Assembly (NCBI RefSeq): GCF_001593005.1
Contig: NZ_LQZQ01000002.1
Location: forward strand, 62,001 to 126,000
Source of the DNA: Roseivirga ehrenbergii
GTDB lineage: Bacteria > Bacteroidota > Bacteroidia > Cytophagales > Cyclobacteriaceae
DNA length: 64,000 nt
Direction of reading: 5' to 3'
Made by a program: the position numbers and the translations under genes. The notes under the pieces are model-generated. The model made no database searches, was not told the DNA's origin, and saw nothing but the letters and a program-made list of their open reading frames with translations. Within the stretch, counting starts at the first letter, position 1. Every line of letters starts with the position of its first letter. Shown here piece by piece: positions 1 to 64,000 of the stretch.

Positions 1-59
1 ACCAATTCAAAAACTTGGGCTAAATCCTTTGCTGTTCCTTTTCTGATGGTAATGCTCAT
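1..59 (-). CDS. GNAT-family N-acetyltransferase, N-terminal fragment
   Basis: An ATG on the minus strand at 59 opens a frame running off the left edge. The 19 visible residues begin MSITIRKGTAKDLAQVFEL, the usual first strand and helix of a GNAT acetyltransferase (I-R-x-G/A-x-x-x-D). The start lies 46 nt after the serS stop on the same strand, so the two genes are probably co-transcribed. The substrate cannot be told from this fragment. Confidence 0.6.
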   Translation of the reverse strand, partial: MSITIRKGTAKDLAQVFEL

Positions 60-105
60 GGTGGGTATGTAAAAGAAATGAGGCCTAAGCCCCATTGTAT
101 TCAAA

Positions 106-1377
106 TTAAATTTTATCGAAGCCAGTATATGGCACTAAAACTTCTGGAATATTGATTCCGTCTGGTGTTTGGTTGTTCTCTAAAATGGCCGCTATAATTC
201 TCGGTAAAGCCAAGGCACTTCCATTTAGCGTATGTAACAACTGGATCTTCTTATTCTCGTCTTTGTATCTCAATTTTAATCTGTTGGCTTGGAAAGTCTC
301 GAAATTACTTACAGAGCTTACTTCCAACCACTTTTCTTGCGCAGCAGAATACACTTCAAAATCAAAGGTAAGGGCAGAAGTAAAGCCAATGTCTCCACCG
401 CAAAGCCTTAAAATTCGGTATTGCAGCCCAAGCTTTTCAAGCAAACTCGCCACGTGATTACACATGTCATCCAGCGCTTTGTAAGAATCTTCCGCCTTGC
501 ATACTTGAACAATTTCTACTTTATCAAACTGATGCAATCTATTCAAACCACGAACGTGTGCTCCCCAGCTTCCAGCCTCTCTTCTAAAACAAGGCGTAAA
601 ACCCGTGTGCTTAATTGGTAGCTGGTCTTCACTTACAATTACATCTCTATACAAGTTAGTAATTGGCACTTCGGCAGTAGGAATAAGATACAAATTCTCA
701 TTCCCCACATGGTACATTTGCCCTTCCTTATCTGGCAACTGCCCCGTAGCATAACCCGAAGCCTCATTTACCATAATTGGAGGTTGTACTTCAGAAAAGC
801 CTGCGGCTACGGCTTCGTCTAAGAAGAAGTTGACTAAAGAGCGCTGCAAACGAGCGCCCTTCCCTTTGTACACCGGAAATCCAGCGCCAGTGATTTTAAT
901 ACCTAGGTCAAAGTCAATAATGTCGTACTGTTTGATCAAATCCCAATGCGGAACTGCGCCTGCATGAAGCTTAGGAGCTTCACCAACCGTTTTCACAACT
1001 TCATTGTCCTCGTCTGTATTTCCTGATGGAACCGAAGGATGAGGCACATTTGGAATTGTATACAACAAAGCTAGAAGTTCCTTTTCTACTTGATCCTTCG
1101 CTTCTGCCAATTCTTTGCTGGCAGACTTCAGCTCGGCAGTTTTACTTTTAATGGCTTCGGCCTCTTCGCGTTTTCCGGCCTTCATTAAGCCACCAATTTC
1201 TTTGGCTAGTGCATTTGCTTCTGCCAAATTGGAGTCGAGGCTTTGTTGCGATGATTTACGTTTTTCATCAAGCGCGATGGCCTGATCCAAAACTTGTTCA
1301 ACATTAGGGAAATTACGTTTTTTCAATCCCTCAATTACCCTTTCTTTCTCCGTTACAATTTGGCTGATTTGCAGCAT
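106..1377 (-). CDS. serS: Seryl-tRNA synthetase
   Basis: A cytoplasmic class II aminoacyl-tRNA synthetase that charges tRNA-Ser with serine. The 423 residues match the usual bacterial length. Residues about 1-105 form the charged, heptad-rich coiled-coil arm that grips the tRNA long variable arm. The catalytic core follows: motif 1 around GFSEVQPPIMV, motif 2 FRREAGSWG (usual form FRxEAG) and motif 3 with GSALALPRIIAAILE near the C-terminus. The ATG start gives the expected MLQISQI opening. It is transcribed away from rho and is followed closely by a GNAT gene. Confidence 0.97.
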   Translation of the reverse strand: MLQISQIVTEKERVIEGLKKRNFPNVEQVLDQAIALDEKRKSSQQSLDSNLAEANALAKEIGGLMKAGKREEAEAIKSKTAELKSASKELAEAKDQVEKELLALLYTIPNVPHPSVPSGNTDEDNEVVKTVGEAPKLHAGAVPHWDLIKQYDIIDFDLGIKITGAGFPVYKGKGARLQRSLVNFFLDEAVAAGFSEVQPPIMVNEASGYATGQLPDKEGQMYHVGNENLYLIPTAEVPITNLYRDVIVSEDQLPIKHTGFTPCFRREAGSWGAHVRGLNRLHQFDKVEIVQVCKAEDSYKALDDMCNHVASLLEKLGLQYRILRLCGGDIGFTSALTFDFEVYSAAQEKWLEVSSVSNFETFQANRLKLRYKDENKKIQLLHTLNGSALALPRIIAAILENNQTPDGINIPEVLVPYTGFDKI

Positions 1378-1479
1378 AACTTAATATTCGTTTATAGCGG
1401 CAAAGTAAATCAATTCCTACAAAAAAGAGGGTGTAAAACCAGCTAACTATATCCTTTTTGTTAAAATTACCGTTGAATG

Positions 1480-1511
1480 TTTGATAAGTAGACGGAGATG
1501 CTCTATACTTG
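1480..1511 (+). promoter_or_regulatory. Predicted housekeeping promoter of rho
   Basis: TTTG at 1480-1483 and TATACTTG at 1504-1511, separated by 20 nt, fit the Bacteroidota primary-sigma consensus TTTG-N19/20-TAnnTTTG with one mismatch. Transcription would start near 1517 and leave a leader of about 120 nt before the rho ATG. Confidence 0.55.
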
Positions 1512-1526
1512 CGTGTTCCTAGGATG

Positions 1527-1555
1527 AGAGTGATCTTTTTCTGCACATCATCTCT
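1527..1555 (+). promoter_or_regulatory. Hairpin in the rho 5' leader
   Basis: AGAGTGAT (1527-1534) pairs with ATCATCTCT (1547-1555) with one bulged T, giving an 8-bp stem around a 12-nt pyrimidine-rich loop, within the first 40 nt of the predicted leader. Rho genes are often autoregulated by termination in the leader in other bacteria; a role here is inference. Confidence 0.3.
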
Positions 1556-1636
1556 TGAATTACTCAAATAATTATTTCATTAATTTTAATTAACTCCCAC
1601 CCATTCGGATAAGGGATTCCCCCAAAGTATAAATCT

Positions 1637-3313
1637 ATGTACACCATTGAAGAATTGAAGCTAATGCTGCTTTCAGAACTGAAAGAAATTGCAGAAGCGA
1701 TGAGCTTGAAGAACTACAAAAAGCTCGGAAAACAAGAACTTATTTACGCCATTCTCGATCAACAAGCTCGAACTCCAGACGAAGCTTTACCAAAAAAAGC
1801 AGCCGTTAAGAAGGAAGAAACTACTAAAGAAGAAGCTCCTAAAGAAAAAACTGAAAGAGCCGAGCGTCCAAAAAGAAGAGTACAACGTGAAAACGTAACT
1901 GAAGTAAAAGCAGAAGATTCGGCCAAAAAGGATGACTCTACTGACGAAAAACAAGCTGAAGCAAAAGAGAATAAACCACGAGAGGCAAGAGCGCCAAGAC
2001 CACGTCCAGAAAGAAAGGATGCGCAACCAAAATCTTCTGAAAACGAAGACAGCGAGCAGCAAGAAAAAGGTGATCAGCAAGAAGGCGAAGCAAGAGATTC
2101 AAAGCCAGAAAGAAGAAATAACGACCGTAGAGAAAACGGTGATCGCAGAGATAACCGAAAAAACAACAAACAGCAATACAATCAGAGTATCAAGGATTTT
2201 GACGGCTTAATTGAAAGCGAAGGTGTTTTGGAGATTATGCAAGATGGCTACGGCTTCTTAAGATCTTCAGATTACAACTACTTGGCTAGCCCTGATGATA
2301 TTTATGTATCGCCTTCTCAAATCAAATTATTTGGTTTAAAAACAGGAGATACTGTAAAAGGCCAAATCAGACCTCCGAAAGAAGGTGAAAAATATTTCGC
2401 TCTGTTAAGAGTAGAGTCTGTAAATGGAAAAACTACCGAGGAAATTCGTGATAGAGTTCCTTTCGAATACTTAACTCCTCTTTTCCCTGAAGAGAAAATC
2501 AATTTAAGTACTAAGCCAAGCCTTACTTCAACCCGAATTTTGGACATGTTTGCTCCAATTGGTAAAGGCCAAAGAGGTATGATTGTGGCGCAGCCTAAAA
2601 CAGGTAAAACAGTTTTATTAAAGGAAATTGCTAACGCGATTGCTGAAAACCATCCTGAGATTTATCTGATCATTTTATTGATTGATGAAAGACCTGAAGA
2701 GGTTACGGATATGGCCAGAAGCGTAAAAGCCGAGGTAGTATCTTCTACTTTCGATGAGCAAGCCGACAGGCACGTAAAGGTTTCTAACATCGTGTTAGAG
2801 AAAGCAAAAAGAATGGTAGAGTGTGGTCATGACGTAGTAATCCTTTTGGACTCAATTACGCGTTTGGCCAGAGCTTATAACACCGTTGTGCCTTCTTCTG
2901 GTAAAATTCTTTCTGGTGGTGTTGATGCCAATGCACTTCACAGACCGAAAAGATTCTTTGGTGCTGCAAGAAATGTAGAAAACGGAGGTTCGCTTTCAAT
3001 TATCGCTACTGCCTTGATCGAAACAGGTTCTAAAATGGACGAAGTAATCTTTGAAGAATTCAAAGGTACGGGTAACATGGAACTACAACTGGATAGAAAA
3101 CTGGCCAACAAGCGTGTTTATCCTGCTATCGATGTTCCTGCTTCTGGTACAAGAAGAGAAGATCTATTGATGAGCAAAGAGGAATTACAACGTGTTTGGA
3201 TTTTGAGAAAATTCATGTCGGACATGAACTCAATAGAAGCCATGGAATTCTTATTAGACAGAATGAAAGGAACGAAAGACAACGAAGAGTTCTTGATTTC
3301 TATGAACGGATAA
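1637..3313 (+). CDS. rho: Transcription termination factor Rho with long N-terminal insert
   Basis: A hexameric RNA-dependent ATPase that ends transcription. Residues 1-45 (opening [20 protein letters not shown]) form the Rho N-terminal helical domain. Residues about 50-185 are a low-complexity stretch rich in K, E, R, D, N and Q. The cold-shock-like RNA-binding fold starts near 190 ([15 protein letters not shown]), and the ATPase core carries Walker [11 protein letters not shown] near 321 and Walker [18 protein letters not shown] near 404. At 558 aa it is about 140 aa longer than E. coli Rho, all due to the insert, which is common in Bacteroidota. Monocistronic, with a terminator just behind. 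Confidence 0.97.
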
Positions 3314-3334
3314 TTCTTCCAAGTCGAAAAATTA

Positions 3335-3367
3335 AAAGCGATTATCGAAAGATGGTCGCTTTTTTTG
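3335..3367 (+). terminator. Intrinsic terminator of rho
   Basis: AAAGCGA (3335-3341) pairs with TCGCTTT (3356-3362), followed by an uninterrupted T run. It starts about 20 nt after the rho stop codon. Confidence 0.8.
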
Positions 3368-3514
3368 TTTCACTGCTTTCTACATAAAGACTTTTTTGAA
3401 GTAAATGAGAGGAAGAACTAAATTATTATAGCAAATTGGTCTGAGATTAAATTCATCAATCTACCTACCTCAACATATCTCTAATCTTCTTTTCGCAAAC
3501 CGATAATAGCAATA

Positions 3515-5476
3515 ATGCTACAACTAGAAATTCTAAAAAAGCATACTAGTTTTGTTTGGGGTATAATTCTGCTTTTACTCCTTCATTCGAGTTTCGCTTT
3601 ACATGCCCAAGAGGTAGTCACAATCGATTCACCTTTATTTGATTTTTCGGTCAATAAAGGGAAATCACTACTCGTTTTTGAGGATACTACTGAAGCACTC
3701 ACCATAAATGATATTATTGAAAACCCACCATTCAATAATCAAGTAACTGGTCCAAATAATATCACTGGGGTTTACTGGATCAAACTAAGCCTACAAAACA
3801 CTACAGGTAATGATTTAGAAATTATTGCCGAAGGCTTTAAATCGATCAACAGTCAGCTCTATCAGGTATTAGAAAATGGAGAAATTTTTACGGCTCCATA
3901 TGGATCGTTTCAAAAAAAGTCAGGCCTTAACCCTGGCGATAGTCGGGCGCATGTTTCGTTTATTCTGAAGCAGGGAATTACTCAAGACATTTACTTTAGA
4001 GTTCATGGCAGAGCTTTCAAGGGCAACTTTATGGATAGCAAAACCTTCCGCACCAAAAAAACACAGGCTCAAGTGCAGGATTTATTATTCTATGGTGCTT
4101 GCCTAATTTTCGTGATTTACTCACTCATACAATTTGGAGTTTATCGATACATGCCATATTTATGGCTGGCAATGTTCGCACTAGGAATGGGCATGTATGC
4201 CTTCTCTGTGCAAAACTACTTTGTAGACTGGATTCTACCCAACGCTCCAAAAACCGGACTCAACTTTACCATGCCTTGGTCTCAGTTTGGCCTTTTAGGA
4301 ATGTTGCTTTTAGCCATTAGCTTTCTTGAGTTAAAAAGAAAATTTCCTTTTTGGTATAAAGTATTTATTGGCCTGATTATTCTGACAGTTTTACGCACTG
4401 CAGTCGGTGTGGTGCTTACGGCAGTATACCAAAATTATGGACTCATGACCGACATGAGTATTAAGCTGCTTATGATTGACATTGCTTTATTTCATTTCAT
4501 GCTTTTTGCCCTTTGGAAAAAGGTAGAAAAAAGCAGAAAGGTGTTTTTAGTGGGTTTAATCATTTTCGGGTTAACTCTTATAATTGCTTCACTAACATGG
4601 AAGTACATTTTTGTATCTAAGTCAGTTGTGCTTTTATACACTAGCTCTTTGGGCTCTTTAGCGCAGGTACTTATTTTTTCTATTGCCATTGGAATTAGGA
4701 TGAGACAACACGAGAAAGAAAAAAACTTGGCACTGAATAGGCTGAACATTGTTCTGAATGAACAGAATAAAAAAATTGAGAAAGAGGTAACTGAAAGAAC
4801 AAAAGAAATAGAAGATCAGAAAATAGTTTTACAAGAACGAAATGAACGAATAGAAACCCTTTTCAAAGAAATTCACCATAGAGTAAAAAACAACTTACAA
4901 CTGATTTCAAGTTTGCTCAACATGCAACAAGAATGGAGCGGAACAGAAGACTCTGCCAAAGCTATTGAAGAAAGTAGAAGTAGAGTTGTGGCCATGTCGA
5001 TGATTCATCAGTTTTTGTATCGAACAGACGATATCGCTACTATTGATTTTAGAGATTATGTAATTGAGTTGGCGGAAAAAATCAATTCCATTCAGGCTGA
5101 AAAAATCGACTACCACCTTTCGGTAGACTTTGACTGCCATCCGAATTTTGATTTAGACACCTCAATTTCACTCGGTTTAATTTTAAATGAGTTGTTAACC
5201 AATTCTTATAAACATGCTATCAGCAAAAATAATCGCCTAGAAATTCTGCTTAAACTTCACTTTAGAAAGGATGGAATGTTTAACTTAACATGTCAGGACA
5301 ATGGAGCTCCTTTGCCTCTTCCTTTTGAGCAAATGGCAAAAAAAGGTTTTGGCCTTAAGTTAGCTTCTCGACTAACAAAGCAATTACATGGAAGCCTTAG
5401 TTATAGCTATAACTCGGGAAATACTTTTACGATTGTATTTGCTGATGAGAAAAAGAGAATGACACTTGTTGATTAA
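3515..5476 (+). CDS. 7TMR-DISM sensor histidine kinase (HisKA_2 type)
   Basis: A membrane sensor kinase of 653 aa. Residues 1-32 are a signal peptide ending in ALHAQE. About 35-165 form an extracellular beta domain of the 7TMR-DISMED2 type, about 190-400 hold seven hydrophobic helices (7TMR-DISM), and a coiled coil (400-445) leads to the kinase. The dimerisation/phosphoacceptor box is EIHHRVKNNLQLISSLLNMQ near 450, typical of HisKA_2, and the HATPase domain has LILNELLTNSYKHA and CQDNGAPLPL. It starts a three-gene operon (gaps of 6 and 2 nt) with a LuxR-type regulator and a second HisKA_2 kinase. DISM sensors often bind carbohydrate-like ligands; the ligand here is unknown. Confidence 0.9.
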   Translation: MLQLEILKKHTSFVWGIILLLLLHSSFALHAQEVVTIDSPLFDFSVNKGKSLLVFEDTTEALTINDIIENPPFNNQVTGPNNITGVYWIKLSLQNTTGNDLEIIAEGFKSINSQLYQVLENGEIFTAPYGSFQKKSGLNPGDSRAHVSFILKQGITQDIYFRVHGRAFKGNFMDSKTFRTKKTQAQVQDLLFYGACLIFVIYSLIQFGVYRYMPYLWLAMFALGMGMYAFSVQNYFVDWILPNAPKTGLNFTMPWSQFGLLGMLLLAISFLELKRKFPFWYKVFIGLIILTVLRTAVGVVLTAVYQNYGLMTDMSIKLLMIDIALFHFMLFALWKKVEKSRKVFLVGLIIFGLTLIIASLTWKYIFVSKSVVLLYTSSLGSLAQVLIFSIAIGIRMRQHEKEKNLALNRLNIVLNEQNKKIEKEVTERTKEIEDQKIVLQERNERIETLFKEIHHRVKNNLQLISSLLNMQQEWSGTEDSAKAIEESRSRVVAMSMIHQFLYRTDDIATIDFRDYVIELAEKINSIQAEKIDYHLSVDFDCHPNFDLDTSISLGLILNELLTNSYKHAISKNNRLEILLKLHFRKDGMFNLTCQDNGAPLPLPFEQMAKKGFGLKLASRLTKQLHGSLSYSYNSGNTFTIVFADEKKRMTLVD

Positions 5477-5482
5477 GATATC

Positions 5483-6094
5483 ATGAAGAAGCGGATACTA
5501 GTTGTAGATGATGAAGTGATTATTGCAGATGACCTTTGCAGTACTTTAAATAAACTTGGTTATGATGCCTTGGAACCAGCCCTTTCTTATAAACAAGCCG
5601 TAGAAGTATTGGCAAACGAGTCAATAGACATGGCTATTCTAGATATTAATTTAGGAGGAAGAAAAACAGGAATGGATGTAGCCGAATATATTCAAGAGCA
5701 TTTAAATATTCCTTTTATTTATCTTTCATCACATACTGATTCTAAAACTTTAGAGTTAGCCAAAAACACAATGCCCTATGCTTATTTGGTTAAACCGTAT
5801 GGTGCAACGGACGTAATGACGGCTATTGAAATAGCTTTTAACAACCAAAAACGCTATTCTGAAACTAAGACAACAGCAGATTCAGAACATATTGGTAACT
5901 TAACAGCAATGGAAAAAGTGGTAATTAGAAAAATAGCTGAAAACCTTTCTACAAAAGAAATTGCCGAGCAACTCTGCGTTAGTGAAAGCACCATTAAGAA
6001 TCACCGACACAATATCTGTGTAAAGTTAGATTTGCCATCAGGAACCCACTCACTTCTCAAATGGGTAATGGAGAATAATAAGTATATTCAATAA
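5483..6094 (+). CDS. LuxR-type response regulator
   Basis: A 203-aa DNA-binding response regulator. The receiver (1-120) has the acidic pair D9-D10, phosphoacceptor D54 (MAILDINLGG) and the lysine of YLVKPYG. The C-terminal LuxR/GerE helix-turn-helix contains LSTKEIAEQLCVSESTIKNH, then RHNICVKL. It sits between two HisKA_2 kinases with gaps of 6 and 2 nt, so either could be its partner. Its recognition helix (STIKNHRHNICVKL) is identical to that of the regulator starting at 8700, so both probably bind the same DNA site; the TAGACC-N4-GGTCTA repeats just downstream are the obvious candidate. Confidence 0.92.
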   Translation: MKKRILVVDDEVIIADDLCSTLNKLGYDALEPALSYKQAVEVLANESIDMAILDINLGGRKTGMDVAEYIQEHLNIPFIYLSSHTDSKTLELAKNTMPYAYLVKPYGATDVMTAIEIAFNNQKRYSETKTTADSEHIGNLTAMEKVVIRKIAENLSTKEIAEQLCVSESTIKNHRHNICVKLDLPSGTHSLLKWVMENNKYIQ

Positions 6095-6096
6095 TT

Positions 6097-8139
6097 ATGA
6101 CCTCTCCATTCCACAGTTATTTTATCCGTCATATTACGATCATTACCATATTTATACTGATACCATTAGGTCTTCTTGCTCAAGATAGGCCAAAAGCAAA
6201 AATAGACAGTTTAGAGCAGGTTATTGCTCAAACCAAGTCGGAAGACAGCCTAAGCCAATTATTTACTGCCCAAATTGAGTTAGCTAAGGAAATGGAAGAC
6301 TTTGCTAAACTGGCTGAAATAGAGCTTAAACTTGCCAAGGTTTCAAGCTACGATGGAATTGAAATGCAAAGACATGCTCAAAATGCACTAAACTACTTTC
6401 GTGCTCAACAAGATACAACGAACATAATTGACGCTACTTATCAGTTAGCTTATTCAAAACAACTTCAAAACGACTATGACAGCACCCTTCTTTTTGCCAA
6501 AGAAGTGGTTCATTTAGCCGAAAAATCACAAAATACAGTATCTCTTATTAGTGGGCGATTGATGTTATCGTCCGTGCATAATCATTTGGGTCAATACCCA
6601 GAATCATTACAAGAATTGAATAAGAGTAAGATTTTGGCAGAAAATACCCCAGATAACAAATCAGTAATTACGGACATCCTGAACAGAGAGTCGTTTATAT
6701 ATTATTCGTTGGGTGAATATGATGAGAGTGCTGATAGGATCAGCCAGATTATTGAAATATTAAAACCAGAAGGAGATGCAAGGAGATTAAACATTTGGTC
6801 GAATAATTTAGCAAGCGTTTATTCCCTTTGTAACTGCGTTTCCTTTGATAAAAGGAAGGCCGTGATTAAGGAATCAATCAACTACGCGAAACAAGCCAAT
6901 TTCACCTATGGCAAAGCCTTCGCCTATAAACATTTGGCCGATACTTATAGAGATGCAAGTCAGTATGACAGCACCAAATATTATTTAGAACAGATAGAAG
7001 TATTACTTCCTGAAATCAACAAACCCGATTTTACCGGATTGGTGAGTGTGGCGCAAGGCTCGTATTGGAGTTACGTAGGTAACGACCCAAGGGCCATTCC
7101 CTACTTTATAAAAGGCTACAATATTTGGAAATCACTGGGCAAGAAAAAAGACCAGATGGATATTGCATGGATTTTAAATGACTTATATCAAAAGCAAAAA
7201 GACTACGCTAACGCTCATAAATACCTCAATACATATGTGGCATTAAAAGACTCTTTATTTAGCGAAGAGAAGATCAGAGAAGTTAAAGAGCTTGAGTTAG
7301 CATACGATTTCAGACAAAAACAGATGACCGACAGCCTCAAGAATGCCGAACGCCTTTTAATGTCAGAATATGAGACCACGCTTCAGAAACGGTCAAAACG
7401 GATGATTCTATTCGTGGGAGTTGCTATCCTCATTGTGGCCATAATCATTTATTATGGCTTTATTAAACAAAAAAAACTAAGTCAGTTGCTTCAAGTTAAA
7501 AGCGACCAAGTAGAAAGCGAACTTCATCAAAAAGAGCTGCTTCTAACAGAAATTCATCATAGAGTAAAAAATAACTTTCAGATCCTTTCTAGCTTATTAG
7601 AGTTACAAGCAAAAGGAGTGGATGACCAAGCTACAAAGGATTTAATATCAGAAGGGAAAAGCAGAGTAAGATCAATGGCGCTCATCCATAATCAACTTTA
7701 TGATAATGACAGTCTAACTATCCAGTTGGCTGGGTATCTTCAAAACCTTATCAGTGAAATTCAGAAATCTTTTGAGGGGCAAGCTTCCGAGATTGAAATG
7801 GATGTAGATCCTAATTACACGCTCGACATCGACAATATGGTTCCCCTTGGACTCATTGCAAACGAGCTTGTCACCAATGCTTTTAAATATGCTACGAAAG
7901 GCGGCAACCAATTAAAGTTAGAAGTAAGCCTTTACGAAAAGGATGGACAGAGCGTGTTCGTTTTCAAAGATAACGGACCAGGATTGCCTTCAAGTTTTGA
8001 TGTGAAAACAGCAAAAAGTACGGGGATTTGGCTCATTAGTCGTTTGGCGCTCCAGCTACACGGCCACTATGAATACGAATATGATAACGGTGCGGTATTT
8101 AAAATTTACTTTACACAAAGTGAGTTTGTAAACGCTTAA
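6097..8139 (+). CDS. TPR-containing sensor histidine kinase (HisKA_2 type)
   Basis: A 680-aa sensor kinase. An N-terminal hydrophobic export segment ends at LLAQD (about residue 30). Residues about 40-400 are helical tetratricopeptide-like repeats facing the periplasm (for example TKYYLEQIEVLLPE and AHKYLNTYVALKDSL). A single membrane helix lies near 430-450 (MILFVGVAILIVAIIIYYGF). The HisKA_2 box EIHHRVKNNFQILSSLLELQ is near 485, and the HATPase domain has LGLIANELVTNAFKYA and FKDNGPGLP. Third gene of the operon after the DISM kinase and the LuxR regulator. The signal sensed by the repeat domain is unknown. Confidence 0.9.
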   Translation: MTSPFHSYFIRHITIITIFILIPLGLLAQDRPKAKIDSLEQVIAQTKSEDSLSQLFTAQIELAKEMEDFAKLAEIELKLAKVSSYDGIEMQRHAQNALNYFRAQQDTTNIIDATYQLAYSKQLQNDYDSTLLFAKEVVHLAEKSQNTVSLISGRLMLSSVHNHLGQYPESLQELNKSKILAENTPDNKSVITDILNRESFIYYSLGEYDESADRISQIIEILKPEGDARRLNIWSNNLASVYSLCNCVSFDKRKAVIKESINYAKQANFTYGKAFAYKHLADTYRDASQYDSTKYYLEQIEVLLPEINKPDFTGLVSVAQGSYWSYVGNDPRAIPYFIKGYNIWKSLGKKKDQMDIAWILNDLYQKQKDYANAHKYLNTYVALKDSLFSEEKIREVKELELAYDFRQKQMTDSLKNAERLLMSEYETTLQKRSKRMILFVGVAILIVAIIIYYGFIKQKKLSQLLQVKSDQVESELHQKELLLTEIHHRVKNNFQILSSLLELQAKGVDDQATKDLISEGKSRVRSMALIHNQLYDNDSLTIQLAGYLQNLISEIQKSFEGQASEIEMDVDPNYTLDIDNMVPLGLIANELVTNAFKYATKGGNQLKLEVSLYEKDGQSVFVFKDNGPGLPSSFDVKTAKSTGIWLISRLALQLHGHYEYEYDNGAVFKIYFTQSEFVNA

Positions 8140-8170
8140 AAAAGGATTCCTCAATTATTTAGTCACAATA

Positions 8171-8217
8171 TAAACCTTGTGGTCTATTTACCCCTCTACT
8201 GCTAGTCAATAGCTTTG
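8171..8217 (+). promoter_or_regulatory. Activated promoter 1: inverted repeat plus -7 box
   Basis: TAAACC-TTGT-GGTCTA (8171-8186) is an inverted repeat with one arm mismatch. Exactly 23 nt later comes the -7 box TAGCTTTG (8210-8217). No good TTTG -33 box exists; the repeat overlaps that zone and is centred about 43 bp before the expected start, the place for a class II-type activator. First of four copies in 1.4 kb with the same spacing. The -7 box ends only 5 nt before the ATG of the next gene. Confidence 0.7.
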
Positions 8218-8222
8218 CAATC

Positions 8223-8609
8223 ATGCTAGGAGCCAACACCTTGTCGGTAAATAGAAAAGTTCTTGTGGTGGAAAATGAAATCATTATTGCCGATGATATC
8301 TCCATGACAATTGCCAGTATGGGCTTCTACCCTTTAGACCCTGTTTTTGATTATAACAGTGCCGTAACATCTTACAACACCTACAAACCCGACTTGGTAA
8401 TTATTGATATTCGCCTTCAAGGAAAAAAGACAGGAATTGATTTTGCAGAATGGATTCGTACTCATTTCAGTACGCCAATAATCTATATTACTGTTTTGGG
8501 AAGTAAAATAATCAGACACCAAGCCGAGCAAACCCAACCAACGGCCTATCTAGTAAAACCATTTGTAAATCAAGACATTATTGATGCGGTAAATCTAGCG
8601 TTGACCTAA
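8223..8609 (+). CDS. Single-domain response regulator (receiver only)
   Basis: A 128-aa receiver without output domain. Counting from ATG 8223 the phosphoacceptor is D62 (LVIIDIRLQG), with the conserved lysine in AYLVKPF. The usual acidic pair is replaced by E17-N18 in VVENE, which may change metal binding or phosphorylation. Two starts are possible: ATG 8223, only 5 nt after the -7 box and so nearly leaderless, or TTG 8241, preceded by AGGAG at 8228-8232. Such stand-alone receivers often act as phosphate sinks or relay intermediates; the setting next to two kinases fits, but this is inference. Confidence 0.85.
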   Translation: MLGANTLSVNRKVLVVENEIIIADDISMTIASMGFYPLDPVFDYNSAVTSYNTYKPDLVIIDIRLQGKKTGIDFAEWIRTHFSTPIIYITVLGSKIIRHQAEQTQPTAYLVKPFVNQDIIDAVNLALT

Positions 8610-8615
8610 CAAATT

Positions 8616-8662
8616 TAGACCTAAAGGTCTATTTACTGCTTTATAATCTAATTGTAGTTTTA
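8616..8662 (+). promoter_or_regulatory. Activated promoter 2: inverted repeat plus -7 box
   Basis: Perfect inverted repeat TAGACC-TAAA-GGTCTA (8616-8631), then 23 nt, then TAGTTTTA (8655-8662) in place of TAnnTTTG. It starts 7 nt after the stop of the receiver gene and would drive the LuxR-type regulator at 8700 with a leader of about 30 nt. If that regulator binds the repeat, this is an autoregulatory loop. Confidence 0.75.
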
Positions 8663-8699
8663 ACATGTCATCATGTCCTCTTAATCAAGGATTGATAAT

Positions 8700-9329
8700 T
8701 TGAAGAGACTTACCGTGAATCCGAAAAGAATACTAATCGTTGAAGATAATTCCGAATTAGCCGACTGCCTGTCCGAAGTGTTACAGTCATGTGGTTACCA
8801 AACATGCCCTGTCGCTAAATCTTATGACGAGGCTATCTCGTATTTTGAAATCTATAACCCCGACCTTGTTACTTTAGATATTCATATTGAGGGTGAGCGC
8901 ACGGGGATTGATGTTGCAAAATACATTAAGCAAAACTCCAATATTCCTTTCATCTATCTTTCGGGCTCAATCGACCGATCATCTATTTCATTGGTTAAAG
9001 CTACCAACCCATTTGCTTTTTTGGTAAAACCATATGAGTTCCTTTCACTCGAAACCACTTTGAAATCGGCTTTCAATAGCACCAAGCCTACACTCAAAAC
9101 TACTCAGGTTGAGAAAAGAAAGCTTCCCAAATTTACACCTATGGAAAAAGTGATTTTAAAGGAGGTTGCAAACGGTCTTACTTCACAAAAAATAGCATCT
9201 AGGCTTGACTTAAGTGCTAGCACTATTAAAAACCACAGACATAACATCTGTGTAAAGCTAAAATTACCCAGAACTACTCATTCGCTCTTGAACTGGGCGC
9301 TTGAAAATAAAAGACAATTGAACCTCTGA
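8700..9329 (+). CDS. LuxR-type response regulator, second copy
   Basis: A 209-aa regulator, paralogue of the one at 5483. The receiver has E15-D16, phosphoacceptor D60 (LVTLDIHIEG) and lysine in FLVKPYE. The LuxR helix-turn-helix has LTSQKIASRLDLSASTIKNH followed by RHNICVKLKL; the recognition part matches the first regulator exactly. The frame opens with TTG at 8700, with AAGGA 9 nt upstream, and no ATG lies before the receiver core. It has its own inverted-repeat promoter, and two further copies of that promoter follow the gene. Confidence 0.9.
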   Translation: MKRLTVNPKRILIVEDNSELADCLSEVLQSCGYQTCPVAKSYDEAISYFEIYNPDLVTLDIHIEGERTGIDVAKYIKQNSNIPFIYLSGSIDRSSISLVKATNPFAFLVKPYEFLSLETTLKSAFNSTKPTLKTTQVEKRKLPKFTPMEKVILKEVANGLTSQKIASRLDLSASTIKNHRHNICVKLKLPRTTHSLLNWALENKRQLNL

Positions 9330-9384
9330 TTGAGCTTTAAAAATTAGTAATATCTTCTTTTTAATTGTTCGAAAAGAATGAATT

Positions 9385-9431
9385 TAGACCATGAGGTCTA
9401 TTTACCAACGTTCATAAAGATTTTAGCTTTG
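9385..9431 (+). promoter_or_regulatory. Activated promoter 3: inverted repeat plus -7 box (for sRNA 1)
   Basis: Perfect-arm inverted repeat TAGACC-ATGA-GGTCTA (9385-9400), then 23 nt, then the consensus -7 box TAGCTTTG (9424-9431). No protein gene follows within 370 bp. Predicted transcription start near 9437. Confidence 0.75.
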
Positions 9432-9436
9432 AAAAG

Positions 9437-9545
9437 AAAAGTCTTAGGGCTAATACAATTCAAATTGAGGATGTGGGTGTTCTTGTTTGAGCTGCTTAGA
9501 ACAGGGAAACTCAACAGGTTTCCCTGTTAGGCAGTTTCCCCTTAT
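9437..9545 (+). ncRNA. Predicted small RNA 1 under response-regulator control
   Basis: Inferred from the consensus promoter at 9385-9431 and strong secondary structure. AACAGGGAAAC (9500-9510) and GTTTCCCTGTT (9518-9528) form a perfect 11-bp stem with a 7-nt loop, extended by CTGC (9492-9495) with GCAG (9531-9534). A second GTTTCCC (9534-9540) could pair with the same GGGAAAC. The 3' end is not clear: the hairpin has no proper T run, so the transcript may be processed or may read on to the terminator at 9709-9739. It contains TTGAGG, also found in sRNA 2, and a 19-codon frame at 9471-9530 (MWVFLFELLRTGKLNRFPC). I do not recognise a known family. Confidence 0.45.
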
Positions 9546-9559
9546 TACGAATAGCAAAT

Positions 9560-9606
9560 TAGACCTAAAGGTCTATTTAATTAGGAGGATTAAGGACTTA
9601 GCTTTA
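9560..9606 (+). promoter_or_regulatory. Activated promoter 4: inverted repeat plus -7 box (for sRNA 2)
   Basis: Perfect inverted repeat TAGACC-TAAA-GGTCTA (9560-9575), identical to copy 2, then 23 nt, then TAGCTTTA (9599-9606). Predicted start near 9612. It lies 15-20 nt after the end of the sRNA 1 structures. Confidence 0.75.
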
Positions 9607-9611
9607 TAAAG

Positions 9612-9739
9612 TAGATAGTTCATTTAGTAAAAATTAAGGAGTGAACTACTAATAAAGAAATATACAATTTCGGTAGACGACTATTTGGTTGAGGTATAGT
9701 CAATCTACGAAGCCACCATACGGGTGGCTTCTTTTGTTT
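9612..9739 (+). ncRNA. Predicted small RNA 2 under response-regulator control
   Basis: A transcript of about 128 nt is bounded by promoter 4 and a clear terminator. Stem A: TAGTTCA (9616-9622) with TGAACTA (9642-9648), whose loop carries AAGGAG. Stem B: GTAGA-c-GACTAT (9673-9684) with ATAGTC-aa-TCTAC (9696-9708), whose loop carries TTGAGG. Stem C is the terminator. No open frame with a credible start is present. The arrangement (sensor kinases, LuxR-type regulators, activated sRNAs with unpaired GGA/AGG) recalls GacS/GacA-RsmXYZ of gammaproteobacteria, but no CsrA gene is in view. The family is unknown to me. Confidence 0.6.
9709..9739 (+). terminator. Intrinsic terminator of sRNA 2
   Basis: GAAGCCACC (9709-9717), loop ATAC with one G, then GGTGGCTTC (9723-9731) form a perfect 9-bp stem followed by TTTTGTTT. 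It is 460 bp or more from any upstream coding region on this strand except the regulator at 8700, which argues for a non-coding transcript. Confidence 0.9.
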
Positions 9740-9762
9740 ATGGCCATCTGGTTTTTCGATAA

Positions 9763-9778
9763 TGGCAAAGGTCTTGCA
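9763..9778 (+). promoter_or_regulatory. Sigma54 (-24/-12) promoter of the GH3-family gene
   Basis: TGGCAAAGGTCTTGCA differs from the sigma54 consensus TGGCACR-N4-TTGCW at one core position. GG (9764-9765) and GC (9776-9777) are separated by exactly 10 nt. Expected start near 9789, 14 nt before the ATG at 9803. It follows the sRNA 2 terminator directly, so the gene is transcribed separately from the sRNAs. A sigma54 activator gene lies 2.7 kb downstream. Confidence 0.7.
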
Positions 9779-9802
9779 ATACTGAATTCATTAATAACAT
9801 AA

Positions 9803-11338
9803 ATGAATCAAATGCCACTTTTAGGAAAGCTAATAAAGAAATCTATTGATGTTGCCAACGAACTTTTTGAAGAGGATAAAAACCCAGTTGAAGCACAGTC
9901 TGAAGCACTAAGAAACCTACTAGAATCGGCCAAGAACACCGATTTCGGAAGAAGATATCAGTTTAATGAAATACTTAAATCAGAAGATGTTGCCAAGTCG
10001 TTCCGAGTATCCGTTCCCTGTTTTGATTATCACCGAATGTTTGGGGAATGGTGGCATAAAACTGTGGAGGGAATTCCCGATGTAACTTGGCCGGGTAGCC
10101 CAGAATACTTTGCACTTAGTTCAGGAACCACAGGATCTAAAAGCAAACGCATTCCCGTTACAAAAGAAATGATCGAAGCCATTCGAAGCACTGGAATTAA
10201 ACAAGTAATGAGCCTATCTGATTACGACTTGCCAGATGAATTTTTCCAGAAAGGAATACTCATGTTAGGTAGCAGCACAGAACTTGAAGAGCGAAATGGA
10301 CATCTAGAAGGAGAAATAAGCGGAATAAGCGCCAGCAATATTCCATTTTGGTTTAAAGGATACTATAAACCGGGTGAAGAAATTGCTAAAATTCAAGATT
10401 GGGATGAACGTGTTCAGCGAATTGCTGAACAAGCACCCAATTGGGATATTGGTGCTCTTTCTGGAATTCCCTCTTGGATTGAGCTCATGCTTAAAAAGGT
10501 TATAGAACATAATAATTTAAAAAATATACATGAAATCTGGCCATCTCTGTCTGTATTCACAACAGGCGGGGTTCCTTTTGAGCCTCACCAAGAAAGCTTC
10601 GAAAAACTATTGGATCACCCTCTCCTCTATTTAGATACTTACTTGGCTTCTGAAGGCTTTATTGCATTGCAAGTGAGGCCGAATGAAGACATGTCGATGC
10701 AATTGGCCTACGATGGAGGCATTTACTTTGAGTTTATACCTTTCCAGCCCGAATATTTTGACGAAAATGGAGCACCATTTGAAGACGCCCCAGCCCTAAG
10801 TTTGGCTCAAGTGGAAGAAGGTAATGAGTATGCAATGTTGATCTCCACCGTTAGTGGCGCTTGGCGTTATAGTATTGGCGACACTATAAAATTCACCAAT
10901 AAAGAAAAAGCAGAAATTAAGATTACAGGCAGAACGAAATTTTTTCTGAATGTAGTGGGCTCACAACTATCTGTAAACAAAATGACAGACGCTATTCAAA
11001 AGCTTGAAGAAGAATATAAAATGTCTATTTCGGAATTCACCGTAGCGGCTGTAAAACATGATGGTGAGTTTTACCACCAGTGGGTAATTGGAAGTGGAAA
11101 TGAAAGTAATACAGACGAAGAAGCTCTAGCTCGTACTTTAGATGAAGCGCTTAAAAATGTGAATAAAAACTATGGTGTAGCTAGAAGTAAAGCCTTAAAA
11201 GGGGTTAAGCTCAAATTAGCAAGTCCAGAAACCTTTTACGATTGGGCAGAACAGACCAAGAAAAAAGGCGGACAAATTAAAATTCCTCAAATGATGAGTG
11301 AATCAGAAATGAAGGCTTTTCTAGAGTTTATTTCATGA
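9803..11338 (+). CDS. GH3-family acyl-adenylate-forming protein
   Basis: A 511-aa homologue of the GH3 family, known in plants as acyl-acid-amido synthetases (adenylation of a carboxylic acid, then transfer to an amino acid). The ATP-binding motif SSGTTGSKSKRIPVT lies near residue 105, and the family C-terminal region contains YSIGDTIKFTNKEKAEIKIT followed by GRTKFFLNVVGSQLSV. No signal peptide or membrane helix, so it is cytoplasmic. Bacterial members are widespread in Bacteroidota but I know of no established substrate. It has a sigma54-type promoter and overlaps the convergent metallopeptidase gene by 6 nt. Confidence 0.85.
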   Translation: MNQMPLLGKLIKKSIDVANELFEEDKNPVEAQSEALRNLLESAKNTDFGRRYQFNEILKSEDVAKSFRVSVPCFDYHRMFGEWWHKTVEGIPDVTWPGSPEYFALSSGTTGSKSKRIPVTKEMIEAIRSTGIKQVMSLSDYDLPDEFFQKGILMLGSSTELEERNGHLEGEISGISASNIPFWFKGYYKPGEEIAKIQDWDERVQRIAEQAPNWDIGALSGIPSWIELMLKKVIEHNNLKNIHEIWPSLSVFTTGGVPFEPHQESFEKLLDHPLLYLDTYLASEGFIALQVRPNEDMSMQLAYDGGIYFEFIPFQPEYFDENGAPFEDAPALSLAQVEEGNEYAMLISTVSGAWRYSIGDTIKFTNKEKAEIKITGRTKFFLNVVGSQLSVNKMTDAIQKLEEEYKMSISEFTVAAVKHDGEFYHQWVIGSGNESNTDEEALARTLDEALKNVNKNYGVARSKALKGVKLKLASPETFYDWAEQTKKKGGQIKIPQMMSESEMKAFLEFIS

Positions 11339-11935
11339 AACATCCGCTATTTTTTTAGGGATTTCCTCCTCATTAGTATTTACAATTTCCATAACCTCTT
11401 CAGGCGACAGGTAGAGTCGCTTGATTTTTCTCTTGTATCGTTCAGGAAGGTGTGTATTATTAAGTATGAAATTCTTAGTCTCCAATATTTCAGACCTCAA
11501 GCCATGTCGAACGGCAAATTCATCCGCTCTTCTTTCTGCGGCTCTAATATATTTGCCCAGAATGAGATAACCCAAACCAAAGCCTAAAAGCGAAAGCACT
11601 GAGCGGTCTTTATAATCCATGATGTGTCCGAGCTCATGACCAATCCAGCCTACCAAAATAGTCTGTGGTAATTCCTCAATTCTCATCAATTTCCCTTCAA
11701 TCACAAACCTACGCCTCACATAAATTACATAAGCACGATCTTCTAACAAACTGAAAACCGACTTAAATGAAGGCCTAGCGCTCATTACCGATTTACTCTT
11801 CTTTTCCGCAAAGCGAAACTCTATTTTTATGCTTTTAAGCTCTGGGTAATGCGAAAGGGCAATAAGGGCAGGTGTTCTAATTTCTTCTGGAATTTTCTTT
11901 CTCCAGCCAAATGTATTCAACAGTAAGGGTTCCAT
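11333..11935 (-). CDS. Putative zinc metallopeptidase (HExxH)
   Basis: A 200-aa protein with the zincin motif HELGH at residues 100-104 and a following helix AAERRADEFA that can supply the third ligand (E-x-x-x-D), as in M48-like peptidases. Between them a short hydrophobic segment (LSLLGFGLGYLILGKYI) could be membrane-associated. No signal peptide. The last 6 nt overlap the end of the convergent GH3-family gene. Substrate unknown; the family assignment beyond zincin is uncertain. Confidence 0.65.
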   Translation of the reverse strand: MEPLLLNTFGWRKKIPEEIRTPALIALSHYPELKSIKIEFRFAEKKSKSVMSARPSFKSVFSLLEDRAYVIYVRRRFVIEGKLMRIEELPQTILVGWIGHELGHIMDYKDRSVLSLLGFGLGYLILGKYIRAAERRADEFAVRHGLRSEILETKNFILNNTHLPERYKRKIKRLYLSPEEVMEIVNTNEEEIPKKIADVS

Positions 11936-12170
11936 AAATTTTGTGTTATGACAAGCGAAGTGTCTCTAAGTACACACGCCTAGTTTTTGAACTTCAATGG
12001 CTAGCTTTTAAATTTTTTTAAACCAAAAACTCCCTCCAAAGCCCATTTTACCCATTTATAAAGAAAACTTCGTGCCGTTGTGAACAAAGTGAGCATAAGT
12101 AGACTTTAATAATTATTCTGTGTAGATTATTCCCCAATGACGGGTCGTATTCAGACACTATAATAGAATC

Positions 12171-12527
12171 ATGAAAGAAACGAAGAGCGTGGCAATTGTG
12201 GATGATGAAGAGTTTATCGGACACATGGTGTCAAAATTTTTACAAAACGAAGGATTAACAACTGTATACTTTGATAGAATGCTTGCTGCTAAGGAAGACT
12301 TTTTAAAAAAAACCTATGACTACTACTTTTTGGATTTGAACCTTCCAGATGGAACCGGTTTCGATTTAGTACCGATCATCCAGAAAAGGGCTAAAAATGC
12401 CAAAATCATCATCATTAGTGCGCATGATGGCCACGAAGAGTTGAGTAGAGCTAAATCATTTGGTGTTCATGGTTTTATTCATAAGCCTTTCAATAAGCAG
12501 GCAATTCTAAATACGATAACAAAATAG
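12171..12527 (+). CDS. Single-domain response regulator
   Basis: A 118-aa receiver: acidic pair in IVDDEEF, phosphoacceptor D in YYFLDLNLPDGTG, and lysine in FIHKPFN; no output domain. One nucleotide separates its stop from the start of the sigma54 activator, so the two are translated from one mRNA. It may share phosphate with that activator and with the PAS kinase at 14756. A weak -7 box TAGACTTTA lies about 70 bp upstream. Confidence 0.88.
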   Translation: MKETKSVAIVDDEEFIGHMVSKFLQNEGLTTVYFDRMLAAKEDFLKKTYDYYFLDLNLPDGTGFDLVPIIQKRAKNAKIIIISAHDGHEELSRAKSFGVHGFIHKPFNKQAILNTITK

Positions 12528-12528
12528 G

Positions 12529-13902
12529 ATGGAGAAGATTTTAATTATTGATGATGATCAGGACATATGCCTGCTCCTTCAAAAATACCTTACAAAAAAA
12601 AGTTATGAGGTTTTTATTACTTACAGTGGAAAGGAAGCTGAAGAATGGCTAAAGAAAAACCAAGTCGATTTGGTGCTTTGCGACTTCAAACTCCCTGATT
12701 ACTCTGGGCTCGAAATTCTTCAGAAAATAAAAATTATTGACCCCAACATTCAGGTCATAATTATTACTGGCTACTCTGATGTGCGCGTTGCAGTTGAGGC
12801 CCTTAAGAGAGGTGCTTTTGAATATGTAACTAAGCCCTTATATCCGGATGAAATACTCCTTACCATTCAGAATGCCTTAAATCAGAAGTTAGAAGAAAAT
12901 CACCCAAGAACCCGAATCAAGAAAAAGCAAGTCAGGAACGAATTTGTGGAAGGTGTGAGTCACGCTGCACAAACCGTAAAAAAACATATCGAACTGATCG
13001 CCCCCACTGATATGTCTGTAATTATTATGGGAGAAACGGGAATTGGGAAAGAGTTTGTTGCCACTGCTATTCATGAAAAAAGTAAAAGAGCCGATCAGCC
13101 ATTCCAAGCCGTTGACTGTGGTGCATTACCAAAAGATTTAGCTGGATCAGAACTTTTTGGACATCAGAAAGGAGCATTTACTGGAGCAATTGCCGATAAA
13201 AAAGGCTGTTTCGAATTGGCCAATGGAGGAACTCTCTTCTTAGATGAGGTAGGAAACCTGACGTACGAAAACCAAGTGAAACTTTTACGAGTACTTCAAG
13301 AAAGAAAAGTAAAACCCATTGGCGCCAATAAAGAGGTAGAAATCGATGTTCGCTTATTAGTGGCTACAAACGAAAACCTAAAAGAAATGGTAAAGAAGGG
13401 CACTTTTCGTGAAGACATTTATCACAGACTGAATGAGTTTAAAATTGAAGTTCCTCCTTTAAGAGAAAGACCCGATGATATTATTATTTATGCGGAGCAC
13501 TTCTTGCTTAAGGCCGATCGCCAGTTAGAAAAAGATGTGAAAGGTTTTACCGAGGATACAAAAGAAAAATTGAGAGAATACCCTTGGCACGGAAATCTAC
13601 GAGAACTGGGTAATGTGATCAAAAGAGCGGTTTTGCTTTGTCAAGGCGACCTTATTGAAACTATCCACCTGCCACAAGAAATTGTGACTCCAGATTTATC
13701 AGAAGCAGATTCTTCACTACAAGTATCCTTTAATGGGGAAATGCCTACAGATCTGAAATCGGTAGCTGAAGCGGCAGAAAAGAGGGCAATTATTGAGGTG
13801 CTAAAACGCACTAAAAATAATAAGAGTAAAACGGCAGACTTACTTAAAGTAGATAGGAAAACGCTTTACAATAAGCTAAAAGCTTACGGAATAAGTACTT
13901 GA
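12529..13902 (+). CDS. NtrC-family sigma54-dependent response regulator
   Basis: A 457-aa transcription activator for RNA polymerase with sigma54. Receiver about 1-120 (ILIIDDDQD, LVLCDFKLPDYSG, VTKPLYP). AAA+ domain about 150-385 with Walker A GETGIGKE, the sigma54-contacting loop GAFTGA, Walker B GGTLFLDEVG and the GNLRELGNVI sensor helix. A Fis-type helix-turn-helix closes the protein (NNKSKTADLLKVDRKTLYNK). Paired with the receiver protein in front and probably with the PAS kinase 850 bp downstream. Likely targets are the nearby -24/-12 promoters at 9763, 14645, 16274, 16996 and 19286. Confidence 0.96.
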   Translation: MEKILIIDDDQDICLLLQKYLTKKSYEVFITYSGKEAEEWLKKNQVDLVLCDFKLPDYSGLEILQKIKIIDPNIQVIIITGYSDVRVAVEALKRGAFEYVTKPLYPDEILLTIQNALNQKLEENHPRTRIKKKQVRNEFVEGVSHAAQTVKKHIELIAPTDMSVIIMGETGIGKEFVATAIHEKSKRADQPFQAVDCGALPKDLAGSELFGHQKGAFTGAIADKKGCFELANGGTLFLDEVGNLTYENQVKLLRVLQERKVKPIGANKEVEIDVRLLVATNENLKEMVKKGTFREDIYHRLNEFKIEVPPLRERPDDIIIYAEHFLLKADRQLEKDVKGFTEDTKEKLREYPWHGNLRELGNVIKRAVLLCQGDLIETIHLPQEIVTPDLSEADSSLQVSFNGEMPTDLKSVAEAAEKRAIIEVLKRTKNNKSKTADLLKVDRKTLYNKLKAYGIST

Positions 13903-13923
13903 TCTAGAGTTATAGATGGCTTA

Positions 13924-13966
13924 AAACAATAATGCCCCTCCGCTTGGAGGGGCATTATTGTTTTTC
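13924..13966. terminator. Bidirectional terminator between the activator and the beta-barrel gene
   Basis: AAACAATAATGCCCCTCC (13924-13941) and its exact complement (13946-13963) form an 18-bp stem with a 4-nt loop GCTT. It is flanked by A and T runs on either side, so it serves both convergent genes. Confidence 0.92.
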
Positions 13967-13981
13967 TCTACTTAGTGGTTT

Positions 13982-14602
13982 CTACATTCCTAATGCAATG
14001 TAAAACTGAATTACGGAGTTTTTTGCATCTCCCATAATCGATCTGGCATTATCTGAATCAGCTATTTCTGACAGACCGAAATTGTATCGTGCCCCTAACT
14101 CTGTATTTCCAAAGTTCAAACCTAGTCCACCAGAAAGACCAAAGTCGAAAGCATTCAATTCGTCTCTATCGATTTCACTAAAAGAACTACCGAAATCTCC
14201 ATCCGTAGTTACGTTTGCACTAATTAAGTACGATACATAAGGGCCAAACGAAATATCGAGTGCATCGCCAGCTTTTAAATCGAGCATAACTGGTAGCTCT
14301 ATGTAATTTAAATTGAACTTCGCTTCTCCATCGAATGGACCTGTTCTATATTCAGATCGATTTCCTTTTGTTGAAAATAACAACTCGGTTTGTATAGCCG
14401 AAGAAGGACCAATTTGGTTTTCCTTAAAGATACCAATACTAAAACCAGGTCTTAAATTATTGTCATCGATATCGTCCGTGTAAAGGTTACTTAAGTTAAA
14501 GCTTCCTTTAATTCCCGACCTAAATTCTTGCGCCTGACTCTTATTTGTAAAGGAAACCAAACACAATAGCGAAAAAATACTTGTTATAATAATCTTTTTC
14601 AT
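13982..14602 (-). CDS. Outer-membrane beta-barrel protein (PorT/OmpW-like)
   Basis: A 206-aa exported protein. Residues 1-24 are a signal peptide ending in KSQAQE. The rest alternates short hydrophobic strands and polar turns, ends in an aromatic-rich strand (SVIQFYIALGM), and resembles the small outer-membrane beta-barrel family abundant in Bacteroidota. It lies between the sigma54 activator and the PAS kinase, and has a -24/-12-like element upstream, which suggests it belongs to the same stress regulon. Exact role unknown. Confidence 0.8.
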   Translation of the reverse strand: MKKIIITSIFSLLCLVSFTNKSQAQEFRSGIKGSFNLSNLYTDDIDDNNLRPGFSIGIFKENQIGPSSAIQTELLFSTKGNRSEYRTGPFDGEAKFNLNYIELPVMLDLKAGDALDISFGPYVSYLISANVTTDGDFGSSFSEIDRDELNAFDFGLSGGLGLNFGNTELGARYNFGLSEIADSDNARSIMGDAKNSVIQFYIALGM

Positions 14603-14644
14603 GACTTTCTAGTTTAAATGTTATGTGCTTTTTCATCATGATTT

Positions 14645-14660
14645 AGAAAAGGTTGTGCCA
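14645..14660 (-). promoter_or_regulatory. Sigma54-like promoter of the beta-barrel gene
   Basis: On the minus strand TGGCACAACCTTTTCT keeps the full -24 box TGGCAC and has TTTC in place of TTGC at -12 with the right spacing. Expected start near 14635, about 33 nt before the gene. Confidence 0.5.
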
Positions 14661-14755
14661 TTTACCGAAAAGCTCATTTAAACGCTTTGCTACCTTTCAA
14701 TTGGGGAAATGAAACCCCCTTGTGAGTAAAATCAACCCTACAATAAACTGAGAAC

Positions 14756-16195
14756 ATGAGTTTGAAAACCGAGTTTGAAGACCTAATAATATCCATCTTT
14801 GAAAATGCCCCATATGGTATAATTTCCTTTAAATCGATTCGCGATGAAAAAGATAAAATCATTGATTTTGAATGTCTGTTTATTAATCCTAAGGCAGAAA
14901 AAATTGTAGGCATCCCTTCTAAGCAAATGGTCGGAAATTCACTTCTCGATACCATGCCTGGCAATAAAGAAGCTGGTTTATTTGATTTGTATGTTAAGGT
15001 TGTTGAAAAGCGCGAAAGTATAAGTATAAAAAAGCATTACGAAGGAGAGCATTTTGATAATTGGTTCGAAATTCACGCTAGCCCCTTGGCTGATGGCTTT
15101 ACAGTAAGCTTTTTGGACATAAGTGAGCATGAAAGAACCGTAAGGAAAGCAAAAGCTTCAGAGGTTCGTTACGAGCAGCTTTTTCATGAATCCATAGACT
15201 CGATTTTTATCACCAATAATGAATTGCTCTTGTTGGAAACCAACGATGCCATGCTCAAAACATTTGGCTACGAGCGAGAGGCAATGAGAGTACTCACTTT
15301 TAAGAGTCTGTTTTTGAATGAAGAGGACTTTATCCGCTTTAATAAAGAATTCTATAAAAATGATCGTGTTGAAGAGTTTGAAGCTGAACTTTTGCTAAGT
15401 GATGGTAAAACTGGTATCTGTTTAATTAACATTGTTGAACTTAGTCAGACAGATGACGGACTCAGGTTATACCAAGGAATCATCAAAGATATCACTCGAA
15501 AAAAGATGTCAGAACGCGAATTGATTTGGGCAGAAAAACTGTCGATGACAGGAAAAATTGCCAGAAGCATTGCCCATGAAGTAAGAAACCCCCTCACTAA
15601 TCTATCTCTAGCACTTGATCAATTAAAGGATGAGATTCCGCCAGAGGTAACCGAAGCGGATTTATATATTGATATTATTGCGCGTAACTCCAAACGCATA
15701 GGTAATCTGATTACTGAATTATTAGAATCATCAAAACCAAAATCTTTAAAGCTTACCCAAACTCCTTTAAATGAAGTAGTGAAAGACTCGCTTGAACTAA
15801 TAAAAGATAGATTGAAACTTCAAGGCATGAAGGTATTAGAGGATTATGACTCTTCTATACCCTTAATTCCTTTGGACTCTGATCAGATGAAAACAGCTTT
15901 AGTAAATTTGTTTGTGAACGCCCTTGAAGCAATGGAGCCAGAAAAAGGTATTCTATCTATAAAAACCTATTTAAAAGAAGATATAATATTCTTAGAAATA
16001 GCCGATAATGGCATCGGTATTTCAGAAGATAATATCGACAGCCTTTTCGAGCCTTTTTTTACAGCCAAAATCGGAGGAATGGGATTAGGACTTACTACAG
16101 TCCAGAATATAATAAAGAGCCATACCGGACACATATCAGCCAGCAGTACCGTTGGAGAAGGAACATCCTTTCAAATTACCTTTAGCGTAGATTGA
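14756..16195 (+). CDS. PAS-domain sensor histidine kinase
   Basis: A soluble 479-aa kinase without membrane segments. Two PAS domains (about 12-125 and 135-255) precede a HisKA box SIAHEVRNPLTNLSLALDQL near 275 and a HATPase domain with LVNLFVNALEAM, IADNGIGIS and GMGLGLTTVQ. The organisation is NtrB/AtoS-like, and it sits between the sigma54 activator and the stress genes, so it is the likely kinase for the receiver proteins at 12171 and 12529. A -7-like box TACCTTTC is at 14691-14698. Confidence 0.92.
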   Translation: MSLKTEFEDLIISIFENAPYGIISFKSIRDEKDKIIDFECLFINPKAEKIVGIPSKQMVGNSLLDTMPGNKEAGLFDLYVKVVEKRESISIKKHYEGEHFDNWFEIHASPLADGFTVSFLDISEHERTVRKAKASEVRYEQLFHESIDSIFITNNELLLLETNDAMLKTFGYEREAMRVLTFKSLFLNEEDFIRFNKEFYKNDRVEEFEAELLLSDGKTGICLINIVELSQTDDGLRLYQGIIKDITRKKMSERELIWAEKLSMTGKIARSIAHEVRNPLTNLSLALDQLKDEIPPEVTEADLYIDIIARNSKRIGNLITELLESSKPKSLKLTQTPLNEVVKDSLELIKDRLKLQGMKVLEDYDSSIPLIPLDSDQMKTALVNLFVNALEAMEPEKGILSIKTYLKEDIIFLEIADNGIGISEDNIDSLFEPFFTAKIGGMGLGLTTVQNIIKSHTGHISASSTVGEGTSFQITFSVD

Positions 16196-16273
16196 GGGTT
16201 GATCTCCCCAAGATTGTAGATCAAATTGCTCATTTTTCTGCGGTTAAATCCCTTTTCATTGTTATAAAGCTGT

Positions 16274-16289
16274 TGGAACGAATTTCGCC
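16274..16289 (+). promoter_or_regulatory. Sigma54-like promoter of the Dps gene
   Basis: TGGAACGAATTTCGCC has GG (16275-16276) and GC (16287-16288) exactly 10 nt apart; other positions partly match TGGCACR-N4-TTGCW. It lies 40 nt upstream of the ATG. Confidence 0.5.
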
Positions 16290-16327
16290 TACAGCATAAC
16301 GAGAGTTTAATTTTTAAAGAAAAGGAT

Positions 16328-16852
16328 ATGACAACTGATACACAAATAGAAAGTAAAACGAAGCCAAAACTACAGAAAAGGGCATTCGCTAGATTAGGTT
16401 ATACAAAGATGGAAACTGCGGAGTTGGTAGATGCTATGAATAAGTTATTGGCCAATTACAGCGTGCATTATCAAAAATTGAGAAACTTCCATTGGAACGT
16501 AAAGGGCCCCGATTTCTTCGATATTCATGAGCAATTTGAGCAACAGTACAATGCGGCTAAGGTATCCATTGATGATGTAGCAGAAAGAATTAGGGTTTTC
16601 GGACAAACACCTATGAGCACAATGCGCGATTACCTTGAAACATCTGATATTAAAGAGTCAAGTACAGATCTAAGTGCCATGGAGATGGTTTCTGAAATTG
16701 TTAAAGACTACGAAATTTTATTGGAGCACATGTTCAACGTAATTGAAGTTGCCCTCAATAATGGAGATAGCGGAACGGTAGATATGGTGAACTCTATGGT
16801 GAAATACACCGAGAAAAACCATTGGATGCTAACAGCCTTCTCTAAGAAATAA
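16328..16852 (+). CDS. dps: Dps-family DNA-protection ferritin
   Basis: A 174-aa member of the Dps family, which forms 12-subunit shells that oxidise and store iron and shield DNA during starvation or oxidative stress. The diagnostic ferroxidase segment KLRNFHWNVKGPDFFDIHEQ is near residues 50-70, followed by the second-helix ligands around NAAKVSIDDVAERIR. The N-terminal 25 residues are lysine-rich, as in Dps proteins that bind DNA with a basic tail. Flanked by a sigma54-like promoter and its own terminator. Confidence 0.95.
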   Translation: MTTDTQIESKTKPKLQKRAFARLGYTKMETAELVDAMNKLLANYSVHYQKLRNFHWNVKGPDFFDIHEQFEQQYNAAKVSIDDVAERIRVFGQTPMSTMRDYLETSDIKESSTDLSAMEMVSEIVKDYEILLEHMFNVIEVALNNGDSGTVDMVNSMVKYTEKNHWMLTAFSKK

Positions 16853-16877
16853 GATAAAGTCGGTATATGTGTTAATT

Positions 16878-16908
16878 AAGGGTGGGGTTTTTTACCACCC
16901 TTTTTTGT
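16878..16908 (+). terminator. Intrinsic terminator of dps
   Basis: AAGGGTGG (16878-16885) pairs with CCACCCTT (16895-16902), followed by TTTTTTG. It begins 25 nt after the dps stop. Confidence 0.88.
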
Positions 16909-16995
16909 GAAAAATATTCCACGGTTCATAACTACCCTTTTATCCAAAACGACCTAAAACCTCGCTAAACAGTGTTTTCATCAATGTAAACAGCT

Positions 16996-17011
16996 TGGTA
17001 TAATTATTTCA
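16996..17011 (+). promoter_or_regulatory. Sigma54-like promoter of the csbD-mscS operon
   Basis: TGGTATAATTATTTCA keeps TGG, A5 and TTTCA at the right spacing for TGGCACR-N4-TTGCW, with the same TTTC -12 variant as the beta-barrel gene. It lies about 43 nt before the first ATG. Confidence 0.4.
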
Positions 17012-17053
17012 CGATAATGAACAGAAACCAACTAAGAACAACAAAAAACCAAT

Positions 17054-17245
17054 ATGAAAAGATTTCTTCAAGGTAATTGGGATCAGATTAGAAGAAAGCT
17101 AAGAAAGAAATATAAGCAGCTAAATGATCAAGATCTGAAATATATAGAAGGGCACGAAGAAGAACTGATTGTTAGGCTTCAAGTAAAACTAGACAAAACG
17201 AAGCGGGAAATAACTACAGAACTTAAAACGATAATAACTGACTAA
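17054..17245 (+). CDS. CsbD-family stress protein
   Basis: A 63-aa, highly charged, helical protein that resembles the CsbD family of general stress proteins (GNWDQIRRKLRKKYKQLNDQ, then a second helix LKYIEGHEEELIVRLQVKL). The biochemical function of the family is not known. First gene of an operon with MscS (4-nt gap), a lipoprotein and a beta-barrel protein. Confidence 0.8.
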   Translation: MKRFLQGNWDQIRRKLRKKYKQLNDQDLKYIEGHEEELIVRLQVKLDKTKREITTELKTIITD

Positions 17246-17249
17246 CCTT

Positions 17250-18167
17250 ATGGATTTTGGAATTAACGATGCGGCCAATATTGTATCTACCAAGCTAAAA
17301 AGCTGGCTAGAGGCTCTTACGTCTATGCTACCAAATATAGTAGTGGCGGTTTTGGTGCTCATTGCGTTTTATTTTCTTTCTCGACTAATGAAAGCAGGAT
17401 CTAGAAAATTAGTATCTAGATTCTCAGATCAGGCAGCTATTATTGGTTTATTCTCTACCATTATTGCCTTGGTAACGATTGCCATCGGTTTGGTTGTAGC
17501 CCTAAATGTACTCCAGCTTACAAAAGCAGTTACATCCCTCCTAGCAGGAGCCGGAATAATTGGTTTAGCTTTGGGTTTTGCATTTCAAGACATCTCCGCA
17601 AATTTTATTTCAGGAGTCATTATGGCCTTCAGAAAACCAATAGTTGTTGGCGACATAATAGAAACCAATGGGTATAACGGTTTTGTAGAAAAAATTGAAC
17701 TAAGATCAACCGTTATCAGAACCTTTCAAGGCCTACATGTTATAATTCCGAATAAAGATATTTTCCAAAACCCATTTACCAATTATACCCGCACCCATAC
17801 TAGACGAATTGATCTAGAAGTTGGCGTGTCTTATGGTGATGATTTGGATAAAGTAACTCAGGTGGTAGAAAAGGCTGTGGCCAGCAACAGCCATTTAGTT
17901 GATGGACAACCTGTTAAACTAGTGTATGAAGAGTTTGGTAGTTCCTCTATCAATTTTAGAGTAATGTTTTGGATCGAATATGACCCTAAAAAACCGATGT
18001 ACCTAGAAGCCAAAAGTGAGGCAATTAAAGCCATTAAGAAAGCATTTGACGCGAATGATATTATGATTCCATTCCCAATCAGGACACTAGATTTCGGGAT
18101 AAAGGGAGGGGAAAAGCTCTCTGAACAAATAGAAACTAAACAAATGAAACTTTTACCAAAAAATTAA
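17250..18167 (+). CDS. Small-conductance mechanosensitive channel (MscS family)
   Basis: A 305-aa inner-membrane channel opened by membrane tension during hypo-osmotic shock. Three membrane helices (about 27-47, 62-90, 95-125) match the minimal MscS layout; the pore helix has the Gly/Ala-rich pattern GAGIIGLALGFAFQDISANF. The cytoplasmic beta and alpha/beta domains follow (about 130-280). Four nt after csbD and 33 nt before a lipoprotein gene, it is part of the stress operon. Confidence 0.94.
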   Translation: MDFGINDAANIVSTKLKSWLEALTSMLPNIVVAVLVLIAFYFLSRLMKAGSRKLVSRFSDQAAIIGLFSTIIALVTIAIGLVVALNVLQLTKAVTSLLAGAGIIGLALGFAFQDISANFISGVIMAFRKPIVVGDIIETNGYNGFVEKIELRSTVIRTFQGLHVIIPNKDIFQNPFTNYTRTHTRRIDLEVGVSYGDDLDKVTQVVEKAVASNSHLVDGQPVKLVYEEFGSSSINFRVMFWIEYDPKKPMYLEAKSEAIKAIKKAFDANDIMIPFPIRTLDFGIKGGEKLSEQIETKQMKLLPKN

Positions 18168-18200
18168 TAATTCAACTATAACACTTTAAATAACACAATT

Positions 18201-18590
18201 ATGAAAACGATTTATAAAACCATAAGCCTAATGATCATCTTTTCCGTATTTGGAATAATGAGTTGTCAAAATGAGTCATCTTTTGCTGATGAAAGAGCTG
18301 AAATGGAAGAACGACTTGAAAAAGCCGAAGCCAATGTAGATGAAGCCATAAATGACATTGATAGAAGATTAGAAAATGCAGGAGATGAAACTAGAGACAG
18401 GTTAGAAGAAATCAGAGAAGATTTAGTAGACGATAAATCTGCGCTGGAAGAAGCTGCAGATGATGTTGCGGATGCTACAGAAGAAGCATGGGAAGATACA
18501 AAGTCTGCAGTAAGCAGAACTTATGATGATGTATCAGAAGGTTTAGAAAATTTTAAGAAGAATATCGAAGACCTTTTCGACAATAAGTAA
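18201..18590 (+). CDS. Coiled-coil lipoprotein, acidic
   Basis: A 129-aa lipoprotein: signal with lipobox-like FGIMSC (Cys near residue 22), then a long acidic helical region with heptad-like spacing (EMEERLEKAEANVDEAINDI, later DDVADATEEAWEDT). It resembles apolipoprotein/YtxH-like periplasmic helical proteins found with stress genes, but I do not recognise a named family. Third gene of the csbD-mscS operon. Confidence 0.7.
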   Translation: MKTIYKTISLMIIFSVFGIMSCQNESSFADERAEMEERLEKAEANVDEAINDIDRRLENAGDETRDRLEEIREDLVDDKSALEEAADDVADATEEAWEDTKSAVSRTYDDVSEGLENFKKNIEDLFDNK

Positions 18591-18613
18591 TCAAATCACA
18601 ATTAAACGAAACG

Positions 18614-19102
18614 ATGAGAAAATTTATAATAAGTACATTCGTGATTGCCATCACTTTTTTGGCCTCGAATCAAGCGAAAGCTCAAGATTACAATACCGCG
18701 GTTGGACTCCGTTTTGGAGGAACTAGTGGCATAACCTACAATACAGGAAATTTTGAAGGAATCTTGGGTTTTTGGGGAAATGGATTTAGTCTGACTGGTT
18801 TGTTAGAAAAGCGTACAACAGCTTTTGAAACTCCTGAGTTGAACTGGTTTTATGGTTATGGGGGGCATGTGGCTTTCTTTAATAACGGAAATCCAGGTAC
18901 CAATTTCGGTAGAGGAGACAGAAGATACGATGATTCTACAGTTGGCTTTGGTATCGATGGAATTATAGGTTTAGAATTTATACCTAATGAAATTCCTTTT
19001 GCTTTCAGTCTCGGTTTAAAACCATTCTTGGAAGTCGATACTAACGGAAATTTTTATGGCGCACCAGACCCTGCCATAGGGATTAAATATATTATCAATT
19101 AA
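18614..19102 (+). CDS. Predicted outer-membrane beta-barrel protein
   Basis: A 162-aa exported protein with signal peptide 1-23 ending SNQAKAQD. Glycine- and aromatic-rich alternating strands follow, with pairs such as FYGYGGHVAFF and IGLEFIPNEIPFAFSLGLKP, as in small Bacteroidota outer-membrane barrels. Last gene of the csbD-mscS operon, 23 nt after the lipoprotein gene and followed by a terminator. Function not known. Confidence 0.7.
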   Translation: MRKFIISTFVIAITFLASNQAKAQDYNTAVGLRFGGTSGITYNTGNFEGILGFWGNGFSLTGLLEKRTTAFETPELNWFYGYGGHVAFFNNGNPGTNFGRGDRRYDDSTVGFGIDGIIGLEFIPNEIPFAFSLGLKPFLEVDTNGNFYGAPDPAIGIKYIIN

Positions 19103-19125
19103 TATTAAGTAGAGTTGATTTGGTG

Positions 19126-19160
19126 AAAAAGGGTTCATTTGAAAAAGTGAATCCTTTTTT
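19126..19160 (+). terminator. Intrinsic terminator of the csbD-mscS operon
   Basis: AAAAAGGgTTCA (19126-19137) pairs with TGAATCCTTTTT (19148-19159) with one mismatch, and ends in a T run. Confidence 0.8.
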
Positions 19161-19285
19161 CATTTCAAGCCCGTGTTGAAAATAGCCACAATCAAAAGAA
19201 TAATAACGTAGATAATTTTCCACAAAACAGAGCCTATTAAAAACTAAAATAGCCATTCAGGCCTATAATGAGCTCTTTTTAGTTT

Positions 19286-19301
19286 TGGATACTTAATTGT
19301 C
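19286..19301 (+). promoter_or_regulatory. Sigma54-like promoter of the DUF1328 gene
   Basis: TGGATACTTAATTGTC has TGG at -24 and TTGT at -12 with consensus spacing (GG-N10-GT). It lies about 50 nt upstream of the small ORF at 19351. Confidence 0.4.
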
Positions 19302-19350
19302 TTACAGTCAATGAGATTAAAAATTAAGTATTCACTAAAAATCTAAAATC

Positions 19351-19509
19351 ATGTTATACTGGTCAATCGTATTTTTTGTGGTAGCAATTATCGCTGCCTT
19401 ATTCGGGTTTAGAGGAATTGCTTCGGCAACGTCTAGCATTGCCAAGTTTTTGTTCTTCATATTCATTGTTCTTTTTGTATTGTCTCTTCTCTACCAAGGA
19501 TTCGCATAA
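19351..19509 (+). CDS. Small DUF1328 membrane protein (YtjA-like)
   Basis: A 52-aa peptide ([20 protein letters not shown], then [20 protein letters not shown] and an LLYQGFA end). It has two hydrophobic helices and the family pattern W-x-x-x-F-x-x-x-A-x-x-A-x-x-x-G-F-x-G-I-A. DUF1328 proteins are stress-linked in several bacteria and of unknown function. It has its own -24/-12-like promoter and a terminator directly behind, so it is monocistronic. Confidence 0.85.
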
Positions 19510-19534
19510 AGGCTATGAATGAAGCAAATGAATA

Positions 19535-19570
19535 AAAAGCCCCGAGTAATCAATTACTCAGGGCTTTTGC
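19535..19570. terminator. Bidirectional terminator
   Basis: AAAAGCCC-c-GAGTAAT (19535-19550) pairs with ATTACTC-a-GGGCTTTT (19553-19568), flanked by A and T runs on both sides. It serves the DUF1328 gene and the convergent MscS-family gene. Confidence 0.88.
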
Positions 19571-19589
19571 ATGTTGAAGGAATCAATCT

Positions 19590-21206
19590 TTATTCCTTCT
19601 TTATTCTAAACCAAGGAGCCACGTAATCTGCTGGCAGATTTTCTTGAGGAATAGTGCTTTGGTTTCCATCGCGCTGAGCTCTATAATGTGGCGACATAAT
19701 TTCTACACCCGCGGCATTAAATCCGTCTTGAATATTTTGGTGCAAATCAGAATATATTTTAGACATTTTTTGCACCTCACGGGTTCTCACGTTCAACTGG
19801 TAACTCACATAAAAATCATCTAAGCTGGTTTGGTATACATAAGGGTGTGGCTTTTTCTTGACAAACTCCGTTTTAAGACCAGCTTCAATTAATAGCTCAT
19901 GAACTTGCCTCCATGGAACATCGTAACCAATAGTTACCGTGGTATGAAGAATAAGTCCATCTTCATCGTTTGCCGTAGTATAGTTTATAGTATGGCTGGT
20001 AAGCAAGTTTGAATTAGGAATGGTTATGATTTCGTTTTTAATTGTTTTAATTCTGGTATTCAAGAGCGATTTCTCTTTCACATCGCCTACTACATCTCCA
20101 ATTTTTACACGATCTCCAATCTTAAATGACCTCATGTAAGTAACCACAATTCCAGCAATAACATTGGCAATGGCAGAAGCACCACCTAGCGCCACCAATA
20201 GACCAAAAAAGGCAGAAACTCCTTTAAAACTATCAGAACCTCCCATTGGTAAAAGAGGAAAAATACCAATCAGTACTAAGGCTAGAATAATACCTTTAAC
20301 AATGTTATAAGTAGGTCTTGCCCAATCAGGATAAAAGCCAGGAACCAACAGTCTACCTTCTTCTATTTCTACCTTAAAGAATTTTATCATTCTTAAGAAA
20401 TAGCGGGTTACAAACACTGTAACTATAATGGTAAGTAAATTGGGAAGGTAATCTAACAGCCCAATCCCCAGCTTTTTAAGCGGAGTAAGTATCAGGTGAA
20501 ACAGCGTATCTGCAATACCTTGGGTCCATGGAAAAAGGCTAAAGAGTATAGGAAGCAGTAAATAAACTACAATTACCAAAATTAAGACTCTTAAGCCCTT
20601 GGCTGCATATACAATAATTCGAGTGAGTACTTCGGATTTAAGAAGCTGGTAATTCTTAATAGAAATACTCTTAATCATTTTACCCTCTTGGGCATGTATT
20701 TTAAGATACACTGCCCTAAAAAACCTGTTATAATATTTTAGGCCGTAGAGAAAAAGACCTAGAATTAACAGCGCAATTAATATGTTAATAATTAAGCCTT
20801 GCCAATTAAAGAAGCTCTCTTTTGTAAGTCCTTCTTTTAAAAGGTCGAAATAATAGTTGGTGGTTCGGTTAAGGTTGAGGCCTAATTGTACCGCATCTTT
20901 TTCCGTAACAGACATTATAATGGTTCCTTCAACCGTAATGTCTTGAGTTGTATTGTTTTTTAAAATTTTTAGAGAGTCTACAACCTGAGTTTCGCTGGCA
21001 AGAAAATCTTCAATTTTCCGATTAATCTGTCTTACTCTTTCTTCCGCAGAAAATGGGCCAATACCTTGTTGAAGGTAGAAGAGGGTGTCTTTTGCTATTA
21101 CTGGGAACCCCGCAGGTTTAACTTGGGTAATAGTATCCGTTTCGGCCTGAGCTCTAAGCCCCTGAAACGAAAGAACTAAAAGAAGAAAGCTGAAAACTAT
21201 TTTCAT
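19590..21206 (-). CDS. MscS-family channel with N-terminal extracytoplasmic domain
   Basis: A 538-aa second MscS-type protein. I place the start at ATG 21206 (MKIVFSFLLLVLSFQGLRAQ, a signal peptide) rather than the TTG 9 nt upstream. A periplasmic segment of about 100 residues precedes four to five membrane helices (about 140-165, 205-235, 250-275, 310-365), then the MscS beta domain (AIANVIAGIVVTYMRSFKIG, DRVKIGDVVGDV). The start codon lies inside a large inverted repeat (21187-21249). It closes the stress region and faces the DUF1328 gene. Confidence 0.88.
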   Translation of the reverse strand: MKIVFSFLLLVLSFQGLRAQAETDTITQVKPAGFPVIAKDTLFYLQQGIGPFSAEERVRQINRKIEDFLASETQVVDSLKILKNNTTQDITVEGTIIMSVTEKDAVQLGLNLNRTTNYYFDLLKEGLTKESFFNWQGLIINILIALLILGLFLYGLKYYNRFFRAVYLKIHAQEGKMIKSISIKNYQLLKSEVLTRIIVYAAKGLRVLILVIVVYLLLPILFSLFPWTQGIADTLFHLILTPLKKLGIGLLDYLPNLLTIIVTVFVTRYFLRMIKFFKVEIEEGRLLVPGFYPDWARPTYNIVKGIILALVLIGIFPLLPMGGSDSFKGVSAFFGLLVALGGASAIANVIAGIVVTYMRSFKIGDRVKIGDVVGDVKEKSLLNTRIKTIKNEIITIPNSNLLTSHTINYTTANDEDGLILHTTVTIGYDVPWRQVHELLIEAGLKTEFVKKKPHPYVYQTSLDDFYVSYQLNVRTREVQKMSKIYSDLHQNIQDGFNAAGVEIMSPHYRAQRDGNQSTIPQENLPADYVAPWFRIKKE

Positions 21207-21249
21207 ATGGCACAATGCTACGCATTATCATGATAATAGTTTTCAGCTT
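21187..21249 (-). promoter_or_regulatory. 15-bp inverted repeat enclosing the start codon of the MscS-family gene
   Basis: AAGCTGAAAACTATT (21187-21201) and AATAGTTTTCAGCTT (21235-21249) are perfect complements 33 nt apart. In the mRNA the 3' arm covers codons 2-7 and the ATG lies in the loop beside the stem. The outer end also holds a perfect 14-bp palindrome ATTATCATGATAAT (21224-21237) that competes with it. Possible translational control or RNA thermometer; this is inference. Confidence 0.45.
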
Positions 21250-21262
21250 AAGAAACAATTTT

Positions 21263-21985
21263 TTAGAGACTCATCATCTCTTTAAAGCGAGCAGCTTGTC
21301 TTCTACTCACCTCAACTTTATCGCCACCGCGTAAAACAACCATTAAACCACCATTGAACCAAGATTCAATACTTTCAACCCAAGTAAGGTTGATAATGTG
21401 CTTTCTGCTGGCACGGAAGAATGATCTATCATCTAATCTTTCGTCTAAAGCGTTCAATGATTTATGAATCATTGGCTTAAAGTTATCGAAATAGATTTTG
21501 ATATAGTTTCCGTCAGATTCGAACAAACGAATGTTTTCTAGCTTTACGAACCAACATTTGTCGCCATCCTTTACGAAAACACGGTCGTTCGGGCCTAATT
21601 TCTTGTCTTCGGCTTCACCACCAACTTCTTCTGGCTGAACTCGCTTCAACAACTTATTCAAAGCATCTTTTAAACGGTCTGGCTCAATTGGCTTCAATAA
21701 ATAATCGAGTGCATTAAAGTCGAATGCTTTAAGCGCGTACTCGTCATAGGCAGTTGTAAAAATAACCTCAGGAACATTGTCTAATGATTCAAGCAGCTCA
21801 AAGCCTGTTTTTTCTGGCATCTGAATGTCCAAAAACAGTAAATCTGGCTTCAGCGAGTTAATCTTTTCCTGTGCGTCTTCAGCATTTACTGCTTCTCCTA
21901 CAATGTCGATTTCAGGGTATTCCTGAAGCAAATTGGTTAACTCCTTTCGGGCTAATCTTTCGTCATCTATTATAAGTGCTTTCAT
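21263..21985 (-). CDS. LytTR-type response regulator
   Basis: A 240-aa regulator: receiver about 1-120 (IIDDERLARKEL, phosphoacceptor in LLFLDIQMPEKTG, LLKPIEP) and a LytTR DNA-binding domain about 140-240 (DRVFVKDGDKCWFVKLENIR, later FFRASRKHIINL). It follows its LytS/AlgZ-type kinase by 17 nt in the same operon. Such pairs in Bacteroidota control varied envelope and metabolic genes; targets are not visible here. Confidence 0.94.
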   Translation of the reverse strand: MKALIIDDERLARKELTNLLQEYPEIDIVGEAVNAEDAQEKINSLKPDLLFLDIQMPEKTGFELLESLDNVPEVIFTTAYDEYALKAFDFNALDYLLKPIEPDRLKDALNKLLKRVQPEEVGGEAEDKKLGPNDRVFVKDGDKCWFVKLENIRLFESDGNYIKIYFDNFKPMIHKSLNALDERLDDRSFFRASRKHIINLTWVESIESWFNGGLMVVLRGGDKVEVSRRQAARFKEMMSL

Positions 21986-22002
21986 AATTTATGGGCTAAC
22001 TG

Positions 22003-23049
22003 TTAAATTCCCTGTGGAATTCTAACTTCTGTTATTACAAACTTATCATTTTCATTGTAAATATTGAATGTCGCTTCCGATCCATAGATCAGTTTTAGTC
22101 TTTCTTTAGTGTTACTTAGGCCGTAACCGCCCTTTTTCCCGGGTTTTTTAACACCATGAACATATTGACCACTGTTTTTTATTCGCAGTTTTAATACAGA
22201 GTCTTCTGTAATACTCTTAATTTCAATAATCCCTCCGTCTACTAAATTCGAAACGCCATGCTTTATTGCATTTTCAACCAAAGTTTGTAGCATCATTGGT
22301 GGAATCTGAAAATGGTTAGAACGTGGATCAATATTGTATTTGATTTTAAGTCGCTCTTCAAAGCGAATAGATTCAAGTGCTAAATATGCCCTTACGGTAT
22401 TCAGCTCATCATTAAAATTGATCACCCGTTTCTTGTCCATAATAAGCGAGGTTCTCAGAATATTGGACAACTGAGTAATCGCAATTTTTGCTTTAGCAGG
22501 TTCCTCATCAACCAAAGCCCTTACACTGTTCAGTGCGTTGAAAATAAAATGTGGGTTAAGTTGCGATTTAAGCTGATTCAACTGCATTTCATTAATGGCC
22601 GCCTCATACTTTAATGAGCGGTTATTACTCTCTAAGTAATGATAAAGGAAATAAATGGTAGTCCAAATAACATAAAGGAAAGCCGTTACAAGAAAATCGA
22701 ACGTAAGCTGAAGCAAAAGGTCTCCATTATTATATTCTGCACTTCTAAATACTAAATATGAAAGTTGATTAAGCAGGCCAGAAAGCACAGCTACAGCTAG
22801 TATAAGCGCTAATACTCGAGAAACTATTCTACCAAGGTCTACCTTAAGCCAGTTGTATTTGATTATTACGTTCCTAATAATAAAGTGAGAAACGAGAAAA
22901 GGAATAAGACTCTGCGTAATGGCTTCAAACTGCTGTCTACGCATTTGTTCTGGGCTTTCGCCAAGGGCCGAAATAAAAATCAAATTGATTATAGCAGGTA
23001 GTGCCCAACCAACGATTTGTAATGTCCAATATAGCCTCTTCTTCCGCAC
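22003..23049 (-). CDS. LytS/AlgZ-type sensor histidine kinase
   Basis: A 348-aa kinase of the His_kinase family with four membrane helices in residues about 8-140 and no separate sensor domain. The phosphoacceptor box is QLNPHFIFNALNSVRALVDE (about 160-180), and the ATP-binding region has PPMMLQTLVENAIKHG and GKKGGYGLSNTKERL. Cognate to the LytTR regulator downstream (17-nt gap). Confidence 0.93.
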   Translation of the reverse strand: MRKKRLYWTLQIVGWALPAIINLIFISALGESPEQMRRQQFEAITQSLIPFLVSHFIIRNVIIKYNWLKVDLGRIVSRVLALILAVAVLSGLLNQLSYLVFRSAEYNNGDLLLQLTFDFLVTAFLYVIWTTIYFLYHYLESNNRSLKYEAAINEMQLNQLKSQLNPHFIFNALNSVRALVDEEPAKAKIAITQLSNILRTSLIMDKKRVINFNDELNTVRAYLALESIRFEERLKIKYNIDPRSNHFQIPPMMLQTLVENAIKHGVSNLVDGGIIEIKSITEDSVLKLRIKNSGQYVHGVKKPGKKGGYGLSNTKERLKLIYGSEATFNIYNENDKFVITEVRIPQGI

Positions 23050-23117
23050 GCCAAAAAGTAAGAATATTTAGTCATTCCATCCGCCTGGATTTTATAAAAG
23101 GCAGAAATAAATCCGGA

Positions 23118-24437
23118 TTAAAGTGATTCTCCCTGTTTATAATTTTTGTTGCGAACGAAAGTGCGAATAATTAAGCGTGTTCCTCGGTCGTAGGTAAAGT
23201 AGTTCCACACCCAATTACTGAAAACCACAAGGCGGTTTCTGAAACCAATAATCGAAAGTAAGTGAACGAACATCCAAACCAACCAAGCTGGAAAACCACC
23301 AAAGGTGAATTTTGGCATATCTACTACCGCTTTGTTTCGGCCTACCGTAGCCATAGAGCCTTTATCTACATAATCAAAAGGCTTCATTGCCTCATTTTTT
23401 GATTGCCGTATGAGGTTGCGGGCCAAAAGCTTACCTTGCTGAATGGCTACTGGGGCCAGCATTGGCTGACCATTAGGATAGCGGTCGGTTTTCATAAAGG
23501 CAATATCGCCCAGCGCAAACATGTTTTTTATGCCTTTTACAGCGCTAAAATCATCTACCAAAATACGCCCACGTTCTAGTGAACTTTCTGGTATGCCATC
23601 AATAATATTCCCTTTTACGCCCGCAGCCCAAACCACAGTTTTGGCAGGAATTACTGTGCCATCAGAAAGTGTCACCTCCTCACCGTCATAATTTTTCACA
23701 AAGGTGTTTAGCTTCACTTTTACATCAAAGGCATCCAAGTACTTCAGTGCTTTTTCACTTGCCTTTTCCGACATTCCAGCCAAAAGCCTTGGCCCCGCAT
23801 CTACCAAATGTAGGTTCATAATATTGAAATCTATATCCGGATAATCCTTAGGCAATACATGCTTTTTTAACTCTCCAAGCGCTCCAGAAACTTCGACCCC
23901 AGTGGGGCCTCCACCCACCACCACAAAATTGGTCAGTTTATCCTTTTCAAGTGGATCTCTCGTGAGTACGGTCTGCTCAAAATTCTGAAGCATTTGACTT
24001 CTTAAATTAAGGGCTTGCGGAATCTGCTTGAGCGGGAAAGTAAGATTGAACATTTCCTGATTACCAAAGTAATTCGTTTTAGAGCCGTTGGCAATCACTA
24101 AATAGTCATAGTACAAATCGCCTATGAGGGTATGAATTTTTTGTTCTTCAGGCTGAATTTGCGTCACCTTGGCCATTCTAAAGTAGAAGTCCGGATAATT
24201 GTTGAACAGCTGGCGTAGTGCCCCAGCGATAGAGTCTGGTTCTAGGCCTGCGGTAGCTACTTGGTATAACAGCGGCTGAAAAGTATGATAGTTATTTCGA
24301 TCTAACAGAACTACCTGAAAACCATGCCCTTTTAGCCCTTTTGCTATTTGAATGCCGGCAAAACCACCGCCAATAATTACAACTCTTTTCTTTTGGGTTT
24401 GAGGAATGTCGAGGTGGAGGTTTTTGAAGGGATCCAT
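23118..24437 (-). CDS. ndh: Type II NADH dehydrogenase (NDH-2)
   Basis: A 439-aa flavoprotein that oxidises NADH and reduces quinone without proton pumping. FAD-binding motif VVIIGGGFAGIQIAKGL at residues 19-35, NADH-binding motif FVVVGGGPTGVEVSGALGEL near 170, and the second FAD motif with VDDFSAVKGIKNMFALGDIA near 300. A C-terminal amphipathic/hydrophobic region (WLVWMFVHLLSIIGFRNRLV) anchors it to the membrane. The upstream 358 bp before the next plus-strand gene contain a candidate ncRNA. Confidence 0.92.
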   Translation of the reverse strand: MDPFKNLHLDIPQTQKKRVVIIGGGFAGIQIAKGLKGHGFQVVLLDRNNYHTFQPLLYQVATAGLEPDSIAGALRQLFNNYPDFYFRMAKVTQIQPEEQKIHTLIGDLYYDYLVIANGSKTNYFGNQEMFNLTFPLKQIPQALNLRSQMLQNFEQTVLTRDPLEKDKLTNFVVVGGGPTGVEVSGALGELKKHVLPKDYPDIDFNIMNLHLVDAGPRLLAGMSEKASEKALKYLDAFDVKVKLNTFVKNYDGEEVTLSDGTVIPAKTVVWAAGVKGNIIDGIPESSLERGRILVDDFSAVKGIKNMFALGDIAFMKTDRYPNGQPMLAPVAIQQGKLLARNLIRQSKNEAMKPFDYVDKGSMATVGRNKAVVDMPKFTFGGFPAWLVWMFVHLLSIIGFRNRLVVFSNWVWNYFTYDRGTRLIIRTFVRNKNYKQGESL

Positions 24438-24489
24438 ATGTTAATAATAGTTAATAAATGAACGATTATAGACTGTTATGGTTTAAATA

Positions 24490-24729
24490 AATGAACATCG
24501 GTTTTAAAGAAAGTCGGAGAAATTTGAAATACAACTCAACGACTTACCGTTATAAAACCGAAGAAAGAAATTACTAGCCATTGGCTAGAAAAGGCAACGT
24601 TAAAATCGTGTTGGTAACCTTGAGTGTTAGGTAAATGCTTAGGTTAAAAGTAGAGACAGAGTAGATTTAGATTTTAATGTTTTTGGTTGAAGATGGTGCT
24701 GTTACGAAAGTGACAGCATCTTTTTTTTG
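24490..24729 (+). ncRNA. Candidate structured small RNA
   Basis: No ORF explains this region, but it holds nested stems and a strong terminator. CGGTTTTA (24499-24506) pairs with TAAAACCG (24553-24560), and AAGTCG (24511-24516) with CGACTT (24540-24545) inside it. CTAGCC-ATT-GGCTAG (24574-24588) is a perfect hairpin. GCTGTTAC (24698-24705), GNRA loop GAAA and GTGACAGC (24710-24717) precede eight T. The terminator has no coding gene in front of it on the plus strand. No clear promoter is visible. Not recognised as 6S, tmRNA, SRP or RNase P RNA. Confidence 0.4.
24692..24729 (+). terminator. Intrinsic terminator with GNRA loop
   Basis: An 8-bp stem (one T-G wobble) with loop GAAA, then ATC and eight T (24721-24728). 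It ends 67 nt before the ATG of the next gene and points in the plus direction. Confidence 0.8.
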
Positions 24730-24795
24730 TACCTACTCCTTCATCAAATTTGTCTTATCATTCGATTAGTTTTTGAAACTCATCTATCTTCGATC

Positions 24796-25695
24796 ATGCA
24801 ATCGCCTAAAACCCCTATTCAAGAAATTAAAGACCCACTTTTTGATAAAAAAGGAGTCAAGTTTTTTGTGAAGCGCGATGACCTTAATCATCCAGTAGTT
24901 TCGGGTAACAAGTTTAGAAAACTGAAATATAACCTAGAACAAGCGAAACTGGAGGGACATAATACGCTCTTGACATTTGGCGGTGCTTTTTCTAATCATA
25001 TTTATGCGGTAGCTGGTGCGGGCGCTTCGTTCGGTTTTAAAACCATAGGTATTATTCGTGGCGAAGCGCACGAAACGCTAAACCCAACCTTGGCTTTTGC
25101 GCAATCGCAAGGAATGCATTTGCAGTATATGGACAGAGAAACTTACCGAAGGAAAAGCGAGCCTGAAGTAATAGAGCAGCTCGAAAGCCAATTTGGTAAA
25201 TGCTATATTTTGCCCGAAGGAGGAACAAATCAACTAGCCATAAAAGGTTGCACAGAGATCATCAGCGAGATTGATCAGGATTTTGATGTGATTACTTGTC
25301 CAGTAGGCACTGGAGGCACCCTTTCGGGTTTGATTGCAGGCTTAAATGGAGCGAAAAAAGTGATAGGATTTTCTGCACTTAAAGGAGATTTCTTGAAAGC
25401 TGAAGTAAACAGACTTCTGAATGAAATTGATGCCAAAAACCTCAATAATTGGTCAATTCAAACCGATTATCATTTTGGTGGCTATGCCAAGGTAAAACCT
25501 GATCTGGTTAGTTTTATACAAGAGTTTGAAGAAGTTCATGGTATTCCTTTGGAGCCCATTTATACAGGTAAGATGTTCTATGGCCTTTTCGACATGATAA
25601 AGAAAGACTTTTTTGAAAGAGGAACCACAATTATGGCTGTACATACAGGTGGTCTTCAAGGAAATGCTGGCTTTGATTTTAGAAAACTGGAATGA
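24796..25695 (+). CDS. PLP-dependent ACC deaminase / D-cysteine desulfhydrase family protein
   Basis: A 299-aa fold-type II PLP enzyme. I start it at ATG 24796 (MQSPKTPIQEI), because the longer frame from TTG 24727 begins in the T run of the terminator. The PLP lysine lies in VVSGNKFRKLKYNL, the cofactor phosphate is bound by the glycine-rich TCPVGTGGTLSGLI, and FGGAFSNHIYAVAG matches the family substrate loop. It probably deaminates D-cysteine or 1-aminocyclopropane-1-carboxylate; sequence alone cannot decide. Overlaps the next lipoprotein gene by 4 nt. Confidence 0.87.
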   Translation: MQSPKTPIQEIKDPLFDKKGVKFFVKRDDLNHPVVSGNKFRKLKYNLEQAKLEGHNTLLTFGGAFSNHIYAVAGAGASFGFKTIGIIRGEAHETLNPTLAFAQSQGMHLQYMDRETYRRKSEPEVIEQLESQFGKCYILPEGGTNQLAIKGCTEIISEIDQDFDVITCPVGTGGTLSGLIAGLNGAKKVIGFSALKGDFLKAEVNRLLNEIDAKNLNNWSIQTDYHFGGYAKVKPDLVSFIQEFEEVHGIPLEPIYTGKMFYGLFDMIKKDFFERGTTIMAVHTGGLQGNAGFDFRKLE

Positions 25696-26276
25696 AAAAG
25701 GGGGAATTATTTTTACTAGGAATTATACTGTGGTTTCAAGCTTGCGGCACTAAAACCGAACAATCCACAGGAGAATTTCAGTTGACTAAAGAAGAACAAA
25801 CTATTTTAAAATTAGGGATTGAGCCTCTGTTATACGCTGACATTGAAACAGAAAAGCCACGCCTTTTGAGTGACTACCTCCTTGTAGGTACAATCAGCGA
25901 TTTCTCATCCGTCTATTCATCTGACGACTCAGTCGGTAAGCTGTCGAGCCTCTTCATAAAAGAAAATCAAGCTATTCTTAATCAGTCAGTTGTGTTTGAC
26001 CACATTCCTAGTGTCCAAACTATTGACAAGAAAAAGCTAGACAGCCTTGGAGCAACAGTTGATCGAAAAGATTTCTGGTATAATTTTCATGAGAATTGGT
26101 TCCCTACAAAAGCTGGCTATATTGAGGTATCAAAGCCAATTGTTAATGATGACCGTACCTTCTTTTATTTTTTTCATACAGAGAGTGGTAAATCTGGACG
26201 ATTAATGCGTGTTTGGATGATTAAGAATAGTGAGGCCTGGCAAATTGAAAAATCAGAAGTCATTTGGACTTTCTAA
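25692..26276 (+). CDS. Hypothetical lipoprotein
   Basis: A 194-aa protein with an N-terminal lipoprotein signal (LLGIILWFQACGT; Cys near residue 18). No recognised domain. The C-terminal part contains FFYFFHTESGKSGRLMRVWM, a beta-rich pattern. Its start overlaps the stop of the PLP enzyme by 4 nt (ATGA), so the two are translationally coupled; it converges on radA with 3 nt between stops. Confidence 0.7.
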   Translation: MKKGELFLLGIILWFQACGTKTEQSTGEFQLTKEEQTILKLGIEPLLYADIETEKPRLLSDYLLVGTISDFSSVYSSDDSVGKLSSLFIKENQAILNQSVVFDHIPSVQTIDKKKLDSLGATVDRKDFWYNFHENWFPTKAGYIEVSKPIVNDDRTFFYFFHTESGKSGRLMRVWMIKNSEAWQIEKSEVIWTF

Positions 26277-26279
26277 AGC

Positions 26280-27653
26280 TTAACCCAACAACTCTTCAAA
26301 AACATCGGTCAACCTACTAAAAGGCCTGATTTTGATCTTGTATTTCTTTTGATCCAAGCCCTTCATATTGTATTTAGAAATGAATATTTGGGTAAAGCCC
26401 AGTTTTTCGGCTTCAGAAATTCGGTTGTCAATTCTGTTTACTGCTCTCACTTCTCCGCCTAAACCTACTTCGGCAGCAAAAGCTGTTTTATCAGAAATTG
26501 GAGCATCGTTTAAGCCACTTACCAATGAAGCACAAACCGCAAGGTCGATGGCGGGTTCTTCAATTTTAATTCCGCCTGCTACGTTTAAAAACACGTCTTG
26601 ACTGCTGAGTCTAAAACCTCCACGCTTTTCCAACACCGCTAACAACATGTTAAGTCGCTTGGCATCAAAGCCCGTAGAGCTTCTCTGAGGCGTTCCATAA
26701 GACGAAGTGCTCACCAGCGACTGAATCTCTATTAAGAGTGGTCGGTTGCCTTCTATAGACGCGCCAATGGCTACACCAGGCGAGTCAGCTTCGCGTTGAC
26801 TGATTAGAATTTCAGATGGATTTGAAACTTCACGAAGCCCTGTAGACTGCATTTCGTAAATACCCAATTCAGAAGTTGAGCCAAAACGGTTTTTCACGGT
26901 TCGCAAAATTCGATACGCCAAGTGTCTGTCCCCTTCAAACTGAAGCACAGTATCCACCATATGCTCTAATACTTTGGGACCTGCCAAACTTCCTTCTTTT
27001 GTAATATGGCCTACTAGAAAAACAGGTGTGTTGCTTTCTTTGGCAAACTTGAGCAATTCAGCTGTGCATTCGCGCACTTGAGACACAGACCCCGCTGCAG
27101 ATTCTATTCTTGGAGTATGAAGTGTTTGAATGGAATCGATAACGAGAATATCGGGTTGAATTTCTCTAATTTGAGTGAAAATGTGTTGGGTTGAGGTTTC
27201 AGAAAGGATAAAGCAGTTTTCTGACGATTGGCCAATGCGCTGTGCTCGCATTTTAATTTGTTGCTGGCTTTCTTCGCCCGAAACATACAACACTTTTAGC
27301 CGCTTAGATGAAAGTGCCAGTTGAAGCATCAGTGTAGATTTTCCTATACCAGGTTCTCCACCAATAAGCACCAATGAACCATGTACAATTCCACCGCCTA
27401 ATACGCGGTTCAACTCATTATCATAAGTAACTATTCGCTTTTCGGTATTGCTTTCTATTTCGTTTAGCCGAATTGGTTTTGAAACTGTAGTTCTTGAATC
27501 GTTTTCTCTCCAGTTAGTGAGTTCTTTTTCAGAACCGCCTACTTGTTCTTCAACATAAGTATTCCATTCGTTACACGAATTGCATTTGCCAACCCACTTG
27601 GCAGATTGGACTCCACAGTTTTGACAAACGTAAACAGATTTGATCTTCGCCAT
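26280..27653 (-). CDS. radA: DNA repair protein RadA/Sms
   Basis: A 457-aa RecA-like helicase that extends joint molecules during recombination. N-terminal zinc finger C-x2-C-x(n)-C-x2-C (VCQNCGVQSAKWVGKCNSCN), Walker A GGEPGIGKSTLM near residue 93, Walker B ILVIDSIQTL, the family signature KNRFGST, and a C-terminal Lon-protease-like domain (AAEVGLGGEVRAV). Length is normal for the family. Confidence 0.97.
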   Translation of the reverse strand: MAKIKSVYVCQNCGVQSAKWVGKCNSCNEWNTYVEEQVGGSEKELTNWRENDSRTTVSKPIRLNEIESNTEKRIVTYDNELNRVLGGGIVHGSLVLIGGEPGIGKSTLMLQLALSSKRLKVLYVSGEESQQQIKMRAQRIGQSSENCFILSETSTQHIFTQIREIQPDILVIDSIQTLHTPRIESAAGSVSQVRECTAELLKFAKESNTPVFLVGHITKEGSLAGPKVLEHMVDTVLQFEGDRHLAYRILRTVKNRFGSTSELGIYEMQSTGLREVSNPSEILISQREADSPGVAIGASIEGNRPLLIEIQSLVSTSSYGTPQRSSTGFDAKRLNMLLAVLEKRGGFRLSSQDVFLNVAGGIKIEEPAIDLAVCASLVSGLNDAPISDKTAFAAEVGLGGEVRAVNRIDNRISEAEKLGFTQIFISKYNMKGLDQKKYKIKIRPFSRLTDVFEELLG

Positions 27654-27692
27654 ACCTTGGGCAAGTTAAATGGAAAGGGAGTATAAAAAAAT

Positions 27693-27724
27693 AGCGGGCA
27701 CCTTATGCGCCCGCTTTTCAATCG
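27693..27724. terminator. Terminator hairpin between the SNF2 helicase and radA genes
   Basis: AGCGGGC (27693-27699) pairs with GCCCGCT (27709-27715), with seven A before it and four T after. The minus-strand reading ends in TATTTTTTT, so it fits the end of the upstream SNF2 helicase transcript. Confidence 0.7.
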
Positions 27725-27943
27725 AATTATCAACATCTTTTTTTTACTAACTATGAAGAGAGTATTCTAAAATGAATGTCAATTCATGAACATACTGGGT
27801 TTAAAGCAAAAAGGATTCGTTTTGAATTAACTTTTTAGTTAAAAAAACTAAAATTCAACTTATAGTAATATTTAATATAGCTTAGTCCAATCGAATAGCC
27901 TTATCTCCGCACTATGGTTTCAATTTTTGACTTTTAAATCAGA

Positions 27944-30874
27944 TTAACTTAGTAGGCTCTCTATGTCGCTCGCCTCTAGTTTTTTGATAAAGCTTTCTTC
28001 TGTAGTAATTAAATCCGAAGCCAGTTTAATTTTGTTTTGTTGAAGCGCTAGGATTTTTTCCTCCACCGTATTTCGAGTAATAAATTTATAAGTGAAGACG
28101 GTGTTCTTCTGTCCTATTCTGTGGGCCCTATCTACGGCTTGAGCTTCAATGGCCGGATTCCACCAAGGGTCGAGTAAGAACACGTAATCGGCACGCGTTA
28201 AATTTAAACCCAAACCACCCGCTTTTAACGAAATCAAGAAAAGCCTGATGCTTTCGTCTTTCTGAAAAAGATCCACTTGCTCTTGCCTATTCTTGGTACT
28301 TCCATCTAGGTAAGCATACTTCATGTCGTTCTTATCGAAATATTCTCGAACAATAGACAAATGTTTAACAAACTGACTAAACACAAGAATTTTATGGCCT
28401 TCGCTTAAAGCCGATTCTATCATATAAGTCACGTCCTCCAGTTTTCCAGAATCGCCCGTATATTCTGGGTCGGTCATTTTTGGATGGTTGGCAATTTGCC
28501 TGAGCTGCGTAAGACCTTGTAATAGCAGAAGTTGTGATTTTTTAACTCCCGTTTTTTCTATGTTGTCCAGAATTTTATTTCTGTAATACGATTTTACCTC
28601 CTCATATTTTTCTTCTTGTTGGGCGGTCATTGTGCTATACTTCACATTCTCCACCTTTTCGGGTAAGTCCTTAGCCACCTGTGATTTTTGCCTCCTTAAA
28701 ATGAATGGTTTAATAATTACATTCAGTCTTTTGGCCTTTTCCTGATCTTGTTTCTTTTCAATCGGCAATTGAAATTCATCTCTAAAATAACTTTCGGTAC
28801 CTAATAGCCCTGGGTTTACAAAACTCATTTGAGACCATAAGTCTAAAGTGCTGTTTTCGAGCGGTGTACCGGTAAGAATAAGTCGGAATTTAGATTTGAG
28901 CTTGCGTACGGCCTTGGCAATATTCGCAGACGGGTTTTTAATGGCTTGCGACTCATCAAGAATCACGTAGTTAAAATAATAACCCTTGAGGATGTCAATG
29001 TCTATTCTGGTAATTCCGTAAGAGGTTAGAACTAAATCATAGTCTTCAAAGCTCGCTACATCTTTGTTTCTTCCAGAACCCGTATACACCAGTACCTTCA
29101 AATCTGGAGTAAATTTTGAAGCTTCAATTTCCCAATTATAAATTAGGGAAGTAGGCATTATTAACAGCGAGGCATTCTTCTTTCCCTTGTCTTTTTCAGA
29201 TTGAAGCATGGCCAAGGTTTGTACCGTTTTACCCAAACCCATGTCGTCTGCCAAACAGCCACCAAAGTTGTAACTAGAAAGAAAACGCATCCAATTATAC
29301 CCTGCTTTTTGATATGGTCTTAGCTGCCCTTTAAATGAAGAAGGAATATCGTAATCCTCAATTTCTTCAAAATTTTCAAGCTGCCTTAATTTTCTATCCA
29401 TACTGACCTGCGCCAGTTGTCCATTCTGTAAATCTTGAATAAGCGATAGGTGATGCTTTTTAAGTTTTGGCGAACCTTCATGATCCATAAAAGCGAAAAG
29501 CTCAGCGTAATTAACAAACCAAGCATCAGGAATTACAGCGATTTCTCCGTTTGGAAGAATGATTTCTCTCTTTTTACCCGATATAAGCTTTCGTAATTGT
29601 TCAAATGGAATTTCGTAGTCGCCAAATTTTATAATGGCATGAATATCGAACCAGTCGATATTTTCATTCACTTTAATATCGATATGGGCTTCACCAACGA
29701 AATAGCGTTTGCTATCCTTTTCGCTTTGGCGAACAATTATTCCCTCATTCTGAATGAACTCTTTTTTCTCTGAAAGCCAAGCAAAGCCAGCGCCACGGGT
29801 TAAAGTTTGGCGTCCATTTTTTAACACCAGCCCCTTCTCTCCCAGTTTTTTAATAATGTCTAATTCGGCCTCTACATTTCGCTTTATTTTATGGAAAATG
29901 TATTCTTCTCCTTTACGCTCTAATTTTACAGAAGAGGTGGCATTTACATCGTAAGGAAACGTATACGGTCCATATTTAAAACCAATTTTGAATAGCAATT
30001 TGGCTGGTTCAGGGTCAGATTTTCCATTACTGCCAGCTGAGCCAAACAAGTCTGGCGTGGCAGTTTGAGCAGTTGATAATTCAGAGAAGGTAATTTCTGG
30101 AATCAGTTCATGCCTTTCTGTATTGATTTCAAAACCCTTGGCATATACATCGAACGAGGCCACCAAATTGCTTACAAACTTTTCGTAATAGGTGGCCTCT
30201 ACCTTTCTGGGGATTACTACAAATTTCTTGTTCAGAAAGGGCTTTAACTTTGGGCCATCAACTCCCTTTTCAAAACGAAATAGTTGATCGTTTACCACCA
30301 ACCAAGCTGGTTGGTTACAAATTAGGAATGAGCCATTGTATTGCCATTCTAACTTTTCTCCATTGTGTTTGATGGTAGGGAAATAATGGGTGTTATCTTC
30401 ATTTCGCCTAAAATGAAAAAGTACGCTGGCCTTTTGTTCCATCCAGTGAATTTGCCTCCATGCTGGCTCACCGTCACGCCCCATTTCAAAAATCATTTTA
30501 CCTTCCATAAGGTCCAGAATTCTAGAACGCCTTACTTCTAGGTAATGGTCAATGGTTTTTTGTAATTCTACATCACCCTTTTCTTTATCGTATACTTTAA
30601 AGAAGAATTCAGCAGGTTTGATTTTTTTCTTATAAAACTTAAGCGTAATGGCCTCTTGTTGCATCTGATCCATAAGCTTGATTAGCTCATAGTCCCTTTC
30701 GTCCATTCCCTTCCCAAATTCTTTTGCGTTTTTGGCAGATATATTTTGGTGCTGCAGGGTCAAGCGCTCCTTGTCGTCCAACTGAACCACAAAGGACTCG
30801 AATAGATAGCCTAAGTATTCGTGCTGAAAGAGCGAATAGATTAACTGGAATGGTTTGCCTGTAGATACCTTCAT
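27944..30874 (-). CDS. SNF2-family DEAD-like helicase
   Basis: A 976-aa SWI2/SNF2 ATPase, likely a DNA translocase acting on protein-DNA complexes. Residues about 1-480 have no family I can name. The two-lobed ATPase begins near 520: Walker A ADDMGLGKTVQTLA near 541, DExx box VILDESQAIKN, LILTGTPLENS, and in the C-terminal lobe ILVFSQFVKHLSIVREYF and QAVDRAHRIGQKNTV (motif VI). No SWIM zinc finger is seen. Monocistronic. Bacterial SNF2 proteins of this type are common in Bacteroidota; the target is unknown. Confidence 0.93.
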   Translation of the reverse strand: MKVSTGKPFQLIYSLFQHEYLGYLFESFVVQLDDKERLTLQHQNISAKNAKEFGKGMDERDYELIKLMDQMQQEAITLKFYKKKIKPAEFFFKVYDKEKGDVELQKTIDHYLEVRRSRILDLMEGKMIFEMGRDGEPAWRQIHWMEQKASVLFHFRRNEDNTHYFPTIKHNGEKLEWQYNGSFLICNQPAWLVVNDQLFRFEKGVDGPKLKPFLNKKFVVIPRKVEATYYEKFVSNLVASFDVYAKGFEINTERHELIPEITFSELSTAQTATPDLFGSAGSNGKSDPEPAKLLFKIGFKYGPYTFPYDVNATSSVKLERKGEEYIFHKIKRNVEAELDIIKKLGEKGLVLKNGRQTLTRGAGFAWLSEKKEFIQNEGIIVRQSEKDSKRYFVGEAHIDIKVNENIDWFDIHAIIKFGDYEIPFEQLRKLISGKKREIILPNGEIAVIPDAWFVNYAELFAFMDHEGSPKLKKHHLSLIQDLQNGQLAQVSMDRKLRQLENFEEIEDYDIPSSFKGQLRPYQKAGYNWMRFLSSYNFGGCLADDMGLGKTVQTLAMLQSEKDKGKKNASLLIMPTSLIYNWEIEASKFTPDLKVLVYTGSGRNKDVASFEDYDLVLTSYGITRIDIDILKGYYFNYVILDESQAIKNPSANIAKAVRKLKSKFRLILTGTPLENSTLDLWSQMSFVNPGLLGTESYFRDEFQLPIEKKQDQEKAKRLNVIIKPFILRRQKSQVAKDLPEKVENVKYSTMTAQQEEKYEEVKSYYRNKILDNIEKTGVKKSQLLLLQGLTQLRQIANHPKMTDPEYTGDSGKLEDVTYMIESALSEGHKILVFSQFVKHLSIVREYFDKNDMKYAYLDGSTKNRQEQVDLFQKDESIRLFLISLKAGGLGLNLTRADYVFLLDPWWNPAIEAQAVDRAHRIGQKNTVFTYKFITRNTVEEKILALQQNKIKLASDLITTEESFIKKLEASDIESLLS

Positions 30875-30969
30875 TTCAAAAAAATGCGACCCGCAAATTA
30901 ATTATTAATTTGAGAAGGACTGGACGAAAACGAACAAAAAACTGGATGAAAACCTTAATTAACTGAAAA

Positions 30970-32196
30970 TCAATTCAGATTTTTAACGGTTTCAACTCGA
31001 GAGGCAATAATTGCAGGACGATAGGATATTAAAATGGTAATCAGAAAAATGCTAACACCCACCATTATAAAATCGGTTACCTCTAATTTAACAGGGTAAG
31101 CATTCATAACAGCACTTTGCATTCCCATACTAACAAGACCAAACTTCTGTTGTAAAAGGCAAAGTGCCAAACCTGCGAGTAACCCTATAACTGACCCTAC
31201 CAAGGAAATGATGCTGCCTTGTTTTAGGAAAATCTGTCGAATGAACTGAGCTGTGGCTCCAAAAGAGTAAAGCACAGAAATGTCTCTCTTTTTTTCTATG
31301 GCCAACATTGAAAGGGTAAAAAAGATATTGAAGGAAGCAATGGCCATTATAAATGAAAGCGTGATGTAGGCAAAAAGCTTTTCAATTTTTATGGCCTTGA
31401 GCAAACTAGAGTGAAGTTCATCACTATCCAATACTTCAAATCCATCACCGAGCCTACTCGAAACTTCTTCTTTAATTTTATTTATGCTTACTCCTTCATC
31501 GAGGTATAATTCTATAGAAGTCCGTTTGTTCTCATAATCCATTAAGTCTTGAGCAAAACTCAAAGGAACAAACACATAGCTTTCGTTATAAACAGGTTCA
31601 ATATTGAAGATAGCGGCAGGCACTATGCTTTTTCGGGTAATTGAATTATTGGTAACAGGCATTCCTGGTCTGAGTTTTTTAGGATAGACAATTTGCATTC
31701 CATAGGAATTCACATCAATTCGCAGGCTCAAATTGTAGGCTACGCCTGTTCCTAAAATTGCATAGTTGATATCACCTTCCTTCAGTTTCATTTTCCCTCT
31801 AACCAAAAAAGTATCTAACCGATTTACAGAGGCATAATTGCTATCTACACCTTTGATTTTAGCCACAACTTGTTGGTCTTGAAAAAGAATTAGCGCGTTA
31901 TCTTCAATTACTTCGGTAACTATGTTTACTCCTTCTATGGATTCTACTTTAGCGCGTAACTCAGGGGTCATCTCAAAGGATTTACCTACCGAGGCCTGAA
32001 TGGTTAGAGGTGCATCAAAGGAATTATACACGGACCGAACAAAATCCTGAAGACCATTAAAAACGGAGAGCACAACTATAAGTGCGGCTGTGCCAATAGC
32101 CACTCCAATCACAGAAATCCACGAAAGTACCTGTATGAAGTTCTTCTTTTTCTTTGAAGCGAAATAACGCTTTGCTATGAAACTCGAGAGGTTCAA
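30970..32196 (-). CDS. LolC/LolE-type ABC transporter permease
   Basis: A 408-aa inner-membrane permease of the FtsX/MacB class. One membrane helix near residues 22-45 (VLSWISVIGVAIGTAALIVV), a periplasmic domain about 50-265, then three helices (about 270-400). The layout is that of LolC/E in lipoprotein release, but no LolD ATPase is adjacent, so the substrate is inferred. It starts 3 nt after the rbfA stop in the same operon. Confidence 0.88.
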   Translation of the reverse strand: MNLSSFIAKRYFASKKKKNFIQVLSWISVIGVAIGTAALIVVLSVFNGLQDFVRSVYNSFDAPLTIQASVGKSFEMTPELRAKVESIEGVNIVTEVIEDNALILFQDQQVVAKIKGVDSNYASVNRLDTFLVRGKMKLKEGDINYAILGTGVAYNLSLRIDVNSYGMQIVYPKKLRPGMPVTNNSITRKSIVPAAIFNIEPVYNESYVFVPLSFAQDLMDYENKRTSIELYLDEGVSINKIKEEVSSRLGDGFEVLDSDELHSSLLKAIKIEKLFAYITLSFIMAIASFNIFFTLSMLAIEKKRDISVLYSFGATAQFIRQIFLKQGSIISLVGSVIGLLAGLALCLLQQKFGLVSMGMQSAVMNAYPVKLEVTDFIMVGVSIFLITILISYRPAIIASRVETVKNLN

Positions 32197-32199
32197 AAT

Positions 32200-32580
32200 T
32201 TATTCTTCAGTATCGTTATTGTTAGCAGGAGGAATATTCAGTTTGTTGATAATTTGATCCATTTTCTCAGCCTCTTCCGCAGTACTGTCTACATGGAAAG
32301 CAATATGAGGAATGATTCTTACTTCTTTACCGATACGTTTTCCTAAGCTGCCTCTGATTTTACTTTTAGCAGCTTCTATTTCTTCCATAATTTTTTCAGA
32401 AGATTTAACAGGAAAAATACTTAGGTAAATTCTTGCCAAACCAAGGTCTGGGCTCATGCTTACATCTGAAACAGTAACCAATGAGCCAATGAATTTAGCT
32501 GAATGTTCCTTCTGAAATATTTCGCTTATCTCTTTTTGAATGAGTTTAGAAAACTTAAGCTGTCTTTTACTTTGGGTCAT
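32200..32580 (-). CDS. rbfA: Ribosome-binding factor A
   Basis: A 126-aa KH-fold protein that binds the 30S precursor and helps mature 16S rRNA. Typical opening with KFSKLIQKEISEIFQKE, then VTVSDVSMSPDLGLARIYLS and the C-terminal RIIPHIAFHVDST. First gene of an operon with the permease. Confidence 0.95.
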   Translation of the reverse strand: MTQSKRQLKFSKLIQKEISEIFQKEHSAKFIGSLVTVSDVSMSPDLGLARIYLSIFPVKSSEKIMEEIEAAKSKIRGSLGKRIGKEVRIIPHIAFHVDSTAEEAEKMDQIINKLNIPPANNNDTEE

Positions 32581-32665
32581 GCTGCAAATATCTTATTAAT
32601 TTATCTATTTTCCTTCCTGTGCTTTTTTTGGCTTATTTTACCAACTCATAGTAACTACGACCAAA

Positions 32666-33718
32666 TTGCTTCAATTCTTCAGAAAAAACGATCCGTATCT
32701 GCTATTGTTTATAGCTGCCTTCTTGATCATAACAAGAGTTGTTTTACTCATTATGGGCTTGGAAGAGTCGGCTATTCTGAATAGTTCTTACTTACTAGGT
32801 ACTGCATTTAACGAAAATCCTGGTACAGTAATATCCAATTCCATTTCGGCTGGGCCTTTATATACTTTTTTCTATGGATTAATTACCTTTTTGTTCAACA
32901 GTTCGGTAGTAGCACCGGTGGTAATATCTACCATACTTGTTTTCATACAAGCAGTTATATTTAACACTACACTGCAACGGAATGCCGCTTTTGAAGATAA
33001 TACTTATTTACCTGGCATACTTTACGCTATAATTTTAAGCTCATCTCAAGAGCTTCTATACTTGAGCCCAGCCTTAATGGCCAATACGTTTTTACTATTG
33101 GCTACCGATAAAATTCTTATCCACTTAAAGTTTAGAGGCTCTGAAGAGAATATTTTAACCACAGGGTTCTTATTGGGTTTAAGCGCATTGTGCTATACTC
33201 CCTATTCTATCTTCCTGATTTTTACGATCCTTATTTATGTAGTTTATTCGGGTACTTTGGTTAGAAGATATTTTCTTATGGCTTATGGCTTTATTTTCAG
33301 TTTTCTAGTCTTCTGGATTTATTATTTGTGCTTTCAACAAGGCGCTGCCTTTATTGGAGATTACTTTTCGGGCTTGTTCAGAATAAACGAATTAGATGGA
33401 ACAGTACTGAATAATATCTTATTAATTTTTGGCTTACCCTTATTTTTAACTGTTTTATCTGGTGCTCAAAGTTTTCAAGGGGCAGGGCTCACCAACCATC
33501 AAATTCTGATACAGAGGATGATGCTATGGATGCTAATTTTTGCTTTGGTGACCTTAAGGTTAGATAATCAGTTGACCTTATTGTCAGCAGAAACGATTGC
33601 TATACCAATGACATTTTTTACGACTCAGTTTTTACTGACAAGGGGAAAACGCTGGGTTGCAGAGGTCGTATTCCTTCTTTTGGCCATTTCATCAATAACT
33701 TTTTTGTTTACCCTTTGA
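32666..33718 (+). CDS. Multispanning membrane protein (DUF6427-like)
   Basis: A 350-aa integral membrane protein with about ten hydrophobic helices (for example YLLLFIAAFLIITRVVLLIM and FLLGLSALCYTPYSIFLIFT). It resembles the DUF6427 family, limited to Bacteroidota, of unknown function. The frame opens with TTG at 32666; no ATG precedes the first helix, so TTG is likely the true start. Divergent from rbfA. Confidence 0.7.
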   Translation: MLQFFRKNDPYLLLFIAAFLIITRVVLLIMGLEESAILNSSYLLGTAFNENPGTVISNSISAGPLYTFFYGLITFLFNSSVVAPVVISTILVFIQAVIFNTTLQRNAAFEDNTYLPGILYAIILSSSQELLYLSPALMANTFLLLATDKILIHLKFRGSEENILTTGFLLGLSALCYTPYSIFLIFTILIYVVYSGTLVRRYFLMAYGFIFSFLVFWIYYLCFQQGAAFIGDYFSGLFRINELDGTVLNNILLIFGLPLFLTVLSGAQSFQGAGLTNHQILIQRMMLWMLIFALVTLRLDNQLTLLSAETIAIPMTFFTTQFLLTRGKRWVAEVVFLLLAISSITFLFTL

Positions 33719-33731
33719 ATTGAAAGGGTAA

Positions 33732-34163
33732 CTAGCAATTGATTTTATCAACCCTTTTTTGGTGACGACCACCTTCGAAGTCGGTTTCGAGAAATACCTT
33801 CACCATTTCCTTCGCCAAATCTAAGTCAACAAACCTAGCAGGGATACAAATTACATTGGCATTGTTGTGTTGGCGAGCTAAGGCAGCCAATTCCGAATTC
33901 CAAGTTAAAGCAGCTCTGATTCCTTGGTGCTTGTTGGCAGTCATGCATACGCCATTACCACTTCCGCAAATGGCAATTCCCAAGTCTAGTTCGCCAGCTT
34001 CAACTTTAGAAGCCATTGGATGAATGTAGTCAGGGTAGTCTACCGAGTCTGTTGAGTTAGGTCCAAAGTCAGTAACCTTAAAGCCCAACCCCTCCAAGTA
34101 AGGTATAATTTCACTTTTGTATTCAAAACCTGCGTGGTCTCCACCAATTCCTATATTTTTCAT
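33732..34163 (-). CDS. rpiB: Ribose-5-phosphate isomerase B
   Basis: A 143-aa enzyme that interconverts ribose 5-phosphate and ribulose 5-phosphate. Opening IGIGGDHAGFEYKSEI and the active-site segment LGIAICGSGNGVCMTANKH with the catalytic Cys; HNNANVICIPAR is also typical. Its ATG overlaps the tatC stop by 4 nt, so it is the last gene of glyA-tatC-rpiB. Confidence 0.96.
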   Translation of the reverse strand: MKNIGIGGDHAGFEYKSEIIPYLEGLGFKVTDFGPNSTDSVDYPDYIHPMASKVEAGELDLGIAICGSGNGVCMTANKHQGIRAALTWNSELAALARQHNNANVICIPARFVDLDLAKEMVKVFLETDFEGGRHQKRVDKINC

Positions 34164-34981
34164 GCGTTCTTTTTTTCGGTTGATTTTTCCACCCTTCTGG
34201 AAACTACTATACTTACCTCATATAGCCCTATAATTGGTATTGCAATAAGTATCTGACTCATTACATCGGGGGGAGTGATAATTGCTGAAATTACCAAAAT
34301 TGCTACAAATGCGTGTTTTCTATATCGCTTCATCAGTGCTGGACTGGCTAAACCAGCCTTTGTAAGGAAATATGAAACAACTGGTAATTGAAACATAAAA
34401 CCACATGCCAAAGACAATGTCACTAGCATATTCAAAATAGATTTTATATCTATCAAGTTTTGAATTGAATCTGATAGCGTGTAATTGGCTAGAAAATTAA
34501 TAGATAGCGGGGTAATGATAAAATACCCAAATGCCACCCCAGTAAGAAATAAAAAGGATACAACCAATACAGCACCACGTGATGCATTTTTCTCTGAACT
34601 TCTAAGACCAGGCTTTACAAAACGCCAAATCTCCCAGAAAACGTAAGGGAAGGCTACAATTAGCCCTATAACGGCAGAAGAAGTGATACTCATTACAAAC
34701 TGCCCGGTAATCTCTCTGTTTTGGAGCGAAATGGGAATTTCATCAAGGCACAAAGCAGGAGATCTAAGTATTTCTGCCAACTCACACAGCTTTTGGTAAG
34801 TCCAAAAGTCAGATTTAGTTGGTCCCAAAATAACAACGTCCCAAATGTATCCTTGAAATATATAGGCTGTGATCATTAAGACGGCTATAGCAATCACCGA
34901 TCGCACCAAATGCCACCTTAATTCTTCAAGATGGTCTAAAAAGCCCATCTCTGATTTGTCGTCTAGCTGATCTAGTGCCAA
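34160..34981 (-). CDS. tatC: Sec-independent protein translocase TatC
   Basis: A 273-aa membrane component of the twin-arginine translocase that recognises RR signal peptides. Opening MGFLDHLEELRWHLVRSVIA is the conserved cytoplasmic N-terminus, the loop YVFWEIWRFVKPGLRSSEK is the FxPGL family motif, and six membrane helices follow the usual pattern. A periplasmic loop near 60-90 contains two cysteines. It lies 4 nt downstream of the glyA stop. No tatA/B nearby. Confidence 0.95.
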   Translation of the reverse strand: MALDQLDDKSEMGFLDHLEELRWHLVRSVIAIAVLMITAYIFQGYIWDVVILGPTKSDFWTYQKLCELAEILRSPALCLDEIPISLQNREITGQFVMSITSSAVIGLIVAFPYVFWEIWRFVKPGLRSSEKNASRGAVLVVSFLFLTGVAFGYFIITPLSINFLANYTLSDSIQNLIDIKSILNMLVTLSLACGFMFQLPVVSYFLTKAGLASPALMKRYRKHAFVAILVISAIITPPDVMSQILIAIPIIGLYEVSIVVSRRVEKSTEKKNA

Positions 34982-34985
34982 TTAA

Positions 34986-36284
34986 TTAAGCCTGAAAAAG
35001 TGGAAAATCTCGCATCCATGAATTTACCTCAGAGCGAATTGCACTCAATTTCGAATCATTATCATGGTTCAAAAGCGCATGATCAATCATCTTAACAATT
35101 CGTTCCATATCCGACTCAACTAAACCTCGTGAGGTAATTGCTGCCGTACCAATTCTCATTCCCGATGTCACAAATGGTGATTTATCATCGAATGGAACCA
35201 TGTTTTTATTTATCGTGATATCTGCCTTGCCAAGAGTAGCCTCTGCTATTTTTCCAGTAAGCCCCTTACTTCTAAGGTCAATCAACATCATGTGATTATC
35301 CGTACCACCAGAAATAATCTTATATCCAGAATCAACAAAGGCTTTTGCCATTACGTGGGCGTTTTTCTTCACTTGAAGAATATAATCCATGTATTGGTCG
35401 CTCAATGCTTCACCAAAAGAAACAGCCTTAGCAGCAATCACATGCTCCAATGGTCCACCTTGAGTTCCTGGAAAAACTCCTGAATCGAGTAATTGAGACA
35501 TCATTCTAGGCTCTCCTTTAGGAGTTGTCAAACCCCAAGGGTTTTCAAAATCTTTACCCATCATAATCAGCCCACCTCTTGGCCCTCTAAGGGTTTTATG
35601 TGTGGTTGTCGTTACGATATGACAATGCTCTAATGGATCGTTTAAAATCCCTCTAGCTATTAAGCCTGAAGGGTGTGAAATATCCGCCAAAAGAAGGGCT
35701 CCAACTTTATCAGCGATTTCACGAAGACGTTTGTAGTTCCAATCTCTACTGTAAGCAGAAGCACCACAAATAATCATTTGAGGTCTTTCCTCTAGGGCAG
35801 TAGTTTCAACTTTATCCCAATCAATCAGCCCCGTTTCTTGCTCAACTCCGTAAAACGAAGGTTGGTAAAGTTTTCCTGAAAAATTTACAGGAGAACCGTG
35901 GGTAAGGTGACCTCCGTGTGATAGATCAAAACCCAGTATTTTGTCTCCAGCTTTTAAACATGCTAACATTACAGCAGCATTGGCTTGTGCACCTGAGTGT
36001 GGCTGCACATTCGCCCATTCTGCTCCAAATAATTCCTTGATTCTAGAAATCGCTAGCGACTCAACTTCATCTACAACTTCACATCCACCATAATATCTTT
36101 TACCAGGTAGCCCTTCAGCATATTTATTGGTAAGTACCGAACCCATGGCTTCCATGACTTGATCAGATACATAGTTTTCTGAGGCAATTAATTCAAGCCC
36201 TTCGGTTTGTCTGTGACGTTCTTTTTTAATAAGATCGAATATAAGTTGGTCTCTTTGCATGGCTATGGGTGTAGTTTTCGCCAA
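34986..36284 (-). CDS. glyA: Serine hydroxymethyltransferase
   Basis: A 432-aa PLP enzyme that converts serine and tetrahydrofolate to glycine and methylene-tetrahydrofolate. The PLP lysine is in [16 protein letters not shown], with [18 protein letters not shown] and [13 protein letters not shown] also conserved. Full length. First gene of an operon with tatC and rpiB. Confidence 0.97.
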
Positions 36285-36360
36285 AAATAGGGTAACAAGT
36301 TCTAATTACCAACCAAGGTACTCTTGAGAGCGAATATAAAAAAAGAAAGAGGAAAGAATG

Positions 36361-36855
36361 TTATTTCTGAACACCAACAGCGCCTAGGATGGTGTCAATT
36401 ACTTGAACATGCGTAAATGGTTTTCCAATATACCCGCTCATTCCGCAAGCTTCAATTTCAGCCTTTACATCATTGTAGCTATAAGTGGTATATGCCAAGA
36501 TCGGAATTGGGTTGTTTTTAAACTCTTCTGTTTCTCTTATTAATTTGGTCGCAGTAAAGCCATCAATACCAGGCATGTGCAAATCCATTAAAACTAAATG
36601 AATGGGCTTTGACTTGAAAGCCACAAGAGATTCTTCGGCACTTAGGCATTTGAACGAGGTTCCTCCGAATTTGGCAAGGGTTTTGTCCGCAACAGTTAAA
36701 TTTATAGGGTTGTCATCAACAACGATTATATTGATTCCGTCTAGTAATTTTCGATCTGATTGATTTACAATAAATGAGGGTTCGTTCACAAAACTGTCCT
36801 CCATTAAATGAATCTTATCGCCTATTAAATAGTATGATGTCCCTTTCAATTGCAA
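36361..36855 (-). CDS. Response regulator with short N-terminal extension
   Basis: A 164-aa protein whose residues about 38-160 form a receiver (IIVVDDNPINLTVADKTL, phosphoacceptor in HLVLMDLHMPGIDG, YIGKPF) of the type normally fused to hybrid kinases. The first 35 residues match no domain. The frame opens with TTG 36855; ATG 36804 (MEDSFVNEP) is an alternative. TTG lies 17 nt after a predicted ECF-type -10 box, so transcription probably starts just upstream. It is divergent from the ECF sigma gene and shares its promoter motif. Confidence 0.82.
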   Translation of the reverse strand: MQLKGTSYYLIGDKIHLMEDSFVNEPSFIVNQSDRKLLDGINIIVVDDNPINLTVADKTLAKFGGTSFKCLSAEESLVAFKSKPIHLVLMDLHMPGIDGFTATKLIRETEEFKNNPIPILAYTTYSYNDVKAEIEACGMSGYIGKPFTHVQVIDTILGAVGVQK

Positions 36856-36870
36856 TGTGTCTCTTTTAAC

Positions 36871-36902
36871 TTTAATGATTTAAAACGGTAAATGTCACCC
36901 TT
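36871..36902 (-). promoter_or_regulatory. Predicted ECF-sigma promoter of the response regulator
   Basis: On the minus strand GGGTGACATTT (36900 to 36890), 3 nt, then GTTTTAAATCATTAA. It matches the plus-strand element at 37062-37092 in 25 of 29 positions, differing only in the 3-nt spacer and one pyrimidine. The -10-like part ends about 17 nt before TTG 36855. Confidence 0.6.
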
Positions 36903-36930
36903 CAAAAGCTACTAATTTTAAATTTTCAGA

Positions 36931-37063
36931 AAAAATCACTTTACAATCAAAAAAAGTTATAGTCCTTAGGGTCAAAATGCAGAACCTACTGGTTAGGTTA
37001 TTTACCTATTTCTATTCGAAAACGCAGGGTTTTCAAAAAAAATAAAAAAAAATCACTTTACAA
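36931..37063 (+). repeat. 16-bp direct repeat in the intergenic region
   Basis: AAAAATCACTTTACAA occurs at 36931-36946 and again at 37048-37063, the second directly abutting the GGGTGAC element. The copies are identical. They may be an activator site or mark a duplication of the promoter region. Confidence 0.6.
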
Positions 37064-37092
37064 GGGTGACATTTGGAGTTCTAAATCATTAA
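37062..37092 (+). promoter_or_regulatory. Predicted ECF-sigma promoter of the sigma gene (autoregulatory)
   Basis: AAGGGTGACATTT (37062-37074), then GGA and GTTCTAAATCATTAA (37078-37092). It ends 12 nt before the ATG of the sigma gene. The mirrored copy on the other strand at 36871-36902 makes the pair a candidate for the binding motif of this sigma factor. Confidence 0.6.
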
Positions 37093-37103
37093 TAAGAGAA
37101 GGC

Positions 37104-37643
37104 ATGAGCGAAAGCAGTCTTATTGTGAGACTTAAACGCGGTGATCAACAAGCCCTTGAGCAGATATATTCTGACTACAGGCAAAGTTTTATCGCGTACA
37201 TCACGAATACTCATAACTGTTCGGAAGAACAAGCTATTGACATTTATCAATACGCTATTTTATCGTTCTACGAAAACGTTGTAGATGGAAGTTTTGAGGA
37301 AATGAATGCTGCTGGTATTAAAACATATCTTTATTCCATTGGAAAAAATAAATTACTAGGTGATTTAAGGAAAAAGACCAAGATCACATTTAAAGGGAAA
37401 TTTAAAGATGATGACCTAATTCTTGACGAGGACGACTTCGAAATTGAAAAAATTGAAAAGTACGACAAGGTTAGTGAAATCATCAGTTCAATGGGAGACC
37501 CCTGTAAACGAATTTTAGAGTTATTCTATTTCAATAAGCTGTCAGCTGATGAAATTGCTGAAATAATGGGGTATAGTAGTGGTAACACTGTTAGGAATTT
37601 GAAATACAAGTGTATTCAACGAATAAAGAAACTAATTGAGTAA
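37104..37643 (+). CDS. ECF-family RNA polymerase sigma factor
   Basis: A 179-aa extracytoplasmic-function sigma factor. Region 2 (about 15-85) contains ALEQIYSDYRQSFIAYIT and AIDIYQYAILSFYENV; region 4 (about 115-175) has CKRILELFYFNKLSADEIAE followed by the helix-turn-helix end NTVRNLKYKCIQRIKKL. It is followed 5 nt later by a membrane protein with an anti-sigma-like N-terminus. The same bipartite motif precedes it and the divergent response regulator, suggesting autoregulation. Confidence 0.93.
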   Translation: MSESSLIVRLKRGDQQALEQIYSDYRQSFIAYITNTHNCSEEQAIDIYQYAILSFYENVVDGSFEEMNAAGIKTYLYSIGKNKLLGDLRKKTKITFKGKFKDDDLILDEDDFEIEKIEKYDKVSEIISSMGDPCKRILELFYFNKLSADEIAEIMGYSSGNTVRNLKYKCIQRIKKLIE

Positions 37644-37648
37644 TTCCG

Positions 37649-38674
37649 ATGAAGGAGAATTTAGATTTAATTGATGCTTATTTAAATGGCAATCTCGACA
37701 CCAACGAGATGTTAGATTTTGACGATAGGTTAAAAAGTGATCCTGAATTTCAATTGGAATTTCAAGAAGTAAAACTTATTAAAAATATTACAAGAGAAGA
37801 AGTTAAGTCAAGAGTACTTCAATCTTTAAAAAACCAAGAAGCCTCAATTCAAACACTACAAATAACCAAAACCCACACTACTATGAAAAAATACATTTCA
37901 ATTGCAGCTAGTCTGCTTTTGATTGTATCGCTAAGCTACTTTGGTCTCTTTAGCGGTACATCAGAAGTCAATGGTTCCAAAATCTTCGGTGAATACTATG
38001 AAGCCTATAACAATATCGCTTCAGGTATTGAGAGAGGTTCAGCTGTTGACCTCACGAATTTGAAGAACAGAGCTTATTATGCCTATGATTTAGGAAGCTA
38101 TGAAGAAGCCGAAAGAGGCCTTTCACAATTAGTTGAAACCGAGAAAAATGCGGATAATTATTTTTACTTAGGCATAACTCAGATTGAAACAGGAAATATT
38201 GAGGCTGCTATTAATAATTTAAATATTGTTCTCAATAACTATTCTAGCTACACTGACCAAGCACAGTGGTATTTAGCTCTTACACTTTTGAAAAATGGAT
38301 CAACAGACGAAGCTTTGTCTAATCTTGTTGACTTAAGCGTAAAAGGTGAGTCTTATAAGGAGCAAAGCCTTGAAATACTCAAAGAAAAGTTCGGATTTAA
38401 GAGTTTTAATGAAACAGAAACAGAACCTGTTGTAGTCGTTGAAGCTGTAAAGAGACCAGATCCAGAGCTTGGAAATAATTGGGACGCGCCAGATGGCTCA
38501 TTTGTTGATAAACGCCAAGTTCAGTTTGGTGTTGTCATGAACTCAAACGGAGAAGCGTTTGACTTCTTCAACGATAAACCAATAGAAAACCTTAAAGAAG
38601 GTGATGTTATCCAGTGTATCGTTCTTACTAGAGGTAAGAAAGGTAAAAAAGGATATGCTTTCTTATTAGGATAA
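37649..38674 (+). CDS. Anti-sigma-like membrane protein with TPR domain
   Basis: A 341-aa single-pass protein. Residues 1-70 (LIDAYLNGNLDTNEMLDFDD, then RLKSDPEF) look like the cytoplasmic N-terminus of Bacteroidota anti-sigma proteins. A membrane helix lies about 84-102 (ISIAASLLLIVSLSYFGLF). Residues about 130-260 are TPR repeats (YEEAERGLSQLVET, NIEAAINNLNIVLNNYSS). The last 60 residues form a beta-rich module (RQVQFGVVMNSNGEAFDFF, DVIQCIVLTRG) that could be an OB-like fold. Partner of the ECF sigma gene 5 nt upstream; its ligand is unknown. Confidence 0.75.
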   Translation: MKENLDLIDAYLNGNLDTNEMLDFDDRLKSDPEFQLEFQEVKLIKNITREEVKSRVLQSLKNQEASIQTLQITKTHTTMKKYISIAASLLLIVSLSYFGLFSGTSEVNGSKIFGEYYEAYNNIASGIERGSAVDLTNLKNRAYYAYDLGSYEEAERGLSQLVETEKNADNYFYLGITQIETGNIEAAINNLNIVLNNYSSYTDQAQWYLALTLLKNGSTDEALSNLVDLSVKGESYKEQSLEILKEKFGFKSFNETETEPVVVVEAVKRPDPELGNNWDAPDGSFVDKRQVQFGVVMNSNGEAFDFFNDKPIENLKEGDVIQCIVLTRGKKGKKGYAFLLG

Positions 38675-38711
38675 ATTTAGAATTCCATATACACACATAT
38701 ACACACACTTT

Positions 38712-38745
38712 AAAGCGTCTCAATAATTTTGGGACGCTTTTTGCT
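38712..38745 (+). terminator. Intrinsic terminator of the ECF operon
   Basis: AAAGCGTC (38712-38719) pairs with GACGCTTT (38733-38740), followed by TTTGC. The rest of the 398-bp gap up to 39072 shows no gene; it has one sigma54-like site (38975). Confidence 0.82.
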
Positions 38746-38974
38746 TTTATAAACCCTACTTTTAGCCCCCAAATAAAACGAGCTAAACTCAAGCAGATAT
38801 AAAAAAAGATCAGCTTCCTTCTCCCTTCATATGTCATTTTAATAGCTGATATGAAACTACCTAAGTTCTGCAAATCAGTATCACCACTTGCTCGAAACAT
38901 TTAAAAATTCTATCCGATTTTGATGGTGAATCAAATAAGGAAGAAACCTAAATTGATTATTCTTATTCTAAATT

Positions 38975-38991
38975 TGGCACAACAATTTGAA
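38975..38991 (+). promoter_or_regulatory. Weak sigma54-like site upstream of the AlbA_2 gene
   Basis: TGGCACAACAATTTGA keeps a complete -24 box and shares TGGCACAAC with the site of the beta-barrel gene at 14660, but the -12 box is TTTG or TTGA and the spacing is off by one. About 82 nt before the ATG. Confidence 0.2.
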
Positions 38992-39072
38992 CAGTTAATC
39001 AAACAACAGGGTTTATTTTTCTCTCAGCAATGAAAACACGGACAGAGAGAAAAACATTATTATTCAATAAGT

Positions 39073-39723
39073 ATGGAGAATTGGGACATCCGAAGGTTAA
39101 GTGAGCTTGCCAAAAAGGGCGAGGGCGTTCACCTCGAATTTAAGAAAAAGGCCAACTTTCCTGATAAAATAGCCAAAGAGTTAGTGGCATTTGCTAACAC
39201 CCAAGGAGGAATACTTCTACTTGGCGTAGATGATGACGGTACTATATCGGGGACTCGCGATATTGAAGGAGAAGTTTATGTACTAGAGCAAGCCATTCAG
39301 AACCTTATTTGGCCCAAACTAGATTATGCAATACAAGTAATTAAACTAAATGAAAAAAAAGGAATAGCTGTTTTTGAAATTGAAAGAGGCAAAAAATTAC
39401 CTTTACAGCTTAGAAAAGATTTCAATACCAAAACAGGGAAAGCTTACGTTAGGGCTGGTGAACAAAGCTTACAGGCGAGCAAAGAAATGCGTGAAATTTT
39501 GCGAAGGCGTGTGAAGGAAAAGGATACTCAGTTCGTATTTGGAGAGAAAGAAAGAAAATTAATGGAACTATTAGAGTCTAGCCCAAACATTACTCTCACA
39601 AACTACGCTCAAGCAGCTAAGCTGTCAAAATTTGTTGCTTCGCGGACCCTAATAAAATTAGTGCTCGCGAATGTATTAGACATTCAACCAGCTGAAGGGC
39701 AAGACTTGTACTTTAGAAAATAA
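39073..39723 (+). CDS. AlbA_2 (Schlafen AAA_4-like) domain protein
   Basis: A 216-aa protein. Residues about 8-130 form the AlbA_2 putative DNA/ATP-binding domain, with the signatures GVHLEFKKKANFPDKIAKEL, VAFANTQGGILLLGVDDDG and AYVRAGEQSLQAS. The C-terminal 60 residues (ERKLMELLESSPNITLTNYA, LSKFVASRTLIKLV) look like a winged-helix domain. Such proteins are transcription regulators or RNA/DNA-binding proteins of poorly known role. No partner gene is adjacent. Confidence 0.85.
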   Translation: MENWDIRRLSELAKKGEGVHLEFKKKANFPDKIAKELVAFANTQGGILLLGVDDDGTISGTRDIEGEVYVLEQAIQNLIWPKLDYAIQVIKLNEKKGIAVFEIERGKKLPLQLRKDFNTKTGKAYVRAGEQSLQASKEMREILRRRVKEKDTQFVFGEKERKLMELLESSPNITLTNYAQAAKLSKFVASRTLIKLVLANVLDIQPAEGQDLYFRK

Positions 39724-39783
39724 GAACCTATAGAAGTGTGGAATAAAAGTTGATTAGGAGAGATCAATAAAAATTAAATTATT

Positions 39784-40329
39784 ATGAGAGTTAAAAATTT
39801 AATAGCAATATTTATAACACTAGGCCTTTGTTTTTCAATAGAGACCTTTGCCCAAAACAAGGAAAAATACGACATAACAAAAGCTCAGAAAACCATTACG
39901 GAATTCAAGAAAGTAGATAACAGCCTAGTAACCTTCTTTCAGAACTCATTTGGTTACGCAGTGTTCCCATCAATTGGAAAAGGTGGTATTGGTATTGGTG
40001 GTGCAGCTGGAAAAGGTGTGGTTTTTAAACAAGGTGAAATGATTGGTGGATCCAATATGACTCAAATCACTGTCGGCTTCCAGTTTGGAGGACAAGAATA
40101 CAGTGAAATCATTTTCTTCGAAGATGCCGATAGCTTCAACCGATTCATCAATAATAAGTACCAGTTTGCAGCCCAAGTTTCCGCAGTAGCATTAAAATCT
40201 GGCATATCGGCAGACGCAAGTTATACCGATGGTGTAGCGGTTTTTACCCAAGCCAAAGGCGGATTAATGTATGAAGCTTCTGTGGGTGGTCAAAAGTTTA
40301 AGTTCATTTCAGAAAATGAAATGAAGTAG
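39784..40329 (+). CDS. SYLF-domain (YSC84-like) exported protein
   Basis: A 181-aa secreted protein. Signal peptide 1-23 (IETFAQN), then a SYLF/Ysc84 domain with SFGYAVFPSIGKGGIGIGGA and the repeated aromatic-glycine pattern through AVFTQAKGGLMYEASVGGQ. The domain binds phosphoinositides or other lipids in eukaryotes; bacterial members are of unknown role. Followed by a terminator. Confidence 0.88.
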   Translation: MRVKNLIAIFITLGLCFSIETFAQNKEKYDITKAQKTITEFKKVDNSLVTFFQNSFGYAVFPSIGKGGIGIGGAAGKGVVFKQGEMIGGSNMTQITVGFQFGGQEYSEIIFFEDADSFNRFINNKYQFAAQVSAVALKSGISADASYTDGVAVFTQAKGGLMYEASVGGQKFKFISENEMK

Positions 40330-40358
40330 TATCTGACTAAAAATTGTTGAAGCTATTG

Positions 40359-40390
40359 AAAGGTTTACTAGAGAACAGTAAGCCTTTTTT
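40359..40390 (+). terminator. Intrinsic terminator of the SYLF gene
   Basis: AAAGGtTTACT (40359-40369) pairs with AGTAAgCCTTT (40377-40387), with a short bulge on each side, followed by TTT. Confidence 0.78.
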
Positions 40391-40456
40391 ATTACCTTAT
40401 TGCAAAGTAGAGTTTATAATATTTTTCAGTTACTTTGGTAGATTAACTCTACAATA

Positions 40457-41368
40457 TTGATAAAGCAAATATTTTCTCAGCGAAATTTTAATTGGGCACT
40501 AAAAACAGGTATCATATCATTAGCCTTAGGCATAGTAATTCTTATTACCTCTTCAGAAAACATTACTCCTGAAAATTTTGGCGGATTTAGCTTTGAGCTC
40601 TTCTTTTTTATAGCGGTCCTTTTTGCACCAATTCTGGAGGAAGTAACTTTTAGAGGACAGCACTCTACAAATAACACAATCAAAATTGTTAGTCTTATTG
40701 CCATCATTCTGGTAACGATTAGTCAGTATTCCCAGTGGCTCAATTTCACCTTAGGCATAGCCTTGATTATGGTCATTCTTTTAGCCAGAACAGGCCGCTT
40801 AAGTCAACCAAAATACTTACCTACATATATTATTCTTAATTCAGTATTATTTGCTTTAGTACATTTAAGTGAGGGAGAGTTTGGACTGAATACTGACACT
40901 TTCTTAACCTTTATTCAATTAGGTTCAGGCCTAATCTGCAACTGGATTTGCTTAAACTTTAAACTACGAAATGCCATTTATTTTCATATGAGCTGGAATT
41001 TCGTGTTGTTGAGCACTTTGTTTATAGGCCTTCAATTTCCCACTAATGAGAAAACTGTTAAAGAAACTAAACATGGTATACTCAGTTATGAGCAAGTACC
41101 TTATTATGATGGAATACCAAGCAAAACTAATATAAACAGTGAGCAGATAACTCTTGAAGGTCAGGATATTGAAGGCCTATTAAAATATTTAGAAATAGCT
41201 GACAAACGAAAAAGTGCAGACAATTTTCTAATTAATGCACCATTTTTTAGATTTAACTTGAAATACACCTCTAAGTATGATACAATCTTTTACCAAGATT
41301 TCTTTGAGGCCTTACAAAGCGAAGAGTTAATAACCTTAGCCAAGAAACCTAAAAACAATCTAAAATAG
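40457..41368 (+). CDS. CPBP-family intramembrane metalloprotease
   Basis: A 303-aa membrane protein of the CAAX-protease/bacteriocin-processing (Abi) family. All three motifs are present: EEVTFR (EExxxR, in PILEEVTFRG), FALVH (FxxxH) and HMSWN (HxxxN). About six helices cover residues 15-195; the C-terminal 100 residues are soluble and without a named domain. The frame opens with TTG at 40457, and TTACTTTG about 20 nt upstream resembles a -7 box, so the TTG is plausible. Substrate unknown. Confidence 0.82.
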   Translation: MIKQIFSQRNFNWALKTGIISLALGIVILITSSENITPENFGGFSFELFFFIAVLFAPILEEVTFRGQHSTNNTIKIVSLIAIILVTISQYSQWLNFTLGIALIMVILLARTGRLSQPKYLPTYIILNSVLFALVHLSEGEFGLNTDTFLTFIQLGSGLICNWICLNFKLRNAIYFHMSWNFVLLSTLFIGLQFPTNEKTVKETKHGILSYEQVPYYDGIPSKTNINSEQITLEGQDIEGLLKYLEIADKRKSADNFLINAPFFRFNLKYTSKYDTIFYQDFFEALQSEELITLAKKPKNNLK

Positions 41369-41473
41369 CTGGAAGAAAACCATTCATCAGGCTAACTGAC
41401 AATCACAGCAACTTCACAGATGAACTTCGGTTTTCTCTTCTATTTTTACTTTTTGATTTAACTCGTTCTACAA

Positions 41474-43201
41474 ATGAAAAAGCTATCAAAGTTATTTTTT
41501 ATCGCTTGCCTAATTTTAATATCTGGGCACTTAACTATTGCTCAGCAGCCGGATAACCAATCAGGCGTTACCGAATTATACGATTTTTCGGTAAACCTAA
41601 GAGCAGATTATGGAAGCCTTTCTCGCTTCTACTCTATTGAAAACTCCCCTGAAAGAAGGTTACGTTTCGAAAACTTTTTCAAGGATCAGCTCTCGAAGCT
41701 TGAGAAATTCAATTTCAATAAGCTGTCAACTGGTGGTCAAGTGGACTATCTACTTCAGAAGCGATTTATAGAAGAAAACTTGTTTGATTTATCGGTAGAA
41801 GAAAAAGAAGTAAACCAGCTAAAAAGGTGGATTAGTCCTGCTGAATTTCTCTATGATCTAGAGAAGAAACGAAGACGAGGATTTCATTTAGACAGTGAAA
41901 AAGTAGCCGCTGAACTTAATGAAGCCGTAAAAAAAATTAAGATAGCCACTGCCGAATTAAAAAAAGAGAACCCAACTTTTTCTAGAGAACTAACCCGAAG
42001 AGCAGAACGAACAATACGAGGCCAAAAACGCGCACTCAATAGTGTTTATGATTTTTACAAAGGTTACGACCCTCAATTCACTTGGTGGGTTACAAAACCA
42101 TATGAGGTACTAGATAAAGCCCTAGATGATTACTCAAAAGTACTGAGTGCACAAGTGGACAAATCAACTTTACCTAAAGATGACGGTAGTGGAATTATAG
42201 GCAACCCTATTGGAAGAGAGGAATTGATTAGACAGTTAAAGTTTGAGATGATTCCTTATTCACCAGAAGAATTAGTAGACATCGCCAATAAAGAGTTTGC
42301 TTGGGCGGATGCCGAATTACTAAAGGCTTCACGAGAAATGGGTTTTGGTGATGACTGGAGAGCTGCACAAGAAAAAGTGAAAATGAGCTTTGTCCCCGAA
42401 GGAACACAACCCGAAGCCATGCTTGAGCTTTATGACCAGTCAGTAGACTTCCTGAAAAAGAACAACCTACTTACCATTCCTCCAATTGCAGAAGAAACAT
42501 GGAGAATGTCTATGATTTCGCCTGCTAGACAACTGATTAGTCCTTTCTTTTTAGGAGGTGAAACGCTACAAATTGCTTATCCAACAGACGAAATGAACCA
42601 TGAAGATAAACTCATGAGTTTTAGAGGAAATAACCCTCATTTTTCAAGGGCAGTAGTGCATCATGAATTAATTGCCGGTCACCATCTTCAAGGCTTTATG
42701 AATAACCGAAACAAGGAATATCGTTCCTATGGTACTCCTTTTTGGACGGAAGGCTGGGCATTGTATTGGGAGCTTATTCTTTGGGATATGGACTTCCCTA
42801 GGTCGCCTGAAGACCGTATTGGAATGCTTTTCTGGAGAATGCACCGTTCTGCAAGAATTATTTTCTCGCTAAACTATCACTTAGGTAAATGGACTCCACA
42901 GCAGTGTATTGACTTTTTGGTGGACAGAGTGGGACATGAACGCGCTAATGCTGAAGGTGAGGTTAGAAGATCTTTTGAGGGCAACTATGGCCCACTTTAT
43001 CAATTGGCCTACATGACAGGAGGCTTGCAATTTTATGCATTAAAGAAGGAATTGGTAGACAGTGGTAAAATGACATATAAAGAATTCCACGATGCAGTTT
43101 TAAAAGAAAATAGTATGCCTGTTGAGATGGTACGTGCTATACTTACCAATCAGAAATTGAAAGAAGATTTTAAAAGTAACTGGATGTTCTATAATAAATA
43201 A
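41474..43201 (+). CDS. DUF885-family exported metallopeptidase-like protein
   Basis: A 575-aa exported protein with signal peptide 1-24 (LTIAQQP). The DUF885 core carries HHELIAGHHLQ (HExxxGHH; zinc ligands, near residue 398), the conserved WTEGWALYWE 25 residues on, and GHERANAEGEVRRSF. These three blocks define the DUF885 family, treated as M3/M13-like metallopeptidases. Monocistronic. Confidence 0.85.
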   Translation: MKKLSKLFFIACLILISGHLTIAQQPDNQSGVTELYDFSVNLRADYGSLSRFYSIENSPERRLRFENFFKDQLSKLEKFNFNKLSTGGQVDYLLQKRFIEENLFDLSVEEKEVNQLKRWISPAEFLYDLEKKRRRGFHLDSEKVAAELNEAVKKIKIATAELKKENPTFSRELTRRAERTIRGQKRALNSVYDFYKGYDPQFTWWVTKPYEVLDKALDDYSKVLSAQVDKSTLPKDDGSGIIGNPIGREELIRQLKFEMIPYSPEELVDIANKEFAWADAELLKASREMGFGDDWRAAQEKVKMSFVPEGTQPEAMLELYDQSVDFLKKNNLLTIPPIAEETWRMSMISPARQLISPFFLGGETLQIAYPTDEMNHEDKLMSFRGNNPHFSRAVVHHELIAGHHLQGFMNNRNKEYRSYGTPFWTEGWALYWELILWDMDFPRSPEDRIGMLFWRMHRSARIIFSLNYHLGKWTPQQCIDFLVDRVGHERANAEGEVRRSFEGNYGPLYQLAYMTGGLQFYALKKELVDSGKMTYKEFHDAVLKENSMPVEMVRAILTNQKLKEDFKSNWMFYNK

Positions 43202-43273
43202 CCTTTACAAATTATCCTTAAGCCAATTTCTAAAGGAGTTTATGGCTTGATTATTAAACGTGTATTTAATTTT

Positions 43274-43281
43274 TACCTTTG
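43274..43281 (+). promoter_or_regulatory. -7 box of the FKBP gene
   Basis: TACCTTTG is a perfect TAnnTTTG 26 nt upstream of the ATG. I see no convincing TTTG at -33. Confidence 0.5.
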
Positions 43282-43307
43282 CGCCTGACTTTAAAAACTA
43301 AACGATT

Positions 43308-43967
43308 ATGAAAAACATACTTTCTATTGGTGTGGTAATTCTTTTGGCTACTGCCATTGGATGTAGCAATGACAACACTTCTACTGCACAAATGAAAACC
43401 CAACAAGACAGCCTTAGCTATGCTTATGGTGTTCAAATTGCAGAAATGCTCAAGCAACAAAACAAAACCTTAAACGCTGATATGGTTGCTGCTGCTGTAA
43501 AAGAGGCTTTGTCTGATACTGCTCAAATGACTTTAGACCAGTCGCAAGAGATTCTTATTGCCGACCAACAGAGAGCAATAGAAGGAGCTAAAGAAGAAGG
43601 TGACCTGTTTTTGGCTGAAAACGCTACTAAACCAGGCGTTCAAACCACAGCTAGCGGCTTGCAATACAAAGTTATTCAAGAAGGAACGGGCGCATCTCCA
43701 AAGGCGGAGGATACAGTAACCATTCACTATACAGGTAAACTTTTAGATGGTACAGTATTCGATAGCTCTGTTGGTGGAGAACCACTTACCTATCCTGTAG
43801 GCCAATTCATCCAAGGGTGGATCGAAGGTCTTCAACTGATGAAACTAGGTGGTAAAATGGAATTGTATATCCCATCTAACTTGGCATATGGCGAAAGAGG
43901 TATTAGTGGTGCAATCCCTCCAAATGCTGCTTTAATATTCGAAATTGAATTGCTAGAGATTAAGTAG
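43308..43967 (+). CDS. FKBP-type peptidyl-prolyl isomerase, lipoprotein
   Basis: A 219-aa periplasmic prolyl isomerase of the FkpA/Mip type. Lipoprotein signal (LLATAIGCSN; Cys near residue 20), an N-terminal helical dimerisation domain about 30-110 and a C-terminal FKBP domain (DTVTIHYTGKLLDGTVFDSS, GQFIQGWIEGLQLMKLGGK, AYGERG, IPPNAALIFEIEL). It assists folding of exported proteins. Monocistronic, with a strong terminator. Confidence 0.95.
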   Translation: MKNILSIGVVILLATAIGCSNDNTSTAQMKTQQDSLSYAYGVQIAEMLKQQNKTLNADMVAAAVKEALSDTAQMTLDQSQEILIADQQRAIEGAKEEGDLFLAENATKPGVQTTASGLQYKVIQEGTGASPKAEDTVTIHYTGKLLDGTVFDSSVGGEPLTYPVGQFIQGWIEGLQLMKLGGKMELYIPSNLAYGERGISGAIPPNAALIFEIELLEIK

Positions 43968-43989
43968 TTCTTTAAAAACTAAGATTTTG

Positions 43990-44025
43990 AAAGCCTTCTC
44001 AATAATTGAGAGGGCTTTTTTGTTG
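43990..44025 (+). terminator. Intrinsic terminator of the FKBP gene
   Basis: AAAGCCtTCTCAAT pairs with ATTGAGAgGGCTT across one loop base, followed by TTTTTTG. Confidence 0.9.
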
Positions 44026-44082
44026 TGTTAGGTTAGAAATCAATATTTCCATCTTCATTCATCCAATCAAAATTTAATTCTC

Positions 44083-44090
44083 TACATTTG
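44083..44090 (+). promoter_or_regulatory. -7 box of the cobalamin transport operon
   Basis: TACATTTG is a perfect TAnnTTTG that ends just before the 5' end of the cobalamin riboswitch, so the whole aptamer is inside the transcript (start near 44096). Confidence 0.55.
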
Positions 44091-44092
44091 TG

Positions 44093-44266
44093 CTACCGCA
44101 AGGGTTTCCTGAAAGCTTCGGTTTTCGGAATTAAAAGGGAATCGGGTGTAAATCCCGGACAGTCCCAGCTGCTGTAATCCTATAAAAAAGTGTATCGCAC
44201 TTTGCCACTGTTTCCAAATTCGAAACGGGAAGGCGCAATACACTAGGAAAGTCAGAAGACCTGCCA
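44093..44266 (+). ncRNA. Cobalamin (B12) riboswitch
   Basis: An adenosylcobalamin-type aptamer. Diagnostic pieces in order: GGGAATCGGGTGTAAATCCCG (conserved core near 44138-44158), GACAGTCCCAGCTGCTGTAA, GCCACTG (44204-44210), GGGAAGGC (44227-44234) and the B12 box AGTCAGAAGACCTGCC (44250-44265). Downstream, CCCT/AGGG around the ribosome-binding region GAGGAAGG (about 44294-44301) suggests translational control of the first gene. When B12 is plentiful it would repress the six-gene uptake operon. Confidence 0.95.
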
Positions 44267-44309
44267 TTGCAAAGTTCAACTAAACCACCCTCTGAGGAAG
44301 GGCAATAGC

Positions 44310-45503
44310 ATGAAGAAAACTGAAAAATATAATACGCATCGCTGGGCGGTATATACCCTGCTGTGTTTCTTACTGGTTGGCTTTTCAGCCTGCCAGTCCA
44401 ACTCCAAAAATCAATCTGATTTTCCAGATTTCGATCCGAAAAAAGACTATTTCCCAGAAAAGGTCTCGATTGATCATTCCGTTGGTTTTGATGTAGAATA
44501 CCACAGCAACTACAAAACACTCCACCTTTATAGGCATTACAATGATGTAGCAGATACCGTGAGTTTTCTGTTGGTTCAAGAAGGAACTCCTGCCCCTAAA
44601 GGCGTTGATTTACCTGTGATTAATATACCTATTCAGAAAGCAGTTTCATTATCTACTACACATTTAGGCATGTTCGAATTGCTCAATGCACTTGGTGAAC
44701 TCAAGGGAATTGAAAGAAAGCAATATGTGAGCAGCCCAAAGGTAATCAGCATGGTAGATTCAGGTGAAATTATCGAGGTTGAACCCGCAGGAACATTAAA
44801 TGTAGAAACCATTATTGATATGGAAGCTGATGTCGTTTTAGGTGTAGGCTATCCTAACTCCCAGAACGAATCTTTCCAGCAACTCGGGCGCTTAAATATT
44901 CCCGTAGTGTTGAATGCTGACTGGCAAGAGGTTGACTTATTAGGGCGTGCCGAATGGGTGAAACTACTGGCCGTTTTATTAAATAAGGAAAAGCTGGTAA
45001 ACGAGAAATTCGGTGCCATTGAAGCCGAGTTTCAGAGCGTTTTAGACTTGATTGCTGAAAAAGTAACAGACGCACCACTGACTATTACTGGCATTGCCCA
45101 AGGTGATGCGTGGCAGGTTTCTGGCGGAAAAAGCTTTGCTTACAACGTACTGAAAGTAGCCAAAGCAGACTATCCATGGAAAGATGATAATTCTACTGGT
45201 AGTATTAAGTTAAGCTTTGAAACCGTATATGAAATAGGCCTGAATGCCGATTTCTGGATTGCTCCAGGTGGTGCTAGTACTTTACAGAACATTAGAGAAA
45301 GAGACCCGCGATATATGGATTTCAAATCCTATAAAAATGGCGGTATTTACAATGTCTTTGGTCGAAATACCGAAGGCGGTGGCAACGACTATTACGAAAC
45401 TGGTGTAATAGAACCGCACATTGTTCTGAAGGACGTGGTGAAAATCTTCCACCCCGAACTTCTCCCCGATCACCAACTGGTGTACTACAATCAGCTGAAG
45501 TAA
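44310..45503 (+). CDS. B12 ABC transporter substrate-binding lipoprotein (BtuF-like)
   Basis: A 397-aa lipoprotein (lipobox near LLVGFSACQS) with the two-lobed binding-protein fold of the helical-backbone class, seen in LLNALGELKGIERK, ETIIDMEADVVLGVGYP and the FETVYEIGLNADFWIAPGGA region. It lies directly behind the cobalamin riboswitch, so the ligand is probably a corrinoid, captured in the periplasm and handed to the permease encoded 20 nt downstream. Confidence 0.9.
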   Translation: MKKTEKYNTHRWAVYTLLCFLLVGFSACQSNSKNQSDFPDFDPKKDYFPEKVSIDHSVGFDVEYHSNYKTLHLYRHYNDVADTVSFLLVQEGTPAPKGVDLPVINIPIQKAVSLSTTHLGMFELLNALGELKGIERKQYVSSPKVISMVDSGEIIEVEPAGTLNVETIIDMEADVVLGVGYPNSQNESFQQLGRLNIPVVLNADWQEVDLLGRAEWVKLLAVLLNKEKLVNEKFGAIEAEFQSVLDLIAEKVTDAPLTITGIAQGDAWQVSGGKSFAYNVLKVAKADYPWKDDNSTGSIKLSFETVYEIGLNADFWIAPGGASTLQNIRERDPRYMDFKSYKNGGIYNVFGRNTEGGGNDYYETGVIEPHIVLKDVVKIFHPELLPDHQLVYYNQLK

Positions 45504-45523
45504 GCTATTAAACCCCTTCTATT

Positions 45524-46582
45524 ATGAATCTAATCACTCAAGGAAAACGCCTTAGAGCGAAGTCGTTGATCCTATTAGGATTGATGCTTATTCTGCTCTT
45601 TTTACTCGACATCGGTTTGGGTTCGGTACGAATTCCTGTAAGCGATGTGATCAAAACACTTTTAGGGCAACAAATCGACAATAGTGGCTGGCAAGGAATT
45701 ATCCTGAAAATTAGACTTCCGAGAGCGGTAACAGCAATCTTAGCGGGAGCTGCACTATCATTGGGTGGTCTTCAAATGCAAACACTTTTCAGAAATCCAC
45801 TCGCTGGGCCTTCAGTATTGGGGATTACTGCGGGCGCTAGTTTGGGAGTGGCTGCTGTAATGTTAGCCGCAGGTACAGTAACTACCACTTTTTCAATTCG
45901 TGAATTGGGGGTAGACGGAAGTTGGCTGATCATCATCGCTTCCACTTTAGGTGCTGCAATGGTACTGGTACTCATTTTGGGCATTTCTTTCAAAATCAGG
46001 GACAATGTAGTCATGCTTATTGTAGGATTGATGGTGGCAAATATCACCATTGCCGTGGTGAGCATTTGGCAATTCTTCAGTAATCCTGAGCAAATTCAAG
46101 AATACATTTTATGGACATTCGGCAGCTTGGGAGGAGTAACCAACGAACAGCTTGGAGCCTTGGCCATCATTGTCCTCACAGGTGTTATCCTTACTTTCTT
46201 CCTTTCTAAAACACTAAATGCACTCCTTTTGGGTGAAGATTACGCCCAAAGCATGGGCCTCAATGTAAAATGGGCACGAGTGGCCATTATTGCTACGACC
46301 AGTATTTTGGCAGGCGCTATTACGGGCTTCTGTGGGCCAATTGGCTTTGTGGGTATTGCAGTGCCACACCTTTCGCGCAGCTTTTTAAATACTTCCGACC
46401 ATCGCACACTGGTACCTACTTGTGCATTAGTAGGCGGGATTTTGATGTTGGTTTGCGACATTATTTCGCAAGTACCGGGCAGTCAAACTGTCTTACCGAT
46501 CAATGCCATTACGGCCCTCATCGGCTCGCCTATTGTCATCTGGATCATTGTTAAACGCAAGAACCTAAAAGCTTCTTTTTAA
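45524..46582 (+). CDS. FecCD-type ABC permease (BtuC-like)
   Basis: A 352-aa inner-membrane permease with ten predicted helices. Family signatures LILKIRLPRAVTAILAGAAL, GGLQMQTLFRNPLAGPSVLG and the C-terminal FCGPIGFVGIAVPHLSR (site of contact with the ATPase). Second gene of the riboswitch-controlled operon; gaps of 20 and 7 nt to its neighbours. Confidence 0.94.
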   Translation: MNLITQGKRLRAKSLILLGLMLILLFLLDIGLGSVRIPVSDVIKTLLGQQIDNSGWQGIILKIRLPRAVTAILAGAALSLGGLQMQTLFRNPLAGPSVLGITAGASLGVAAVMLAAGTVTTTFSIRELGVDGSWLIIIASTLGAAMVLVLILGISFKIRDNVVMLIVGLMVANITIAVVSIWQFFSNPEQIQEYILWTFGSLGGVTNEQLGALAIIVLTGVILTFFLSKTLNALLLGEDYAQSMGLNVKWARVAIIATTSILAGAITGFCGPIGFVGIAVPHLSRSFLNTSDHRTLVPTCALVGGILMLVCDIISQVPGSQTVLPINAITALIGSPIVIWIIVKRKNLKASF

Positions 46583-46589
46583 AGGTAGA

Positions 46590-47600
46590 ATGATGAAAGA
46601 GACAAGAACGATACTCAGCACCACAAACCTTACGGTAGGCTACAAGGATAAAAAAGGGATTAAACCTGTTTTATCCAACCTTAACCTCAGTTTGGAAAAG
46701 GGAAAACTTACCTGCTTGCTTGGCACAAATGGCGCTGGTAAATCTACTTTGATGCGAACCATTGGAGGAATTCAGAAACCACTGAAGGGTGAAGTCTTCA
46801 TGCAAGGGAAACCCATCCGATCCATTGATGCGAAATCCCTTTCAAAGCAACTGAGCTTGGTACTTACCGATAGAATTGCTCCTGGAAATTTAACGGTTTA
46901 TGCTTTAGTCTCTTTAGGTCGTTTCCCATACACTAGCTGGCTAGGGACTTTAAGCCAGAAAGACAAGGACATCATTTTTATGGCCATGGAGGCCACTGGA
47001 ATACTCGAATTTGCCAACAAACACATTGGTGAATTGAGCGATGGCGAGCGACAGAAAGTGATGATTGCCCGAACGCTGGCCCAAGATACGGAGGTGATAT
47101 TTTTGGATGAACCCACCGCCCATTTAGACTTGCCTAATCGCATGGAAATCTTCCATCTACTGCGTGCATTAGCGGTTGAGTCAGACAAGGCTATTTTACT
47201 CACCACACATGAATTGGATATGGCTTTGGCCAATGCCGATCATTTATGGCTCATCAATCAAAATCAAACCATCGATTCAGGATTACCTGAAGATTTGGTA
47301 TTGAACGGACTATTAGAGGAAGCTTTCCAAAGAGATCAACTTCAATTCGATTACGAGCTGGGAACATTTAAAAGGACTTCGAACCAAAGCAAAACAAAGG
47401 TCAGGCTCGAAGGTGATGTGATCTTGAAACGCTGGACAAGAAGTGCTTTGGAAAGGGCGGGTTACGAAGTAACTCCTGACACTTCTGATCTAGAAATTAA
47501 AATTTCAGGCAGCCTAAAAGCACCACTTTGGCACCTGAATCACAACGATACTACCTATAAAACTATTCAAGAATTATTAATTCAATTAAACAATCAATGA
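46590..47600 (+). CDS. B12 ABC transporter ATPase (BtuD-like) with C-terminal extension
   Basis: A 336-aa ABC ATPase. Walker A GTNGAGKST, signature LSDGERQKVMIARTLAQD, Walker B VIFLDEPTAHLDLP and the H-loop TTHELDMA are all present. Typical BtuD/FecE proteins end near 255-265 aa; here about 70 more residues follow (VRLEGDVILKRWTRSALERA, LEIKISGSLKAPLW), with no domain I can name. It overlaps the TonB-dependent receptor gene by 4 nt. Confidence 0.92.
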   Translation: MMKETRTILSTTNLTVGYKDKKGIKPVLSNLNLSLEKGKLTCLLGTNGAGKSTLMRTIGGIQKPLKGEVFMQGKPIRSIDAKSLSKQLSLVLTDRIAPGNLTVYALVSLGRFPYTSWLGTLSQKDKDIIFMAMEATGILEFANKHIGELSDGERQKVMIARTLAQDTEVIFLDEPTAHLDLPNRMEIFHLLRALAVESDKAILLTTHELDMALANADHLWLINQNQTIDSGLPEDLVLNGLLEEAFQRDQLQFDYELGTFKRTSNQSKTKVRLEGDVILKRWTRSALERAGYEVTPDTSDLEIKISGSLKAPLWHLNHNDTTYKTIQELLIQLNNQ

Positions 47601-49477
47601 GAACCATTTTTAAAAAATTAAGCATTGCTTCACTGACAATTTTGACCGCTTCATTTAATCTATTTGCTCAAGAAGCAGGGCAAGTAAGAGACCTTGGCCG
47701 TGTTGTAGTGACGGGCAACAAGTTCGAAACACCAATTGAAAAATCAGGCAAAGTGATTTATAAAATTACTGCCGATGAAATAAGAAATTCACCAGGAAGA
47801 ACGGTTGCCGATCTTTTGAATCAACTTCCAGGAATTAATATTGACGGAGCTTTTGGCACACCAGGCACCAACCTAGATTACAATATTCGGGGAGGAAGAA
47901 ATGCCCATACTTTGATTTTGATTGATGGGCTGCCTATCAACGACCCATCTGGCATTGCAATGGACTATGACTTGAGATTGCTGAATGCACAAGCCGTTGA
48001 ATACATTGAAGTATTGAAAGGTGCAGCGAGTACTTTGTACGGAACAGGGGCTGCGGCTGGTGTAATCAATATTAAAATGAAAGCTTCAACCTCTGAGGTG
48101 CCAAAAGTGACTTTGTCACAATCAATAGGCTCGTTTAGTACTTCAAACACCAATGCAGATGTACAAGGCAAAGCAGGAAAACTCAGCTATTTAGTAGCCG
48201 GAGCTTTTGCCATCAGCGAAGGGATTTCAGCAGCACAAGACAACGATCCTGCCACCGATTTTGGTGACGATGGTTTTTACCGTTACTCTGGAAGAACAAA
48301 ATTTGCATACGACTTTTCGGAGGCCTTTAATTTAGGAGCAAACTTCTCATTCGAGAAATTAAGATCAGATTACGATGATGGTGCTTTTGCCGATGCCGAT
48401 AATGAATTCACTTTGAAGCAAACGAGTTTTGGGCTGAACCCAAAGTTTAAGTACAACAAAGGAAACGTACAGTTGAAGTTCAACCATAACCAAATCAAAA
48501 GAGATTTCGTTTCGGCTTACCCTTCAACAAGTGAAGGCGAAAATACACAAGCCGATTTGACTAATGAGTACAGATTTAGCAATAGAGTAAAAACCATTGT
48601 TGGGGTTCATTATCAGGGATATAAGTTTGTAACTGGTGATAACGAACCAGATGCAACCAATATTGATCCCTACTTCAATTTGGCTGTAGATGCCACCAAA
48701 GCGCTCACCTTAAACGCAGGGGCTAGGCTCAATATCAATAGCGAATACGGTTCAAACTTCGTTTATAGCCTAAACCCTTCTTACTTATTCAACCTTGGCG
48801 GTGAAAGTAAGTTAAAGGCTTTCGGTTCATACTCTACAGCATTCATTTCACCTAGTTTATACCAATTGTTTGCGCCACTCTACGGAAATACTGCGTTGGA
48901 ACCACAAGAAACGCAGTCGACTGAATTTGGTTTGTCGCTTTATCTTGGTAGCAACTTTACTGTAAACGCAGAATATTTTACCCGTAAGGAAGAAAACGCA
49001 ATTGACTTTGTATCTCGATTTGATAATGCAGGAAATTATGTTGGCGGAGGTTACGATAACGTAACTGGAACTAGAGAAATCGAAGGTTTCGAAATTGATT
49101 TCCAGTGGCAAATTATTGAACCGCTTTCTTTGAGCGGAAATGTAGCTTCTTACCAATTTGGTAACCCTGCGCAGTTCTATAGAATTCCTGATTTAAAGTT
49201 GGGCTTTAATACACGCTATGCCATTACATCAAATACAAGTGTTGGAGTAAACTATACTCGTTTTGGCGAACGCGAAGCTGCTATTTTCTCAGATCCTTAT
49301 TTGGTAAAGCTTGAAGCTTACAACATGGTAGACTTATCTATTTCACATAAACTATTTGATGGCACACTGACCCTTTCTGGAACGGTAAATAACTTATTGG
49401 ATGAAGATTTTGTAGGCGTTTATGGTTTTAGCACGCGCCCTGCAAACTTTACAATTGGTGTAACAGGTACTTTCTAA
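47597..49477 (+). CDS. TonB-dependent outer-membrane receptor (BtuB-like)
   Basis: A 626-aa outer-membrane transporter. Signal peptide 1-24 (ASFNLFAQEA), a plug domain about 40-155 (RVVVTGNKFETPIEKSGKVI, LLNQLPGINIDGAFG, VEYIEVLKGAASTLYGTGAA) and a 22-strand barrel ending in an aromatic strand (ANFTIGVTGTF). Its place in the riboswitch operon marks it as a corrinoid receptor. ATG overlaps the ATPase stop by 4 nt. Confidence 0.93.
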   Translation: MRTIFKKLSIASLTILTASFNLFAQEAGQVRDLGRVVVTGNKFETPIEKSGKVIYKITADEIRNSPGRTVADLLNQLPGINIDGAFGTPGTNLDYNIRGGRNAHTLILIDGLPINDPSGIAMDYDLRLLNAQAVEYIEVLKGAASTLYGTGAAAGVINIKMKASTSEVPKVTLSQSIGSFSTSNTNADVQGKAGKLSYLVAGAFAISEGISAAQDNDPATDFGDDGFYRYSGRTKFAYDFSEAFNLGANFSFEKLRSDYDDGAFADADNEFTLKQTSFGLNPKFKYNKGNVQLKFNHNQIKRDFVSAYPSTSEGENTQADLTNEYRFSNRVKTIVGVHYQGYKFVTGDNEPDATNIDPYFNLAVDATKALTLNAGARLNINSEYGSNFVYSLNPSYLFNLGGESKLKAFGSYSTAFISPSLYQLFAPLYGNTALEPQETQSTEFGLSLYLGSNFTVNAEYFTRKEENAIDFVSRFDNAGNYVGGGYDNVTGTREIEGFEIDFQWQIIEPLSLSGNVASYQFGNPAQFYRIPDLKLGFNTRYAITSNTSVGVNYTRFGEREAAIFSDPYLVKLEAYNMVDLSISHKLFDGTLTLSGTVNNLLDEDFVGVYGFSTRPANFTIGVTGTF

Positions 49478-49481
49478 AAGC

Positions 49482-50165
49482 TTGAAAAACACCAAACCAA
49501 CTCATAGCTGTTCTTTTCTTTGCTCTTGGAGTGGAGGAAAGGACAGCTATTTGGCTTTTTATAGGGCGCTCCAAAGGAATGCAAAACCTGTGGTACTTTT
49601 CAATGTAATGAATGAGTTGGGTGATAGGTCACGGTCACACGGAATTTCAAGAGAAGTACTTTTGGCCCAAGCTGAATGCATTGGTTTGCCTATTGAGTTT
49701 ATCGAAAGCACTTGGCAAGATTATGAAACTAACTATATAGAAAAGTTAAAGCAGCTTAAAACAGAATACCAGTTCAATCATACCGTATTTGGTGATATCG
49801 ATATTCAGTCGCACAGAGACTGGGAAGAGAAGGTTTCGGAAGCAGCAACGCTAAAAGCCCTTTTACCGCTTTGGCAAGAAGACAGAGAAGCCTTGGTTTT
49901 TGAAATGTTGAAGCTGGGGGTTAAAGCGCTTGTGGTTTCATGCAGAACAGAGTTTGCTTCATATATTTTAGGGAAAGTGATTGATGAAGAACTCATCCAA
50001 GTTTTTCAGGATTTAGACATTGATGTTTGTGGTGAAAATGGTGAATACCACACATTAGTGATAGATGGGCCAGCGCATAAAAAACCATTACTGATTGATA
50101 GTTTTGAAATTCAGTCGAATAAAGGCTATTCATTTTTAGATATTAGGAAGTCAAAATGGAGATGA
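49482..50165 (+). CDS. PP-loop ATP pyrophosphatase, Dph6-like (copy 1)
   Basis: A 227-aa protein of the ATP-PPase (adenine nucleotide alpha hydrolase) superfamily, the fold of diphthine-ammonia ligase. The PP-loop SGGKDSYLA lies at residues 17-25, and CGENGEYHTLVIDGP near 185 is the second family block. No in-frame ATG lies before the PP-loop, so TTG 49482 (4 nt after the receptor stop) must be the start. Bacteria lack diphthamide, so the Dph6 reaction is not the role; a B12-linked amidation or adenylation is possible. Overlaps its paralogue by 10 nt. Confidence 0.85.
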   Translation: MKNTKPTHSCSFLCSWSGGKDSYLAFYRALQRNAKPVVLFNVMNELGDRSRSHGISREVLLAQAECIGLPIEFIESTWQDYETNYIEKLKQLKTEYQFNHTVFGDIDIQSHRDWEEKVSEAATLKALLPLWQEDREALVFEMLKLGVKALVVSCRTEFASYILGKVIDEELIQVFQDLDIDVCGENGEYHTLVIDGPAHKKPLLIDSFEIQSNKGYSFLDIRKSKWR

Positions 50166-50860
50166 ATAAAATGCAAAAAGCAATTTTTAATTGGAGCGGA
50201 GGCAAAGACAGTGCTTTGGCTTTACATTATGTGCTTCAAGGAAATGAATTTGAAGTAACCACACTAATGACCAGCGTTAATGCCGAATTGGAAAGAATTT
50301 CCATGCATGGGGTACACAAAAATCTGTTGAAGCGACAAGTGGAAGCCATTGGCCTTCCCTTATCAATACTATCCATTCCAGGCGAAGTGACGATGCCAGA
50401 ATATGATCGGTTAATGTCTGAAAAAATGGAAGACTTTAAAGCCCAAGGCATAACGCACTCCATCTTCGGTGATATTTTTCTGGAAGACTTAAAAGAATAC
50501 AGAGAAAAGAGATTAGCTGAAGTCGGACTCAAGGGGCACTTTCCGCTGTGGAAAAGGAACACGGCTGACTTAGTAAGAGAGTTCATCGACTTAGGTTTTA
50601 AAACCATGCTTGTTTCGGTAGACGGAAGTAAGCTCGATAAATCGTTCGCAGGCCAAATCATAGACCATGACTTGCTCAAGGAACTTCCAAGCAATGTTGA
50701 CCCCTGCGGGGAAAATGGCGAATTCCATAGCTTTGTTTTTGATGGGCCAATCTTTAAACATCCTGTGGCATTCGAAAAAGGAGCGGTTGTACCAAAAGAA
50801 TACACTTTGTCGGCTCAAACCAATGAAAAAATAACCTACTGGTTTCAAGACCTGCTTTAA
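50156..50860 (+). CDS. PP-loop ATP pyrophosphatase, Dph6-like (copy 2)
   Basis: A 234-aa paralogue of the preceding gene: PP-loop WSGGKDSALALHYVL near residues 14-28, DIFLEDLKEYREKRL in the middle and the block CGENGEFHSFVFDGPIF near 182. The 10-nt overlap and shared operon suggest the two products act together, perhaps as a heteromer. Last gene of the riboswitch-controlled operon; a 92-nt gap follows. Confidence 0.85.
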   Translation: MEMNKMQKAIFNWSGGKDSALALHYVLQGNEFEVTTLMTSVNAELERISMHGVHKNLLKRQVEAIGLPLSILSIPGEVTMPEYDRLMSEKMEDFKAQGITHSIFGDIFLEDLKEYREKRLAEVGLKGHFPLWKRNTADLVREFIDLGFKTMLVSVDGSKLDKSFAGQIIDHDLLKELPSNVDPCGENGEFHSFVFDGPIFKHPVAFEKGAVVPKEYTLSAQTNEKITYWFQDLL

Positions 50861-50955
50861 TAATTCACTTTTTCTATTAGAAAAGGCATTTGGCCGACAA
50901 TCATCTTCTTTAAAATGAACACGAAACTGTCTAATGCTGTTGGATTAGAAATTTG

Positions 50956-51735
50956 ATGATGAAAAGCTTAATTAATATTTCAGTACTCGCTTTCTTCCTA
51001 ACGCTGGTTTCGTGTACCAGTAAAAAGACGACAGATATCGGAAATGGTCCTGCCCCAAGTCATCAAGTTTGGGATGAACTTCTGAAGGAATATGTGAACG
51101 AATATGGCTTTATCGACTATAAAGGCATTATTTCAGAAAAAGTAAAATTCGAAAGCTATCTGGAATTACTCAGCAATAACCCTCCCGCTAACAGTTGGAA
51201 TAAAAGCGAGAAATTAGCTTACTGGATCAATGTCTACAATGCCTTCACGGTAAAGCTCATTATCGACAATTACCCCATAGAAAGTATTAAAGACTTAAAC
51301 CCAACATTGAGCATTCCGACCGTACACACCGTATGGACGAAAGATTTTTTTAAAATTGGGGAGGAAGACTTCAACTTAGATCGGGTAGAACATAAAATTC
51401 TTAGGGTAGAATTCGAAGAACCTAGAATTCATTTTGCGATCAACTGTGCTTCATTTTCTTGCCCAGTATTAAGACCCGAAGCTTTTAAAGCCGAAAAAAT
51501 CGAGAGGCAATTGGAGGAACAAGCCAGAGCTTTCATTAACGATTCACAGCGAAACAAAATAACCAAAGATAAAGTAGAGCTGTCAAAGATTTTTAGCTGG
51601 TTTGGGGGAGATTTTAAGAAAGACCAAAGCCTAATTCAGTTCCTAAATAAGTATTCAGAAGTGAAAATCAATGACAATGCAGCAGTTGATTTTATGGATT
51701 ACCAATGGAGCCTCAATGATGCGTCTAAAAAGTAG
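50956..51735 (+). CDS. DUF547-family lipoprotein
   Basis: A 259-aa lipoprotein with a signal ending TLVSCTS (Cys near 20). The DUF547 domain is marked by KLAYWINVYNAFTVKLIIDN and VEHKILRVEFEEPRIHFAIN followed by CASFSCPVLR, conserved in this family; its activity is unknown. I choose ATG 50956 over TTG 50953. Separate from the B12 operon by about 95 nt. Confidence 0.85.
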   Translation: MMKSLINISVLAFFLTLVSCTSKKTTDIGNGPAPSHQVWDELLKEYVNEYGFIDYKGIISEKVKFESYLELLSNNPPANSWNKSEKLAYWINVYNAFTVKLIIDNYPIESIKDLNPTLSIPTVHTVWTKDFFKIGEEDFNLDRVEHKILRVEFEEPRIHFAINCASFSCPVLRPEAFKAEKIERQLEEQARAFINDSQRNKITKDKVELSKIFSWFGGDFKKDQSLIQFLNKYSEVKINDNAAVDFMDYQWSLNDASKK

Positions 51736-51902
51736 TTCAACTTAATTTTAAACCTCTAGCCTCATATTTCGTCTGAATAATGCGATTATCAGAGCAAAAA
51801 AGAGGCTCATTTAGGACTAACCGCAAGAGACTGTCCATTGGCCTTTACGTTTAACTCTAGTTTTCTTATAATTGCTTTTCGAAAAGGGTCGTTTCTTAAT
51901 AT

Positions 51903-53177
51903 ATGCAGCATAAAGGCAAAGTAATTCTGGTTATTCTTACCATGGGTATTTTCGTATCCCTGCTGTCATTATCCCCCGCAAAGCCAGAAACACCTGCCGA
52001 AAATAAACCCGCAAAACGTACTCTCACCAATAAAGACTCTAACAATCCAGCTTTGGAACCCATCGATAGAATGGCGCAGCGGCTTGTTACAAGTTTAAAC
52101 CTTGAAGGTGCAACAGTTGCGGTAGTGAAAAACGAAAAGCTGGTATACGCCAAAGGCTTTGGCTATGCGGATAAAGAGAATAAGGTCACTGTTGAACCTT
52201 ATCACCTTTTCAGAATAGGAAGTATTTCTAAACTAGTTACTGCCATTGCAATTCTAAAAATGGTAGACGATAAAAAAATTGGCTTAGACGATTATGTTTT
52301 TGGAGATAACGGCATTCTGAAAGGCGCCAAATACAAAGGCATTACCAATCGAAATTTTTATAAAATAAAGGTAAAACACCTGCTTAATCATACTGCTGGC
52401 TGGAGCCTAATTACCTATGGCGACCCTATGTTTATTCCTGCCAAAATCCATAAAATGGACAAAGCAGCTTACCCAATAAACTTTGATGAAGTGATCCACT
52501 TTGTAATCACCCGTCACTTACCATATACGCCCGGTACACATTACAACTATTCTAATTTTGGTTACTGTTTGCTTGGTAGAATTATCGAGGAAAAAACAGG
52601 CGAGAAATACGTAGACTGGGTTCAGAAAAACATCCTAAGGCCGAATGGCATTACCCACATGCAAATTGCTGGCAATTTTGAAAGCGACCGGCTCAAAAAT
52701 GAAGTCAAATATTACGACTACAGCCCTGACAATAAGCAATTGGCCTATACAGGTTCTGGTAAAATGGTAGACAAGCCATATGGTGCCGATGATGTTGAAA
52801 TGCTCGGTCCTGCTGGCGGTTGGGTTGCTAATTCCGTAGACATGATGCGATTGTTGGTCATGGTAGATGGTTACTCTAAACGCTACAAAGATATTTTGAG
52901 TAAAGACACCATGGACAAAATGATCAAAGGAGTTGGAGGCGTAAATCAGCCTTTGGGCTGGCGCAGTGTAAGTGGAGAGCATTGGTGGAGAACCGGCACC
53001 CTTTCAGGCACCTCAGCCTTACTTACCCGCGACCTTAATGGCGTTTCATGGGTAGTAATTTCAAACACCACACCGCGCAGAGGCAGCTTTTGGAGCACCA
53101 GCCGTTGGGCCATGCGCGAATCTTTCAAGCAAATCAAAAACTGGCCCAGCACAGACCTGTTTGAGGTGAGTGAGTAG
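51903..53177 (+). CDS. Class C beta-lactamase-like serine hydrolase
   Basis: A 424-aa penicillin-binding-protein/beta-lactamase fold enzyme with an N-terminal membrane anchor (VILVILTMGIFVSLLSL). The nucleophile motif SISK (SxxK, near residue 109) lies in FRIGSISKLVTAIAI, the second motif YSN is in HYNYSNFGY, and a third motif near HWWRTGTLSG takes the place of KTG. Probably a periplasmic D-aminopeptidase/esterase-like enzyme; the substrate is not known. Confidence 0.87.
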   Translation: MQHKGKVILVILTMGIFVSLLSLSPAKPETPAENKPAKRTLTNKDSNNPALEPIDRMAQRLVTSLNLEGATVAVVKNEKLVYAKGFGYADKENKVTVEPYHLFRIGSISKLVTAIAILKMVDDKKIGLDDYVFGDNGILKGAKYKGITNRNFYKIKVKHLLNHTAGWSLITYGDPMFIPAKIHKMDKAAYPINFDEVIHFVITRHLPYTPGTHYNYSNFGYCLLGRIIEEKTGEKYVDWVQKNILRPNGITHMQIAGNFESDRLKNEVKYYDYSPDNKQLAYTGSGKMVDKPYGADDVEMLGPAGGWVANSVDMMRLLVMVDGYSKRYKDILSKDTMDKMIKGVGGVNQPLGWRSVSGEHWWRTGTLSGTSALLTRDLNGVSWVVISNTTPRRGSFWSTSRWAMRESFKQIKNWPSTDLFEVSE

Positions 53178-53258
53178 ATCCATTTTTTTAATTCAATAAG
53201 GCTCAAGGAATCAATATATTTGAAATATGAAATTCTTGACTGAAATAAAGGCAGCCTT

Positions 53259-54449
53259 ATGTTTACAATGAAATTAAAATCTTTAATAGTAGTTACGGCC
53301 GTTGTTGTTATGTCGTCTTGTACAACAGGTAGCTCTGAGTCAAGTATGACAAATGATAACTGGAAAAGCTTTGATGAAACCGTTGTTTTTGAAGATGAAA
53401 AAGTTGTGCAACTCCCATTAGATGCAAGTACAGGGTTTTGGCATTATTCAATGTCAGTGGATGTAATTGATGGAGTTGATGTACTTTCTTTTATCAACCC
53501 AATGAACAATGCTATCTACACATACGATTTAATGAACAATTCTTTAATGGGTAAAACACTGCTAGATAAACAAGGCCCTAATGCTGTTGGGGCACTTAAT
53601 TTAGCTACGCACAAGCTCGTTAGCCTTGATAGCATGTTTATTTTTAACCTGATGCATGGCGTTATGTATTTGAGCAATGCAGAAGGGAAGCTTGTAAAGA
53701 AGTCTACGCTAGTTAACTATAAAATAGATGGAGTAATGGGCAACCCTGAGCCCTCTTTATCCTCTCCTATGGTTCTTTTAGGTAACAAGCTTTATATAAG
53801 TTGTAGTATTGATCAATACGAGGAAAGTTATAGAGAACGAAAAGCCGTGATGACTTACGATTTTTTGACTGACGAAACAGCGTATGTTATTGATTACCCT
53901 GAAACATATAGTCAGGCATATTGGGGACCTGTATTTAAATATATTCCCAGTCTTGATTTAGGATTAGATGGAGAGTCTTTGGTCGCTAACTTCAGCGTGG
54001 AACCTAAAATACAAAAAACGAACGACAGAGGTGAACTTCTGTCTACACACTACGAGATGTCGAGTTATATAGATAAGATTGAACCTCTTGACTCCGACAT
54101 TAAAACTGCAGTTCGAATCAATCATAACGTGGTTAATCCTGAGAAGAAAGAATATGGTCTCACAAATTCTGACTTTAATAAAATCATTTCAGACCCTTAT
54201 CGAGGTTATTACTATCGTGTGGCTTATATAAGACCAACGCTAGAAGAGTTTCGTTCTGAAAATACAGTAATTGACTTCTCGATATCAGTCTTAACAGAAG
54301 ACTTCAAAAAAATAGGAGAGAAACTATTTGACGGATCTATTTACAGACCTTCTATGATATTTTCAGGAAAGGGCGGCTTGTATATCGGTCGGACTGACTT
54401 ATATTCCCAAAACGAGGATATTATGCCCTTTTCTTTATTCAAGCTATAG
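53259..54449 (+). CDS. DUF4221-like lipoprotein
   Basis: A 396-aa lipoprotein (VVVMSSCTTG; Cys near 21) whose body looks like a beta propeller: repeated blocks of about 50 residues ending in turn-like segments (IYTYDLMNNSLMGKTL, AVMTYDFLTDETAYVIDYPE). It resembles the DUF4221 family of Bacteroidota. ATG 53259 or 53268 both give a signal peptide. No operon partner, function unknown. Confidence 0.6.
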   Translation: MFTMKLKSLIVVTAVVVMSSCTTGSSESSMTNDNWKSFDETVVFEDEKVVQLPLDASTGFWHYSMSVDVIDGVDVLSFINPMNNAIYTYDLMNNSLMGKTLLDKQGPNAVGALNLATHKLVSLDSMFIFNLMHGVMYLSNAEGKLVKKSTLVNYKIDGVMGNPEPSLSSPMVLLGNKLYISCSIDQYEESYRERKAVMTYDFLTDETAYVIDYPETYSQAYWGPVFKYIPSLDLGLDGESLVANFSVEPKIQKTNDRGELLSTHYEMSSYIDKIEPLDSDIKTAVRINHNVVNPEKKEYGLTNSDFNKIISDPYRGYYYRVAYIRPTLEEFRSENTVIDFSISVLTEDFKKIGEKLFDGSIYRPSMIFSGKGGLYIGRTDLYSQNEDIMPFSLFKL

Positions 54450-54565
54450 TTCTCGCACTTTAATTTATAAACTTAAAAATAGAACAAATTCAGCCCAATC
54501 ATTGATATATCCGAAAAGGTATAATTATCTGATTTTTTCACCAATGAACCCCGATCGGTTATAAC

Positions 54566-55897
54566 TTACTTTACCAACCCCTCAAAAGCCTTTTCCCATT
54601 TAGTAAAGTTAAAGTTGGCGGTGGTCGTGTTCATCATGGCTTTAATTTCTGCATGATTCAAATGGCCAATACTACCTTCGTGGCTATGGTTTACACTGCG
54701 TTCGGGCTGAAACTCACCTCTTTCAATGGCCATGCCCACTTGCTTATACGCATCTCTGAATGGAACGCCAGAAAGCACTAAGCGATTTACTTCTTCTACC
54801 GTAAACAGGTAATTGTATTTGTCTTGCTGAATGAGTTGGTCGTTAATCGTAATTTTTTCCAACATAAAATCAGCCATGAAAAGGCAATCTTTTAAATCTT
54901 GAATGGCAGGGAAAATCACTTCCTTGATCAACTGCATTTCGCGGTGATAACCCACTGGCAAATTGGTGGTCATCATAGCGATATCGTTCGGTGCCGCCTG
55001 TAGTTTATTGCATTTGCCACGCATCAGTTCGAAAACGTCAGGGTTTTTCTTGTGTGGCATAATGCTAGAACCCGTGGTCAGTTCATCGGGGAAACCGATA
55101 AAGCCGAAATCGGAGCCCATGTAAAGGCATACATCCATGGCAAATTTGCCCAAAGTGGCCGCCACAGCCGCCATTCCAGTCGCCAATGAACGTTCGGCCT
55201 TGCCTCGGCCCATCATGGCATACACCACGTTATAGTTTAGGTCTTCGAAGCCCAAAAGCTCCGTAGTCATTTTTCTATTTAAAGGGAAAGAAGAACCAAA
55301 GCCAGCGCCAGAACCCAGTGGGTTTTTGTTCACCACTTTATAAGCCGCTTCTAAAGCGTACAGGTCGTCCACCAAGCTTTCGGCATAAGCACCAAACCAA
55401 AGTCCGAAAGAGGACGGCATGGCCACTTGCATATGCGTATAGCCCGGCATTAAAGTGTTTTTGTGCTGGTCGCTTAAGTGCATCAAGCGATCGAAAAGCG
55501 TATTCACCCCTTCCACCAAATTCTTGATTTCGGAACGCATAAAAAGCTTCATGTCTACCAAAACTTGGTCGTTACGCGAACGGCCACTATGGATTTTCTT
55601 TCCTACATCGCCCAGTCGTTCGGTAAGGATAAATTCCACTTGAGAATGAATGTCTTCCACACCTTCTTCAATGGAAAACTCACCCGCTTGAATGGACTTA
55701 AAAATATTTTTAAGCTCCACATGAATGACCTCCTTTTCTTCCACAGTAAGTAAGCCAATGCTGGCCAACATTTCGGTATGGGCCAGAGAACCGAGCACAT
55801 CATAAGGCGCCAAATGGATATCAAACTCCAGGTCGCGACCAACGGTAAATCGTTCTACAATTTCAGATACGCGGGTTTCCTTTTGCCAGAGTTTCAT
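54566..55897 (-). CDS. argH: Argininosuccinate lyase
   Basis: A 443-aa tetrameric enzyme of the last step of arginine synthesis, which releases fumarate. The signature loop GSSIMPHKKNPDVFEL is near residue 275, and IHSGRSRNDQVLVDMKLF and MPGYTHMQVAMPSSFGLW are the other two conserved blocks. Not clustered with other arg genes. Confidence 0.96.
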   Translation of the reverse strand: MKLWQKETRVSEIVERFTVGRDLEFDIHLAPYDVLGSLAHTEMLASIGLLTVEEKEVIHVELKNIFKSIQAGEFSIEEGVEDIHSQVEFILTERLGDVGKKIHSGRSRNDQVLVDMKLFMRSEIKNLVEGVNTLFDRLMHLSDQHKNTLMPGYTHMQVAMPSSFGLWFGAYAESLVDDLYALEAAYKVVNKNPLGSGAGFGSSFPLNRKMTTELLGFEDLNYNVVYAMMGRGKAERSLATGMAAVAATLGKFAMDVCLYMGSDFGFIGFPDELTTGSSIMPHKKNPDVFELMRGKCNKLQAAPNDIAMMTTNLPVGYHREMQLIKEVIFPAIQDLKDCLFMADFMLEKITINDQLIQQDKYNYLFTVEEVNRLVLSGVPFRDAYKQVGMAIERGEFQPERSVNHSHEGSIGHLNHAEIKAMMNTTTANFNFTKWEKAFEGLVK

Positions 55898-55949
55898 AAT
55901 TTAAAATTTCGAATTCAAGACTGTTTCATTAATCTGACACAAACCTAAT

Positions 55950-56264
55950 TCAATTGTATTTAAAAATTTCAATTGAAGAATGAATTAGGCTCGCTTCTTC
56001 TAATTCTGATTTTTGGTTTAATGTAGGTTCATTAATACCTAAAGCTAATTCATCGAAATTTTCTCCATTCTGTTGTTTAGACACTGTTTCAATGGCTAGA
56101 ATTTTCTCTTCAAAAGCGTCATGGTTGAATCTTAACTTAACATAGTCTCCAATTTCGATTTGACCATCCTCAATGGTCCCAACCAGAAAGAAATGACGTC
56201 CAGTCAATTGAAAGGTAGATTTAAGTTGAAAATGTGCCACTGGGGCATCAGTCTTATTCCTCAT
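55950..56264 (-). CDS. Small protein with an EF-Tu domain 2-like beta barrel
   Basis: A 104-aa protein. Its core (STFQLTGRHFFLVGTIEDGQ, IEIGDYVKLRF, then NFDELALGI) follows the pattern of translation-factor domain 2 (x-x-G-R-x-x-x-x-G-x-I-x-x-G-x-I-x-x-G-D-x-V). It has no GTPase domain. Located between argH and hslU on the same strand. Role unknown; the fold assignment is by pattern only. Confidence 0.6.
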   Translation of the reverse strand: MRNKTDAPVAHFQLKSTFQLTGRHFFLVGTIEDGQIEIGDYVKLRFNHDAFEEKILAIETVSKQQNGENFDELALGINEPTLNQKSELEEASLIHSSIEIFKYN

Positions 56265-56304
56265 TTCAAGGGAGAATTAGTTTTCTTGCTTAGCCTTAAT
56301 TTTA

Positions 56305-57693
56305 CTACAACATAAACTCGCTCAAGTCTTTGCTTTGTACCAAGCCAGAAAGTCTTTCTTGCACCAATTCTTTGGTCACTAGCACCTTGGCATTGTTCGG
56401 AATTTTCTCTGGAATATCGAAAAGGATATCGTTGAGCAGTTTGCTCATTACCGTGTACAAACGTCTAGCACCAATATTTTCGACTTCTTCGTTTACTTTG
56501 AAAGCAATGTCCGCCAATTCCATTAAGGCCTCATCGGTGTATTCTAAAGAGACATCTTCAGAATTCATTAAAGCCTCATATTGCTTTGTAAGGGCATTTT
56601 TTGGCTCTTTCAAAATTCGGTAGAAATCATCTCGCGTAAGACTGTTCAATTCTACACGGATAGGGAAACGACCCTGCAACTCAGGAATCAAATCTGAAGG
56701 TTTCGCTAGATGGAAAGCACCCGCAGCAATAAACAGAATATGGTCGGTATTGATAATGCCGTGCTTCGTGTTCACAGAGCTTCCTTCTACAATAGGCAAA
56801 AGATCGCGCTGCACACCTTCACGACTAACATCGGGGCCGCCACCGCCTTTTTTGGAGCTACCCGCTACTTTATCAATTTCATCGATAAAGATGATGCCCG
56901 TATTTTCCGCTTTACGAATAGCCTCTTCTTTCACTTCATCCATATCGATAAGCTTGGCACTTTCTTCATCTAAAAGCAGTTTTTTTGCTTCACCAATGGT
57001 CACCTTGCGCTTTTTCGATTTCTTGGGCATTACATTGCTCAGCATGTCCTGAAGGTTCATCATGGAAACCTCGTCCATGCCGCCACCTACCATGCCCATA
57101 CCACCGCCAGAAGTGGTAATACTGATTTCGATTTTACGGTCGTCAATTTCGCCAGAGCGAATTTTTTCACGGAAACGTTCACGGGTTCTTTCATTCAACT
57201 CCGCATCCGACATTTTTTCGGGCTCTTCTCCGTTTTCAACCACAGTAGCCGAAGGGCGCGTATTTTTGATTGGGGGAATCAGTGCGTCAAGAATTACATC
57301 TTCAACCGCCTGTTCAGCCCTGCCTTTAACTTCTTCTTTCTTGGACTGGCGCACCAAGTTGACTGATTGCTCTACCAAGTCGCGCACCATGCTTTCTACA
57401 TCGCGACCAACGTAACCTACTTCCGTAAATTTAGATGCTTCCACTTTAGTGAAAGGAGCGTCCGCAATTTTGGCCAGTCTTCGGGCAATTTCTGTTTTAC
57501 CCACACCCGTAGCCCCAATCATAAGAATATTGTTTGGAGCAATTTCGCGTTGCATCTCTGGCTTCACGTGCATTCTTCTCCAACGATTTCGAAGGGCAAT
57601 GGCCACGTTTTTCTTGGCGTCCGCTTGGCCAATAATGTACTTATCTAATTCGGCAACAATTTGCCTTGGGGTTAAATATTTCGCGTCTAACAT
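56305..57693 (-). CDS. hslU: ATP-dependent protease ATPase subunit HslU
   Basis: A 462-aa AAA+ unfoldase that feeds substrates to the HslV peptidase. Opening TPRQIVAELDKYIIGQADAK is diagnostic, with Walker A GATGVGKTEIARRLAKIADA, Walker B GIIFIDEIDKVAG, and a long I-domain insert (about 130-250) rich in charged residues. The hslV gene is not adjacent. It starts 1 nt after the porQ stop, so the two are co-transcribed. Confidence 0.97.
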   Translation of the reverse strand: MLDAKYLTPRQIVAELDKYIIGQADAKKNVAIALRNRWRRMHVKPEMQREIAPNNILMIGATGVGKTEIARRLAKIADAPFTKVEASKFTEVGYVGRDVESMVRDLVEQSVNLVRQSKKEEVKGRAEQAVEDVILDALIPPIKNTRPSATVVENGEEPEKMSDAELNERTRERFREKIRSGEIDDRKIEISITTSGGGMGMVGGGMDEVSMMNLQDMLSNVMPKKSKKRKVTIGEAKKLLLDEESAKLIDMDEVKEEAIRKAENTGIIFIDEIDKVAGSSKKGGGGPDVSREGVQRDLLPIVEGSSVNTKHGIINTDHILFIAAGAFHLAKPSDLIPELQGRFPIRVELNSLTRDDFYRILKEPKNALTKQYEALMNSEDVSLEYTDEALMELADIAFKVNEEVENIGARRLYTVMSKLLNDILFDIPEKIPNNAKVLVTKELVQERLSGLVQSKDLSEFML

Positions 57694-57694
57694 C

Positions 57695-58726
57695 TTAGTT
57701 TTTTTTCTTTACGATCCCACTCAAATTGGTGGTCAATTGTATGGTGTTGCTTCCTCCTGCCGAGTGATAAAGTGCTCTGGCATAAGAAAATTCAAATCTT
57801 TTTACTTTAAACATCAGCCCAAATGAAAAGCCAGCGCCTCCCGATGCGGCTTCTTGTTTAAGCTCTTTTCTTAACAAATGGTTATATCCAAAGCGCAATT
57901 GAAAATTGTTGCTCAAGAGTAATTCAGTACCGAAAACCAATCTTCGAAACACCTCTTCACTAAATCCTGGTTCCTTTTCTGTAGCACCAACGAGTGTATT
58001 GGCTTTTGGGTCGAAAAAAACGACATCGGAACGATTTAAATTTCTGGCTGTAAGCGAAAACCGGAAGGGCATAAACTCTGGTTTGTAGGTCACCCCTAAC
58101 TGAACATCTAAAGGCAATTCGCTTTGATTGTCGTCCGTATAGTCGCTCAATAGCATGCCCAAATTTTTCAGGGCCAAGCCCACAGTCAAATCTTTTTCTG
58201 GATGTTTGAAGGTACCTCCAAAATCAAATAGCAGGGCAGAAGCTTTATATGACCCTAAATCCGAAGCGGCAATTTTTAACGTAGAGCCCGCTTGAAAAGG
58301 GCCAAAAGCCATGGAATGACTTAAGCCAAAAACGAATTCGGATGCTTTAAAATCGCCATTTAGAAAACCGTTTTCATCATAGCCTTCGATGGTGCCGTAG
58401 TTCAAGTAAGTGAGGTTGGCTGCCCAAAGCCCAGCTTTTTCAATATTTCGGGCATAGGCAACGGAAGTTTGAGCGATGTCGGCAAAATAGCCCAGCCTGT
58501 CAATGACCAATTGGTTGTGCCAATCGCTGTTCAATAATGCCGGGTTAGAAGCCAACATGCCTGGATCATTCCAGCCAGAGGTAAGGTTTACACCACCTAA
58601 AGCCGTTTGGCGAGTACTATTCGGGAGGTTTAGAAATTCAAATGCCCGTTGCCCACCCAATTGGGCAGTCAATAGTTGGGGAATGAAAAGCCCAGCAACC
58701 AAAACAATACGGACAATTTGCTTCAA
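57695..58726 (-). CDS. porQ: Type IX secretion system protein PorQ
   Basis: A 343-aa exported protein: signal peptide 1-22 (LFIPQLLTAQLG), then the family opening FEFLNLPNSTRQTALGGVNL and a FadL-like beta-barrel pattern to the C-terminus. PorQ belongs to the outer-membrane attachment complex of the T9SS (with PorU, PorV, PorZ), which links cargo to A-LPS in gliding and secreting Bacteroidota. The gene stands between lon and hslU. Confidence 0.85.
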   Translation of the reverse strand: MKQIVRIVLVAGLFIPQLLTAQLGGQRAFEFLNLPNSTRQTALGGVNLTSGWNDPGMLASNPALLNSDWHNQLVIDRLGYFADIAQTSVAYARNIEKAGLWAANLTYLNYGTIEGYDENGFLNGDFKASEFVFGLSHSMAFGPFQAGSTLKIAASDLGSYKASALLFDFGGTFKHPEKDLTVGLALKNLGMLLSDYTDDNQSELPLDVQLGVTYKPEFMPFRFSLTARNLNRSDVVFFDPKANTLVGATEKEPGFSEEVFRRLVFGTELLLSNNFQLRFGYNHLLRKELKQEAASGGAGFSFGLMFKVKRFEFSYARALYHSAGGSNTIQLTTNLSGIVKKKN

Positions 58727-58782
58727 TACCTCGGGATTAATTGGGGAGAACCGAAGTTCTCCCCCTTAAAATAGTTTGAATT

Positions 58783-61248
58783 TTAGTCTTCTACTACTAG
58801 ATCAATAGCATTGGCTACTTTTTGCTTCATTAATGCCAATTCTAATACCTCTTCAGCCGTTTCAACATAATGTACATTGAGGCCTTTAGTATATCGTTCG
58901 TCAATTTCTAGAATGTCTTTTTCATTCTTTTTGCTCAGAATCAATTCCTTAATACCTGCTCTTCGCGCAGCAAGAATTTTTTCTTTGATACCTCCTACTG
59001 GCAACACTCTGCCTCGCAATGTGATTTCGCCTGTCATCGCCAATTTATTTTTCACCTTGCGTTGTGTAAATATCGAAGTAATGGCCGTGAGCATGGTAAT
59101 ACCTGCAGAAGGGCCATCTTTAGGTACAGCACCCGCAGGCACGTGAATATGCAAATCGTATTTATCGAAAACACGGTAGTCGATATCGTATTTATGTGCT
59201 TCAGACTTCAAGTAAGAAAGCGCAGCTACGGCTGATTCTTTCATCACATCGCCTAACTGACCTGAAAGTGTCAATTTGCCTTTACCCCGACTCAAATTGG
59301 TTTCGATGAAAAGAATTTCACCGCCAACGGAAGTCCAAGCCAAGCCTGTAACTACACCAGCTAAATCGTTGTTATCGTAAGTTTCCTTGTCGAAAACAGG
59401 GCCGCCAAGTACTTTTTCAATGTATTCAGCGATCACTTTTTTAGGATATTCTTCTTCTAAAGCAATTGATTTAGCAGCACTTCGCACTACCGAACCAATT
59501 TTCCTTTCTAAGTTTCGAACCCCAGATTCTCGGGTATATTCATCTATTATTTTCTGAAGCGACTTTTTATCGAAAACCAAATCCGTAGACTTTAAGCCAT
59601 GTTCCTCTTTTTGCTTCGGCACAAGATGTCTTTTAGCGATCTCCATTTTCTCTTCAACCGTGTAACCCGACACCTCAATAATTTCCATTCTGTCGCGCAA
59701 GGCAGGCTGAATGGTATCCAATGAATTGGCTGTGGCCACAAATAACACCTTAGAAAGGTCGTATTCCACCTCTAAGTAGTTATCGGTAAACTCTGCGTTT
59801 TGCTCAGGGTCGAGCACCTCTAGCAAAGCTGAAGATGGATCGCCACGGAAGTTAGAATTTACCTTATCTATTTCGTCCAGTACAAATACTGGATTCGAAG
59901 TTTTCGATTTCTTAATGTTTTGGATCACCTTGCCCGGCATGGCACCCACATAAGTTTTACGATGCCCACGAATTTCGGCTTCATCATGAATTCCGCCTAA
60001 AGACATTCTGACATACTGACGGTTCAAGGCCTTGGCTATACTTCTTCCCAAAGAGGTTTTACCTACACCTGGAGGGCCGTAAAGACAAAGAATTGGCCCC
60101 TTCAAGTCATTTTTCAACTTAAGTACGGCCAGGTATTCCAGAATTCTATCCTTTACTTTTTCTAAACCAAAATGATCTTTGTCCAGAATTTTCTTCGCGC
60201 GCTTCAGGTCTAAGTTATCCTCTGAATATTCTCCCCAAGGCAAATCGGTCATCAATTCGGCATAGTTCATGGAAATCGGGTATTCCGCTGCCATTGGGTT
60301 CATCCGAAGGATTTTGTCCAACTCTTTATTGAAGTGCGTACCAACTTTTTCTGGCCAATTTTTACTTTCCCCTTTCTTTCTGAGGGCTTCCACTTCACGT
60401 TCTGGGCCGTCTTCTCCCAGTTCATCTTGCAACACTTTCATTTGCTGACGCAAGAAATAATCGCGTTGCTGCTGATCTATGTCTGAATGAACTCTGCTAT
60501 GAATTTCGTGCTTAAGCTCAAGCAGTTGCACTTCTTTCAGCATGTATTGAAGCAAAGCCGTAGCACGCTCAATACCATCATTGATTTCTAACAATTTCTG
60601 CTTTTCCTTCGCTTCCGTATTGATGTTACTGCAAAGGAAATGAATCAAGAAACTGGTCTTATCTATATTGTCCAAGGCCACCTGTGCTTCCTTCGGTATT
60701 TCAGGATTAAGCGACATAATTTTATTGGCCGCTTCTCTTACTGATTGTAAAATTGCCTTCACTTCTTTACTCAGTCTTTTCGGGAAGTTTTCTGGTAAAT
60801 ACTTCACCTTGGCCTTCATATAAGGTGCTTCAGAAGTATATTCTTCTACCTCAAACCTGCTTTTACCTTGAATAATGATGGTGGTATTTCCGTCAGGCAA
60901 CACCAACATTTTTACAATCTTGGCGGCTGTTCCTATTCTGAAAAGATCTTTTTGGGTAGGATCGTCTATTTTTGGGTTTTCTTGGGTAAGAACCCCCACA
61001 AGACGGTTTCCTTTATATGCATTCTTCACCACCTTAATCGACTTTTGGCGACCGACAGTAATAGGAATAAGCACTCCCGGAAATAATACTGTATTGCGTA
61101 CCGCCAAAATCGGTAATTCATCTGGTTGGTTGGCTTCGTTTAACTCTTCGTCATCTTCACCCCCAATTACCTGAATAAGATCGCCTGCTTCATCGTCATC
61201 AATATCGCTGGCTATCATGGATCCGAACATTTGGTTATTAATTTTCAT
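58783..61248 (-). CDS. lon: ATP-dependent protease Lon
   Basis: An 821-aa AAA+ serine protease for misfolded and regulatory proteins. N-terminal substrate domain from about 45 ([20 protein letters not shown]), Walker [21 protein letters not shown] near 390, Walker [12 protein letters not shown], and a C-terminal peptidase with the catalytic Ser in [11 protein letters not shown] and the dyad Lys in [14 protein letters not shown]. The first 45 residues are acidic. Divergent from the OmpA/PD40 gene. Confidence 0.97.
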
Positions 61249-61414
61249 ATATAAAGTGCCAGATTGACACGTTTGTGCTTAAATAAATTTGGACGACCTA
61301 AATTGCAAGCCGTGTGCCAAACGGCAATGTGTCATGAACGGTTTTTTAATTGCACTGAAAAACACGTAATTTGATGTATCTTTTACTAAAAAGAGACTAA
61401 AACACTTGAAAAGA

Positions 61415-63397
61415 ATGAGACCGATACTACTCATTGCGGTCGTACTGTTATACTGTAACTCTACAGTACATGGACAGTTTTTCAAAAAAAAGAAAGACAA
61501 TAAGAAAGCCGAGCTTGTAGAATTGAATTCCGATTCGGTATCTGTTGAGATTACGGACATCATCTTTAGAAATATAAACAAGGTTGGGCTTTACACCAAC
61601 GATAAACAGCTTAAAAGAATTGACAAACTCGATAAGGAAAAGAACTGGAAGGAACTTTATCCTGAATTAAAAGAGTATGTCTCCAACTTCGGAATTCAAA
61701 ATTTCGCTTATCAAACCTATTATTTGTGGAGACTAGCCAAACTGACTGAGGTATTTGGTACGGTAGACCAGGCCAGGCCACTTTACAGCCTTGTACTAAA
61801 GCATCATCGAAGGGGACTTCCAATTGAGGAAGTTTTGGCGCGCTATGATTCCATCAACCCCAATAAAATGGAATATTATGTTCCGTTGGAGTATTATTAT
61901 GAGTTGGTGGAGTACCGCAGGCAGGTAGATACACTTATTCCGCCTCGTGGCGTACTGACCACCATGGGAAATAAAATCAACTCTTTAATGGAAGATTATG
62001 CTCCTAGCGTAGCCAAAGGTGATGAAATTTTGCTGTTCACCTCCAAAAGAAACGCACATAATGAAGGTATTAGGGTAATTAGTAACGAGGATATTTTTAT
62101 TGCTGAGAATACTGAAAATGGCTGGGGCGAAGCCAAACCCTTCGATGCTATTAACAGCAAATACAATGAAGGTTCAGCCGCTATGACTAAAGATGGAAAT
62201 ACCATTTTCTTTTCGCGCTGCGATGCCCCCGATAGCTTTGGCAACTGCGATTTGTACACTTCAGTCTTTCAGGGCGACACCCTTTGGACGGAGCCCAAAA
62301 ACATGGGAGAATTGATCAACTCCAAAGGTTGGGACTCGCACCCTACGCTTTCACCTACTGAAGATACACTCTACTTTTCATCTGACCGTCAAGGGGGATT
62401 TGGTTTAGCCGATTTGTATTACACTTATAAAGACTCCCAAAACAAATGGGCTCAGCCAAAAAACTTAGGGCCAATTGTAAATACGCGTCAGAACGAAGTA
62501 AGCCCCTTTTATCACCCCGAACACAATGTGTTGTACTTTAGTAGTAATGGCCATTTATTGAATTTTGGGGATTACGACATCTATAAAGCTTACAAAGTAG
62601 GAATCAACTTTTCGGAACCGATCAATATTGGACCTTTGGTAAATGGCCCTGGCACGGAGTTTTACTTTACCATCGATAAAGCTTCTAAAGATATTTTTTA
62701 CTCTCGCTCAGAGAAAAAAAGCATGAAAAACCTGGACCTCTTTTCTTTTCCATTACCCATGGGCGGGCAACCTTTGGCCACTACCCGATTTATGGGACGA
62801 ATACAGAGCGTAACAGGAAAGATTCCTCAAAATATGGTGGTCTCCATCATCGATTTGGATGAAGGGGTAGAAGTGGCTCCTAAATTTGCCCGTGAAGACG
62901 GTACTTTCGAATTCGACCTGATTAACCAAAGAAATTATTTGGTGGTAATTCAAGGAGACGATTTTTTCCGCCTTGAAAAAATGTTTTTCCTAGATGGCGA
63001 TACCGAATATGAAGGCATTGTAGAACGTGTGGCCAGTAAAATTGAATTTGCCTCTTTAGAATTTGAAAATGGGAAGTCAAACATACTTCCAGAAATGGAA
63101 AGTGACCTGAAGAAAGTGGTGGATTTTTTAATTGATCATCCATCATTCAAACTGAATGTATCTGGTCATACCGATTCTAGTGGCGATGCGGTTTTAAATC
63201 TTGCCCTTTCCCAACAAAGGGCTCAATCGATTAAAAACTGGATTGTGGATGGCGGAGTAAATAGTGAACGCATTAATGCCATTGGCTATGGAAGCCAACG
63301 ACCGATTGTTAAAGAAGAAAAAACGGACGAAGACCGCGCAGTCAACCGCAGGGTAGAGTTTGAAATCTATAGAGAGGCGCAGGAGGGTGGTAATTAG
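61415..63397 (+). CDS. OmpA-like protein with PD40 repeats
   Basis: A 660-aa exported protein. Signal peptide MRPILLIAVVLLYCNSTVHG; TTG 61406 would add three residues and is also possible. Helical repeats (about 60-170) precede WD40-like PD40 repeats (about 200-440: SFGNCDLYTSVFQGDT, LYFSSDRQGGFGLADLYYTY, LYFSSNGHLLNFGDYDIYKA), a beta sandwich, and a C-terminal OmpA peptidoglycan-binding domain (LNVSGHTDSSGDAVLNLALS). The layout resembles gliding/T9SS-linked PorE-type proteins, but that role is not proven. Confidence 0.87.
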   Translation: MRPILLIAVVLLYCNSTVHGQFFKKKKDNKKAELVELNSDSVSVEITDIIFRNINKVGLYTNDKQLKRIDKLDKEKNWKELYPELKEYVSNFGIQNFAYQTYYLWRLAKLTEVFGTVDQARPLYSLVLKHHRRGLPIEEVLARYDSINPNKMEYYVPLEYYYELVEYRRQVDTLIPPRGVLTTMGNKINSLMEDYAPSVAKGDEILLFTSKRNAHNEGIRVISNEDIFIAENTENGWGEAKPFDAINSKYNEGSAAMTKDGNTIFFSRCDAPDSFGNCDLYTSVFQGDTLWTEPKNMGELINSKGWDSHPTLSPTEDTLYFSSDRQGGFGLADLYYTYKDSQNKWAQPKNLGPIVNTRQNEVSPFYHPEHNVLYFSSNGHLLNFGDYDIYKAYKVGINFSEPINIGPLVNGPGTEFYFTIDKASKDIFYSRSEKKSMKNLDLFSFPLPMGGQPLATTRFMGRIQSVTGKIPQNMVVSIIDLDEGVEVAPKFAREDGTFEFDLINQRNYLVVIQGDDFFRLEKMFFLDGDTEYEGIVERVASKIEFASLEFENGKSNILPEMESDLKKVVDFLIDHPSFKLNVSGHTDSSGDAVLNLALSQQRAQSIKNWIVDGGVNSERINAIGYGSQRPIVKEEKTDEDRAVNRRVEFEIYREAQEGGN

Positions 63398-63576
63398 TGT
63401 TTCTCTACGAGGTGGTCACCTTGGGCTTTTTTGTAATCTAAATCAGTAGGAATCCTAACTCCTGTTTGCATACTTTTCACAAAAGTGGAAATCTTGATAT
63501 CGTCTTGGGGGTTTGTGTTTTCCATGTCAACTACTTTTTTATCAGGTTTTGATGTCAAGTTTTTATCCATAGCCAT
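63394..63576 (-). CDS. Small hypothetical protein
   Basis: A 60-aa polar protein (MAMDKNLTSKPDKKVVDMEN, then DIKISTFVKSMQTGVRIPTD). No membrane segment, signal or recognised domain. It overlaps the convergent OmpA-like gene by 4 nt. Whether it is real is uncertain, although its composition is coding-like and it has an ATG start. Confidence 0.45.
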   Translation of the reverse strand: MAMDKNLTSKPDKKVVDMENTNPQDDIKISTFVKSMQTGVRIPTDLDYKKAQGDHLVEKH

Positions 63577-63686
63577 ATCTTTACGACATATATAAATATA
63601 TTAGACGTATTATAAAAACGCTTTAGCGGAGGGTTTGGTTGTTCGCAAACATCTAATTATGACGAATTCGAGTTGAAAGGCCTAAA

Positions 63687-63784
63687 AGCCCCGTTAAGTC
63701 GCACTGTGATTTATCAGTTTGAAATTGGCTTTAATGACACCCTCGATTCAATCGAGGATGAGGGAATTAATTTTCAGCGGGGCT
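63687..63784. other. Candidate structured RNA or long terminator
   Basis: AGCCCCG (63687-63693) is complementary to CGGGGCT (63778-63784), and within the 84-nt interior CCTCGAT-TCA-ATCGAGG (63741-63757) is a perfect hairpin. It follows the stop of the truncated minus-strand gene and could be its 3' structure or a separate small RNA on either strand. No promoter is evident. Confidence 0.3.
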
Positions 63785-63787
63785 GTT

Positions 63788-64000
63788 TTAGGAACTGGTA
63801 GATTTAGTCTGTAACCCTTCTTGGCCATTTCTTATTTGTAACAACCTTAATCCGAAGACGCCAAACCAAAGGAAATAAATTACCAAGGAGATGTTAGTCC
63901 TTATGAATGTTTGGTCATTAAAGACAAATAAGCTCAAGATTCCCATTATTAGAATTATCAGCCCGGTTGTTAATGTATAATACTTTAAGAATTTATCTTT
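63788..64000 (-). CDS. Small membrane protein, C-terminal part (cut by window edge)
   Basis: A minus-strand frame open from the right edge to a TAA at 63790-63788 encodes 70 residues: two hydrophobic helices (YYTLTTGLIILIMGILSLFV, then ISLVIYFLWFGVFGLRLL) and a polar tail ending STSS. Coding-like composition, with no stop in 213 nt. The start lies beyond the window; no family recognised. Confidence 0.6.
   Translation of the reverse strand, partial: KDKFLKYYTLTTGLIILIMGILSLFVFNDQTFIRTNISLVIYFLWFGVFGLRLLQIRNGQEGLQTKSTSS

Follow-up and report, generated by a model that had tools for sequence, protein, structure and literature searches.

The stretch between a LuxR-type regulator gene and a GH3-family gene of the marine bacterium Roseivirga ehrenbergii carries two putative promoters with no protein gene behind them. 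This raises the question of what they transcribe and what the products do. We addressed it in the window, by which we mean the whole 64-kb stretch of the R. ehrenbergii genome (G000) that was analysed, and in related genomes.

Two-component genes and regulator boxes

According to Pfam, the locus encodes on the forward (+) strand a sensor kinase with 7TMR-DISM, HisKA_2 and HATPase_c domains (3515..5476), a response regulator with receiver and GerE domains (LuxR-type, 5483..6094), a second sensor kinase with TPR, HisKA_2 and HATPase_c domains (6097..8139), a receiver-only response regulator (8223..8609) and a second LuxR-type regulator with receiver and GerE domains (8700..9329). The next protein gene, 3' of the putative RNAs, encodes a GH3-family protein (9803..11338, +; Pfam). 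Within the gap of 9330-9802 the largest same-strand open reading frame spans 50 aa (9378-9530), its first codon lying ahead of the point where the first RNA is predicted to start.

Four copies of the box TAGACC-N4-GGTCTA-TTTA, all on the + strand, have 0-1 mismatches; each of the other sites among the 36 listed for the 4.24 Mb genome carries 2 or 3, so that no further copy comes as close. One copy with a single mismatch precedes the receiver-only gene (8171..8190). Exact copies precede the LuxR-type regulator gene (8616..8635) and the predicted RNAs sRNA1 (9385..9404) and sRNA2 (9560..9579). The last two boxes head the gap, in agreement with the first-pass annotation, which had seen two of four promoters without a protein gene. 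A motif TAnnTTT(G/A) follows every box at exactly 19 nt (8210-8217, 8655-8662, TAGCTTTG at 9424-9431 and TAGCTTTA at 9599-9606). In Flavobacterium, one study describes TAnnTTTG as the sigmaA -7 element, placed at -12 to -5 (PMC9723704). Because of this placing, starts are predicted near 9436 and 9611, at most one base from those previously proposed (9437 and 9612).

The arrangement recurs in relatives. The window and 29 loci of relatives gave 23 rows with 0-1 mismatches, representing 21 distinct boxes since two rows are reverse readings, and in 18 of these the distance to the -7 box is exactly 19 nt. Three deviate, namely L093:4222, L099:7199 (with TTACTTTG at the right place) and L106:6333. 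The genes 3' of the boxes encode receivers and regulators and, in G007 and G009, also long proteins (L108:7154, L109:7786, L093:3996, L094:9639). We considered the long reading frames as kinases and rejected this, as Pfam on their first 395-415 residues returned no kinase domain. The matches obtained were to NHL, FG-GAP or, weakly, CopC, so these are taken as surface or secreted proteins rather than kinases. This suggests that the regulator may also control surface or secreted proteins in G007 and G009.

Box and fixed spacing together have the look of a regulator-activated promoter set, the binding protein being a matter of inference. The HisKA_2-kinase/LuxR-type circuit would then regulate itself, with two small RNAs among its outputs: a phosphorylated regulator, most likely the one encoded at 8700-9329, would bind TAGACC-N4-GGTCTA beside the core of sigmaA promoters and activate transcription of the receiver-only gene, its own gene, sRNA1 and sRNA2.

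The GH3 gene is presumably a transcription unit of its own. Read against the -24/-12 consensus of sigma54 promoters, the sequence contains a sigma54-like element (TGGCAAAGGTCTTGCAA, 9763..9779, +) after the sRNA2 terminator and before the gene. Two other species have a similar element, and the -12 GC is found in 3/3. At 12171-13902 of the window, the gene of a receiver-only protein precedes that of an NtrC-type sigma54 activator (receiver, Sigma54_activat and HTH_8; Pfam). The NtrC-type protein is a candidate activator of the sigma54-like promoters described here.

The two predicted RNAs behind the boxes

Both RNAs are predicted to be structured, as the first-pass annotation had it. sRNA1 (9436..9545, +) consists of a 5' stem with the loop GUGGGU and a long terminator-like hairpin, and its fold exceeds that of shuffled sequences (z -3.05 for 9437-9550 and -3.46 for 9437-9545). 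sRNA2 (9611..9739, +) consists of a 5' hairpin and a conserved 3' module, with z -5.35 against shuffles for 9612-9739. The module contains a stem (9679-9684 paired with 9696-9701, +), supported by covariation, whose apical loop holds GGTTGAGGT (9687-9695). It ends in an intrinsic terminator (9709..9739, +) of 9 pairs, 6 of them G-C, followed by TTTTGTTT; this terminator, too, had been noted correctly. We consider it very probable that sRNA2 exists as an RNA element and probable that it is under control of the regulator.

sRNA1 was found in three species only among 288 sequences (1.34 Mb): R. ehrenbergii, R. seohaensis (G005) and R. echinicomitans (G014). All three keep the GUGGGU-loop stem and the long terminal hairpin, with compensating changes judged by eye. 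The same three species carry sRNA2 as a stand-alone RNA, and the sequence of its 5' hairpin differs in each. The two RNAs are not alike, so that the description as twins did not hold. The hexamer TTGAGG proposed as a common seed is indeed present in both and in sRNA2 is predicted to lie in the apical loop, where it is nearly invariant among module copies. In sRNA1 it is largely within a predicted stem and is replaced by TTCAAG in R. echinicomitans, which argues against a common seed. By itself the shared hexamer is weak evidence for a common function.

A different relation between the RNAs concerns the terminal loop of sRNA1, CUCAAC, which is complementary to GUUGAG of sRNA2 in R. ehrenbergii and R. 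seohaensis, not in R. echinicomitans. Such a match is expected by chance with a probability of 0.0017 for a 9-nt loop and 0.044 for the whole RNA. We regard a kissing pair between the two RNAs as a lead only.

It might be asked whether sRNA1 and sRNA2 are two RNAs at all, or a single RNA of ~300 nt with an internal promoter, functioning either as a unit or as the GH3 leader. The sRNA1 terminator is weak in R. ehrenbergii, where UUUCCCCUUAUU follows the stem and provides a poor U-tract, so read-through into sRNA2 is possible. In R. seohaensis only the sRNA1 box is intact, the one preceding sRNA2 having decayed, as a single transcript would allow. However, in R. echinicomitans the sRNA1 hairpin is immediately succeeded by a run of T5, and in R. 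seohaensis a T6 run begins a few nt beyond the hairpin, the strong terminator of sRNA2 closes the RNA before GH3, and the GH3 gene has its own sigma54-like promoter in three species. We therefore consider a single transcript very unlikely and treat the RNAs as separate.

The 3' module of sRNA2 in Roseivirga

The module comprises the last 70 nt of sRNA2. We searched 147 genomes with a covariance model built from 10 module copies; 33 candidates were scored per genome under strict filters, so weak copies may be missed. The seed was an alignment with a hand-given structure in which two copies (L094 and L099) are partly misaligned. All 20 listed matches with E <= 1.2e-5 fall within the genus Roseivirga. 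The next one (L137 in G057) lies outside the genus and has TTTGGTTGAGGT before a different terminator. The listed matches outside the genus above about 1e-4 (L138-L140, L142, L143) look like chance terminators and were rejected.

The 20 copies (19 distinct) come from 11 genomes, aligned from 20 chosen sources; the module occurs in named records of five Roseivirga species and of two metagenome bins. Compensatory changes in relatives, which the first-pass annotation had named as a check, are present: 11 of 15 pairs show two-sided change and 97.9% of cells are paired, counts that lean to the favourable side because the model alignment was fitted to the structure. In the controls, none of 500 shuffles was as high on any of five measures, and partners that were slid along the alignment paired in 31-53%. 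The loop is conserved along with the structure, GGTTGAG occurring in 18/20 copies and GGTTGAGG in 16/20; the two copies lacking the loop motif are L107 and L158. In L110 the same loop sits inside an entirely different stem. In a further copy, found in G007 (L093, 7677-7870), an insertion of >100 nt interrupts the stem.

A conserved exposed motif and a covarying structure are thus common to several loci, the features of a multi-locus sRNA family. Judged by comparative sequence analysis, the sRNA2 module is such a family in Roseivirga, which a reading of one stretch could not reveal. cmscan against 4227 Rfam families returned no family at the gathering score for the sRNA region; at a relaxed threshold there were six weak matches with unrelated names, none of RsmY/RsmZ/CsrB type. 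Our preferred reading is that these RNAs form a new sRNA family of Bacteroidota whose members share a seed in the loop and which is connected, in this locus, to a HisKA_2/LuxR-type system.

A near full-length match to the regulator was found in 9 of 99 genomes (43-100% identity, E <= 2.2e-48), and seven of the nine have the module at the regulator locus. It is part of a predicted stand-alone sRNA in the three species named above and of an operon 3' UTR in four genomes: G009 and G007 have it behind a LuxR-type regulator gene (in G007 as the insertion-split copy), G018 and G012 behind receiver-only genes. Around the regulator genes of G006 and G015, the stretch searched yielded no module. A correctly spaced box stands directly upstream of the transcription unit with the module in G000, G014, G009, G007 and G018; in G012 the box has 1 mismatch and the -7 box is imperfect.

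The module often follows an open reading frame. Taking the 20 model matches and the split copy together, 14 of 21 copies start <=110 nt after a same-strand open reading frame of >=80 aa (ORF calls, some of which may not be genes), three of them at the stop codon. Seven of the 14 lie 3' of a PorP/SprF-OmpA-type gene, recognised by shared C-termini and confirmed by Pfam in all four of those submitted; a further copy is located after the gene of a protein that bears a type IX sorting tail. The window genome itself has a copy after a PorP/SprF-OmpA gene (G000:C52).

These positions are what one would expect of a 3'-end cassette, a stabilising stem with a terminator that protects or ends transcripts without activity in trans, the stand-alone sRNA2 being a by-product of a duplicated promoter. 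Such a cassette would have no need of a near-invariant loop upstream of the terminator, though, and the loop motif is kept where the terminator differs. Moreover, in three species the module is carried by an independent RNA that has a 5' hairpin to itself, and a second sRNA carrying the loop, described below, is intergenic. A role in cis only is hence unlikely in our view. The module at the end of sRNA2, in which GGUUGAGG(U) is exposed in the loop of a stem and a terminator comes next, recurs in Roseivirga in 3' UTRs and in predicted stand-alone sRNAs under other promoters.

GGTTGAGGT also occurs upstream of terminators other than that of the module, in other RNAs. One is the second stand-alone sRNA, likewise predicted, which has a nearly invariant 36-nt body GTGAAGTTGATGGTTATTTATCTATTTGGTTGAGGT and terminator arms that co-vary (12 genomes aligned). 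By pattern it is present in 13/19 genus genomes, the copy of the window genome being L262 around 4729 (G000:C50:220719), and its terminator type also follows the motif in G012 and G016. Its promoter has TGG and TTG at the sigma54 -24/-12 spacing in 12/12 aligned rows. The -12 dinucleotide is GC in 4/12, GT in 7/12 and GA in 1/12, and we call the promoter sigma54-like only because GC is limited to these four. This sRNA has the block GUUGAUGG. It also shares GTTGATGG...GGTTGAGGT with several modules of the sRNA2 type, which points to a shared ancestry or a shared role in pairing.

A third carrier is an element in a FecR 3' UTR with GGTTGAGGTTGAGG and its own terminator (L263 around 7060, G000:C3:215061); six congeners have a similar one (Pfam on one). 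In the window genome a clear terminator follows at least 4 of 39 GGTTGAGGT sites, namely those of sRNA2, C50, C52 and C3, with 7 sites unread. A separate count gave a terminator after the motif at 4/30 sites vs 180/6000 random positions, two of the four being unconvincing as terminators. Counts of the motif with a T-run had a poor reversed-pattern control and are left out as proof. The body pattern GATGGNTATT...GGTTGAGG is found in 14/19 genus genomes and in 7/276 others, the reversed control giving 3 matches in 295. Among the seven matches outside the genus only L269 (G229) has an evident terminator. In this copy, from another genus of the family, GGTTGAGG lies inside the terminator loop, after GTTGATGGTTATT. 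We also considered a REP-like or uptake-sequence nature of the motif and rejected it, since it has few copies and shows no enrichment.

Relation to known systems and proposed action of the loop

To our knowledge, few sRNAs have been described in Bacteroidota outside Bacteroides. Our literature search, which took in a minority of subscription papers and preprints, found no prior report of a response-regulator-driven sRNA in Bacteroidota/Cytophagales or of Roseivirga sRNAs. As far as searched, the system is ordinary in kind, with regulated sRNAs and sibling families, and new in sequence, phylum context and wiring.

The first-pass annotation likened the layout to GacS/GacA-RsmYZ. In Pseudomonas, GacS/GacA is a two-component system whose LuxR-type regulator activates the small structured RNAs RsmY and RsmZ. 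The likeness extends to a two-component system, a LuxR-type regulator (here the presumed binder) and regulator-box promoters heading small structured non-coding RNAs. However, sRNA1 and sRNA2 are not alike, and the box here adjoins the core promoter, unlike the usual position of the GacA site. CsrA (PF02599) was found in 0/39 genomes, the window genome included, with E. coli, B. subtilis and T. maritima positive as controls, so this is not a strict GacA-RsmYZ-CsrA system. The Qrr sRNAs of Vibrio are siblings with a common pairing core under sigma54. They resemble the RNAs found here in these respects, compared by description and Rfam alone, whereas the type of promoter varies among the Roseivirga siblings, some of which lie in 3' UTRs.

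Closer by phylum are FopS and GibS of Bacteroides thetaiotaomicron, which PMC11697453 describes as multicopy sRNAs with one conserved pairing sequence and a terminator hairpin, having intergenic and 3'-UTR members. The seed of FopS is a single-stranded 5' stretch, and FopS represses susC mRNAs, an effect antagonised by its partner RbpB, an RRM_1 protein (PMC11697453). The Roseivirga RNAs are similarly multicopy, intergenic or in 3' UTRs, with a common conserved sequence and a terminator. In contrast to FopS as characterised there, they hold the motif in an apical loop and are tied to a two-component box, a comparison made by description and Rfam alone. cmscan gave no FopS/GibS match against the 4227 families, which may not include a FopS model. 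In Flavobacterium psychrophilum, Rfp36 is an sRNA under sigma54 in the expression cluster of a gliding operon that holds sprF, according to the sections available of PMC9723704. Set side by side by description, the likeness is a Bacteroidota sRNA, sigma54 and a connection to sprF, but those sections describe no two-component box for Rfp sRNAs.

How might the loop act? An exposed loop that hardly varies, on RNAs that differ in stem, terminator and promoter, is best explained as a pairing seed, or else as a protein site. The module would most likely act in trans, base-pairing through its loop, and RNAs from several signalling routes would thus hit overlapping mRNAs. On balance we favour trans action by the loop, with some reservation. 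The complement of the motif, ACCTCAACC, is not enriched in the window genome (39 sites vs 51 for the reversed pattern, 9-nt search). The contexts of 29 of the 39 sites were read: two are module copies, and two sites lie within 50 nt of a start codon (L258 at +15 and L254 at +33). Targets near start codons, suggested earlier for the complement of TTGAGG, thus did not emerge from this search.

The lack of an enriched pairing site would also suit protein titration, in which the GGUUGAGG loop is the site of a non-CsrA RNA-binding protein and sRNA2 and its siblings are decoys, functionally like RsmY/Z. The loop is kept while the surrounding stem changes and recurs in different RNA contexts, as a protein site might. 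A candidate class exists as well: RRM_1 is found in 4/19 genus genomes, namely the three species with stand-alone sRNA2, the window genome among them, and G006 (L286, L284, L285, L287). Against titration, RRM_1 was not found in the other 15/19, many of them motif carriers, the CsrA search was negative as described, and a decoy would be expected to have more than a single motif in each RNA. We judge titration fairly unlikely. The reading we incline to, if cautiously, is a sensor circuit driving sRNA1 and sRNA2, with the sRNA2 loop module reused genus-wide and acting in trans by pairing. Boxes, fixed spacing, module, covariation, conserved loop and several genomic carriers are present in the sequences themselves.

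A more speculative extension, which we find possible and rather doubtful, makes one nine-base loop, GGUUGAGGU, a common currency. The two-component system, a sigma54 system and the mRNAs of PorP/SprF (gliding/type IX secretion) and FecR (anti-sigma) genes would each release an RNA with this loop, and surface and envelope signals would converge on one target set. In two species the co-expressed sRNA1 (loop CUCAAC) might serve as an antagonist. A short exposed loop sequence may be a regulatory tag shared by small RNAs and mRNA ends. If the favoured reading is true, a two-component system is linked to RNA output in Bacteroidota, and a single seed is used by stand-alone sRNAs as well as by 3' UTRs. 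Three elements, the box, the promoter spacing and the loop with the seed, are then defined and directly testable.

As a separate observation, the window contains a cobalamin riboswitch at 44085-44282 (Rfam, 104 bits).
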